From Balneolaceae bacterium (lineage in GTDB: Bacteria; Bacteroidota; Rhodothermia; Balneolales; Balneolaceae), in NCBI GenBank assembly GCA_020832415.1, contig JAFIES010000006.1:1-44707 (forward strand): a DNA stretch of 44,707 bases. Reading direction: 5' to 3'. Of the stretch, positions 1 through 44,707 are shown piece after piece. The notes under the pieces were generated by a model. The model saw only the letters and a list, made by a program, of their open reading frames with translations, did not search any database and was not told the DNA's origin. The position numbers and the translations under genes were made by a program. Every line of letters begins with the position of its first letter. Position 1 is the stretch's first letter.

Positions 1-28
1 ATACGTTCAGAGCAGACACCGAAAAATT

Positions 29-44
29 TGGAGGCTAGCCTCCA
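29..44. promoter_or_regulatory. 16-bp perfect palindrome upstream of promoter
   Basis: TGGAGGCTAGCCTCCA is a perfect 16-bp inverted repeat lying about 12 bp before a likely -35 element. It could be a regulator binding site, or the remnant of a hairpin from the upstream unit, which lies outside the window. Confidence 0.35.
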
Positions 45-54
45 TTCAAATGAC

Positions 55-84
55 ATTGACACTGCGTGTCAATATCCATATTGT
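55..84 (+). promoter_or_regulatory. Candidate sigma70-like promoter with overlapping operator palindrome
   Basis: TTGACA (56-61), a 17-bp spacer and TATTGT (79-84) resemble a vegetative promoter reading toward the cupredoxin gene. The -35 box is half of a perfect 7-bp inverted repeat, ATTGACA-ctgcg-TGTCAAT (55-73). A dimeric regulator bound there would compete with RNA polymerase. The promoter and operator roles are inferred from sequence alone. Confidence 0.4.
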
Positions 85-135
85 ATCATTAATCTAAACT
101 AATAAACCTAAATATCGGTCAAGCCAATTCAGGGA

Positions 136-612
136 TTGACATTTTTCTCACTATTCATTCTTCTGCTTTCTATTTCAATCATGGCATGTACGGGAAATTC
201 GGACGCAAATTCTGATGATCCTGAACCTGAAATTGTTATCGAAGGCAGTATCACCATGGATAATAATGGAGCGAGTGAGTATGTAGTCACAGCCATTACC
301 GGCGATGGTGCAGAAGCATCTATCAACTCCCCCAATCCCGAAATTACTTTAGTAATTGGTGGTCGCTACACATTTATAAATAATAGCGGCGCCTCATCAC
401 ATCCCCTTGATTTTAGAAATGAAGATCGTACAAAACTGCTCGGACAGAGCAGAAGCAGCGGTTTCTTTGATGATGATCCGGATGCAGAGATCATTTTTGA
501 AGAAGACACAATAACATTTACACTTACTGAGCAGCTGGCATCCGAACTTTTTGATTACGTCTGCTCATTCCATCCCGGTATGAATGGTTCTGTTTCGGTG
601 ATACAGAATTGA
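136..612 (+). CDS. Cupredoxin-like (type I copper) lipoprotein
   Basis: A 158-residue protein starting at TTG. It begins with a lipoprotein signal peptide: a hydrophobic stretch at residues 3-16, then a lipobox ending SIMAC, so the mature protein would be lipid-anchored at about Cys18. The C-terminal half has a plastocyanin-type layout. A conserved His in SHPLDF is followed near the end by CSFHPGM, which supplies the Cys, His and Met ligands of a type I copper site. Such proteins carry electrons in the periplasm; the redox partner is unknown here. The TTG start is chosen because the later ATG (181) would cut into the lipobox. AGGG lies only a few bases before it, so translation may be weak. 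No partner oxidase genes adjoin it. Confidence 0.75.
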   Translation: MTFFSLFILLLSISIMACTGNSDANSDDPEPEIVIEGSITMDNNGASEYVVTAITGDGAEASINSPNPEITLVIGGRYTFINNSGASSHPLDFRNEDRTKLLGQSRSSGFFDDDPDAEIIFEEDTITFTLTEQLASELFDYVCSFHPGMNGSVSVIQN

Positions 613-849
613 ATAAACGTTAATCCCATTGGCGCGGGAATTTTTGGTATTTATGGCGGCACAAGCGAAACAGAAATGGACTTTTGACCTTTTTCTTTCC
701 ACCCCGCTACATCACATCAAAGTTGAACTATTTCTACCTGAATTATCCATTAATAAAAATTATCCACACACATGTTGATAAATAAGCGGGGGGTCCTTAA
801 CTTGTAAGACTCTGCATCATTTTAAATATTGTTCTAAAAAGTCTGTGTA
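613..849. other. Intergenic region before ffh, with one exact DnaA box
   Basis: This 237-bp gap holds a weak AATCCC/GGGAAT stem near 622-641 followed by TTTTT, possibly a terminator for the cupredoxin gene. It also holds an exact DnaA box, TTATCCACA, at 760-768, with a partial match TTATCCATT at 743-751. The ffh promoter should lie here, but no clear consensus is visible. Confidence 0.35.
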
Positions 850-2190
850 ATGTTTGAAGATTTGTCTTCTAAAATAGAATCAGCTGTACAGACCCTAAAG
901 GGTCAGTCGCGTATAACCGATGTTAACATCGCCGAAACCGTGCGTGAAATCCGCCGTGCACTTCTCGATGCAGATGTAAACCTTGAGGTAGCCCGCCAGT
1001 TTACCAACGATATCAAAGAGACCGTAATGGGCTCTGATGTATTGACCAGTGTAAACCCCGGCCAGCAGTTCACCAAAATCGTCTATGATGAGATGGTGAA
1101 AATTCTGGGTGAAGAGAGAACAGATATCTCAGTAGCTCATACCCCTCCTACTGTAATTTTGGTCGCCGGCCTTCAGGGATCAGGAAAAACCACATTTGTG
1201 GCAAAACTGGCCCGTTATTTAAAGAATGAAAATAACCGGAATCCAATTCTTGCCGCGGCCGATGTATACCGGCCCGCAGCCATCAACCAGCTGAAAACAC
1301 TCGCCGCTGAAATTAACGTGCCGGTTTACTCCATAGAGCAAAAAGATGCTGTTCGCGTTGCCAAAGAGGCTGTATCCATGGCAAAAAGCCTGGCTCTTGA
1401 TACCGTAATAATTGATACGGCCGGCCGCCTGCATGTGGATGAGAAGATGATGGCCGAAGTAGCCGAAATCAAAAAAGCTGTAAATCCCACAGAAATTTTA
1501 TTCGTTGTTGATGCGATGACCGGGCAGGATGCTGTTAATACAGCTAAAGCCTTCAACGAAACCATCAACTTTGATGGCGTGGTACTTTCTAAAATGGATG
1601 GCGATACCAGGGGTGGTGCAGCTCTGTCGATCCGGTCGGTGGTTCAAAAACCGATTAAATTTATGAGTACGGGCGAAAAGCTTGATGCCCTCTCACCCTT
1701 CTACCCCGACAGGCTTGCCCAAAGAATACTTGGCATGGGTGATGTTGTATCTCTTGTTGAAAAAGCACAAAAAGAGTTTGACGAAAAAGAGGCTCAGGAT
1801 CTTCAGAAAAAAATTCGATCTGAAAAATTTGACCTCGAAGATTTTCTCGAGCAGATTCAGAAGATCAAAAAGATGGGAAGCATCTCTGACCTGGTAGGTA
1901 TGATACCCGGCGCAAGCAAAGCTGTTCAGGATGCCGATTTGAGTGAAGATACTTTTAAGCCTATTGAAGCAATTATCTACTCGATGACCCCGGAAGAACG
2001 TGCTGACCCAGGCCTGTTGAACGGAAGCCGCCGAAAACGAATAGCCAAAGGTTCCGGCACAACTGTTCGGGAAATCAACGAGCTGATGAAGCAGTTCGAA
2101 CAGATGAAGAAAATGATGAAAACCATGAGCAAGATGGGGAAAATGGGCCGGGCCATGGAAGGGTTAAAAAATCTGCCGTTTGGCAAATAA
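850..2190 (+). CDS. ffh: Signal recognition particle protein Ffh (SRP54)
   Basis: A 446-residue SRP GTPase that binds 4.5S RNA and delivers ribosomes carrying hydrophobic nascent chains to FtsY at the membrane. The N-terminal helical domain (1-90) precedes the GTPase: P-loop GLQGSGKTT near residue 107, DTAGRL near 190, SKMDGD near 247. The methionine-rich M domain occupies about 310-446 (repeated MKKMMKTMSKMGKMG pattern) and ends in a typical NLPF segment. Length is normal for bacteria. It is the first gene of the conserved ffh-rpsP-rimM-trmD-rplS cluster, separated from rpsP by about 86 bp. The ATG has no strong Shine-Dalgarno sequence. Confidence 0.98.
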   Translation: MFEDLSSKIESAVQTLKGQSRITDVNIAETVREIRRALLDADVNLEVARQFTNDIKETVMGSDVLTSVNPGQQFTKIVYDEMVKILGEERTDISVAHTPPTVILVAGLQGSGKTTFVAKLARYLKNENNRNPILAAADVYRPAAINQLKTLAAEINVPVYSIEQKDAVRVAKEAVSMAKSLALDTVIIDTAGRLHVDEKMMAEVAEIKKAVNPTEILFVVDAMTGQDAVNTAKAFNETINFDGVVLSKMDGDTRGGAALSIRSVVQKPIKFMSTGEKLDALSPFYPDRLAQRILGMGDVVSLVEKAQKEFDEKEAQDLQKKIRSEKFDLEDFLEQIQKIKKMGSISDLVGMIPGASKAVQDADLSEDTFKPIEAIIYSMTPEERADPGLLNGSRRKRIAKGSGTTVREINELMKQFEQMKKMMKTMSKMGKMGRAMEGLKNLPFGK

Positions 2191-2276
2191 ACAACGAATG
2201 TTTGGCCGGATTGCACAATGTGCATAACGGCAACAAAAAAACGTATAGTAAAACATAAACACACAGGAACAAACCA

Positions 2277-3230
2277 TTGATTAAATTACGATTACAACGA
2301 AAAGGAAGAAAAAAGAGGCCTTTTTATCACATTGTGGTTGCTGACAGCCGCTCACCGAGAGATGGCCGAATCATCGAAAAACTTGGCCGTTTTGATAACG
2401 TTAGTGAAAACCAGGAGCTCGTCTATGATGAAGAGCGCGTTATCCACTGGCTGAAAATCGGGGCACAGCCAAGTGATACAGTTCGCAATATTCTGAAACA
2501 TGAAGGCATACTCTACAAAATGCACCTGATGCGCTGGGGCAAATCAGACGAAGAGATTGAAGCCGCTCTTGAAGAGTGGAAAGCTGCTCGTGAAGCTAAA
2601 AAATCTGAAACAGCCGTTAGCCGCAAAGCAAAACAGAAAGACGTTCTGAAAGCAGAAGAGCAAGAGTACAAAAAACAGCTTGAAGAGAAAGCTGCCGCTG
2701 CTGCCAAAGAACTTGAAAAGAAAAAAGAAGCTGAAGCCAAAGCAGCCGAAGAAGCCGCTGCTGCTGAAGCAGAAAAAGAGGAAGCGAAGGCTGAAGAGCC
2801 CGCAGCCGAAGTTGCTGACGAAGCTCCTGCTGCTGAAGAAAAAGCAGAAAAGGAAGAAGTTAAAGCCGAGGAACCTGTTGCAGAAGAGGTGAAAGCCGAA
2901 GAAACTGAAGAAGCTCCTGCTGAAGAGCCTGTTGTAGCAAAAGAGGAAGAGGCCCCAGTTAAAGAAGAGGAGCCGAAAGATGAAGCTAAAGCAGAAGAGA
3001 CTCCTGTCGAAGAGGAAGCACCCGCTGAGAAAGAAGAAGTGAAGGCTGAAGAAGAAGTTAAAGAGGAGAAAGCGGAAGCTGACTCAAAACAACTTTCAAC
3101 CGATATGAACGCCAACGAGGCAATCGACCACATAAAAAACACCCCTGTTGAAGATCTGAAAGGTTTTGTGCCTGAAGACGAAGAGCGTGTTACTGTGCAG
3201 CGAGCCTGGGAAAGCAAACAAGAAGAATAA
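2277..3230 (+). CDS. rpsP: 30S ribosomal protein S16 with long Glu/Ala/Lys-rich C-terminal extension
   Basis: Residues 1-80 are a standard S16: the start IKLRLQRKGRKKRPFYHIVV is diagnostic. Bacterial S16 is usually 80-100 residues, whereas this protein has 317. After a helical linker (about 90-140), residues 140-275 are low-complexity and acidic, made of A/E/K/P runs such as KAEEPAAEV and EEAPAEEP. The last 40 residues return to ordinary composition (from MNANEAIDHIKNTPVEDL). That ending resembles a small helical module and may be conserved. The TTG start has AGGA 8 bases upstream and aligns with the family N-terminus. The gene lies between ffh and rimM in the usual order; rimM starts 14 bp later. 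Extended S16 proteins occur in Bacteroidota relatives. The role of this tail is unknown. Confidence 0.95.
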   Translation: MIKLRLQRKGRKKRPFYHIVVADSRSPRDGRIIEKLGRFDNVSENQELVYDEERVIHWLKIGAQPSDTVRNILKHEGILYKMHLMRWGKSDEEIEAALEEWKAAREAKKSETAVSRKAKQKDVLKAEEQEYKKQLEEKAAAAAKELEKKKEAEAKAAEEAAAAEAEKEEAKAEEPAAEVADEAPAAEEKAEKEEVKAEEPVAEEVKAEETEEAPAEEPVVAKEEEAPVKEEEPKDEAKAEETPVEEEAPAEKEEVKAEEEVKEEKAEADSKQLSTDMNANEAIDHIKNTPVEDLKGFVPEDEERVTVQRAWESKQEE

Positions 3231-3244
3231 GAAATAAGCCGGCT

Positions 3245-3790
3245 ATGGCACCATTAGCTAAAGACCGGTTTATTGAAATAGGAAGAATCGGAAAACCTCG
3301 CGGTCTTGACGGAGTTGTCCGATTTATGCCAAATGAAAACTTTACTGATGGTTTGCTTGAACAGGCTGAAATTCTCTACATGAGAAACAGCCGGGCTGAT
3401 TTGGTGCCTGCACGAATTCTATCTGTGCAAACCGAAGCCAAGCGAAACCAACAGACGTTCTTTGTAAAATTTGATATGATTACCGGCCGCAGCGATGCAG
3501 AAGCAGCAATGAACAGGGCCTTGTTTGCAGACAGAAATGAGTTAGAAAGTCTGCTTATACCTGATCATTCCGAAGAAGAAAACAGCATTGCTGGCTACAC
3601 AATTTGGTACGATGGCAAGAAGTTTGGCGAGGTTCTGGATATTATTGAAAATCCGGCACATCCCATTATCGAAACACGCCACACCATTGGCTCTTTATTA
3701 ATACCAATGGTTAATGAGTATGTAGAACATACCGATCATGAAAAACAGATTGTGTACTGTAAAAACCTGAACCAGTTAACCGATCTCTGA
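3245..3790 (+). CDS. rimM: 16S rRNA processing protein RimM
   Basis: A 181-residue maturation factor for the 30S subunit head; in known systems it binds S19 and assists 16S rRNA processing. The N-terminal barrel domain starts with IGRIGKPRGLDGVVRF, the RimM signature in which the more usual HG is replaced by RG. The C-terminal PRC-barrel spans about 115-180 (GYTIWYDGKKFGEVLDI, then SLLIPMVNEYV). Length and position, 14 bp after rpsP and 3 bp before trmD, fit a co-transcribed cluster. Confidence 0.95.
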   Translation: MAPLAKDRFIEIGRIGKPRGLDGVVRFMPNENFTDGLLEQAEILYMRNSRADLVPARILSVQTEAKRNQQTFFVKFDMITGRSDAEAAMNRALFADRNELESLLIPDHSEEENSIAGYTIWYDGKKFGEVLDIIENPAHPIIETRHTIGSLLIPMVNEYVEHTDHEKQIVYCKNLNQLTDL

Positions 3791-3793
3791 ATA

Positions 3794-4489
3794 ATGCTTA
3801 GGATTGATATACTATCAGCTGTTCCGGACCTTTTAAAAAGTCCGCTCGAACACAGCATTATCGGAAGAGCCCGGCAGAACAACCTGGTTCACATTGAGAT
3901 CCATGATCTTCGTGATTACTCAACCGATCGCCATAAAAAAATTGATGATTATCAATATGGCGGAGGAGCAGGAATGGTTTTAACGCCACAGCCCATTTTC
4001 GACTGCATTGAAAAACTAACATCAGAACGTGCGTATGATGAGATAATCTTTACAGCACCGGATGGAGAAGTCTTTGAACAGAAGCATGCAAATGAACTCT
4101 CCATCAAACAGAATCTGATGATTTTATGCGGCCATTATAAAGGAGTTGACCAGCGAGTACGCGATGAACTGATTACCCGGGAATTTTCTATCGGGGATTA
4201 TGTACTTTCAGGTGGTGAATTACCGGCAATGGTTATGGCCGATGCGATAACCCGGTTACTTCCCGGCGCATTGGGAGATGCTGAAAGCGCGCTGACAGAC
4301 TCATTTCAGGATGATCTTTTGGAAGCTCCTGTTTATACCAGGCCTGCTGAATTTAAAGGATTAAGAGTTCCTGAAATATTGCGCTCCGGTGATCATAAAA
4401 AAGTAGATCAATGGCGTTTTGATAATGCCCTTAAACGAACAAAACAAAGAAGACCGGATTTATACAAAAATTTTAAAAAGAAAAACTAA
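3794..4489 (+). CDS. trmD: tRNA (guanine-N1-)-methyltransferase TrmD
   Basis: A 231-residue SPOUT-class enzyme that uses S-adenosylmethionine to make m1G37 in tRNA, preventing +1 frameshifting. Motifs include the N-terminal [17 protein letters not shown] near residue 55, [15 protein letters not shown] and [19 protein letters not shown], which form the trefoil-knot SAM site. The C-terminal domain ends with RRPDLYK. The start codon lies 3 bp after the rimM stop, so translation is probably coupled. Confidence 0.97.
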
Positions 4490-4512
4490 AGCCCAGTAAC
4501 AAGGACACAACC

Positions 4513-4881
4513 ATGGATAAAATTAAATTAGTTGAACAGACCGTTGTACGCGACGACCTGCCTGAATTTAAAGCAGGCGACACAGTAAACGTTCACTACC
4601 GAGTTAGGGAAGGTGAGAAAGAGCGTATTCAGCAGTACGAAGGCGTTGTAATCAACGAACGCGGAAGCGGATCAAACAAAACCTTTATTGTTCGAAAGAT
4701 GTCGGGCAGTGTAGGTGTTGAGCGTATTTTCCCGCTATACTCACCATTTATTGCAAAGATTGAAGTGAAAAAACGCGGTAAAGTGAGACGTTCAAAACTG
4801 TTCTATCTCAGAGACCTTCGTGGTAAAGCTGCTCGTATTAAAGAGAAAGAGTCAGTGAATACCAAAAAGACAAAGAAATAG
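4513..4881 (+). CDS. rplS: 50S ribosomal protein L19
   Basis: A 122-residue L19, located at the 30S-50S interface. The signatures F(K)[26 protein letters not shown] and [21 protein letters not shown] are all present. An AAGGA motif lies about 8 bp before the ATG. It is the last gene of the ffh-rpsP-rimM-trmD-rplS cluster, and a hairpin terminator follows directly. Confidence 0.97.
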
Positions 4882-4891
4882 CTTTTAATTT

Positions 4892-4923
4892 GGCGGTGTA
4901 ATTTAAAACATCGCCATTTTTTT
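4892..4923 (+). terminator. Rho-independent terminator after rplS
   Basis: GGCGGTG (4892-4898) pairs with CATCGCC (4909-4915) with one G-U pair and a 10-nt loop, followed by seven T residues. It sits 10 bp after the rplS stop, so it closes the ribosomal/SRP cluster. Confidence 0.85.
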
Positions 4924-5171
4924 GCGCTGTACTGCCTGTTTCGCAGTAATGCCAGGGTATTCAATGGCCTGCATCACTTCAATTTAATGTGTGCTTAACA
5001 ATGCCCGCCGTAATTTCACAGCTTTCTCATAAAAGTTGTTTATCGTCATATAACAGGCCGTAAAGAAATTCGTCCATCAGCCCCGTTATGATTTATCAAC
5101 CCGTTGGCTAGATGTTTTTTTATCGCTGATTGCATTCACATATCATTGAAGTAACTAACCATTATTAAGAA

Positions 5172-5726
5172 ATGAATATCATTCTATTTGGCCCTCCCGG
5201 AGCCGGAAAAGGTACTCAGGCAGAGAAAATGATTTCTCATTACAACCTTCCCCATCTCTCAACCGGAAATATTTTCCGAGAGAACATCAAAAACAAAACA
5301 GAACTTGGAAAAAAAGTAACCTTAATTCTCGATGCCGGTAAACTGGTTCCTGATGAAACCGTTGTTGAGCTTGTTACAGATGAGCTTAAAAAAGAGAAGT
5401 ACAAGAGTGGTGTTATTTTTGATGGTTTTCCAAGAACTGTAAAACAGGCTGAAGAATTGGATACCTATCTTCAGGCAAATGGTGAAAATATTGATACTTT
5501 CATCACCCTGAATGTGCCCGAACAGGAATTGATCGATCGCATTTTAAGCCGTGGTCAGGGACGATCAGACGATACACCGGAGAAAATTAAGACCCGCCTG
5601 CAGGTTTATCGTGATGAAACGGAGCCTGTTCTTAATCACTACAAGAATAAGGATGTAGTGAAAGAGATTGATGGTGTCGGCACAATTGAAGAGATTTTTG
5701 AGCGAATTACATCTGCTCTTTCTTAA
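5172..5726 (+). CDS. adk: Adenylate kinase (short form)
   Basis: A 184-residue nucleoside monophosphate kinase interconverting AMP + ATP and 2 ADP. The P-loop GPPGAGKGT is at residues 7-15, the NMP-binding region LSTGNIFREN follows, then GFPRTVKQAEEL and the LID arginines in SRGQGRSDDTPEKIKTRL. Its length and the missing zinc-finger LID insertion place it in the short adenylate kinases. The 290-bp upstream gap shows no recognised element beyond the rplS terminator. The stop overlaps the stop of the convergent metalloenzyme gene by 4 bases. Confidence 0.96.
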   Translation: MNIILFGPPGAGKGTQAEKMISHYNLPHLSTGNIFRENIKNKTELGKKVTLILDAGKLVPDETVVELVTDELKKEKYKSGVIFDGFPRTVKQAEELDTYLQANGENIDTFITLNVPEQELIDRILSRGQGRSDDTPEKIKTRLQVYRDETEPVLNHYKNKDVVKEIDGVGTIEEIFERITSALS

Positions 5727-6619
5727 CTCTTTTCTAAAACTCTGAGAATTCCCGGGGTTACATCCAGAATGCTTTTCGCTTCTGAGAATGGTTCCGTATC
5801 TCCTGCTACAAAGAGAGGTACCGGATTCCGGGTATGAGTTTTTGTTGACAGATCTTCGATATTTCCGTGATCGCTGCATATCACAAGCGTATCATCCGGT
5901 TTTTTATTTTTTATGATCTGCATCAGGAAACGGTCTAACACCATCAGAACTTTATCAGCCATTTCTCTGTCCTGAGCATGGCCTGCCTTATCTGTGAGGT
6001 AATATTCATATAGAACCAGATCGTAAGCGTTCAGGGCATTCAGGGCTCTTTCTGCTGCATCCTCCGGATCGATAGATGGCACATCAAGATTAAGCATGCT
6101 CCTCCAGGCCGATTGAACAATTTCAGCGGTGATTGCTCTCTCCTCCAAAACATCCTGAAGTCTGTTCAGGCGCAGGTTCGCTGATTTAGTCATCAGTGTG
6201 GTACAGCTCCAACGATCTCTTTTTTCTGATTTTTCAAAAAAAATATCGGGATATGCATTTAGAAAATGTGCACTTTTTCCCATTTCGATAGCTTTATGAA
6301 AGACACTCTTTTTCCTGAGAAGCGGTTTAATTTTTGAGTGAGGAAACGGCCCGAAATGTTTCCCTATTTTTTTTGAAGCATTGATGCCTGTAAACAGTGA
6401 TGTTTGTCCGGTGCCGCTTTGTGGTAACCCTTCAACATCAAGATTGGCATCTGTTTTTTTAAACAAAATGCCATTTTTCTTTACTTCTTCGCACTCTATA
6501 TGTACACCCATACAGCTCGTGAAATAGGAAAATGAGTGAAGATTTTCTGAAGCTAATGGATTCAGGGTTGAATTTTCTCCAATCCCCACACCATCAATAA
6601 ATATAAAAAGCACTGACAT
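5723..6619 (-). CDS. Alkaline-phosphatase-fold metalloenzyme (phosphoglycerate mutase/phosphopentomutase-like)
   Basis: A 298-residue protein with the metal-site pattern of the alkaline phosphatase/iPGM superfamily: FIDGVGIG near residue 9 (first metal Asp), GTGQTSLFTG near 70 (Thr at the nucleophile position), DKAGHAQD near 210 and CSDHGNIED near 250, then a late His in THTRNPVP. It is shorter than true cofactor-independent phosphoglycerate mutase (about 510 residues), so the substrate is undetermined. Its ATG overlaps the dtd stop by one base (TAATG), implying translational coupling. Its stop overlaps adk on the other strand. Confidence 0.8.
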   Translation of the reverse strand: MSVLFIFIDGVGIGENSTLNPLASENLHSFSYFTSCMGVHIECEEVKKNGILFKKTDANLDVEGLPQSGTGQTSLFTGINASKKIGKHFGPFPHSKIKPLLRKKSVFHKAIEMGKSAHFLNAYPDIFFEKSEKRDRWSCTTLMTKSANLRLNRLQDVLEERAITAEIVQSAWRSMLNLDVPSIDPEDAAERALNALNAYDLVLYEYYLTDKAGHAQDREMADKVLMVLDRFLMQIIKNKKPDDTLVICSDHGNIEDLSTKTHTRNPVPLFVAGDTEPFSEAKSILDVTPGILRVLEKS

Positions 6620-7059
6620 TACTTCTCCAATATAAGGGTAACGGGCCCATCATTAACAAGTTCAACATCCATCATCGCCCCAAACTCACCGGATTCAACT
6701 TTTAAGTTATTCTCTTTCTTTAGTTTCTCAATCATATATTCGTACAAGGGTTCAGCAACTTCAGGCCGTGCTGCCTCAATAAAACTGGGCCGCGTTCCTT
6801 TTTTTGAATTCCCGTAAAGTGTGAATTGAGAAACAACCAACAATCCTCCATCAATATCTTTTACAGATCGGTTCATTTTACCATCATCATCCTCAAAAAT
6901 TCTGAGTTTTGGGATTTTTGAGCAACACCAGTCAGCTTGTTCTTTCGTGTCCGTTTCGTGAATCCCCACAAGCAGCAATAATCCTCTCTTAATTTTTCCG
7001 GATACTTCTCCATTTATGGTTACAGACGCTCTGCTTACTCGCTGAATAACTATTCTCAT
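6619..7059 (-). CDS. dtd: D-aminoacyl-tRNA deacylase
   Basis: A 146-residue DTD that hydrolyses D-amino acids from mischarged tRNA. It starts MRIVIQRVSRASVTING, the usual N-terminus. It carries SQFTLYGNSKKGTRPSF with the active-site Ser-Gln-Phe-Thr, and NDGPVTL near the end, corresponding to the cross-dimer Gly-Pro motif. An upstream in-frame start (7149) would add 30 residues unlike the family and running into the DnaA-box region, so the ATG at 7057-7059 is preferred. It forms a two-gene unit with the downstream metalloenzyme. Confidence 0.95.
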   Translation of the reverse strand: MRIVIQRVSRASVTINGEVSGKIKRGLLLLVGIHETDTKEQADWCCSKIPKLRIFEDDDGKMNRSVKDIDGGLLVVSQFTLYGNSKKGTRPSFIEAARPEVAEPLYEYMIEKLKKENNLKVESGEFGAMMDVELVNDGPVTLILEK

Positions 7060-7531
7060 ATGTGGGAAACTATGTGGATAAAGATGGTTTAAGTTGTTGG
7101 TAACAAAAATAAATCTGATTTCAGTAAATCTATCCACATTGATTAACAATTAAAACCAATTATCCACACTCAAAAAGAATAACTTTTTATGTGGACGGTT
7201 TAATTTCTATTTATAGGTGCAACTAATATGGAATGTTAATTACTAATCAATTGACTCTATAACATATTGATATTACTAAACAGGTTATTCACAAAATTAT
7301 TAACAATTACACATAAGTTATAAAGTTCATCCTGATAAAAAAGTTATACACTTCTTAACACTGTTCTACTACTATACTACAAAATTTACAATCCAATACT
7401 TTTCGTTAACTCCTGTGGATAACCCCCTTCATTTTGTCAAAATGTGAAGTCTCATTCTTTCTATATTTCAAACCGTTCGTTTTACAATACAATTTCTTAA
7501 CAGATACTTTTAACAGCAAAAGAGACATACA
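7060..7531. other. Candidate replication origin (DnaA-box cluster, AT-rich)
   Basis: This 472-bp divergent intergenic region holds four exact DnaA boxes (TTATNCACA): 7073-7081 (minus), 7160-7168 (plus), 7285-7293 (plus) and 7414-7422 (minus). Near-matches are CTATCCACA at 7130-7138 and TTATACACT at 7344-7352. Between them, 7200-7400 is very AT-rich, which would suit a DNA-unwinding element. dtd and purM point away from it. No dnaA or other replication gene lies in the window, so the origin role is inferred from box density alone. Confidence 0.65.
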
Positions 7532-8536
7532 GTGTCAGAAAAAAAAATTACATACAAAGATTCCGGTGTTGATATAAAAGCGGGAGAAGAACTGGTTAAC
7601 TCTATAAAAGATGTGGTTAAAGAGACACATAATGCAAATGTGTTAAGCAATATTGGCGGATTTGGAGGGCTCTTTTCTGCAAACTTCTCCGGCTTGAAAA
7701 ATCCTGTTCTGGTTAGCAGCGTAGATGGCGTTGGAACCAAACTGATAGTGGCATTCAAAGCAGGTGTTTATGATACCGTGGGCCAGGATCTGGTAAATCA
7801 TTGTGTGAATGATATTGCTGTTTGTGGCGCAGATCCGCTTTTCTTTCTGGACTATTTTTCAACAGGTAAACTGGAGCAAAAGACAGGGTATGATGTTATT
7901 AAAGGATTTGCCAAAGCTTGCAAAGAGAATGGTGTAGCCTTAATTGGCGGCGAAACCGCTGAAATGCCCGATATCTACAAACAGGGAGAGTTCGATCTGG
8001 CAGGAACCGTTGTTGGAGTGGTTGACCGTGACAAATTAATTACCGGTGAAAACATAAAAAAAGGTGATCTCCTTCTTGGTTTCAAAAGTACAGGACTGCA
8101 CACAAACGGATACTCACTGGCACGAAAGGTACTCTTTAGTGAATTTGATATTGATGACAGGCCCGATGAACTTGAAAACAGCGTTGGAGAGGAACTTCTG
8201 CAGGTTCATAAATCATATCTGCCATTGATAAAGAAATTGAGAGAAATAGATGGAGTAAATGGATTTTCTCATATAACCGGTGGTGGTATTGAGGGAAATA
8301 CAAAACGAATTTTACCGGATGGATGTAAACTCTCTGTTGATTGGAACAGCTGGGAACGGCCTGCAATATTCAAACTGATCCAAAAAACAGGAAATGTACC
8401 CGAAGATGATATGCAGGCAACATTTAATCTTGGAATTGGTATGATAGCTGTTGTTTCCAAAGATACTGTCAATACGGTACAAAAGTTATGTACAGAATTG
8501 GGAGAAGAATCAACAATTATTGGAAAAGTTGATTAA
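7532..8536 (+). CDS. purM: Phosphoribosylformylglycinamidine cyclo-ligase (AIR synthetase)
   Basis: A 334-residue enzyme of de novo purine synthesis that closes FGAM to AIR using ATP. Family motifs in order: YKDSGVDIKAGEELV, VSSVDGVGTKL, GQDLVNHCVNDIAVCGADPL, GGETAEMPDIY, GLHTNGYSLAR, HITGGGIEGN and NLGIGMI. The length is typical. The start is GTG at 7532, with AGAGA upstream; no ATG gives a better N-terminus. It stands alone, without other pur genes nearby, next to the candidate origin. Confidence 0.97.
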   Translation: MSEKKITYKDSGVDIKAGEELVNSIKDVVKETHNANVLSNIGGFGGLFSANFSGLKNPVLVSSVDGVGTKLIVAFKAGVYDTVGQDLVNHCVNDIAVCGADPLFFLDYFSTGKLEQKTGYDVIKGFAKACKENGVALIGGETAEMPDIYKQGEFDLAGTVVGVVDRDKLITGENIKKGDLLLGFKSTGLHTNGYSLARKVLFSEFDIDDRPDELENSVGEELLQVHKSYLPLIKKLREIDGVNGFSHITGGGIEGNTKRILPDGCKLSVDWNSWERPAIFKLIQKTGNVPEDDMQATFNLGIGMIAVVSKDTVNTVQKLCTELGEESTIIGKVD

Positions 8537-8755
8537 TAACCTAAGTTCGATTCAAAATATGTCGAATAGTATCGATGAAAGTCCCCCCCTTTCCAAGGAG
8601 GGCTCATTTTTTGAACGCGTTAGCGAATTTAGGGGTGGTTTAATCATAGAATTAACAAAGTCATAAACTCAAGATCCTAAGGCTACCTCCCCTGACCCCT
8701 CCTTACACCGGAGGGGCACGCAATAATCCACACTTAACAATCGAACTCAGATTAA
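8533..8755. repeat. Dispersed intergenic repeat, copy A, with inverted ends
   Basis: The segment is bounded by TTAATAACCTAAGTTCGATT (8533-8552, overlapping the purM stop) and AATCGAACTCAGATTAA (8739-8755). The two ends are inverted copies of one motif. The interior has a self-complementary CCTTTCCAAGGAGGG block followed by GCTCATTTTTTGAACGCG. The same blocks recur in reverse at 28551-28729 and partly at 20700-20865. No ORF is present, so it resembles a MITE or a REP-like element. Confidence 0.6.
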
Positions 8756-8774
8756 CAATATAATATAACACTAC

Positions 8775-9866
8775 ATGCTGATACGCCTTCGGGCTTACCT
8801 CCGGTTACGTAAAAAATATCTACCCGTTATCTTTTTTATGACCGGCTTTATCTGGGACACACTTACACTGGGCAGAATAGATCGCCTATACGACAGAGTA
8901 ATACTTAGTACCTATATGGCATCGCTTACCACATGCCTGTATCTCTATAATGTTGCTGATGATGGTAAGTGGAAAGAGACATTTTTTGAGAAGTATGAAA
9001 AATTCCTTCCTCTTGCTATTCAGTTTTTTCTTGGTGGTTTATGCAGTGCTTATGTAATCTATTTTTCAAGAAGCGTTTCGCTCACCAAAACACTCTCCTT
9101 TTTTATCATTTTGGTGGTACTTCTGTTTGCCAATGAACTTTTGAAGAAGCGTATTTCAAATAAATACCTTCAGTTCAGTGCATATTTCTTTATGAATTTC
9201 ACCTTCTTCACATTTTTTATACCTGTGCTCATAAGGCAGATGAACACGTTCATCTTTTTAATTTCCGGTTTCGTCAGTCTCACGATCACAACAGCATTAA
9301 TTGTTTACATTTATCGCTCCAGTCCATCCACCCGAAAAGAGATCAGCAAGAAAAAAACACTGGGTATTATTGCAGGGCTCTATCTGATGATCAACACATT
9401 TTATTTTTTAAATTTGATTCCCCCTGTTCCCCTGGCACTTGATACAGGTATAGTTGCTCATAATATTCAAAAATTAAACGGAGATTACGAAGTCACCTAT
9501 CAGCAGGAGGTGTGGTATAAATTCTGGAGACAGAATGATCTCACGTACATTCAGGAGCCGGAAACCAATGTTTATGTATACACATCAATATTTGCCCCAA
9601 CGGATCTTCGTAAAGCAGTTGCCCACCGATGGCGATGGAAAAATCCGGAAACCGGGCGCTGGCAAACCGTAGATCAGATTGGTTATGAAATTACCGGAGG
9701 CAGGGATGCGGGATATCGTGGATTTACATTCAAACGCAATATCAGAGAGGGAGATTGGCGCGTTGATGTAATAACCGAAGAGGGACAAATTATTGGGATT
9801 GTCCGTTTCAGGGTAGAAATGGCTGATGAGGTTGAAGACCTTCGGCTTGAAACAAAAGTTTTTTGA
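8775..9866 (+). CDS. DUF2914 domain membrane protein
   Basis: A 363-residue protein. The N-terminal two thirds contain about six to seven hydrophobic segments (from PVIFFMTGFIW to GIIAGLYLMINTFYFL), giving a multi-pass inner-membrane region. The C-terminal 110 residues are soluble and match DUF2914: AHRWRWKNPETGRWQ, ITGGRDAGYRGF, and GDWRVDVITEEGQIIG. The family function is unknown. It starts at the first ATG after a repeat element and is followed 87 bp later by a SIMPL protein. Confidence 0.8.
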   Translation: MLIRLRAYLRLRKKYLPVIFFMTGFIWDTLTLGRIDRLYDRVILSTYMASLTTCLYLYNVADDGKWKETFFEKYEKFLPLAIQFFLGGLCSAYVIYFSRSVSLTKTLSFFIILVVLLFANELLKKRISNKYLQFSAYFFMNFTFFTFFIPVLIRQMNTFIFLISGFVSLTITTALIVYIYRSSPSTRKEISKKKTLGIIAGLYLMINTFYFLNLIPPVPLALDTGIVAHNIQKLNGDYEVTYQQEVWYKFWRQNDLTYIQEPETNVYVYTSIFAPTDLRKAVAHRWRWKNPETGRWQTVDQIGYEITGGRDAGYRGFTFKRNIREGDWRVDVITEEGQIIGIVRFRVEMADEVEDLRLETKVF

Positions 9867-9882
9867 TCGAACTCACATTAAT
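9865..9882. repeat. Solo terminus of the GAACTCA repeat family
   Basis: GATCGAACTCACATTAAT directly follows the DUF2914 gene stop and matches the terminal motif at 8739-8755, 20849-20864 and 28551-28565. No second end is visible nearby, so it is either a solo end or the trace of a decayed element. Confidence 0.45.
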
Positions 9883-9952
9883 GAAGTATAGAGAGAAACA
9901 AAGCAGAGATATCAGGCTCAAAATTTAAACAACAAATCAACAAGGTGATGAA

Positions 9953-10672
9953 ATGGAGAAAAACAATCAGGGTGGTCTAATTAGCATTGGGATCGGTTTA
10001 CTTGCAGGTTTAATTCTGCTTGGCGTTTTCATAAACAGTTCAGTAAAAACATTCAAAGATTATGAGAGAACGGTAACCGTGAGAGGCCTTGCCGAGCAGG
10101 AACACATGGCTGATGTGGTAATCTGGCCGCTGCAGTTTACTCTTGCAAGCAATAATCGTGAAGAGATCTACACCCAGCTTGATGAAAACGCCGCTATTAT
10201 TACTTCTTTCCTGGCAGAAAATGGAATCAATGAAGATGAAATATCCATTGATGTACCCGTAGTAACCGACCGCCAGGCGCAGCGATGGGGTGGCGATGGA
10301 AGTGCACAGTTTCGATATGTGGCATCACAGGCAATTACTGTTTATTCAAACAATGTAGAGCACGTTCGTGGTGTGATGAGAAATGTAGGTGATCTTGGAC
10401 GGCGGGGAGTTATTATTTCGGGTGATGATTACCAGTTTCGAACAGAATATATGTTTACCCGCCTGAATGATATAAAACCTGAAATGATAGAAGCCGCAAC
10501 CATCGAGGCACGAAAAGTAGCCGAGAAATTTGCGGAAGATTCAGATAGTAAGCTGGGTAAAATTAAAACAGCATCGCAGGGGCAGTTTACTATATCTGAC
10601 CGCGACAACAACAATCCACACATCAAAAATGTGAGGGTTGTATCAACAATAGTTTACTACTTAACCGATTAG
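9953..10672 (+). CDS. SIMPL (DUF541) domain protein, membrane-anchored
   Basis: A 239-residue protein with one N-terminal hydrophobic segment (about 8-28, SIGIGLLAGLILLGVF) and a periplasmic SIMPL domain. The domain shows TVTVRGLAEQEHMADVVIWPL, then the typical VVTDRQAQRWG, SQAITVYSNNVEHVR and EARKVAEKFAEDSDSKLGKIKTA. SIMPL proteins (BP26/YggE relatives) form oligomeric envelope assemblies linked to stress; the exact role is not established. A good AAGGTGATG ribosome-binding site precedes the ATG. Confidence 0.85.
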   Translation: MEKNNQGGLISIGIGLLAGLILLGVFINSSVKTFKDYERTVTVRGLAEQEHMADVVIWPLQFTLASNNREEIYTQLDENAAIITSFLAENGINEDEISIDVPVVTDRQAQRWGGDGSAQFRYVASQAITVYSNNVEHVRGVMRNVGDLGRRGVIISGDDYQFRTEYMFTRLNDIKPEMIEAATIEARKVAEKFAEDSDSKLGKIKTASQGQFTISDRDNNNPHIKNVRVVSTIVYYLTD

Positions 10673-10725
10673 TTTTTGCGTTTTGATTGTTGGCTTCTCA
10701 TCTTTCGAAAAAAGAACACGTTACT

Positions 10726-11067
10726 ATGAAAAAAGTTCATCTTTTAAAAATTGCTCACGGCCGCAGCGGAGATAAAGGAAATGGAAGCAATGTAGGCATC
10801 ATTGCACGGCATCCGAAAATTTATCCATTTTTGAGGGAAACCCTTACGGAAACCCGTGTGAAAGAACACATGAAGCATATCTGTAAGGGAGATGTTGAGC
10901 GGTATGAAATGCCAAACATTGGTGCCCTAAATTTCATCCTGAATGAGAGCCTTGGCGGTGGCGGTACAGTATCGTTAAAACTGGATGCCCAGGGAAAAAC
11001 CCATGCCTCTACCCTTCTCCGTATGGAAATTGATGTACCCGAAGAGCTACTTGATCTGGTAGATTAA
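10726..11067 (+). CDS. Stand-alone AtuA C-terminal-like ferredoxin-fold protein
   Basis: A 113-residue protein beginning MKKVHLLKIAHGRSGDKGNG. The RSGDKG..SNVGIIAR block followed by YEMPNIGALNFILNESLGGGG matches the small C-terminal domain seen after AtuA (acyclic terpene utilisation). Here it is an independent gene without the large AtuA-type half. An upstream TTG at 10687 is in frame, but its 13 residues have no family support, so the ATG is used. It ends 3 bp before the permease gene, suggesting co-transcription. The biochemical function is unknown. Confidence 0.7.
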   Translation: MKKVHLLKIAHGRSGDKGNGSNVGIIARHPKIYPFLRETLTETRVKEHMKHICKGDVERYEMPNIGALNFILNESLGGGGTVSLKLDAQGKTHASTLLRMEIDVPEELLDLVD

Positions 11068-11070
11068 GCA

Positions 11071-13284
11071 ATGGAATCGCCAGCCTCTCAAAGCCGAACA
11101 ATTGGATTAACCGGTGCTACCGGTATTGGCGTTGGGGCTATGGTTGGTGGTGGTATTCTGGCTCTGGCAGGTGTGGCATTTTCTGTTTCCGGGCCATCCG
11201 CTATTCTGGCGTTTGCTCTAAATGGTGTAATCGCCCTGATTATAGCTCTCAGTTTTGCTGAAATGGCAGCGGCTCACCCACAATCGGGCGGTACATACAC
11301 ATTTGCAAAGAAAGCCCTCTCATTAAATGTTGCCTTTGGTGTAGGGTGGGTGGTTTGGTTTGCATCCATTGTAGCAGCCGTACTTTATGCACTTGGGTTT
11401 GGTGCATTTGCAGCATTTTCATTGCAGCAGGTTTTGCCATCACTTTCTGAAAGTATAAGCAGCGCCTGGTTTACAACTCTTCTTGCCTTGTGTGCACTTG
11501 GTTATTATGTATTTCAGCTTACCCGGTCTTCGGGCGGAGGCGGATCATTCATAAACATCGGAAAAGTTGCTGTTTTTGCTGTTTTGATAGCCGGCGGACT
11601 GGCAGCTTTTGTAACCACACCGGTATCCCATGTCCGGGAAAGTCTGGATCCATTCTTCGCCGGTGGTTTTTCCGGTTTGATTGCTGCCATGGGGTACACA
11701 TTTATTGCTCTTCAGGGGTTCGATCTGATTGCTGCAGCATCAGGTGAAATTAAATCACCCGAAAAAACCATTCCTAAAGCGATGATGGCAACCCTTGCCA
11801 TTGGACTTACTATTTACATTCCTCTCCTGTTTGTTATATCTACAGTGGGAATGAATCCGGGTGAATCTATCACGGAAGTAAGCTCAGCCTATCCGGAAAC
11901 CGTGGTAGCTATTGCAGCACAAAACTACCTGGGTTCGTTTGGTTTCTGGCTTGTAATGGTGGCCGGTATTTTTTCGATGTTATCAGCTTTACAGGCAAAT
12001 GTTTTTGCTGCATCGCGAATTGCCCTTGCAATGTCGCTCGACCGTACACTATCCCACCAGCTCTCGGTTCTTCATGAAAAATTTGGAACACCGGTTATAG
12101 CCATCTACATAACCGGTGGTATAGTGGCCCTGCTCATTTTTCTTCTTCCTGATGTTGCTGCCGCCGGCGCAGCATCCAGTCTTATCTTTTTAATTACCTT
12201 TGCACTTGCCCAGGGCGTAAACATGCTGATGAGAAAGCGGAGCTTCAAGCAGACGATTACATTCCGTGTGCCACTTTATCCGGCACTTCCCATTATTGGC
12301 ATTTCCGCATGTGTTGGTTTGGCGATGTTCCAGGCTGTTGCTGTTCCATCGGCAGGCATTATTGCACTTATCTGGCTTATTTTAGGCAGCTTTCTGTTTG
12401 TCATTTTCTTTGTACAGAGAGCCAGGGTTATTGATGCATCCAATGAAGCGCTCAACCCGGATCTTGTTCGCTTAAGAGGACTCAGCCCGCTGGTATTGGT
12501 ACCAATTGCCAATCCGGCCAATGCAGATTCTATGGTTTTTGTGGCCAATGCGCTTGCACCCCCGCAGGTAGGAAGAGTACTGCTTCTTTCCATCGTTACA
12601 CCGGATGAAGATCGTGATACTACCGAGCTGAAACTGGAAAATTCCCAAAACGCTATGCGTAAAGCACTCTCCGCTTCGTTCGATTCCGGTTTACGTCCCG
12701 ATGCGCTTGCAACCATAGCGGATGAACGCTGGGGTGAAATTGCACGGGTTGTGAAGGTTCACCGATGCCGAAGTTTGCTTCTTGGGCTCAGTTACTTAAC
12801 CGACACTCAAACAGCAGAAAATCTTGAGAAACTGGTAGCTGAAGTTCACTGTGATGTGGTAGTATTCAGAACACCATACAGCGGCTGGAACATAAAAGAT
12901 GCGAAGAGAATACTGGTTCCTGTTGGCGGAACCGGCGAACATGATGCGTTGAGGGCGAGGGTACTTGGTAGTTTATGGAGAACCACTCAGCCCGAAATTA
13001 CTTTTGTTCAGATGGTGCCCGAAAATACACCGGCAAAAAAACTGGCCAGAATAGAGATCGATCTGAAGAGGTTTGCCGGACGCATCATTCCGGGTAACTC
13101 CTCAACCATGGTGATTCCGGAAGCCAATGTACCGGAAAAATTAACTGAGTTAACCCACGATTTTGATCTGGTGGTAATGGGCCTGGGTAAAGCGGGACCG
13201 AATAGCCGTGCATTTGGCAGTGTAACCCAAAAACTGGCAGGCGAAACAGGTACTGCATTGATATTGATAAGCCACTCTAAGTAA
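11071..13284 (+). CDS. APC-family amino-acid permease with C-terminal tandem Usp domains
   Basis: A 737-residue fusion. Residues 1-450 form about 12 membrane helices of the amino acid-polyamine-organocation fold. The first helix carries GATGIGVGAMVGGGILALAG, the substrate-backbone-binding unwound segment, and YTFIALQGFDLIAAASGEIKSPEKTIPKA is typical of the family. Residues 470-737 are cytoplasmic and resemble two universal-stress-protein domains, the second ending in LVVMGLGKAGPNSRAFGSVTQKL with a nucleotide-binding-like glycine/serine motif. Usp tails on APC and cation/chloride carriers are thought to sense nucleotides. The substrate cannot be told from sequence. The ATG starts 3 bp after the AtuA-like gene. 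Confidence 0.85.
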   Translation: MESPASQSRTIGLTGATGIGVGAMVGGGILALAGVAFSVSGPSAILAFALNGVIALIIALSFAEMAAAHPQSGGTYTFAKKALSLNVAFGVGWVVWFASIVAAVLYALGFGAFAAFSLQQVLPSLSESISSAWFTTLLALCALGYYVFQLTRSSGGGGSFINIGKVAVFAVLIAGGLAAFVTTPVSHVRESLDPFFAGGFSGLIAAMGYTFIALQGFDLIAAASGEIKSPEKTIPKAMMATLAIGLTIYIPLLFVISTVGMNPGESITEVSSAYPETVVAIAAQNYLGSFGFWLVMVAGIFSMLSALQANVFAASRIALAMSLDRTLSHQLSVLHEKFGTPVIAIYITGGIVALLIFLLPDVAAAGAASSLIFLITFALAQGVNMLMRKRSFKQTITFRVPLYPALPIIGISACVGLAMFQAVAVPSAGIIALIWLILGSFLFVIFFVQRARVIDASNEALNPDLVRLRGLSPLVLVPIANPANADSMVFVANALAPPQVGRVLLLSIVTPDEDRDTTELKLENSQNAMRKALSASFDSGLRPDALATIADERWGEIARVVKVHRCRSLLLGLSYLTDTQTAENLEKLVAEVHCDVVVFRTPYSGWNIKDAKRILVPVGGTGEHDALRARVLGSLWRTTQPEITFVQMVPENTPAKKLARIEIDLKRFAGRIIPGNSSTMVIPEANVPEKLTELTHDFDLVVMGLGKAGPNSRAFGSVTQKLAGETGTALILISHSK

Positions 13285-13298
13285 TCGATTAAAAAAGT

Positions 13299-13688
13299 AT
13301 GCTCACCAAATATACATTTGCATGGTTTGGTATGATGGTGCTTGCCATAATAAACGGCTCAATTCGGGATTTTATCTATGGGCCGATGATAAGTGAACAG
13401 GCTGCTCATCAAATATCTACTATTACTCTGATTCTGTTATTTGCAGTATGGTTTCGTTTTCTAACATTGAGATGGCCAATAAAGTCATCAAAACAGGCTT
13501 GGAAAATTGGAACAATATGGCTGTTTTTAACACTCGTGTTTGAAACATCTATGGGCCTTTTCCTCACAGGCCAAACCTTGAGCGATATCATTCAGCAGTA
13601 CAACATACTCACCGGAAACTTATGGGTACTCATTCCATTCTGGACATTCATTGGTCCACGGGTATTTTTTAGTTTTCAGAAAAAATAA
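13299..13688 (+). CDS. Small four-helix membrane protein, unknown function
   Basis: A 129-residue hydrophobic protein with about four predicted membrane segments (near 5-22, 38-58, 70-90 and 108-125) and conserved-looking NGSIRDF and ETSMGL between them. I do not recognise a characterised family. It starts 14 bp after the permease stop and is probably in the same transcript. A CTCTCA/TGAGAG stem at 13693-13713 follows without a clean T tract. Confidence 0.65.
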   Translation: MLTKYTFAWFGMMVLAIINGSIRDFIYGPMISEQAAHQISTITLILLFAVWFRFLTLRWPIKSSKQAWKIGTIWLFLTLVFETSMGLFLTGQTLSDIIQQYNILTGNLWVLIPFWTFIGPRVFFSFQKK

Positions 13689-13798
13689 AACACTCTCAAT
13701 TTTGCTATGAGAGCGCGGTTATTTTATACTGATTTAGAATGGAAGAAATTTTGAATGAATCATATTCCAAAAACCACTATTTATAAGGAAAATTAACC

Positions 13799-13807
13799 TT
13801 TTCAACT
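13799..13807 (+). repeat. Target-site duplication, left copy
   Basis: TTTTCAACT directly precedes the left inverted repeat of the insertion sequence and is repeated exactly at 15121-15129 after the right end. Nine bases is within the usual range for IS4-family insertions. Confidence 0.9.
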
Positions 13808-15120
13808 CAGTAGTGTCCAATTAAGACAATTTTAATTTCTTGTAAATCATTGTGGTACATATAAATAAGTACTGTTAAATTTTTTATCGACTTCAACTCG
13901 TAGCTTACCAGTGTCTGCGATGTTTAATTTTTGATCGATATACGTAATCATGTACACTGGCCGAATCATATTTTCACAACTTATGGATGTTATTCCTAAA
14001 TACGAATTTCGAAAAATTGTTGATCATCACAAAGGTGATTACCGTGCACAAAAATTCACGTGCCGGGATCAACTGCTTTGTATGTGCTTTGGACAACTCA
14101 CCTTTCGAGATAGTCTGCGGGATTTGACCTCCACCCTGAGTGCTCTCGGATCCCGGCGTTATCACATGGGTATTAAAACCAACGTTCCCCTGAGCACTCT
14201 CTCCTATGCCAATGCGCATCGTCCTTGGCAAATCTATCAGGATTTGGCCATGGTATTGATCGACCAAGCTCAACATCTGTATGGCAAGGATGAGATAACC
14301 GAGTCGATTAAAATCCTGGACTCTTCGACCATTGATTTGTGTCTGTCGCTGTTTCCATGGGCCGAGTTTCGACAGCAAAAGGCCGCCATCAAACTTCATA
14401 CGGTGATGGATTTGCAGGGCTCTATCCCCACTTTTATCCATATTTCCGATGGCAAGACCCATGATGTAAACATTTTGGATATGATCCCTATTTTGGCAGG
14501 CAGTATCTACATCATGGATCGGGGATACCTGGATTTCGAACGGCTGTATCACCTGCACCTTCAGGGCGGTCGCTTTGTCATTAGAGCCAAGAAAAATCTG
14601 CGGTTCTATCGAAAATCTTCCACACCCGTCGACTCCACGAGTGGCTTGCAATGTGATCAGATAATCCGCCTGACAGGGAATCAGACCAAGCATCATTACC
14701 CGGAGTCGTTGCGACGTGTTCGTTTGATTGACCAGGAGAATGATCAGAATATTGTTCTGTTGACCAACATTACCCATTGTGATGCCAGCCAGATCGCCGA
14801 CTATTACAAGAGTCGCTGGCAGATCGAATTGTTCTTCAAATGGATCAAACAAAATCTGAGAATCAAAGCATTCTATGGGCAAAGTATCAATGCCGTAAAA
14901 ACACAAATATGGACTGCCATTTGTACCTATTTGATCATGATAATATGCCATAAAACCAATCAATTTAACGTTAGTTTACACACGATGATGCAAGTATTAA
15001 GTGTAGCCATATTAGAGCGTATGACGCTTAAACAGCTATTTTCTGACAAAACACTCACACAATTAGAGACCCATAACCGTAACCAATTGGTACTCTTTGA
15101 CTAACAATTGGACACTACTG
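13808..15120 (+). mobile_element. IS4-family insertion sequence, complete
   Basis: A 1313-bp element bounded by perfect 15-bp terminal inverted repeats, CAGTAGTGTCCAATT (13808-13822) and AATTGGACACTACTG (15106-15120). It carries one intact transposase gene and is flanked by the 9-bp duplication TTTTCAACT. The identical ends, intact frame and exact duplication suggest a recent and possibly still active insertion. The right flank duplication ends at the base before an ATG. Confidence 0.95.
13950..15104 (+). CDS. IS4-family DDE transposase
   Basis: A 384-residue transposase. The N-terminal region (1-110, YRAQKFTCRDQLLCMCFGQL) resembles the DUF4372 DNA-binding domain. The catalytic residues are Asp124 in ILDSSTIDL, Asp190 in IMDRGYLDF and Glu293 in YYKSRWQIELFFKWIK, which gives the IS4 signature Y-(2)-R-(3)-E-(6)-K exactly. 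The length is normal and no frameshift is seen. Its stop lies 16 bases before the end of the element. Confidence 0.95.
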   Translation: MYTGRIIFSQLMDVIPKYEFRKIVDHHKGDYRAQKFTCRDQLLCMCFGQLTFRDSLRDLTSTLSALGSRRYHMGIKTNVPLSTLSYANAHRPWQIYQDLAMVLIDQAQHLYGKDEITESIKILDSSTIDLCLSLFPWAEFRQQKAAIKLHTVMDLQGSIPTFIHISDGKTHDVNILDMIPILAGSIYIMDRGYLDFERLYHLHLQGGRFVIRAKKNLRFYRKSSTPVDSTSGLQCDQIIRLTGNQTKHHYPESLRRVRLIDQENDQNIVLLTNITHCDASQIADYYKSRWQIELFFKWIKQNLRIKAFYGQSINAVKTQIWTAICTYLIMIICHKTNQFNVSLHTMMQVLSVAILERMTLKQLFSDKTLTQLETHNRNQLVLFD

Positions 15121-15129
15121 TTTTCAACT
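15121..15129 (+). repeat. Target-site duplication, right copy
   Basis: TTTTCAACT, identical to 13799-13807. The next three bases are the ATG of the downstream binding-protein gene, so the element sits within that gene's leader. Confidence 0.9.
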
Positions 15130-16320
15130 ATGAAAAAGACCAGACCATCGATCTACAAATATTCGACAATTCTATTCATTTCGATAAGCTCATTTTTTTT
15201 AATTCATTCAACCATCGCAGATGATCCCATTCGAATTGGGGCAACCATGTCTCAATCAGGTGCTTACTCTACACAGGGAATAGCGGCAAAAAATGGTTAT
15301 TTGCTTTGTGAGGAGCAAATTAACCGAGATGGGGGTGTGCTTGGCCGAAACATAGAGTTTTTGATTTATGATGATGAATCGAACAGTGACAGGGTGATTG
15401 ATCTGTATGAAAAACTGATTACAGATGATAATGTTGATGCTATCATGGGCCCATACGGATCAACCCTTACAGAAGCAGTTGCCCCGGTAACCGAACGCCA
15501 TAAAATGGTACAGATCTCTCCCCTTGCAGCTACAACATCTATTTGGGAGCAGGGAAGAAAGTATCTCTTTATGATGTTACCTCCGGCCGAACTTTTTTTG
15601 GCCGGTTTGATTGATATGGCTGATGATAACGATCTAAAATCAGTAGCAATAATAATGGAAGATGCCCTCTTTCCAAAAGCTGCGGGAATGGGTGCTGTTG
15701 ATCTTGCAAGAGATCGGGGAATGGAAGTAAACCTCACATATACGTATCGATCGGGCAGGGACGATTTTTTACCCATTCTTGAAGTAATAAAGAATTCAGA
15801 CATTGAAGTTGTGGGAATGGCTGCATCATCATTAAATGATTTTATTACAGTGGTGCGGCAGATGAAAGAGATGGATGTAAATGTGAAAATGTTTGGTACA
15901 TCGGGCGCTGTGGTTCAGTTCAGGGACGAACTGGGCGAGCTTGCCGAATACGCATATGGGTTGTCGGCCTGGGAACCGAGTTTACAAAACCCCGGTATAC
16001 CGGAATTTACAGAAGCGTATCAGGCAAGGTTTGGTGTGGAGCCCAGTTTCCATGCAGCCGGTGGTTACGGTAGTTGTGTACTGTTTGCTAAAGCCATTGA
16101 AACCGCGGGCACACTCGACTCTGATGCATTACGAGAAGTTTTACTAAACATGGAAACCCAAACCATTTTTGGTGATTATGCCGTAGATGAAAGAGGATAT
16201 CAAATCGCAAACAAAGGCCTGTTTATACAGTGGCAGGATGGAGAAAAAGTGATTGTTTGGCCGGATGATGTTGCTACACATCAGCCAAGGTTTCCAACAC
16301 CAATTTGGAACAAAAGATAG
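15130..16320 (+). CDS. Branched-chain amino-acid-type ABC substrate-binding protein
   Basis: A 396-residue periplasmic binding protein of the LivJ/Peripla_BP_6 type. A signal peptide occupies about 1-30 (hydrophobic FISISSFFLI, likely cleavage near STIADDP). The mature part starts IRIGATMSQSGAYSTQG. The core shows EEQINRDGGVLGRNIEFLIYDDES, DDNVDAIMGPYGS and EPSFHAAGGYGSC. No permease or ATPase gene adjoins, so it may be an orphan receptor. The ATG at 15130 is supported by the signal peptide. An in-frame TTG at 15097 within the insertion sequence would add 11 residues and is less likely. The IS has replaced its original leader and probably separated it from its native promoter. Confidence 0.85.
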   Translation: MKKTRPSIYKYSTILFISISSFFLIHSTIADDPIRIGATMSQSGAYSTQGIAAKNGYLLCEEQINRDGGVLGRNIEFLIYDDESNSDRVIDLYEKLITDDNVDAIMGPYGSTLTEAVAPVTERHKMVQISPLAATTSIWEQGRKYLFMMLPPAELFLAGLIDMADDNDLKSVAIIMEDALFPKAAGMGAVDLARDRGMEVNLTYTYRSGRDDFLPILEVIKNSDIEVVGMAASSLNDFITVVRQMKEMDVNVKMFGTSGAVVQFRDELGELAEYAYGLSAWEPSLQNPGIPEFTEAYQARFGVEPSFHAAGGYGSCVLFAKAIETAGTLDSDALREVLLNMETQTIFGDYAVDERGYQIANKGLFIQWQDGEKVIVWPDDVATHQPRFPTPIWNKR

Positions 16321-16534
16321 TTTAGTAAAGTCTTATATAAACAAATCATTGCCTGTAAATACTCAAATTGTGCAGATCGGAACAGTGAAGTATTGAAACG
16401 GTTATATTTCATTAAGGTGCAATGAGTTAAAGATTTTTACAAGCGATCAGAACCTGTTTAGGATATTTGTATCTGAAAATATGTTATATTTATTTAATAC
16501 TTTGTTTCCAGCTACTAAGATTTGAGAGATTAAA

Positions 16535-19500
16535 ATGAATTATTTACAAAAAGAACTTTACAATTTGGTTCAGAAAGGCGGAAAAATATTGGATTTCATC
16601 CAAAATGTTTCGCTCGATGGAGTGTGGTACTGGGATTTGGAAAATCCCGAAAATGAATGGATGAGTGAGACTTTTTGGACAACATTTGGGTACAATCCGG
16701 CAGAAAAACCCCACAAAATATCAGCCTGGAAAGAGATTGTAAACAGAGATGATTTACAAAGAACAGAGAAAGCTATTGCCACCCATCTTGAAAACCCGGA
16801 CTCTGTTTTTGATGAAGTGCTTCGATACAAACATAAAGATGGCCATACAGTCTGGATTCGTTGTAAGGGTTTGGCTATTCGAAATGAAGATGGAAAACCG
16901 GTACGCATGCTGGGCACGCATACTGATATCAGCGAGGAGGTTCGAAAAGAGAGGTTTCTGGAAAAGTGTAATGCTGCTGCTAATATAGGTTATTGGGAAT
17001 TGGATGTTGAAAGTAATGATGTGCACTGGAGTGATACGACAAAGAAAATTCACGAAGTAGAAAGAGATTATCAGCCGGATATAAACAGTGCTATAGATTT
17101 TTATACTGAGGGTGAAAGCAGTGTTAAAATCAGAGAATTGGTAGAAAAAGCGTTAAGTGATGGTATATCGTATGATGCTGAACTACAGATAAAAACGGCC
17201 AAGAATCGGGTTATATGGGTTCGTGCTATGGGTCATGCGGAATTTTTTAATGACGTTTGTGTGCGTTTGTATGGATCCATTCAGGATATAAATGATCAAA
17301 AAGTAGCTGAATTAGCCCTTAAGGAAAGCCGCAACCGGTTTGAAATGCTCGTGGAAAATATTCCGGGAGCAACCTATCAATACACAGTTACCAAAAAAGG
17401 GGAAGATAAAGTGTTTGAGCTGGAATATATGTCTTCGTATATCTACGAGATAACCGGCTATAAAGCGTATGAATTCTCTGAAAAGGGTGAAATAAATATT
17501 AAAAACCTGATTTATGACGATGATCTGGATGAAGTTTTATCAGTTGTACATAGTGCAATAGATCGAAAAGAAAGTTGGCAGATTGATTACAGGATTAATC
17601 ACAAAGATGGTTCTGTAAGATGGATTAATGAAAAGGGAAACGTCTTTTCAGATACTAATCAAAATATCTGCAAACTTATAGGTGTAGTATTTGATTCAAC
17701 CAACGAGGTAGAATCAAAATTAAAACGTGCAGAAGAGAGGAACCTGCTTCGAACAATCATTGATAATGTACCGGTGAATATTTACATGAAGGACAAAGAC
17801 CGGAGAAAAATACTTGCCAACAAAGCTGAAGTAGAGTACTCGGGATTCAAAAATGAAGATGAAGTATTGGGCAAAACAGACGAAGATATTTATGATGACA
17901 AAATCGCTAAAAATTATTTAGATGAAGATCTCAAGGTACTGAATGAAGGGGTAAGCCTGAGGGGTTTAGAAAACGACATGGGGCATGGCCGTTGGGCACT
18001 TGTTTCTAAAATACCACTGCTTGATCGAAATGGCCATGTTGATGCAATTGTTGGAATAACTATAGACATAACAGAGAGGAAAAAAGCTGAACTAAAACTG
18101 AAAAAAAGTGAAGAGCAGTTCAGAAAAACATTTGAATACTCAGCAAATGGAATGGCCATCATATCGATGGATGGAACCTACATGCATGTTAATAAAGCAT
18201 ACGAAGAGATTCTTGGTTACACGAATGAGGAGTTAAAGAAATTAACATTCAGAGAGCTCTCACATCCGGATGATCTGACTGAAAACAATTTATTGATAAC
18301 AGAGCTGATTAGCGGCAAGCGGGACTACTACACAATGGATAAGCGGTATTTCCATAAAAATGGCGACGTGATTTGGGCACACCTTGCCGCGTCGATGATC
18401 AAAGATGAAACAGAGAATAGCTACTATTTCATTTCTCAGATTACAGACATCACCCGTGAAAAATCCGCACAGAAAGAGCTGAATAAAGCTTTAGAAAAGT
18501 TAGAAAGTATTCTGGCCGCAAGTACCCGGGTAGCTATTTTAGGAACCGATAGAAACGGTGTGATCACGTCTTTTAACAAAGGTGCAGAAAATCTGCTGGG
18601 TTACAAATCTGATGAAGCTATTGGAGTGTACACCCCGGTTAAATTTCATCTGAAGAAAGAGATCAAAAAAAGGGTAAAAGAGCTTGGTGAAGAAGTTGAA
18701 AAATTTACTGATTTCGAAATTCTGACACATTTTGCCAGAAAAAAGAAGTTTGATACATCAGAGTATACCTTTGTACGGAAAGACAGAAGCAAACTCCCGG
18801 TTCAGCTTACCATAACAGAGATTAGAAATGCTGAGAAAGAGCTAATCGGTTACCTCGGTATTGCAAGTGACATAACAGAGCTAAAACGAAGAGAAGATGA
18901 GTTAAAAATGCTTCTTGAATTGAACAAAGACCAAAATGAACGACTGTTGAATTTTGCACACATTGTATCGCACAATCTTAAAGGTCATGCTGCTAATTTT
19001 ACAATGATTATGGATTTACTGAAAACGGAAAAAAATCCGGAAGAGATAAAACAGTTTATCGATATGCTGTTATCTGCATCAGAAAACCTTAGCGATACGG
19101 TGAAGAATCTTAATGATGTGGTTGAATCCAATGTAAAAACAAGTGAGGCAGCAAAACCGATAAAAATTAAAGACTCTTTTGATATTGCTCTGGGAAATTT
19201 AAACGCCATTGCGAGAACTGCAGATGCAAAAATTAATGTTGATATAAACGAAGATGAGTCCGTAATTGCCGTACCTGCTTACATGGAAAGCATCTTTCAT
19301 AATTTAATCAGTAACGCGATCAAGTACCGCTCATCGGATCGAAAGCCAGTAATTAATATATCAACATCCAACTCCGGAGTTTATAAATTAATCACCGTGC
19401 AGGATAACGGCCTTGGAATTGATCTTGAAAAATATGGTGCAAAGCTGTTTGGCATGTACAGCACGTTTCATGGTAATGAGGATGCAAGGGGTATTGGTTT

Positions 19501-19600
19501 GTTCATCACAAAAAATCAGATTGAATCGATGAATGGAAAAATTGAAGCAGAGAGTGAGGTAGGCAAGGGTTCTGTTTTTCGGGTGTATCTGCCAAAATAA
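16535..19600 (+). CDS. Six-PAS-domain sensor histidine kinase
   Basis: A 1021-residue cytoplasmic kinase without membrane segments. Six PAS/PAC units occupy roughly 20-135, 140-258, 262-395, 400-518, 520-650 and 655-795; each ends in a PAC-like phrase such as MLGTHTDISEE or IVGITIDITERK. The dimerisation/phosphoacceptor region contains IVSHNLKGHAAN with His813. The ATPase domain (about 900-1020) has NLISNAIKY (N box, Asn927), DNGLGIDL (G1) and ARGIGLFITKN (G2), ending VGKGSVFRVYLPK. There is no receiver or output domain, and no response regulator gene adjoins it. Ligands of the PAS units are unknown. Confidence 0.93.
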   Translation: MNYLQKELYNLVQKGGKILDFIQNVSLDGVWYWDLENPENEWMSETFWTTFGYNPAEKPHKISAWKEIVNRDDLQRTEKAIATHLENPDSVFDEVLRYKHKDGHTVWIRCKGLAIRNEDGKPVRMLGTHTDISEEVRKERFLEKCNAAANIGYWELDVESNDVHWSDTTKKIHEVERDYQPDINSAIDFYTEGESSVKIRELVEKALSDGISYDAELQIKTAKNRVIWVRAMGHAEFFNDVCVRLYGSIQDINDQKVAELALKESRNRFEMLVENIPGATYQYTVTKKGEDKVFELEYMSSYIYEITGYKAYEFSEKGEINIKNLIYDDDLDEVLSVVHSAIDRKESWQIDYRINHKDGSVRWINEKGNVFSDTNQNICKLIGVVFDSTNEVESKLKRAEERNLLRTIIDNVPVNIYMKDKDRRKILANKAEVEYSGFKNEDEVLGKTDEDIYDDKIAKNYLDEDLKVLNEGVSLRGLENDMGHGRWALVSKIPLLDRNGHVDAIVGITIDITERKKAELKLKKSEEQFRKTFEYSANGMAIISMDGTYMHVNKAYEEILGYTNEELKKLTFRELSHPDDLTENNLLITELISGKRDYYTMDKRYFHKNGDVIWAHLAASMIKDETENSYYFISQITDITREKSAQKELNKALEKLESILAASTRVAILGTDRNGVITSFNKGAENLLGYKSDEAIGVYTPVKFHLKKEIKKRVKELGEEVEKFTDFEILTHFARKKKFDTSEYTFVRKDRSKLPVQLTITEIRNAEKELIGYLGIASDITELKRREDELKMLLELNKDQNERLLNFAHIVSHNLKGHAANFTMIMDLLKTEKNPEEIKQFIDMLLSASENLSDTVKNLNDVVESNVKTSEAAKPIKIKDSFDIALGNLNAIARTADAKINVDINEDESVIAVPAYMESIFHNLISNAIKYRSSDRKPVINISTSNSGVYKLITVQDNGLGIDLEKYGAKLFGMYSTFHGNEDARGIGLFITKNQIESMNGKIEAESEVGKGSVFRVYLPK

Positions 19601-19632
19601 AAATGGCGCAACAAGTATTGAACTTGTGCGCC
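19594..19632 (-). terminator. Terminator of the minus-strand stress-like cluster
   Basis: GGCGCA/CAAG (19605-19615) pairs with CTTG/TGCGCC (19623-19632), with one bulged A. Read on the minus strand, the stem is followed by ATTTTTATTTT. It lies 31 bp after the lmo0937-like stop and overlaps the end of the kinase gene. Confidence 0.75.
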
Positions 19633-19662
19633 ACTATCGTGTTTGCTCTATGTATAAGCCTG

Positions 19663-19818
19663 CTAAACCGGCCTGCGCCCTCTTATTAAATCCAGCAAAA
19701 TAGATACAACGGCAATTACAATTAATATGTGAATCAAGCCGCCGAGAGAATAGCCAACAACACCTATCAACCATCCTATTACCATGATAACAGCTATCAA
19801 ATAAAGTAAAGATCTCAT
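19663..19818 (-). CDS. Small lmo0937-family membrane protein
   Basis: A 51-residue protein read directly from the sequence. It begins MRSLLYLIAVIMVIGWLIG, has a second hydrophobic helix (LIHILIVIAVVSILLDLI) and ends RGRRPV. Two short helices with a central G-rich turn and a basic tail match the lmo0937/DUF5670 family of tiny membrane proteins found in stress loci. A strong AGGAGA site lies 6-7 bases before the ATG. It is the third gene of a minus-strand group with the coiled-coil lipoprotein and CsbD, and a terminator follows. Confidence 0.85.
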   Translation of the reverse strand: MRSLLYLIAVIMVIGWLIGVVGYSLGGLIHILIVIAVVSILLDLIRGRRPV

Positions 19819-19889
19819 TTTGTCTCCTGTTTATTATGATTTGTGGCCGGAAATAGTTGTAATCCGGCCTGTTCTAAGATGATCCCTCA

Positions 19890-20288
19890 CTAGAAGAGAT
19901 CTTCCAGCTCATTCACCCAGTCATCCAAAGTCGAGGCAATTGAATCGTATGTATCTTCGGCACCTGATTTAACGCTGGACCAGGTATCTTCAGAGGCTCT
20001 TTGCACATCATCAATTGCTCGGTCGAGATCTGATCGTTCACCACGCAGCTCATCGTATGCATTCGTGAGACTTTCATCTGCTTCGTCCCCGGCAGCTTCA
20101 ATTCGCGAGCCGATTTCTTCAATCTGCTCATCCAGATCATCCCGGAGAGATTCAAGATTGCTTACCAATTCACTGCGCTCTTCTTCAAATTGCTCAGCTG
20201 CAGTATCGTCGGAACTTTCTCCGCATTGTACCAAAAAAAGTGTTCCGGCCATAAAAATGATAGCCAATATAAATGTTGAATATTTCAT
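19890..20288 (-). CDS. Coiled-coil lipoprotein
   Basis: A 132-residue protein with a lipoprotein signal (hydrophobic 5-19, lipobox LVQC, Cys22). It is then almost entirely acidic helix rich in E, D, S and A with heptad-like spacing (EERSELVSNLESLRDDLDEQ). No enzymatic motif is visible. It should be anchored by lipid to the envelope as a helical rod. It lies between CsbD and the small lmo0937-like membrane protein, so a general-stress or envelope role is plausible but unproven. Confidence 0.75.
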   Translation of the reverse strand: MKYSTFILAIIFMAGTLFLVQCGESSDDTAAEQFEEERSELVSNLESLRDDLDEQIEEIGSRIEAAGDEADESLTNAYDELRGERSDLDRAIDDVQRASEDTWSSVKSGAEDTYDSIASTLDDWVNELEDLF

Positions 20289-20334
20289 GTTGATTGTATT
20301 TTAGATTAGACAGGTTTATTGTTGGTGAGTAGTA

Positions 20335-20526
20335 TTAATCCAAGAGATTTTTGATATCGGATTCTATTTCATCTTTGGTTTTTCCCAGGCTTTTTTGAAG
20401 CTTGCCTAAAAACTCATCTTCTTTCCCTTCTGTATATGTAAGGTCATCGTCAGTCAGATCACCATATTTTTGCTTCAGCTTTCCCTTTAGTTCATTCCAA
20501 TTCCCCTTAATTCTTAAGTCGCTCAT
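20335..20526 (-). CDS. CsbD family stress protein
   Basis: A 63-residue hydrophilic protein with the CsbD signature: RIKGNWNELKGKLKQKYGDLTDDDL near the N-terminus, then GKEDEFLGKLQKSLGKTKDE. In Bacillus the family belongs to the sigma-B general stress response; the molecular role is unknown. It is the first gene of a three-gene minus-strand group. An AT-rich 5' region (20527-20570) would contain the promoter. Confidence 0.9.
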   Translation of the reverse strand: MSDLRIKGNWNELKGKLKQKYGDLTDDDLTYTEGKEDEFLGKLQKSLGKTKDEIESDIKNLLD

Positions 20527-20699
20527 AATATTGTATATATAGTTTAAATAAATATTTACAGTACTATAAACAGGGATTGTCGGATAAAGTTCCCTCTAAA
20601 CACATTTAAGGCAATGAATTACCAAATATGGGCTAATTAAATCATTGAGAAACAAGTATCTATTTAACGAGAGTTTGATATAAAAACGAATAATATGAC

Positions 20700-20865
20700 T
20701 GAACCCGTCATATTGAGCGCATCCCGATGCAGTTCAATCGGGAGAAGTCGCTCATTTTTTGCACGCGTAGCGATATATGAGTTTTCGACTTCGTCCCTCC
20801 TGAAAAGCGTCGGGACTGCGCTCTAACTGACGATTCCTTTAATTGTTAGATCGAACTCACGTTAT
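20700..20865. repeat. Dispersed intergenic repeat, copy C (mosaic)
   Basis: This gap between csbD and the prolyl oligopeptidase gene has no ORF. It contains GCTCATTTTTTGCACGCG (20751-20768), nearly the same as the block inside copy A, and ends with AGATCGAACTCACGTTA (20849-20864), the family terminus. The rest, including GTCATATTGAGCGCATCCC, is different, so the copy looks mosaic. Region 20527-20699 shows nothing I recognise. Confidence 0.5.
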
Positions 20866-20894
20866 TTAGAGAAAAAGAAAGAGTAAAGAAGGGC

Positions 20895-20935
20895 AAAAAA
20901 TAGAAATAGCCCGATAGATTCAAGCCTATCGGGCT
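20895..20935 (-). terminator. Terminator of the prolyl oligopeptidase gene
   Basis: A perfect 10-bp stem, AGCCCGATAG (20908-20917) with CTATCGGGCT (20926-20935), lies 14 bp past the stop. On the minus strand it is followed by ATTTCTATTTTTT. Confidence 0.85.
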
Positions 20936-20948
20936 CTGTATGGAAAGG

Positions 20949-23126
20949 TCATTGAAATGGATTGAGCCCCATGTTGAACCACATGAATGCGTACTTATCA
21001 GCCCACTCATTAATTACAGATTCTGTGGATCTTCCGGCACCATGCCCGGCCCGGGTCTCAATGCGAATGAGTACAGGGTTTTCACCGGCATGTTTATCCT
21101 GTAATTCAGCTGCAAATTTAAATGAGTGAGCCGGTACAACGCGGTCATCATGATCGGCAGTGGTAATCATCGTGGATGGATATACGGTTCCTGCCGTTAC
21201 ATTATGAACCGGTGAATATCCCAGCAGATATTGAAACATCTCTTCACTCTCTTCAGACGTTCCGTAATCAAATGCCCACCCCGCTCCTGCCGTGAAGGTG
21301 TGATAACGAAGCATGTCCAGCACTCCTACAGCAGGAAATGCCACGGCTGCAAGGTCCGGCCGCTGATTCATTACAGCACCCACCAGTAACCCACCGTTTG
21401 ATCCGCCGGAGATGGCTATTTTATCGTGTGAAGTGTATCCGTTCTCAACCAGAAATTCGCCGGCAGCAATAAAATCATCAAATACATTCTGTTTGTTGAG
21501 TTTGGTTCCGGCAAGATGCCATTCACGTCCATATTCCCCGCCGCCGCGTATATTTGGCTGGGCGTAGATTCCGCCATTTTCGAGGAGAATCAGCCGGGTC
21601 ACACTAAAGCTTGGCCTCAAACTCACATTGAAACCGCCATACGCATAGAGATAGGTTGGGTTGCTGCCATCCATCTCCAATCCCTTTTTGTAGGTGATGA
21701 ACATAGGTACACGCGTACCGTCTTTACTCTCATAAAACACCTGTTCAGTAACATAATCCTCGGGATTGAAATCCATCTCCGGGGTCCAGTATAGCTCGGA
21801 TATTCCGTTTTGTATATCGTACCGGAAGATGGTAGATGGATATGTGAACGACGTGAACGTGTAGTAGAGATGGGTGTCATCTTTACGCGCTGAGAAACCT
21901 CCTGCAGTGCCGATAGCCGGTAGTTCAACTTCTCGGATCTCATTTCCTGAATAATCAAATTGCCTGATTTCAGTTTGAACATCAACCAGGTAGTTGGCAA
22001 AGAAATATCCGCCGGCGGAGCTCACACTCAATACATGATCAGTTTCAGGGATTACATCTTCCCAGTTTTCCTGGGATGTATCTGCAACAGGAGCCTTTAC
22101 AAGCCGGTAATTACGGGCATTTTTGTTTGTGTGGATGTAGATGTAATTTTCATCTGTATCGATCACATTGTGGGTATTGTCGAAATTATCAACAACCGGA
22201 ATAATTCCGCTTCCCTCGCGGGTTAGATCTTTCAGATATAACTCATTCCCCGTAGTGCTTACCGCAGCTGAGATGATCAAAAATCGCTGATCTTCAGATA
22301 CCCCGCCGCCAACATATCTTCTGGGTGTCTCCTCACCACCAAAAACCAGCTGATCATCGCTTTGTGGTGTACCAACCCGATGGAAATAGAGTTTATGGAG
22401 ATCGGTCATGGCCGATAACTGGCTGCCATCCGGCGCCTCATAACTGCTGTAATAAAACCCTTCATTCTTATACCAGGAAATGCCCGAAAACTTGATATCA
22501 GTTAAAGTATCGCCAATCGCTTCAAGGCTTTCTGTATCAATCACAATGATTTTTCGCCAGTCGGACCCTCCCTCGGAAATGGCATAGGCTGCCATACTTC
22601 CATCTTTGGTAAAGCTCAGGCTTGCCAGGGATGTGGTGCCATCCTCAGAAAATGTATTTGGATCGAGAAACACTTCAGGTTCACCATCAAGCTCTTTAGT
22701 TCTTAAAATTACGGAGTGATTCTGAAGGCCGTCATTACGGCTGAAATAGTAAAAATCTCCATGTTTCGTCGGAGAACTTACTCTCTCGTAGTTCCAGTGT
22801 TCAGTGAGCCGCTCTTTGATCTGGTCACGAAACGGAATCTGGTCCAGATAATCAAACGTCACTTCATTCTGTGCCCGCACCCATGCTGCGGTTTCATCAG
22901 AAAGATCATCCTCCAGCCAGCGGTAAGGATCGGCCACGTCAGTACCGAAATAGGTATCCACAACATCACCTTTTCGGGTTTCGGGATAAGGCTTGAGGGT
23001 GGCTGTTTCATTTGTAACCGGCTGTTCATTTAACTGTTGGTTTGATGATATGTTCACTTCTAAAACCTCCTGTTGTTTGCAACCGGCAAAAAGTAATAGA
23101 GCCAAAGGCAGTACTATTTTTTTCAT
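20949..23126 (-). CDS. Prolyl oligopeptidase (S9A), lipoprotein
   Basis: A 725-residue serine peptidase that cleaves short peptides after proline. The N-terminus MKKIVLPLALLLFAGC is a lipoprotein signal (Cys16), so the enzyme is envelope-anchored rather than cytosolic. The seven-bladed propeller follows YPETRKGDVVDTYFGTDVADPYRWLED. The catalytic domain has the nucleophile Ser576 in ISGGSNGGLLVG, Asp661 in DHDDRVVP and His695 in AGHGAGRS. Length is typical (about 700). It is monocistronic, with its own terminator and a 113-bp gap to the kinase gene upstream. Confidence 0.95.
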   Translation of the reverse strand: MKKIVLPLALLLFAGCKQQEVLEVNISSNQQLNEQPVTNETATLKPYPETRKGDVVDTYFGTDVADPYRWLEDDLSDETAAWVRAQNEVTFDYLDQIPFRDQIKERLTEHWNYERVSSPTKHGDFYYFSRNDGLQNHSVILRTKELDGEPEVFLDPNTFSEDGTTSLASLSFTKDGSMAAYAISEGGSDWRKIIVIDTESLEAIGDTLTDIKFSGISWYKNEGFYYSSYEAPDGSQLSAMTDLHKLYFHRVGTPQSDDQLVFGGEETPRRYVGGGVSEDQRFLIISAAVSTTGNELYLKDLTREGSGIIPVVDNFDNTHNVIDTDENYIYIHTNKNARNYRLVKAPVADTSQENWEDVIPETDHVLSVSSAGGYFFANYLVDVQTEIRQFDYSGNEIREVELPAIGTAGGFSARKDDTHLYYTFTSFTYPSTIFRYDIQNGISELYWTPEMDFNPEDYVTEQVFYESKDGTRVPMFITYKKGLEMDGSNPTYLYAYGGFNVSLRPSFSVTRLILLENGGIYAQPNIRGGGEYGREWHLAGTKLNKQNVFDDFIAAGEFLVENGYTSHDKIAISGGSNGGLLVGAVMNQRPDLAAVAFPAVGVLDMLRYHTFTAGAGWAFDYGTSEESEEMFQYLLGYSPVHNVTAGTVYPSTMITTADHDDRVVPAHSFKFAAELQDKHAGENPVLIRIETRAGHGAGRSTESVINEWADKYAFMWFNMGLNPFQ

Positions 23127-23239
23127 ATTCTAAGATGGTTGGTTAACGGCATATTAAATCAGACTGAAAAAGTACGTCATTTTAAAATTTATTCACTCAT
23201 CAACGACGAGAAAAAATAGTTCATTGTATCAGGCACGAA

Positions 23240-25795
23240 TTATTTGTCAGAATTTTGAAACTCCGAAAGTAGCTCACTGAAAGACTCTGCTGCAGATGAA
23301 TTCCCATTGTATTCATTCAATTCGATAAGAGCTTTGAGGGTCTCTGTTTTTATGATACGTAAGTTCTCACTGTCTGAATCTGAAACAATTTCAAAATTGG
23401 TAGTTAACAACTCTTCTGCAAGATCAAATTGGTTGAGCTGCAGATTACAAATAGCATAATCGAGCCGGGCAGAGAGCACACGTGGATGCTGCGGGTTTAA
23501 GACAGAACTGATTAACTGATACGTCTCTTCAAGGTGGGGTTCTGCTTTTTCCGGTTTGCCATTGTTCAGGTGCATTCTTCCAAGAGCCTGCAAAACCGGC
23601 CTTTTTAGCGGGTGAGAATTTTCAAATTTGGTTTCAATCATCTTTATCAAATCCAGGTAGATTTCTTCAGCTGCAATGAAGTATCCACGATCAGCAAGAA
23701 AATCAGCAAGAGCTTTTCGGCTCATACCGGTTTCAATATGATTTTCGCCAAAAACCTGAAGTCTGATTTCAAGGGCACGCCTGAGATTGGCCTCGGCAAC
23801 CGTGTATTCGCCCGACTGAAGCTGAACTCTCGCAAGTTGTACCCGGGTTTCAGCGGTTGAGGGGTGAAACTCTCCGTATGTTTTCTGGTAAATCTCAAGT
23901 GCATGAATCAGCAGCTCTTTAGCTTCATCAATTCTGCCTAGCGGAGAAATGGAACTGCTCAACCCATAATAACTTGCGGCAACCTCCGGGTGATCTTCTC
24001 CCACCAGGTTTAATCGCATATCAAGGGCTTCCCTGTGCAACTGTTCAGCCGTTTCGAAATCCCTGCGAACATTCAACATCATGGCATTCGTAAAAAGACT
24101 GCCGGCATACTCCCTGCTCTCCAGTCCGGGATGCTGACGGTAAATTTCTAATGCTCGGTTAAAATAATTGTCTGATTCCCGATAATTTCCAAGATGATGC
24201 ATCACTGTACCCAGATTATAGAACGTGTTGGCCAGCTCAACCTCTTCATGCTGGTTAAGTTCATTTCTCAGGTCCAGGGCTGTTTGCAGGATTGGGTAGG
24301 CACGGTCATATTCTCCCAGTTCACGATAAACACGCCCCACAATATCAAACATCTGGGCCTGAATTTCCGGTTGATCATCCAGCTGCGATGCCTGCCCGAT
24401 TCCCCGCTCCAGCAATACATTTGCAGTTACGGTATCACCCAGGCTTTCATAGGGGTCGCCGGCTTCGAACATTCCCATTAAAAAGCTGACTACCTGCTCC
24501 GATTTTTCAGCCTCAAGCTGTGCCTGCTGCAGCGCCTGGCCGGTTTTTTGGGAATGCCAGGTGATGGTGAAAGCATAACCGCACAAAATAAGTGCGAAAA
24601 TAAGAATAGCCGCTGTTTCGAATGGCCTGCGTTTTACAAGCTTGCGGACCCTGTACGACAGGGATTGCGGATGAGCAAAAACCGGACGGCTTTCGAGATA
24701 ATTCTGAATATCATCAGCCAGCTGGGCAACTGATGAGTATCGCATTTCAGGCTCTTTTCTCAATGCCATTATCACAATAGTATCCAAATCGCCCTTTAGC
24801 CTATGAGAAACCTTTTGAGCTGGTGAATCTGATTCTGATCCTGAGGAATAATCAGCTGCTTTGCTCGGTAGTTCAGGTGCGGTTTCGCAGATCTGGTATT
24901 CAATTTCACCCGGGGTTTTACCAGCTGTTTGAATAGGAATAGAACCTGACAAAAGCTGATAGAGCAAAACTCCGAGTTGGTACACATCAGTGTGGGTGGT
25001 AATCGGGTCACCTTTTATCTGTTCGGGGCTTGCATAGGCTGGAGTTAAAGGTATCAGGCCTTCACGGTTAACGTCAGGCCGGGTAGCAGAGATATCGTCC
25101 TTAACTATTTTTGCGATTCCAAAATCGAGCAGTTTTACGTTGCCATCTGCCGTTACGAGAATATTTGATGGCTTGATATCTCTGTGAACAATCAAATTTT
25201 GATGTGCATATTCCACAGCCTTGCATACTTCTAAAAAAAGATTTAACCGTTCTTTAAGGTTGAGTTTATTGTCTTGGCAAAATTGGTCTATGGGCTTTCC
25301 CTCTACATAATCCATCACATAGTATGGAAGGCCGTTGCCGGTAACTCCGCCATCCAGCAGGCGGGCAATGTTGGGATGTTTCAGCGAAGCAAGTATCTGG
25401 CGTTCCGTTCTGAAACGGTCAATTTGCCATTGTGTGGCAAATGGGCTGTTGATGATTTTCAGAGCGGCCTGTTGTTCAAATTCTCCATCAGCCCGTTCTG
25501 CAAGAAAAACCGTACCCATACCCCCCTCTCCAAGGCGTTTTATAATTTGATATTTACCCGGCAATTCGTGGCTCAGATTCTCAGCGTTTAATGATTTAAA
25601 AACAGGTTCTTTAATATGGCCGATATCTTCATCCAGTAAACTTGGTGAATCGTGTGCTACCAGCAGAGATCTCACCTCCCGGATTACCTCTTTATTCCCC
25701 CCGCTTGCGATTTCGATGAACTCTTCACGTTTATCTTTGGGCAGCGTCAGAGCTTCAGAGAATATGGATTTGATATGTTGCCACTGGTTTTTCAC
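23240..25795 (-). CDS. Membrane Ser/Thr protein kinase with TPR sensor region
   Basis: An 851-residue PknB-type kinase. The cytoplasmic kinase domain spans about 80-370: GEGGMG at 89-94, catalytic Lys113, HRDIKPSN starting at 204, DFG at 224-226, then SPEQIKGDP. A single membrane helix (about 395-412, AAILIFALILCGYAF) is followed by an extracytoplasmic TPR array (about 450-840, repeated GEYDRAYPILQTALDL-like units). The start is GTG at 25795, overlapping the sigma-factor stop (GTGA), so the two are coupled. The N-terminal 75 residues are a short helical segment common in this kinase group. It probably controls, or is controlled with, the ECF factor. Confidence 0.93.
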   Translation of the reverse strand: MKNQWQHIKSIFSEALTLPKDKREEFIEIASGGNKEVIREVRSLLVAHDSPSLLDEDIGHIKEPVFKSLNAENLSHELPGKYQIIKRLGEGGMGTVFLAERADGEFEQQAALKIINSPFATQWQIDRFRTERQILASLKHPNIARLLDGGVTGNGLPYYVMDYVEGKPIDQFCQDNKLNLKERLNLFLEVCKAVEYAHQNLIVHRDIKPSNILVTADGNVKLLDFGIAKIVKDDISATRPDVNREGLIPLTPAYASPEQIKGDPITTHTDVYQLGVLLYQLLSGSIPIQTAGKTPGEIEYQICETAPELPSKAADYSSGSESDSPAQKVSHRLKGDLDTIVIMALRKEPEMRYSSVAQLADDIQNYLESRPVFAHPQSLSYRVRKLVKRRPFETAAILIFALILCGYAFTITWHSQKTGQALQQAQLEAEKSEQVVSFLMGMFEAGDPYESLGDTVTANVLLERGIGQASQLDDQPEIQAQMFDIVGRVYRELGEYDRAYPILQTALDLRNELNQHEEVELANTFYNLGTVMHHLGNYRESDNYFNRALEIYRQHPGLESREYAGSLFTNAMMLNVRRDFETAEQLHREALDMRLNLVGEDHPEVAASYYGLSSSISPLGRIDEAKELLIHALEIYQKTYGEFHPSTAETRVQLARVQLQSGEYTVAEANLRRALEIRLQVFGENHIETGMSRKALADFLADRGYFIAAEEIYLDLIKMIETKFENSHPLKRPVLQALGRMHLNNGKPEKAEPHLEETYQLISSVLNPQHPRVLSARLDYAICNLQLNQFDLAEELLTTNFEIVSDSDSENLRIIKTETLKALIELNEYNGNSSAAESFSELLSEFQNSDK

Positions 25796-26367
25796 ACGCC
25801 ATAGCTTAGTTCACGATTCAGCCAGGCTCTTGCCATACTCCAGTCACGGCTTACGGTTGGGGTGGAGATATCGAGAGCTTTTGCTGTTTCTTCAATCGTT
25901 AAGCCTCCAAAAAACCGACACTCAACAACCTTAACCTGGCGCTCATCAATTTTTTCAAGCTTCTTTAACAGATGGTGGATTGTAACAATATCATGAAGGT
26001 TAACTTTTGATGCCTGAATCGGTTCGTCCAGAGTTACTTTTTGTAAATCTCCGCCACGTTTTTGAGCTTTTTGTTGTACTGCAAAATCCACAAGAATATT
26101 TCTCATTACGGTTGAGGCAATTCCATAGAAATGATAGCGGTTCTGCCAATCAATCCTGTCAAACTCAACCAATTTTAGATAAGCCTCATGAACCAGGTCG
26201 GTTGTATTCATGGGATGACCGGCCTTTTCATTTTTCAAGCGGCCATGTGCCATTTTCTGCATTTCATGGTAAACAAGGGGCATAAGCTCTCCCATGGCAT
26301 CACCATCACCAGATGCATGTTTTTTTAGAAGTGTTGTGATTTTATCACCTCGCATAATCCCTCTCAA
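25792..26367 (-). CDS. ECF-type RNA polymerase sigma factor
   Basis: A 191-residue sigma factor of the TIGR02999 group. Region 2 includes PLVYHEMQKMAHGRLKNE, TDLVHEAYLKL and the YHFYGIASTVMRNILVDFA block. Region 4 includes KVVECRFFGGLTIEETAKALDISTPTVSRDWSMARAWL. There is no anti-sigma gene; instead the downstream gene, overlapping by 4 bases, encodes a Ser/Thr kinase. A second ATG 4 codons in (MRGDK) is an equally possible start. Such kinase-linked ECF factors are thought to be activated by phosphorylation. Confidence 0.93.
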   Translation of the reverse strand: MRGIMRGDKITTLLKKHASGDGDAMGELMPLVYHEMQKMAHGRLKNEKAGHPMNTTDLVHEAYLKLVEFDRIDWQNRYHFYGIASTVMRNILVDFAVQQKAQKRGGDLQKVTLDEPIQASKVNLHDIVTIHHLLKKLEKIDERQVKVVECRFFGGLTIEETAKALDISTPTVSRDWSMARAWLNRELSYGV

Positions 26368-26582
26368 CCTACTCCAGCTTACGGAAAGCCCAAAAAATGA
26401 AATAACTATGATAATCTAGAGCGGTTTTTTCGGCTTTACTATAATGAGGGAAGTAACTCACCTTCCCTGGAACATCTAATAATTCAACATAACATACAGA
26501 TATCAATCTGTCAAAATAATTACACGGAAGGAACCGGTGATTTGCAAGGTCATCAAACAACTGAAAATCAAAATGAGGAATT

Positions 26583-26858
26583 ATGCCTAAATATGTAATT
26601 GAAAGAGAAGTGCCGGGAGTTGACAAATTAAATGACAGAGACCGGCAGGCAGCCGCGTTGCAATCAATCAGGGCGCTGAAAGAAATTGGTACCGATATCC
26701 AATGGGTTCACTCATATATCAGTGAAAACAGAACACACTGTGTTTACCTGGCCGAAAATGAAGACCTGATCCATGAACATGCTGAAAAAAGTAAATTTCC
26801 GGTCAACAAAATATTTGAGGTGGCCTACATTCTTGAACCGGTTTCAGGTGAAGGATAA
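26583..26858 (+). CDS. DUF4242 domain protein
   Basis: A 91-residue protein, MPKYVIEREVPGVDKL..., with WVHSYISENRTHCVYLAENEDLIHEHAEKSKFPVNKIFEV. This is the pattern of DUF4242, small ferredoxin-like alpha/beta proteins sometimes annotated as nickel-binding. A good GAGGAATT site lies before the ATG. It is divergent from the sigma factor and 37 bp upstream of the TPR lipoprotein, likely in one transcript. The molecular function is not known. Confidence 0.8.
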   Translation: MPKYVIEREVPGVDKLNDRDRQAAALQSIRALKEIGTDIQWVHSYISENRTHCVYLAENEDLIHEHAEKSKFPVNKIFEVAYILEPVSGEG

Positions 26859-26895
26859 AAGAACTGATAACTATAAATTTTAAACTTTAATCATT

Positions 26896-28455
26896 ATGAA
26901 CAAGGGTAAAATAGTTCAATCATTTTTCAATATTACAATGCTGTTATTATTTGCAGGGTTGATCACTCAATGTGATCGACACAATACAGCCCATGAGCCG
27001 GATCATGAACATGGCGTTGTGGAATTAACCATATCATGTAACGAAGAGGCACAGGCTGAGTTTGCAACAGGCCTTGGGCATCTTCATCATATGATGTACT
27101 CACAAGCACAACCTCGTTTTGAAGCAGCAGCAGAGTCCGATCCGAATTGTGCCATGGCCCACTGGGGGATTGCCATGACCAGCTTCCAACCGCTATGGGC
27201 CCCAACCAGCGATTCGGATATGGAGCGCGGAAAAGCTGCCCTGCAACAGGCACGTGCCATCGGTACGGATGTTCAGTTCGAATCAGACCTGATCTCAACA
27301 GCTGAAGCCTTTTTTACCGATCCTGACCCACCGGCTGCCGATCGTCCATCCGACCATCAGGCAAGGCTCTACTCCTGGCTGAATTCTCTCACCGAACAGA
27401 GAGAGAGTTATCCTGAGGATGTGGAGGTTGCCGCATTTTACGCCCTGGCCGAAATATCGTACGCCATGACACACTTTTCACCCCACCAGGAGCGTGAATT
27501 TGACCGTGAACTCAGAGCAGGGGCGCTTATGGAAGAGTTTCTCGATGAGTACCCTGAACATCCCGGCCTGTTTCACTACCTGATCCATGCGTACGACAGC
27601 TCAGAACTGGCCCACAAGGCTGAAGAGGTAGCCCGGGAATACGATCAGCTTGCACCCGATACACCCCACGCCCTGCACATGCCGAGCCACATTTTTGTAC
27701 GCCTCGGTTATTGGGAAGATACGGCAGACTGGAATGAGCGCTCAGCAGAAGCGGCTCTGCAAAATCCATTTAATGGTATGGCATCTCTCCATTATCCGCA
27801 TGCGCTCGATTATATGATGTATGCCTACCTGCAGCGCGAAGAGTATGAAAAAGCAAGTGAAACTTTGGAGCGGGTTCGTGCAATTGAAGCAGGCCAGCCC
27901 CATTTTGCCACCGCCTATGGTATTGCTGCCCCGCAGGCTCGATATTACCTGGAACAGCAGATGTGGGAGGAAGCTGCAGAGCTTGAGCCTTATCATCCCG
28001 CAGCCATTGACTGGGATCTCTATCCCGGAGCAACTGCCCTGTTTTACTACGCCAGGGGTTTGGGTGCTGCCCGTACAGGAAACCTGGAACAGGCTGAGTA
28101 TGAGCGTGAGCGAATTGAACAGGCTGTTGAAACGATGAGAGAAGATGGCAATGTGTACTGGGCCTACATGACAGAAGCCCTCGCAAAAGCGATAAACGGT
28201 TTGATTCTCTACGAGCAGGGTGAAGCCGAAGAAGCACTTGCACTTTTGAGTGAAGCAGCGGATTTGGAAGAATCGATGGATAAACACCCGATTACACCCG
28301 GTGAAGTTTTTCCGGTTCGGGAACTCCATGCTGAAATACTCTATAAGGAAGGCAGGGTCGAAGAGGCCCGGGCAGCTTATGAAAAATCCCTTGAGCGAAC
28401 TCCGAATCGCCGGAATGCGCTGAAAGGTGTTGAGGAAGTTCTTGCCCGGTTATAG
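26896..28455 (+). CDS. TPR-repeat lipoprotein
   Basis: A 519-residue protein with a lipoprotein signal (lipobox LITQC, Cys26) and about eight TPR-like helix pairs. Examples are GLGHLHHMMYSQAQPRFEAAAESDPNCAMAHWGIAMT near the N-terminus, YLQREEYEKASETLERVRA, and a C-terminal ILYKEGRVEEARAAYEKSL. The HH and MAHWG motifs recall a family of periplasmic TPR proteins common in Bacteroidota and Acidobacteriota. No catalytic domain is visible. It follows the DUF4242 gene and ends at a terminator. Confidence 0.8.
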   Translation: MNKGKIVQSFFNITMLLLFAGLITQCDRHNTAHEPDHEHGVVELTISCNEEAQAEFATGLGHLHHMMYSQAQPRFEAAAESDPNCAMAHWGIAMTSFQPLWAPTSDSDMERGKAALQQARAIGTDVQFESDLISTAEAFFTDPDPPAADRPSDHQARLYSWLNSLTEQRESYPEDVEVAAFYALAEISYAMTHFSPHQEREFDRELRAGALMEEFLDEYPEHPGLFHYLIHAYDSSELAHKAEEVAREYDQLAPDTPHALHMPSHIFVRLGYWEDTADWNERSAEAALQNPFNGMASLHYPHALDYMMYAYLQREEYEKASETLERVRAIEAGQPHFATAYGIAAPQARYYLEQQMWEEAAELEPYHPAAIDWDLYPGATALFYYARGLGAARTGNLEQAEYERERIEQAVETMREDGNVYWAYMTEALAKAINGLILYEQGEAEEALALLSEAADLEESMDKHPITPGEVFPVRELHAEILYKEGRVEEARAAYEKSLERTPNRRNALKGVEEVLARL

Positions 28456-28500
28456 GTTAGCGTGAATTCGATATAAATTCTTTGAATTTGGCAGGCCTGA

Positions 28501-28537
28501 CCCCATCCACTTGAGGCGGATGGGGAAGGCTTTTTTT
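28501..28537 (+). terminator. Terminator after the TPR lipoprotein gene
   Basis: CCCCATCC (28501-28508) and GGATGGGG (28518-28525) form an 8-bp stem with a 9-nt loop, followed after AAGGC by seven T residues. Confidence 0.85.
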
Positions 28538-28550
28538 CTAAATCCTTAAT

Positions 28551-28729
28551 TCGAACTCACATTAGATTATTGAACTAATAACCTGAGTTCGATTCTAAAA
28601 TGTTGGTTATTGCGTTTCATTGCGTGTTCAGAAAATGAGCGCTTCGCGTTCAAAAAATGAGCCCTCCTTGGAAAGGAGGGGACTTTCAGAGCCTCAATCG
28701 ACATATTATTAATCGAACCCAGGTTAATA
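28551..28729. repeat. Dispersed intergenic repeat, copy B (inverted relative to copy A)
   Basis: The element runs between TAATAACCTGAGTTCGATT (28576-28594) and AATCGAACCCAGGTTAATA (28711-28729), inverted copies of the same terminus. An extra solo terminus, TTCGAACTCACATTAG, sits at 28550-28565. On the minus strand the interior reads GTCGATTGAGG...CCTTTCCAAGGAGGGCTC then ATTTTTTGAACGCG, the same order as copy A at 8565-8610. No coding capacity is present. Confidence 0.6.
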
Positions 28730-28775
28730 CTGATTGATGTGTGCGTTCAGGGTTTATTTATCCTAAATCACAGAT

Positions 28776-29645
28776 ATGCTCAATGTATATGACTTTATGA
28801 AAAACCTTCCGGCCAGTAAACGGCTGGTGGTTAATGATCTGCTCTTTGCCGAATACAAGTGTCCGCTGAGCGAAACCCGCTACGATATGTGGACACATCA
28901 CAATTATTTTGTGTATGTGATTAAAGGAAAAAAGAAATGGTCTTCAAGGGATGGTGAAGTTCTCGCCAGAGAGGGTGATTGTATTTTTGTAAAAAAAGGA
29001 GCTCACTCCATCTACCAGTATTTTGATGATGAGTTTTGCTCACTTTTTATGTTTGTGCCGGATGAATTTATCAGGGATACTCTGCTGGAAAATCGGGTCG
29101 CACTCAGTTCTGACAATCATGACGGGAGCTTGCCGCCAATCATTCGCGTTCAGACGAATGAAATGCTGAAAGCCTATTTTCTTTCATTTCTCTCCTACAT
29201 TACAAATGCAGACAATTCAAATAATAAACTGGCTGAAATGAAATTCAGGGAGCTGATCCTGGTAATTGCTTCCGGATCTGGTAACAGTAAAGTTGCTCAC
29301 TATTTTAGCGGTCTATGCAAACGCACCCGCCCGTCACTTCAGTCGGTGATGGAATCCAATTTCAACTACCCGATGAGCCTGGAAGAGTATGCCCGGCTAA
29401 GCGGGCGCAGTTTATCCGCCTTCAAAAGAGAATTCAGAAAGGTTTACAACACCACACCGGGCCGCTGGCTCACTCAAAAGCGGCTGGATTTTGGAAGGTA
29501 TTTGCTCGATCAAACCGGTAAATCGGTCACCGAAGTGGTTCTCGACTGCGGATTCAAGAATTTATCTCACTTCAGCCGGGCATATAAAGAAAAGTTCGGA
29601 GAAGCACCGCTTCGGCATAAAAAAACGTCTGAGCAAAAAGTTTGA
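28776..29645 (+). CDS. AraC-family transcriptional regulator (ExsA-like N-terminal domain)
   Basis: A 289-residue regulator. The N-terminal cupin-type sensing domain (1-170) includes HHNYFVYVIKGKKKWSSRDG, VLAREGDCIFVKKGAHSIY and CSLFMFVPDEFIRD, as in the ExsA-like family. The C-terminal double helix-turn-helix (about 190-285) has LEEYARLSGRSLSAFKREFR, TTPGRWLTQKRL and VTEVVLDCGFKNLSHFSRAYKEKFGEAP. Ligand and targets are unknown. Nearby candidates are the small DUF4242-like protein and the methyltransferases downstream. Confidence 0.9.
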   Translation: MLNVYDFMKNLPASKRLVVNDLLFAEYKCPLSETRYDMWTHHNYFVYVIKGKKKWSSRDGEVLAREGDCIFVKKGAHSIYQYFDDEFCSLFMFVPDEFIRDTLLENRVALSSDNHDGSLPPIIRVQTNEMLKAYFLSFLSYITNADNSNNKLAEMKFRELILVIASGSGNSKVAHYFSGLCKRTRPSLQSVMESNFNYPMSLEEYARLSGRSLSAFKREFRKVYNTTPGRWLTQKRLDFGRYLLDQTGKSVTEVVLDCGFKNLSHFSRAYKEKFGEAPLRHKKTSEQKV

Positions 29646-29690
29646 ACGGCTAAGCAAAGCACGGTTCATCTGCATGGTTTAGTTTGCTGT

Positions 29691-29931
29691 TGAACCTTCA
29701 AGCGTTGCCGGGTGTTTTTTCCCGGGATCCTTGAAGCGTTCATCGAACAAAACCGCGACGCTGTCAGATCGCTACAATCTAACTCTCAAGCGTTCATGGG
29801 TGCTTTTCCCGGGATCCTGTCAGAGTTCATTGAATAAAAATGCGATTCTAAGACCTAAAAAAAGATCCGCAATATCTGATTGAGGCATTGCGGATCTGCT
29901 TAACGCTCTGGACCTGACAACTCGCTTGAAT
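29691..29931. repeat. Structured intergenic repeat, copy 1
   Basis: This unit starts TGAACCTTCAAGCG and contains two CCCGGGATCC blocks (after runs of T), two CTGTCAGA motifs (29761 and 29817) and a 35-nt hairpin (29863-29897: arms AGATCCGCAATATCT and AGGCATTGCGGATCT). It ends AACGCTCTGGACCTGACA. A second copy follows the next gene. There is no ORF, and the hairpin lacks a T tract, so it is not a simple terminator. Confidence 0.7.
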
Positions 29932-29950
29932 AAAACCAAAGGTGACCCAT

Positions 29951-30217
29951 ATGTACATAGCCATAGAACACGATATCCATGACCCTGAAAAATTCCAGAA
30001 ATGTGCCGAAGATGTATTTCCGTTGCCGGATGACCTTCATGTGCACCAGTTTTATCCCTCAACCGACATGAGCAAGGCGGTGTGTCTTTATGAAGCTCCC
30101 TCCATTGAGAGGCTGAGTGATTATCTCGAAAGCAAACTAAGTGAGGCGAGCACACAGCACTACTTCCCGGTGTTGAGCGAACACGCCATCGGCCTGCCCG
30201 AAAGGGTTACTGCCTGA
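29951..30217 (+). CDS. Small DUF4242-like alpha/beta protein
   Basis: An 88-residue protein beginning MYIAIEHDIHDPEKFQKCAE. The motifs LHVHQFYPSTDMSKAVCLYEAPSIERLSDYLE resemble a family of small ferredoxin-fold proteins related to DUF4242, of unknown function. ATG at 29951 is chosen because AAGGTGA lies at ideal distance; an in-frame GTG at 29942 falls inside that site. The gene is bracketed by two copies of a structured repeat, as if gene and repeat were one module. Confidence 0.65.
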   Translation: MYIAIEHDIHDPEKFQKCAEDVFPLPDDLHVHQFYPSTDMSKAVCLYEAPSIERLSDYLESKLSEASTQHYFPVLSEHAIGLPERVTA

Positions 30218-30232
30218 ACCCGAAACCATAGA

Positions 30233-30411
30233 TGAACCTTCAAGCGCTGCCGGCTGCTTTACCTCGGGCCCCTTGAGGTGTTCATCACTCAAGCCCGTAA
30301 CACTGTCAGAAACCGCCATCCGGTGGAACGCTAAACAAAGAGAAAGATCCGCAATGTCTGATTGAGACATTGCGGATCTGTTCAACGCTCTGGATCTGAC
30401 AGCTCACTTCA
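30233..30411. repeat. Structured intergenic repeat, copy 2
   Basis: Begins TGAACCTTCAAGCGCTGCCGG, then CTGTCAGA (30303-30310). A perfect 15-bp-arm hairpin follows (30345-30379: AGATCCGCAATGTCT with AGACATTGCGGATCT, 5-nt loop), then AACGCTCTGG and TCTGACAG (30395-30402), which is the inverse of CTGTCAGA. Differences from copy 1 in the hairpin are mostly pair-preserving, suggesting that the structure is maintained. Confidence 0.7.
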
Positions 30412-30431
30412 GTTTAAAAAAGTGAACAAAA

Positions 30432-31232
30432 ATGAACGACTTCAAAATAATTACAGACAATCAGAAAAAAGTGTGGTCCTCAGGCGATTTTAACCAGATT
30501 GCCAGGCTGAACTGGGAGATGTCGGAAAGGCTGGTAAGTGAGGTGGACCCGAAGCCCCGGCAGCGCGTGCTGGACGTGGCGTGTGGAAGCGGCACCGCGG
30601 CACTTGTAGCTGAACGCCGTTTTTGCGAGGTAACCGGCCTTGATTATGTCCCCTCACTGATTGACCGCGCCCGTCTGAGGGCTGAAGCAAATGGCCAGAA
30701 AATTGAATTTATTGTGGGTGATGCACAGAAGATGCCATTTCCTGACGGCTATTTTGACTGTATTCTCTCAGTGTATGGCGTACAATTTGCCCCCGACCAG
30801 GAGAAGGCTGCGGCTGAACTGGTAAGGGTTTGCAAGCCCGGGGGGATCATCGGGCTTGCCGGCCCGGCACCTGAAGGCTGGAGCAAAGACTTTTTTGCAG
30901 CCCACGCCAACTATAACCCGCCACCACCCGGTATACATTCGCCGCTCAGATGGGGAACTGAACAGGGGTTGAAGGAGCTCTTCGGTGATAGTGCCACATC
31001 CATCGTTACCAAAAAGCGAACGGCACAGCAGTACTACCGGTCCATCGATCATGCAGTGGAGATCTTCAGCACCTGGTTTGGGCCTACGTTAACAACCCTT
31101 GAAAAGATAGAGGGCGATCAAAAAGTAAACCTGCTCAATGATTTAAGAGAAGTCTTTGAACGATACAACACCGCTACTGACGGAACCGCAATTGCAGAGA
31201 ATATCTATCTGCAAATAATTATTCAGGTTTGA
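30432..31232 (+). CDS. Class I SAM-dependent methyltransferase (UbiE-like)
   Basis: A 266-residue protein with the Rossmann-fold SAM site: VLDVACGSGTAAL near residue 40 (motif I), GLDYVPSLIDRAR, then VGDAQKMPFPDGYFDCILSVYGVQFAPD and ELVRVCKPGGIIGL (post II). The C-terminal 110 residues would form the substrate cap. The substrate is not determinable. The ATG comes 20 bp after the structured repeat copy 2, with a weak ribosome-binding site. Confidence 0.85.
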   Translation: MNDFKIITDNQKKVWSSGDFNQIARLNWEMSERLVSEVDPKPRQRVLDVACGSGTAALVAERRFCEVTGLDYVPSLIDRARLRAEANGQKIEFIVGDAQKMPFPDGYFDCILSVYGVQFAPDQEKAAAELVRVCKPGGIIGLAGPAPEGWSKDFFAAHANYNPPPPGIHSPLRWGTEQGLKELFGDSATSIVTKKRTAQQYYRSIDHAVEIFSTWFGPTLTTLEKIEGDQKVNLLNDLREVFERYNTATDGTAIAENIYLQIIIQV

Positions 31233-31337
31233 ATGATTCTAAGCCTGGATCTCCTATTTGATAAATTATCTGATTTATTTCGGCTATAAATAGTAAAGAA
31301 GGCAACACACTATTAAATTCATTTTTAAAATTGTACA

Positions 31338-31988
31338 ATGACAGACCTCAAATTCATCGCTCAACAACTGCGAAAACCATCCGGTGAATTTGCCAGCACT
31401 ATTGCCGAAAAGATGGCAGAAGCCAACCACCCGCTTTATGACCTGGTGAATCATTCAATGACATTCAGGGACCACGATTCCATTCTGGAAATAGGCTTTG
31501 GAAGTGGAAGTCACTTTTCTGCGCTGCTGGCTAAAGCTAATGGCCTGAATATTACCGGTATCGATTACTCATCGGAGATGACAGAACTGGCAAAAAGCAT
31601 CAATAAAAATAACGTTGAGGCAGGCCGCCTAAAACTGCACACGGGCAACAGCAGTCAACTGCCTTTTGATGACAGCTCATTCCATACCGTGTTCTGCAAC
31701 ATGGTGATCTATTTCTGGGATGATCCGGCTGATCACCTGAAAGAGATTCAGCGCGTACTTAAGCCCGGCGGAATATTCTATACCGGTATGAGAACCCTGG
31801 ATAGCATGCTGCAATTTCCTTTCACAAAGTTCGGGTTCAACCTTTACAGTATTGATGAGTGGAAATCCGTCCTGCAATCTCATGGGTTTATGATAGTAGG
31901 AGAGCTCAGGCAAAGAGATCCTGTTTTTGATGATGACGGAGACCAGATTCAGCTTGAGTCGGTCTGTCTTGCGGCTTTATGCCGATAA
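31338..31988 (+). CDS. Class I SAM-dependent methyltransferase
   Basis: A 216-residue protein with ILEIGFGSGSHFSALL (motif I, near residue 52), GIDYSSEMTELAKS, QLPFDDSSFHTVFCNMVIYFWDD and IQRVLKPGGIFYTGM. It is clearly distinct from the preceding methyltransferase, so not a recent duplicate. It lies 105 bp after it and probably belongs to the same region of small-molecule methylation. The substrate is unknown. Confidence 0.85.
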   Translation: MTDLKFIAQQLRKPSGEFASTIAEKMAEANHPLYDLVNHSMTFRDHDSILEIGFGSGSHFSALLAKANGLNITGIDYSSEMTELAKSINKNNVEAGRLKLHTGNSSQLPFDDSSFHTVFCNMVIYFWDDPADHLKEIQRVLKPGGIFYTGMRTLDSMLQFPFTKFGFNLYSIDEWKSVLQSHGFMIVGELRQRDPVFDDDGDQIQLESVCLAALCR

Positions 31989-32300
31989 GATAATCGAAGG
32001 GTTGAATGATACAACTCAGTCTGATTTCAACTATTCAATTTGTTGTGTGTACACAATACTTCTAAAATAAAAACTACCTCATCCCGGATGTTTTCATTTT
32101 GCCTATTCATTCAAAAAATAATTACAAATCATTTTTTTACTTACTGATAGCATTCGGTTTCTGCAAACTTCTATTATTTATTATTATATAGTATATAATT
32201 CTGATATATCTACGTTGAGCGTTCATGTTTTCAAAAGCAACTAAATAGATTTCTCAAATCAAGTGAATTCATCAATTATTAAATAAAAGAGGAAAGAAAT
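31989..32300. other. Intergenic region before ppc
   Basis: This is 312 bp of AT-rich sequence without an ORF or clear repeat. A TATAAT at 32194-32199 inside alternating T/A tracts could be a -10 element for ppc, but no matching -35 is visible. A strong AGAGGAAAG ribosome-binding site ends the region at 32289-32297. Confidence 0.4.
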
Positions 32301-35114
32301 ATGTATTTCAGCACTACGGATGACAGCCTTGAGCTTCAAAAAATAAGAGAAGATCTCACCTATCTGCAAAGCTGTTTCATTCATATGCTTCACGAATCAG
32401 GTGATCATGAGATAGCCGACCTGCTGGATGGTAAAAAGAGTCTCAAATCATTTAAAAAATCTGAAAAATTAAGCAAAGCGTTTACACTGAGTTTTCAGTT
32501 TATGACTATTGTTGAGGAGAACGCAGCAGTTCAGCTACGCCGAAAACTGGAAGATGAACACGGCCTGGAACGGATATCCGGCTTGTGGGGAAGAACCCTG
32601 AACGATTTAAAATCAGCCGGTTTTACGGGATATGAAATTGCTGAAAATCTCACTTCTGTACGGATTGAACCTGTATTGACCGCCCACCCCACCGAGTCGA
32701 AACGCTCCACAGTTATCGATCAGCTCAGGGAGATTTACCTTCTGATGGTAAAACGGGAAAACAAAATGTGGACTGAAAAGGAGATGGAGCAGATCAAAGA
32801 TGAAATTAAGGCTGCAATGCAGCGTCTTTGGACAACCGGGCAGGTTTTTTTGCAAAAACCATCCATTGAGGATGAGCTCCGAAACGTGATCCATTATCTG
32901 AATAACGTTTTCCCTAATGTACTGCCAATGCTCGACCAAAGATTGCGAGGTGCATGGCAAGAAGCCGGATTTGATACTGCCCTTATTGCAAATCGAAAGC
33001 AGCTGCCGAAAGTAAGTTTTGGCAATTGGGTAGGGGGAGACAGAGATGGCCACCCGTTTGTAACAACAGAAGTTACTCACAACACTCTGCTTAAACTTCG
33101 GAAAAATGCACTTCTTCTTCTTAAATCCGGCCTGAATAGTCTTGCTCAAAAAGTAAGTGTTTCCTCTTTTGAGGTTGATGTACCTGCCAGGCTGAATAAA
33201 CAGATGGAAAACCTCTCCGCACGGGCTAAGGATTCTGCAGCCGCACTCAACAGGAATCCCGATGAGCCGTGGAGGCAGTACCTGAACCTGATGCAACAGA
33301 TGATTCCGCTTGACGAAAACGGGGAGCCTGTGGCCGAACCCGATCCGGTACATCATTATCAGTCGGCAGAAGAGGTTCTGGATGATCTCGATATTTTCAC
33401 GCAATCGTTAAATGAGATCGATGCTCATTTAATCAGCAGGCTTGATGTTGAGCCGGTAGCACGAAAAATTGAAGCTTTCGGGTTCCACCTTGCTGCACTC
33501 GACATTCGGCAAAACAGCCGGTTTCATGACATTGCCCTTTCTCAATTGTTGATGGAATCAGGCTTGGAAGATGGTGAGAATTTCCCCGAATGGCCCGAAG
33601 AAAAGAGGCTGGATTTTCTTAATGCTGAACTGAATACATCACGTCCGTTTGTGCGCCACAGGCATGGGCTGGGTACAGAGGCAGATGCCGTGCTTGCCAG
33701 TTACCGGGTACTATTTAAATATATTCAGCGCTATGGAAGCAGGGGTATTGGATCACTGATTGTAAGCATGACCCGAAGCCTGTCGGACCTGCTGGTAGTG
33801 TACGTTCTTTGCAGAGAGGCCGGACTTTTGAAAAAGAAAGAAGGTAAAATGGTATGTGAGCTGCCGGTTGTGCCTCTGCTCGAAACGATTGGAGATCTTG
33901 AAAAAGGCCCGGAAATTCTGGATCGCTTTTTAAGCCACCCAATTACACAGCAAAGTGTAGAGTACCGAAAAAAATATCATGGCGGTGATAATTCGCAACA
34001 GGTAATGGTTGGCTACAGCGACAGCAACAAAGATGGCGGTATACTGGCAAGCCTCTGGAGTTTAAATATTGCACAGAAAGCCCTGCACAAAGTTGCTGAG
34101 AAACACGGTATGAGAATACAGTTTTTCCACGGCAGGGGCGGTACAATCAGCCGGGGAGCCGGACCCACACACAGGTTTATTGCAGCATTGCCGCCGGAAA
34201 CGATAGAAGGAGACATGAGGCTTACAGAGCAGGGAGAGGTGATTTCGAATAAATATGCCAACCCTGTAACGGCGCTCTACAATCTTGAACTGCTGCAGGC
34301 CGGCACAACCGGGCTTACACTGGGTGTGTTCGACAAGACAAATATTGTTGCAGAAAAGCGGGGTGATTCGAATAATAATGCCTCATCCGGTTTAACAACA
34401 AGCAGGGAAAAGCTGGAGAATATTGTTGGCCAGTTATATGAATACAGCCTTGAAAGCTATCAGAGCCTTGTAAAATCAGACGGTTTTGTACAGTATTTTG
34501 CACAGGCAACTCCCATTGATATCATTGAGTCGAGCCGGATTGGATCGCGCCCGGCAAGGCGCACAGGAAAACGTACTTTTGAAGATCTAAGGGCCATTCC
34601 CTGGGTTTTTAGCTGGAATCAAAGCCGCTGCTTCCTTACGGGCTGGTACGGGGTTGGCAGTGCTCTCGAAAAACTACAAAAAGAGAATCCCGAAGAGTTT
34701 AGCATATTGAGTAAAAACGCTATCAATTTTATGCCGTTTCGATATGTCATCACCAACGCTTCCTCGGCCATAGCTCTTGCCGACACAGAGATCATGAAGC
34801 AGTGGTCAGAGATGGTCAAAGACAAAGAAATACGCGATCGATTTTACAACAAAATTATCGGTGAATTTGAGAGAACACGAAACATGCTGGAACTTCTGTA
34901 TGGCCACGGCCTCAGAGAACGCAGACCTCGAATGTATGAAATGATAGAGCTGAGGTCAAAACAGCTCAAGCCGATGCATCAGCTTCAGATTGAACAGTTA
35001 AAAACCTGGCGAAAACTCAAAAGCAATGGAAAAGAAAAAGAAGCCGATGCCATGCTTCCGGATATGCTTCTGGTTCTAAACGCAATTAGCAGCGGACTGG
35101 GAAGTACGGGGTAG
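32301..35114 (+). CDS. ppc: Phosphoenolpyruvate carboxylase
   Basis: A 937-residue anaplerotic enzyme making oxaloacetate from PEP and bicarbonate. Catalytic motifs: VLTAHPTESKRS with His129, GNWVGGDRDGHPFV near 240, MVGYSDSNKDGGILAS near 570, FFHGRGGTISRGAGPTH near 610 and GSRPARRTGKRTFEDLRAIPW near 750. The C-terminus SGLGSTG corresponds to the conserved terminal Gly that closes the active site. Length is close to the bacterial norm (880-960). It stands alone and supplies TCA-cycle intermediates. Confidence 0.97.
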   Translation: MYFSTTDDSLELQKIREDLTYLQSCFIHMLHESGDHEIADLLDGKKSLKSFKKSEKLSKAFTLSFQFMTIVEENAAVQLRRKLEDEHGLERISGLWGRTLNDLKSAGFTGYEIAENLTSVRIEPVLTAHPTESKRSTVIDQLREIYLLMVKRENKMWTEKEMEQIKDEIKAAMQRLWTTGQVFLQKPSIEDELRNVIHYLNNVFPNVLPMLDQRLRGAWQEAGFDTALIANRKQLPKVSFGNWVGGDRDGHPFVTTEVTHNTLLKLRKNALLLLKSGLNSLAQKVSVSSFEVDVPARLNKQMENLSARAKDSAAALNRNPDEPWRQYLNLMQQMIPLDENGEPVAEPDPVHHYQSAEEVLDDLDIFTQSLNEIDAHLISRLDVEPVARKIEAFGFHLAALDIRQNSRFHDIALSQLLMESGLEDGENFPEWPEEKRLDFLNAELNTSRPFVRHRHGLGTEADAVLASYRVLFKYIQRYGSRGIGSLIVSMTRSLSDLLVVYVLCREAGLLKKKEGKMVCELPVVPLLETIGDLEKGPEILDRFLSHPITQQSVEYRKKYHGGDNSQQVMVGYSDSNKDGGILASLWSLNIAQKALHKVAEKHGMRIQFFHGRGGTISRGAGPTHRFIAALPPETIEGDMRLTEQGEVISNKYANPVTALYNLELLQAGTTGLTLGVFDKTNIVAEKRGDSNNNASSGLTTSREKLENIVGQLYEYSLESYQSLVKSDGFVQYFAQATPIDIIESSRIGSRPARRTGKRTFEDLRAIPWVFSWNQSRCFLTGWYGVGSALEKLQKENPEEFSILSKNAINFMPFRYVITNASSAIALADTEIMKQWSEMVKDKEIRDRFYNKIIGEFERTRNMLELLYGHGLRERRPRMYEMIELRSKQLKPMHQLQIEQLKTWRKLKSNGKEKEADAMLPDMLLVLNAISSGLGSTG

Positions 35115-35126
35115 GAGAAAGATGCC

Positions 35127-35150
35127 AGCGAGGGTTACCCGCTAATTTTA
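35127..35150 (+). terminator. Weak candidate terminator after ppc
   Basis: AGCG-a-GGG with CCC-GCT makes a short interrupted stem with a TTA loop, followed by AATTTTAT. It is 13 bp past the ppc stop. The stem is short and the T tract imperfect. Confidence 0.35.
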
Positions 35151-35250
35151 TAATGAATAAAAAATGCAAATTTACACCCGGAAAGAATGGACACATTGAA
35201 ATCATTGGAGGTAAATAATTGACGCAATCGACATTTTTAAGAAAATTGAA

Positions 35251-35422
35251 TAAAAGAGGGCTTTGCAAAACCGTATCGGTCATCCTGAACTCGATTCAGG
35301 ATCTCCGTTTTATGGGTTCTAAAGCATTTGGGGATTTCACTCCGCTGCGCTCCGTGGGATAACAGAGGAGTGAATCGAGTTCAGAATGACGTAAACCCAA
35401 GGTTTTGCAAAGCCCTCTAAAA
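35251..35422. mobile_element. MITE-like element with TAAAA target duplication
   Basis: Perfect 17-bp inverted repeats, GAGGGCTTTGCAAAACC (35256-35272) and GGTTTTGCAAAGCCCTC (35401-35417), bound a 162-bp element without an ORF. It is flanked by the direct repeat TAAAA (35251-35255 and 35418-35422). Inside are inverted versions of a TCATCCTGAACTCGATTCAG-type sequence (near 35281 and 35373). This is the layout of a non-autonomous miniature transposon mobilised by a transposase elsewhere. Confidence 0.8.
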
Positions 35423-35510
35423 ATCAGTCTTATAAAGATTCGGTTTTTTCCTGAAATATTACCATTTAACTAACAACTGCAAACATTATCAATCCCAATA
35501 TCTAACACCC

Positions 35511-36431
35511 ATGAAAATCAACATTCTGCCAAGTCGCCTCTATACATTGTTTTTAGCCGTAATTATCATCCCATTTTTTATGGATCATCCCTTGATTGCT
35601 CAGAATAGCAATATTATCGCTGATGGTGCAGAACTGACACTGATTTCAGATCAGTTTTCCTTTACCGAGGGCCCTGCTACTGATGCGGACGGGAACGTCT
35701 ATTTTACAGATCAGCCTAATGATCATATCTGGAAATACAGCGTTGATGGTGAGTTGACACTTTTTATGGATGAAACCGGACGTTCCAACGGCATGTATTT
35801 TGATCATGATGGAAACCTGTTGACATGTGCCGATCTGAATGGTGAAATCTGGAGTATTTCCACCGATAGTAAAGAAGTCACGATTCTTGTAAATGAGTTT
35901 AACGGCAAACAGTTGAACGGGCCAAATGATCTATGGGTAGATCCGAAGGGGGGCATCTACTTCACCGATCCCTATTACCAGCGGGATTACTGGGAAAGAA
36001 CTGAAAAAGAGATCGAGGAGGAACGGGTTTATTATCTGACTCCCGATCATCAAGAGATTCTAATCGTGGAAGATGAATTCGTGAAACCTAACGGAATTAT
36101 CGGCACACCCGACGGAAAAACGCTCTATGTGGCAGATATAGGCGACAGTAAAACATACTCATACACGATAAATGAAGATGGCACACTTTCCAACAAGCAG
36201 CTTTTTGCCGAAATGGGATCTGATGGCATGACGATTGACGATCAGGGAAATGTGTATTTGACCGGAAGCGGAGTAACCGTCTTTAACAAAGAAGGCGAGC
36301 AAATCGAGCATATTCCCGTTCCACAGGGCTGGACCGGGAATGTCACTTTTATTGGCCCGGATCGGCGCACACTGTTCATCACAGCAAGTAATTCGGTATA
36401 TACACTTGAGATGAACGCACAGGGCAGGTAA
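35511..36431 (+). CDS. Secreted SMP-30/gluconolactonase-like six-bladed propeller
   Basis: A 306-residue protein with a Sec signal peptide (hydrophobic TLFLAVIIIPFFM, likely cleavage after IAQ near residue 31). The mature part is an SMP-30/LRE propeller: FTEGPATDADGNVYFTDQPND (metal-ligand Glu), NGPNDLWVDPKGGIYFTDPYY and VKPNGIIGTPDGKTLYVADIGD are the family's metal-binding blade motifs. Relatives hydrolyse sugar lactones such as gluconolactone; the substrate here is inferred only. It probably acts in the periplasm. Confidence 0.9.
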   Translation: MKINILPSRLYTLFLAVIIIPFFMDHPLIAQNSNIIADGAELTLISDQFSFTEGPATDADGNVYFTDQPNDHIWKYSVDGELTLFMDETGRSNGMYFDHDGNLLTCADLNGEIWSISTDSKEVTILVNEFNGKQLNGPNDLWVDPKGGIYFTDPYYQRDYWERTEKEIEEERVYYLTPDHQEILIVEDEFVKPNGIIGTPDGKTLYVADIGDSKTYSYTINEDGTLSNKQLFAEMGSDGMTIDDQGNVYLTGSGVTVFNKEGEQIEHIPVPQGWTGNVTFIGPDRRTLFITASNSVYTLEMNAQGR

Positions 36432-36519
36432 GAATGTGTAAATGGCAGTTTTGATGGATTTAACTTCAAAAAAATCAACAGATTGAAGAAGACTTTCTCA
36501 TCATGGTCCAGATTTAAAG

Positions 36520-37941
36520 ATGAAACAATACCTCTACCCGTCCTTACTGTTTTGCGGTTTGATTGCACTGATGTTGCTGTCTGAACCGGCTTTTTTGCGC
36601 GATTATCTGCTGGATAGTTTTGTCGTGGCCACATTACTGCTCGTACTCGTGCAACTGATCTTTGCGGGCAGAACGGAAATAGTTGATGAATTTCCGGTCG
36701 GATCTCTCATATTTATTTGTCTTGGTGGTGCCCTTCTCACCGGTATTTTCTGGTTTCGGATAACAATTGGCGCATACGGCTTCGAGACGGGTTTAGGGCT
36801 CAATATTTTTAAAACCCTCTTTTTTTGGGTACCGGCTGTATTGTTTGCAAGCCTATATCGATCGTCCGGCGAAAGCTGGAAACCCGGTAATCGCCGTACC
36901 TTTCTCATTCGGCTGCTTGTTGCTGTTGTTGCGAGTCTGATTGGGCTGGCCGGACAGGAAATTGCCCGCGAACATATTGAACAGGTTCCAATGGATTATT
37001 CACTTCGACATGTGGAACGGCTGCTCCCGGACGGTGAGAGCGGAATTGAATATCAGCTTGAACAGTCGGTACTGCATATGGAGGTAGTGTTAGACCCATC
37101 ATATGAAGAGCCAAACATCCGGATGCTACAACGCATCCGGGCGATTGCTGCCCAGGCATCACGCCTTACCGGCCGTAAAGACACAGACAACCTGGCACTT
37201 CGCATCACACACGGCGGCAAAGAGCTGGCAGCCCTGAACTGGCCCGATCCCGAAACCAACCGCACATCGGATCGAATTCGAATTAACTATACAGGTACCG
37301 GCCTGAGCAATCTTCCTACTGAAGGCGACCTCGAACTGCTTTTTGAGAGCCTTGAACAGGCCTTTCGCCCAGAAAACCTCGAAGCAGACCTGTATGAAAA
37401 TACCCTGATTCTTCGATGGAAAGGAGACGAATCAATCCCGGATGATCCGGCACGTATCCCACAAATCATTCACGACTGGCAGTCAGTCAACCACACGGTT
37501 ACACTGGCTGGCGCTCTCTTTGATGGGCTTGATGCGTTTCGAATCAAAATGCCGGGCCACACTCTGGAAGTGCCGGCTGAAAGAATACAAGGCCTCTACC
37601 GGGCTCAGCAGCACATTCCGGTACCAGATCTCTCTGCTTTGATCCAGATTTATAACAGCGAAGAAATGCCTGAGCCCCCTGATTTATCCGAAAATGTACC
37701 GGTCAGAATTATATGGGGTGATGGACGTTTTGACACTCAACGAAACACAACAGATCCCCTCTGGCCGTGGGAAAGAGGAATTCTGGCCGGGTATCATTTC
37801 TACATAACCGAACTGGATAGTAACGGAGTGGTTCGCTTTGTCATCTATCCCGCCGGGGCTCCAAAAGACGCTCGATGGGTTTCTCTGCATCCCGGAGAGA
37901 CTAAGCAATTGTTTGCGATCTACCTCAAATACTTGAGATAA
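36520..37941 (+). CDS. Membrane protein with large extracytoplasmic domain, unknown function
   Basis: A 473-residue protein I do not recognise. Four hydrophobic segments occupy about 5-22, 28-50, 64-82 and 100-115, and a fifth about 130-145. A soluble region of roughly 320 residues follows (LRHVERLLPDGESGIEYQL...). It contains a GDLELLFESLEQAF segment and a C-terminal YHFYITELDSNGVVRFVIYPAG part with a beta-rich look. There are no obvious catalytic residues or repeats. It starts 88 bp after the gluconolactonase-like gene. Confidence 0.65.
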   Translation: MKQYLYPSLLFCGLIALMLLSEPAFLRDYLLDSFVVATLLLVLVQLIFAGRTEIVDEFPVGSLIFICLGGALLTGIFWFRITIGAYGFETGLGLNIFKTLFFWVPAVLFASLYRSSGESWKPGNRRTFLIRLLVAVVASLIGLAGQEIAREHIEQVPMDYSLRHVERLLPDGESGIEYQLEQSVLHMEVVLDPSYEEPNIRMLQRIRAIAAQASRLTGRKDTDNLALRITHGGKELAALNWPDPETNRTSDRIRINYTGTGLSNLPTEGDLELLFESLEQAFRPENLEADLYENTLILRWKGDESIPDDPARIPQIIHDWQSVNHTVTLAGALFDGLDAFRIKMPGHTLEVPAERIQGLYRAQQHIPVPDLSALIQIYNSEEMPEPPDLSENVPVRIIWGDGRFDTQRNTTDPLWPWERGILAGYHFYITELDSNGVVRFVIYPAGAPKDARWVSLHPGETKQLFAIYLKYLR

Positions 37942-38181
37942 TCCACTCTTCTTCATTTAAAACTCTAACCACCATTATATACCTAATCTTTAATCGGATT
38001 TACAGGTGGGAACTGTGGCCTATCAAAATACTTCAGTGTCATCATGCTGGCTAATTAAATAAGGGGTAAAAATGATAGAGTTCTCGCTTTTTTTCGGCTT
38101 AAGTAATTGTAAGGATACTAACAAATAACAGTATTGAAAGGATTGATTTCAGAACCTTAAACACTTAAAGAGTCCCTGAAA

Positions 38182-38541
38182 ATGGAAAAAACTACAGTAA
38201 ACAATCTTATCACAAAGAGTTTTAATGAACCGGATGAAAAAACTGAGCTGCCGGGTGCAATTTTAGAGAGTGTTCAATTGGGAGAATTAACCATACACAG
38301 AATGAAATGTGAGCCAGGTTGGCGCTGGACAGATTCCCTGCCTGAAATTCTTGGTACCGACACCTGCGAGTTCGAACACCCGGCATGGATTGTGCTGTCA
38401 GGCCGTTTTGTGATTAAAATGGATGATGGGCGAACAGAAGAGTATGGCCCTGGTGATCTCGGGATGATACCACCCGGCCATGATGCATGGGTTGAGGGTG
38501 ATGAGCCTGTAATCGCTATTGACATCCAGTTAAACAGATGA
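38182..38541 (+). CDS. Cupin domain protein
   Basis: A 119-residue single-domain cupin. CEPGWRWTDSLPEILGTDTCEFEHPAWIVLSGRF is motif 1, with Glu and His candidates for metal binding, and YGPGDLGMIPPGHDAWVEGDEP is motif 2, with its His. There is no signal peptide, so it should be cytoplasmic. Similar small cupins are enzymes or sensors of varied function; the substrate is unknown. Confidence 0.8.
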   Translation: MEKTTVNNLITKSFNEPDEKTELPGAILESVQLGELTIHRMKCEPGWRWTDSLPEILGTDTCEFEHPAWIVLSGRFVIKMDDGRTEEYGPGDLGMIPPGHDAWVEGDEPVIAIDIQLNR

Positions 38542-38853
38542 TGATTTAACAGTCATCTGATATTACAAGACCTTATCACAAAATCAGATGTGTTGAATGA
38601 ATCTTATCCGGGATCTATGGAATGATGCGATAAACGCATTTTTACGGCTATATATAGTGAGCAGTACCCTAAAAGGGAAGAGGCTGTTAAATTTTTGAAA
38701 CAGTTACTGAGTCTGTATACGCATTAATTTTACACTTGATCAGATAATTCATAAAGAGTTATGCAGCAATCATTAAAGAGATAACTGTTTCAGAAAGAAT
38801 AAAACCAGAAGTCACAATCAATCACTAAACCTAAAGAAATCATTTTTAAAACA
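38542..38853. other. Intergenic region between the two cupin genes
   Basis: 312 bp without an ORF. It contains CGGCTATATATAGTGA (38645-38660), close to CGGCTATAAATAGTAA at 31281-31296 upstream of a methyltransferase. The motif may be a shared promoter or operator. Nothing else is recognised. Confidence 0.3.
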
Positions 38854-39312
38854 ATGAAAAACAATCAAATATTACCCACAGTTATATTGTTCATTTTTAC
38901 ATTAATCCCAATAACTCTATTTGCACAGGGCACAGATGGTGCAGAAAAGGCTTTTATCTGGAATCCTGATGATGAAGGATTAGAATGGGTTGCTTGTCCG
39001 GATTTCATGCCTGCTGACTGTAGGCTTGCTGTGCTTCAGGGAAATCCTGTTGAGCCAAATGCGGATGTATTCTTCAAATTGCAAGGGAGTACAACAGCAC
39101 CTAAACATATTCACACATCAGCCGAACGAATGGTACTGATTTCAGGTGAATTTCAAGTAGAGTATGAAGGTCAGGATCCAGTTGTGATGCACGCCGGAAC
39201 ATATGCCTATGGCCCGGCTGAATTGTCTCACACCGCTACCTGTATTTCGGAAGAGCCGTGTATACTGTTTATTGCTTTTGAGGAGCCCGTAGATGCTATT
39301 CCTGTGGAATGA
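38854..39312 (+). CDS. Secreted cupin protein (ChrR/DUF4437-like)
   Basis: A 152-residue protein with a cleavable signal peptide (hydrophobic TVILFIFTLIPITLF, likely cleavage after FAQ near residue 25). The mature cupin has FFKLQGSTTAPKHIHTSAERMVLISGEF (His-Ile-His metal ligands and Glu) and HAGTYAYGPAELSHTATC (second motif His). Four cysteines (CPDF, DCRL, TCIS, PCIL) may form disulfides in the periplasm. The function is not known. Confidence 0.8.
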   Translation: MKNNQILPTVILFIFTLIPITLFAQGTDGAEKAFIWNPDDEGLEWVACPDFMPADCRLAVLQGNPVEPNADVFFKLQGSTTAPKHIHTSAERMVLISGEFQVEYEGQDPVVMHAGTYAYGPAELSHTATCISEEPCILFIAFEEPVDAIPVE

Positions 39313-39382
39313 ATGAAAATTCATTTTCGAAAAAAGTTAAAGTACTCAAGATCAATTACAACAAATTGAAGACATAATCACA

Positions 39383-39928
39383 ATGATGTCAGGCACTAAA
39401 AATCTTAAAGATTCCCACAAACGGGTAAAAAAACTGTTAACCATCAAACCGGAAAAAGGGCAGTATACAACCACCACAAAAGTACGGGTTCGTGACGGAA
39501 CCACCTGCGATGTTGAGCATAAACAGTGGACGTTCACAGCTGATGTTGGGGAAATGGAGGGCGGAAAAGATGCCGGGCCGGGGCCAAGTGTTTTGCAGCG
39601 AGGTGCGCTGGGGAGCTGCCTTGCCATTGGATATGTGAAGTGGGCAGCGGTTTTGGATGTACCTGTTTATAGCATCGAAGTAGATGTTGAGGCTGATGTG
39701 GATGCCCGCGGCGCCTACGGATTGGATGGAATTGAACCCGGTTATAAAGCCCTGAGATACAGAGTACATATCGACAGCCCGGCTCCGGAAGAGGAGATCA
39801 TGAAGGTGATTGAAGAAGCTGACAAACACAGCCCCCTGCTTGCAGATTTTGTGAATCCGGTTAAGGTGGAGCGAGAGGTGAATTTAGTGAAAAGTGCACC
39901 GAGCGCTCATTTTCTGAACACGAAGTGA
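39383..39928 (+). CDS. OsmC family protein
   Basis: A 181-residue OsmC/Ohr-fold protein. The central helix carries VLQRGALGSCLAIGYVKWAAV with the reactive-cysteine position. The second conserved cysteine of peroxide-reducing OsmC is replaced: the segment reads ADKHSPLLADFVNP. This points to the YhfA-type or non-peroxidase subfamily, although Cys elsewhere (TTCDVEH) could compensate. Two adjacent ATGs (39383 and 39386) are possible starts. It lies 70 bp after the secreted cupin. Confidence 0.85.
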   Translation: MMSGTKNLKDSHKRVKKLLTIKPEKGQYTTTTKVRVRDGTTCDVEHKQWTFTADVGEMEGGKDAGPGPSVLQRGALGSCLAIGYVKWAAVLDVPVYSIEVDVEADVDARGAYGLDGIEPGYKALRYRVHIDSPAPEEEIMKVIEEADKHSPLLADFVNPVKVEREVNLVKSAPSAHFLNTK

Positions 39929-39958
39929 AACGATTCCCGCGCAAGCGAAAAGGTAGAA

Positions 39959-40090
39959 GACCTGTCAGCGTTCGGAAGAACCTGAAAGCGTCTGGTTTAA
40001 ATAGACCAAATTTAAATCAACGTCATTCTTCAAACCGGACTCTTGCAGGATTCACTCCCAAAAAGCATGGGAGCGAAACTCTGCCAGGTC
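39959..40090. repeat. Structured intergenic segment before a methyltransferase
   Basis: GACCTGTCAG (39959-39968) is nearly the inverse of CTGCCAGGTC (40081-40090). Inside, CTCCC...GGGAG near 40051-40072 makes a further stem. The CTGTCAG/CTGACAG arm logic recalls the two repeats at 29.7-30.4 kb, but the interior sequence differs. Confidence 0.4.
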
Positions 40091-40152
40091 CTGAATAATC
40101 TCTTAAAAAAGTGAAAAACGACCGATGACCAAAAATCAAATACTAATTAAAA

Positions 40153-40971
40153 ATGGAACCAAGACTACAACGGCGCGTTCAGCGCTACGGCTGGGATAAG
40201 GCCGCAAAATATTACGATAACTCATGGAAAGCACAACTGAAACCGGCTCAGGATAAGCTGCTGGAGATGGCAGACCTGAAACCGGGAGAAATGGTATTGG
40301 AAACATCTTGCGGTACGGGGCTTGTTACATTTCGCGCGGCTGAAGCTGTTAACCCCGGTGGAGAGGTTATGGCCACAGATCTTTCCGATCAGATGATCCA
40401 ACTGGCTCAGCAGCGACAAGAAAAACGAGGAGCCGACAATGTAATATTTAAACAGATGGATGCGGAAGATCTGGATTTTGAAGAGAACAGTTTTGATGCA
40501 GCTATTTGTGCTCTCGGGCTGATGTATTTTCCCTTTCCCGTGAAAGGGTTGCAGGAGATGCACCGGGTTTTAAAGCCGGGTGGACGAGCCGCAGTAGCTA
40601 TTTGGGGTGAACGGAAAAACTGTGGATGGGCCGATATTTTCCCCATTGTGGATAAAAAGGTGGCCTCGGATGTATGTCCGATGTTCTTCCAGCAGGGAAC
40701 GGGTAATACACTGGAAAAATCGTTTAAAACAGCCGGTTTTGGGGAAACAGAAGTGATTCGATTCCATCATACACTGATTTTTAAAAACGAAAATCATGCA
40801 CTGATGGCCGCATTTTCAGGCGGTCCGGTTGCCCTGGCTTACCGAAAGTTCAATGACGAGACAAAGGATCAAGTTCATCGTGAATATCTTTACTCAATCT
40901 CTGAATTCAGGAGTGGTGAAGGCTATAAAATTCCCGGTGAGTTTGTAGTGGCTAGAGGAGTAAAGTATTGA
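40153..40971 (+). CDS. Class I SAM-dependent methyltransferase
   Basis: A 272-residue protein with MVLETSCGTGLVTFRA (motif I, near residue 45), ATDLSDQMIQLAQQRQ, MDAEDLDFEENSFDAAICALGLMYFP and MHRVLKPGGRAAVAIWG. Class I fold, substrate unknown. It is the third methyltransferase in the 30-41 kb region and, like the one at 30432, is preceded by a strongly palindromic intergenic segment. Confidence 0.85.
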   Translation: MEPRLQRRVQRYGWDKAAKYYDNSWKAQLKPAQDKLLEMADLKPGEMVLETSCGTGLVTFRAAEAVNPGGEVMATDLSDQMIQLAQQRQEKRGADNVIFKQMDAEDLDFEENSFDAAICALGLMYFPFPVKGLQEMHRVLKPGGRAAVAIWGERKNCGWADIFPIVDKKVASDVCPMFFQQGTGNTLEKSFKTAGFGETEVIRFHHTLIFKNENHALMAAFSGGPVALAYRKFNDETKDQVHREYLYSISEFRSGEGYKIPGEFVVARGVKY

Positions 40972-41014
40972 TTATCAACATTTATTTAACCTACATAAAA
41001 TCAAGGAGTAAATC

Positions 41015-41974
41015 ATGAAAAGAACAACCTTTGAACCCGCAAAGCATGCATTCAGATTTGAAAATACATTTAAAAATCAGGTCAGAGTCTTCGGTTTAAG
41101 CAGTATTCCGTGGATAGGTAGTAAGTTTGAAGTAGAAACAAACGGGCTCTGTGGGGGAATGGCATTCTCTGCCCTCGATTATTATCATTCGAATCGCCCA
41201 ACGCCTGATGTAACTTCAGCAAACGCAACACTAAGAAACTACCTTTTAAAGAGACAGTTAGACAGCTTTAAGTATAGAGATAGCTGGAGGTTTTACAGAT
41301 GGACCCGAAGAAGTAGTAATACCATTGTTCCCAAAACACTTGAGAATGAAATTCCAATCGCCAAAGAATCGATTGATAAAGGTAACCCGGTAGTACTCGG
41401 TCTTGTTGGGGCGAGCAGAGTCAAGGACATTGGCAATGACAATCACCAGGTGGTCTGTTACGGATATCATGAAGATACCTCTGGAAAAACAACTCTCTAC
41501 GTATATGATCCCAACTGTCCGCCAAGCGGAAGCTTTTCTGGCGAATTGAAACTTATTCCGTTTACGCATCGAAGTTCCGGTGGTGGTGAAGATGTGCCGG
41601 GAGATCCTTCAGGGCCTGTTCAGAACCTTTCAGTTACCTCGAATACACCGGGATATAACCGATTCAGGATTAAACGTTCGGATGCGGGAAAAAACGACTC
41701 TATCTGGAGGGGATTTTTTGTACAACGCTACAGCAAGAGATCGAATCCACCGGTTATCAGCAGTACAGATCGTGACGATCAGCGCAGACCTGTACGAGAT
41801 CACCGAAGTGATGAAAGAAGGGATCATCGTGACCGGGACAGCGGGCCACGGGTACGGGATCATCGTAAAGAACAGGCCGAAAATAGCGGTACTGTCAGGC
41901 GGGACCACAGAAATCAAAATAGCGGTGGTGTAAATCCGAACCCGAATGTAAGAGATCACCAGCAGACAAATTAA
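41015..41974 (+). CDS. Papain/C39-like putative cysteine peptidase with RDH-repeat tail
   Basis: A 319-residue protein without a signal peptide. A Cys-His-Asp layout suggests a papain-like fold: Cys46 in NGLCGGMAFSALDYY at the start of a helix, His144 in NDNHQVVCYGY, and Asp165 in LYVYDPNCPP. Residues 185-250 are a linker plus a FFVQRYS segment. Residues 255-319 are low-complexity and charged, with RDH at 261, 269, 281, 296 and 313 amid R, D, S and N. A strong AAGGAG ribosome-binding site precedes the ATG. It may be a peptidase or an inactive relative. No partner transporter is nearby. Confidence 0.6.
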   Translation: MKRTTFEPAKHAFRFENTFKNQVRVFGLSSIPWIGSKFEVETNGLCGGMAFSALDYYHSNRPTPDVTSANATLRNYLLKRQLDSFKYRDSWRFYRWTRRSSNTIVPKTLENEIPIAKESIDKGNPVVLGLVGASRVKDIGNDNHQVVCYGYHEDTSGKTTLYVYDPNCPPSGSFSGELKLIPFTHRSSGGGEDVPGDPSGPVQNLSVTSNTPGYNRFRIKRSDAGKNDSIWRGFFVQRYSKRSNPPVISSTDRDDQRRPVRDHRSDERRDHRDRDSGPRVRDHRKEQAENSGTVRRDHRNQNSGGVNPNPNVRDHQQTN

Positions 41975-42302
41975 ATACTTATTTTTATTACCGGAATCAT
42001 CAGATTCAATGCCGAGAAATTCTTCACAATGTTATTCTCTGCTGAGGATACAAATTTTGAGATTAGTTTTTTATTGAGCTTAAAACAAAAATGCTTAAAC
42101 TGTGTTAAGCCCCTCAGTTTTCTATTCCGTGGCCCTGTCTCAATACGTTAAAAGTATAAAAGATTTGAATTATCCGGAGAACTTGTATTGGCAAGGGCAG
42201 CAAAATTATTCTCAACCAACATTTTTTCCTGAAACTACACATTGTTCGAGTTGCTTAATATATTGATGGAAAATCAAACCGACGATAAACGGAGGCACAA
42301 TA
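41975..42302. other. Intergenic region before pgm
   Basis: 328 bp with no clear gene. A 45-codon GTG frame at 42129-42266 is the only noticeable reading frame and has no ribosome-binding site. The region ends with GGAGG at 42291-42295, placed for the pgm GTG start. Confidence 0.35.
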
Positions 42303-43943
42303 GTGGCAACTCACGATCTTGCAGGAAAAAAAGCACCCCATACCATTCTTGAAAATATTCCAAGGCTTGTTTCTAAGTACTACAGCCTCACGCCGGATCC
42401 CGAAAATCCGCTTCATGCAATTTCGTTTGGCACTTCGGGGCACCGCGGAACGTCTCTCAACAACACATTTAATGAAGATCATATCCTCGCCATCAGCCAG
42501 GCTGTGGCTGATTACCGTGAAAAGAATGGAATTAAAGGTCCTCTTTACTTAGGCATTGATACCCACGCCCTTTCTGAGCCGGCCATGATTTCAGCATTTG
42601 AGGTTTTTGTTGCGAACGGTATTGAAGTTCGCTATCAGGATGGATTTGGATACACACCTACCCCTGCTGTATCGCATGCCATTCTAACCTGGAACAGTGG
42701 GCGCACATCCGGACTGGCCGATGGAGTGGTCATCACGCCTTCACACAATCCACCGTCGGATGGCGGGTTCAAGTACAACGCTACAAATGGCGGGCCTGCA
42801 AGCACAGAAATCACTAAAGAGATTCAAAACAACGCCAACAATTACTTGAAAAAAGAGCTGAGCGGCGTTAAACGCATTCCGTTTGAAGCGGCAATCAAAA
42901 AGCCATTATCCAAAAAGTACGATTATATAAAACCTTTTACGGATGATCTGATCAATGTGGTTGATCTTGACGTAATCCGCGAATCGGGCCTGAAAATTGG
43001 TGCGGATCCCATGGGCGGATCGGGCATCGCCTATTGGGAGCCTATTGCTGAAACATATGGGCTGAACCTGGAGGTGGTAAATCCGCGGGTGGATCAGACC
43101 TTCAGCTTTATGACAGTGGATAAGGATGGCAAAATCCGAATGGATTGCTCCTCTCCCTATGCGATGGCAAGCCTGATTGATCTCAAAGATAAGTATGATA
43201 TTGCGTTCGGAAACGATACCGATTTCGACCGGCATGGAATTGTAACGAAAACCGGTCTGATGAATCCCAACCATTATCTTGCCGTTGCGATTCAGTACCT
43301 GTTTCAAAACCGCCCGGGATGGAGTGCTGATGCTGCTGTGGGCAAAACACTGGTTTCGAGCAGTATGATTGACCGCGTAGCCAAATCGATCAACCGAAAA
43401 CTGGCCGAGGTGCCGGTGGGTTTCAAGTGGTTTGTGGATGGGCTGCTGGATGGTTCATACGGATTTGGCGGTGAAGAGAGTGCAGGAGCTTCGTTTCTGA
43501 GAAAAGACGGCACGGTATGGTCAACCGATAAAGACGGGATTATTCTGAACCTGCTCTCTGCCGAAATTATGGCTAAAACCGGCAAAAGCCCTTCTGAGCA
43601 TTATGAAGAGCTTGAAGAGCGCTTTGGAAGTCCTGTGTATGAACGGCTTGATGCCCCGGCTTCACCGGATGAAAAAGAGGTACTGAAGAATTTATCACCC
43701 GATCAGGTTATGGCAAATGAACTGGCAGGTGAGCCTATTCTCAAAAAGCTGACCCGGGCACCGGGAAATGATGCCGCCATTGGCGGGCTTAAAGTGGAGA
43801 CTGAAAATGGCTGGTTTGCCGCGCGCCCATCGGGCACGGAAGATATCTACAAAATCTACACGGAGAGTTTTAAAGGAGAAGATCATCTGAAGCAAATACA
43901 GCAGGAAGCCGTAGCCATTGTGGATGCTGTACTTGGGAAATAG
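42303..43943 (+). CDS. pgm: Alpha-D-glucose phosphate-specific phosphoglucomutase
   Basis: A 546-residue enzyme interconverting glucose-1-phosphate and glucose-6-phosphate, linking glycolysis with glycogen and cell-wall sugar synthesis. Motifs: SFGTSGHRG near residue 40, the phosphoserine loop [18 protein letters not shown] (active Ser in TPSHNP), the metal loop [21 protein letters not shown] for sugar recognition and the C-terminal [12 protein letters not shown] phosphate site. Length matches the E. coli Pgm type (546). The start is GTG with a GGAGG site 7 bases upstream. Confidence 0.97.
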
Positions 43944-44707
43944 CTCACTTTTTTGTCTGAAGAATGGGTGATAGAACATATTTTTTTCAAGGTAGACTCT
44001 GAAAGAGTCAACTAACACAGCATAGGGCAGCGCCCTATGGGTGTGAAACGAAACATAATGATCCCGAGGCAACATATATGGTCAACGTACCTGAACAAAA
44101 TCGAGGGATGATTGATGGTACTATACAGAGGATGCGTTGATCCGGTAATTGCGACCAACCATCGGATCTATAGTTTTCCTTTGACTGATGAATATGCCGA
44201 TGGTTTAATTGATGATACATTTTTCCCGCGGCGCTGCCCCGGGCTATGGTTTTTGACCCTTTCAGGGTCTGAAAATCTCTTGTGCCTGATATAAACAAGA
44301 GGCGGTTATTTTTTAAAGACCCTATGAATGTATGAACTATCTATCCTTTGCGTTTCTTTTATAAAAAAGAAAGTCAAGGATATACTTTTCCCATGACGAC
44401 TTTACCTCATTTTTGAGTTTTTAGTCGCCCTGATCTATGGCAAATTCGTCATTCCCGAAGTTTTTTGGATGATACATTTATGCTATAGTTGACCAGCTCG
44501 GCAGGGATCCTTCCGACCTGTGCTGTGTTCGGTTTTCTGTAACCAGACTTATATCTGAACCTCAGGAACACCTCGTTCCCGGGTTAAGGGCGGATGGGGG
44601 TTCCAGGCCGGGTCACTAAGCTTGGCGTTGAACATCTCAGGAGCATCTCCCAAGTGTTAGGCGCGGAAAGGGGAGTTTATCCCGGCAGTCCGATTCTTAC
44701 CCGCTCG
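43944..44707. other. Gene-poor right end with nested palindromes and GC-rich tail
   Basis: No supported gene in 764 bp. Several perfect stems occur: GACTCT-gaa-AGAGTC (43995-44009), CATAGGGC-agc-GCCCTATG (44021-44039) and GACCCT-ttc-AGGGTC (44255-44269), plus a CCCG...CGGG block at 44225-44242. They look like a dispersed palindromic intergenic repeat. From about 44510 the sequence becomes noticeably more GC-rich. A forward frame from the ATG at 44594 stays open to the window edge but matches nothing I know. Confidence 0.45.

Follow-up and report, generated by a model that had tools for sequence, protein, structure and literature searches.

We asked whether the gap between the divergent genes dtd and purM in a member of the Balneolaceae could be the origin from which its chromosome is replicated. 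The window, i.e. the whole stretch of 44,707 nucleotides that we analyzed, is one contig (C49) in a genome of 3.94 Mb and 152 contigs from the Rhodohalobacter group; its closest named PurM relatives are Balneolaceae, including Rhodohalobacter sulfatireducens WB101. An earlier note had proposed the gap as a candidate chromosomal origin away from dnaA, pointing to four exact and two single-mismatch DnaA boxes between diverging genes.

A cluster of DnaA boxes between dtd and purM

The gap (7060-7531) is 472 bp long with a GC content of 28%. The exact box TTATNCACA is present four times, at the sites previously claimed (7073-7081 and 7414-7422 on the minus strand, 7160-7168 and 7285-7293 on the plus strand), and one-mismatch boxes are present too, but they number three and not two (7130, 7297 and 7344, all on the plus strand). 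The flanking genes diverge as described (dtd, 6619-7059, minus strand; purM, 7532-8536, plus strand; matches to TIGR00256 and TIGR00878), and dnaA is indeed absent from the window, sitting on another contig (G000:C121).

Chance would yield far fewer exact boxes than four: the mean was 0.06 in dinucleotide shuffles of the gap, and 0 of 5000 shuffles reached four. Boxes with at most one mismatch number seven compared to a mean of 1.23 (0 of 1000 shuffles of the gap), and when the whole window was shuffled 300 times, the largest 350-bp cluster contained two boxes. The 3.94-Mb genome as a whole contains 199 copies of the exact box compared to 80 of the reversed pattern. Single boxes are therefore common and clusters alone are informative, and the gap holds an above-chance cluster in an intergenic region, a feature of bacterial chromosomal origins. 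The elements of the locus are the following.

6619-7059, minus strand: dtd, D-aminoacyl-tRNA deacylase (TIGR00256), the gene that the array stays with (G064, G052)
7060-7531, no strand: predicted oriC, intergenic between divergent dtd and purM, with a box array, a conserved layout and, in relatives, the skew minimum at or near it
7061-7069, minus strand: degenerate DnaA box TTTCCCACA, 12 bp from the box at 7073; many relatives have a one-mismatch box here (alignment)
7073-7081, minus strand: exact DnaA box TTATCCACA of the distal sub-array; offset 13 kept in most genus members
7095-7103, minus strand: degenerate DnaA box TTACCAACA; many relatives match better
7130-7138, plus strand: DnaA box CTATCCACA, one mismatch; conserved offset 70
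7160-7168, plus strand: exact DnaA box TTATCCACA; conserved offset 100
7170-7189, no strand: conserved AT-rich stretch that is not a box (alignment of 47 sequences)
7190-7198, minus strand: degenerate DnaA box CCGTCCACA; a one-mismatch box in several relatives
7234-7242, minus strand: degenerate DnaA box TAATTAACA; many relatives have an exact or one-mismatch box here, at offset 174-181
7285-7293, plus strand: exact DnaA box TTATTCACA; conserved offset 225
7297-7305, plus strand: DnaA box TTATTAACA, one mismatch, 12 bp from the box at 7285
7344-7352, plus strand: DnaA box TTATACACT, one mismatch, first of a tandem pair beside the predicted unwinding site; consensus gTTaTcCACaT
7352-7360, plus strand: second tandem box TTCTTAACA, overlapping the first by one base; TnTCCACA in relatives
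7366-7374, minus strand: DnaA-trio tract, CTACTACTA on the plus strand, i.e. 3'-GATGATGAT-5' on the bottom strand (motif comparison)
7375-7409, no strand: AT-rich tract, predicted DNA unwinding element (sequence and conserved AT-rich columns; unwinding inferred)
7414-7422, minus strand: exact DnaA box TTATCCACA in inverted orientation, which closes the predicted unwinding region; among the best conserved stretches
7532-8536, plus strand: purM, phosphoribosylformylglycinamidine cyclo-ligase (TIGR00878)

Both base composition and the alignment place an AT-rich element, the predicted unwinding element, next to the boxes. Two conserved stretches inside the predicted origin (7170-7189 and 7259-7273) are not boxes and may be sites for an initiation regulator. 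A DDE transposase gene (PF01609 with DUF4372) lies at 13950-15104, ∼6 kb from the predicted origin.

The array is conserved across Balneolales

Is the box pattern kept in relatives, as the earlier note had suggested checking? In 28 of the 30 best PurM loci, the window's own counted, dtd is followed by purM with boxes between them. In the two exceptions (G064 and G052) purM lies elsewhere without boxes and the array was found beside dtd. Counted from the dtd start, the offsets 13-, 70+, 100+, 130-, 174-, 225+, 237+, 284+, 292+ and 354- (the sign giving the strand) recur within the genus, and the same offsets, moved by a few bases, are seen in Balneola, Gracilimonas, Fodinibius and other families of the order. 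The pattern is thus conserved across the order Balneolales: an array lies beside dtd in nearly every genome of the order that we examined, in several families, with positions and orientations kept within a few bases, a conservation of layout that characterizes bacterial chromosomal origins. At 44 loci of the genome collection, from which the trio counts below also come (the alignment comprises 47 sequences), boxes with at most one mismatch reached a density of 21.8 per kb within the 400 bp nearest to dtd compared to 1.15 per kb in the rest.

Two genomes from other families of the order deviate: in G193 no array was found beside dtd, and in G173 the array is shifted; the standard array is absent from both dtd loci. 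Outside Balneolales, none of nine members of the class had such an array upstream of dtd, nor did purM have one upstream in Ignavibacteria, Calditrichota, Neomarinimicrobiota and others; one genome outside the order (G098) has two boxes directly upstream of dnaA. In several relatives (e.g. Balneola and Gracilimonas; L134, L139, L142, L145, L150) an ORF of ∼170-190 codons lies between the array and purM; judged by eye, it may encode a DinB-type protein.

A DnaA-box/DnaA-trio module on the purM side

The purM side of the array is organized as a module: the tandem boxes (7344, 7352) are followed by a 5-bp spacer, CTACTACTA (7366-7374), the AT-rich tract and the inverted box (7414). In the alignment of 47 sequences the consensus of this side reads gTTaTcCACaTnTCCACA, 4-5 bases, CTACTACTA, an A/T-rich stretch and TGTGGA(A/T)AA. 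CTACTACTA is present in 17 of the 44 arrays, always on the same strand, compared to one copy on either strand in 346 kb of flanks, and CTACTA is present in 30 of the 44. The distance from the box end to the trio tract is 4 bp in 33 arrays and 5 bp in 3 (36 of 44). In the whole genome of one relative (G003) the box-spacer-CTAYTA signature occurs once, at 955,645, which is inside the dtd-purM gap. The window's own boxes beside the trios are weak (TTATACACT and TTCTTAACA); those of relatives are often stronger. In families of the order outside Balneolaceae the trio tract is degenerate, and the CTAYTA form of the signature is absent in G112.

Such an arrangement of DnaA box, spacer and DnaA-trio supports DnaA-driven unwinding in B. 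subtilis (PMC6669920), and a DnaA-box/DnaA-trio arrangement has been predicted in most bacterial origins (PMC8287927). The basal unwinding system consists of boxes, a spacer of ≤16 bp and ≥3 trios with a central A (PMC8287927); in the window, the 7344/7352 boxes together with the bottom-strand trios at 7366-7374 have this composition.

In four relatives, GC skew turns at or near the array and not at dnaA

Another check that the earlier note had named was the position of the GC-skew minimum. Skew was read from 20-kb samples along four relatives (four genera, two families) and not along the window's own genome, and in all four the minimum lies at or near the dtd-purM gap. In G003 (a single contig of 3.49 Mb) each of the 12 samples between 0 and 950 kb was negative and the samples between 960 and 1245 kb were positive, with the gap at 955.3-956.3 kb and the skew maximum near 2.7-2.8 Mb. 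On contig 1 of G065, skew was negative up to 892 kb and positive from 896 kb, and the gap is at 893.9-895.2 kb. In these two relatives the flip is located within 4-10 kb of the array. In G112 (another family, 4.29 Mb) the signal was noisy: between 0 and 268 kb most samples were negative and a single one, at 130 kb, was clearly positive, the sampled minimum was at 268 kb and the gap at 269.7-270.2 kb, and to the right of the array skew stayed near zero for ∼70 kb before it finally became clearly positive. In G041 the flip was gradual, with the minimum at 280-298 kb and the gap near 320 kb, i.e. 20-40 kb to its right. With the conserved boxes, these data support the earlier proposal of an origin away from dnaA.

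The array is not a dnaA-adjacent origin: besides dnaA being on another contig in the window's genome, in relatives it is 150-450 kb from the gap (∼346 kb in G003, 361 kb in G065, 150 kb in G042 and G044, 270 kb in G112 and 450 kb in G041). Could the origin nevertheless be at dnaA, with the dtd-purM cluster as a secondary site? The prmC-dnaA gap (G000:C121; L042:10543-10810) has three boxes on the same strand, and a cluster of two or three of them is kept in eleven relatives among the family members examined. However, there was no skew flip at dnaA in G003, G065, G041 or G112: skew was negative on both sides of dnaA both in G112, whose record starts there, and in G041, where dnaA is at 3.62 Mb. 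Moreover, no consistent DnaA-trio signature was found in the prmC-dnaA gap, and its conserved boxes all have one orientation, which fits autoregulation. As skew does not flip there in these four relatives, we rejected an origin at dnaA, to which we give almost no credence; the prmC-dnaA boxes probably serve dnaA autoregulation.

Other box clusters and the regulatory alternative

A possible alternative explanation is that the dtd-purM cluster is a DnaA reservoir or a regulatory site, datA- or DARS-like or a DnaA-controlled dtd or purM promoter, and that the real origin is elsewhere. Clusters that are not origins do exist in the window's own genome, both upstream of dnaA and upstream of a vitamin B12-dependent ribonucleotide reductase gene. 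The latter (C8:31914-32105; L041:9415-9606) comprises four exact TTATCCACA boxes within 192 bp. We rejected it as a rival origin, given its place upstream of the reductase gene; it is probably a DnaA-controlled promoter acting in the control of dNTP supply. Groups of two or three boxes on C51 and C52 were likewise rejected as origins; they lie beside a cation-type ATPase gene and partly in coding sequence before a gene for a large outer-membrane-type protein, as judged by eye from ORF listings.

Against a purely regulatory role, the skew minima of four genomes lie at or near the dtd-purM site, a position that would not suit a datA/DARS-type, non-origin cluster. In addition, the dtd-purM cluster alone among the clusters examined has the conserved tandem-box/trio module, and 2.4 Mb sampled from four relatives contained no 400-bp stretch with ≥5 boxes outside the array. 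The array also stays beside dtd when purM is gone, indicating that regulation of purM is not its explanation. We therefore consider the regulatory alternative very unlikely. With a probability of ∼95%, we read the dtd-purM gap from these sequence comparisons as a chromosomal replication origin (oriC) that is DnaA-dependent and remote from dnaA.

A model of initiation

How would such an origin work? By analogy with B. subtilis, from which we infer DnaA binding, filament growth, unwinding and helicase loading, DnaA encoded hundreds of kilobases away would bind a fixed array of ∼10 strong and weak boxes. The distal (7061-7198) and middle (7234-7305) groups would gather DnaA, and the tandem pair at 7344/7352 would steer a DnaA-ATP filament onto the bottom-strand DnaA-trios (7366-7374). 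The AT-rich tract may then be opened as far as the inverted box at 7414 (7366-7412), and helicase would be loaded at the opened tract, so that two forks leave and replication is bidirectional. A more far-reaching idea is that the order has a distinct architecture of its own, in which ∼10 fixed boxes and the box-trio module are combined with non-box stretches (7170-7189 and ∼7259-7273) that bind a lineage-specific initiation regulator, at an origin beside dtd and not dnaA; we hold this to be rather doubtful.

In the literature searched, with DoriC and most subscription papers outside its scope, we found no description of an oriC for Balneola, Balneolaceae or Rhodohalobacter. The location and layout of the Balneolales origin thus appear to be undescribed in the literature we reached; the kind of origin is already known (PMC10225481). 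The present reading would locate the origin in an order whose members are mostly halophilic and for which none is described as far as that literature shows. The host is a salt-loving bacterium with what would be an ordinary kind of bacterial origin, the same layout being kept throughout the order save at the deviating loci of G193 and G173. The placement would correct the habit of starting Balneolales chromosomes at dnaA, as is done in the G112 record, whose skew minimum lies 270 kb away. It would also serve as an anchor both for ori/ter-based estimates of growth rate in metagenomes and for plasmids that replicate autonomously, and add a box/trio origin that is clear, can be aligned and lies far from dnaA.

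Comparison with known origins

The array resembles the incC/oriC region of B. subtilis (boxes #6/#7 and DnaA-trios) in its TTATCCACA-type boxes, tandem pair and short spacer, in the repeated 3'-GAT-5' trios on one strand, in the AT-rich tract and in the additional boxes lying distally. Unlike that region, the array, a predicted origin, is located between dtd and purM and not at dnaA, and has an inverted box after the AT tract. The E. coli oriC also lies apart from dnaA and has strong and weak boxes, whose spacing and orientation are fixed, with an AT-rich unwinding element; the dtd-purM array shares these features, its unwinding element being a predicted one. In contrast to the E. coli oriC, the window's array has other neighbours and in relatives is 150-450 kb from dnaA. 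Of the two systems, the trio-type module is the clearer match for the array between dtd and purM.
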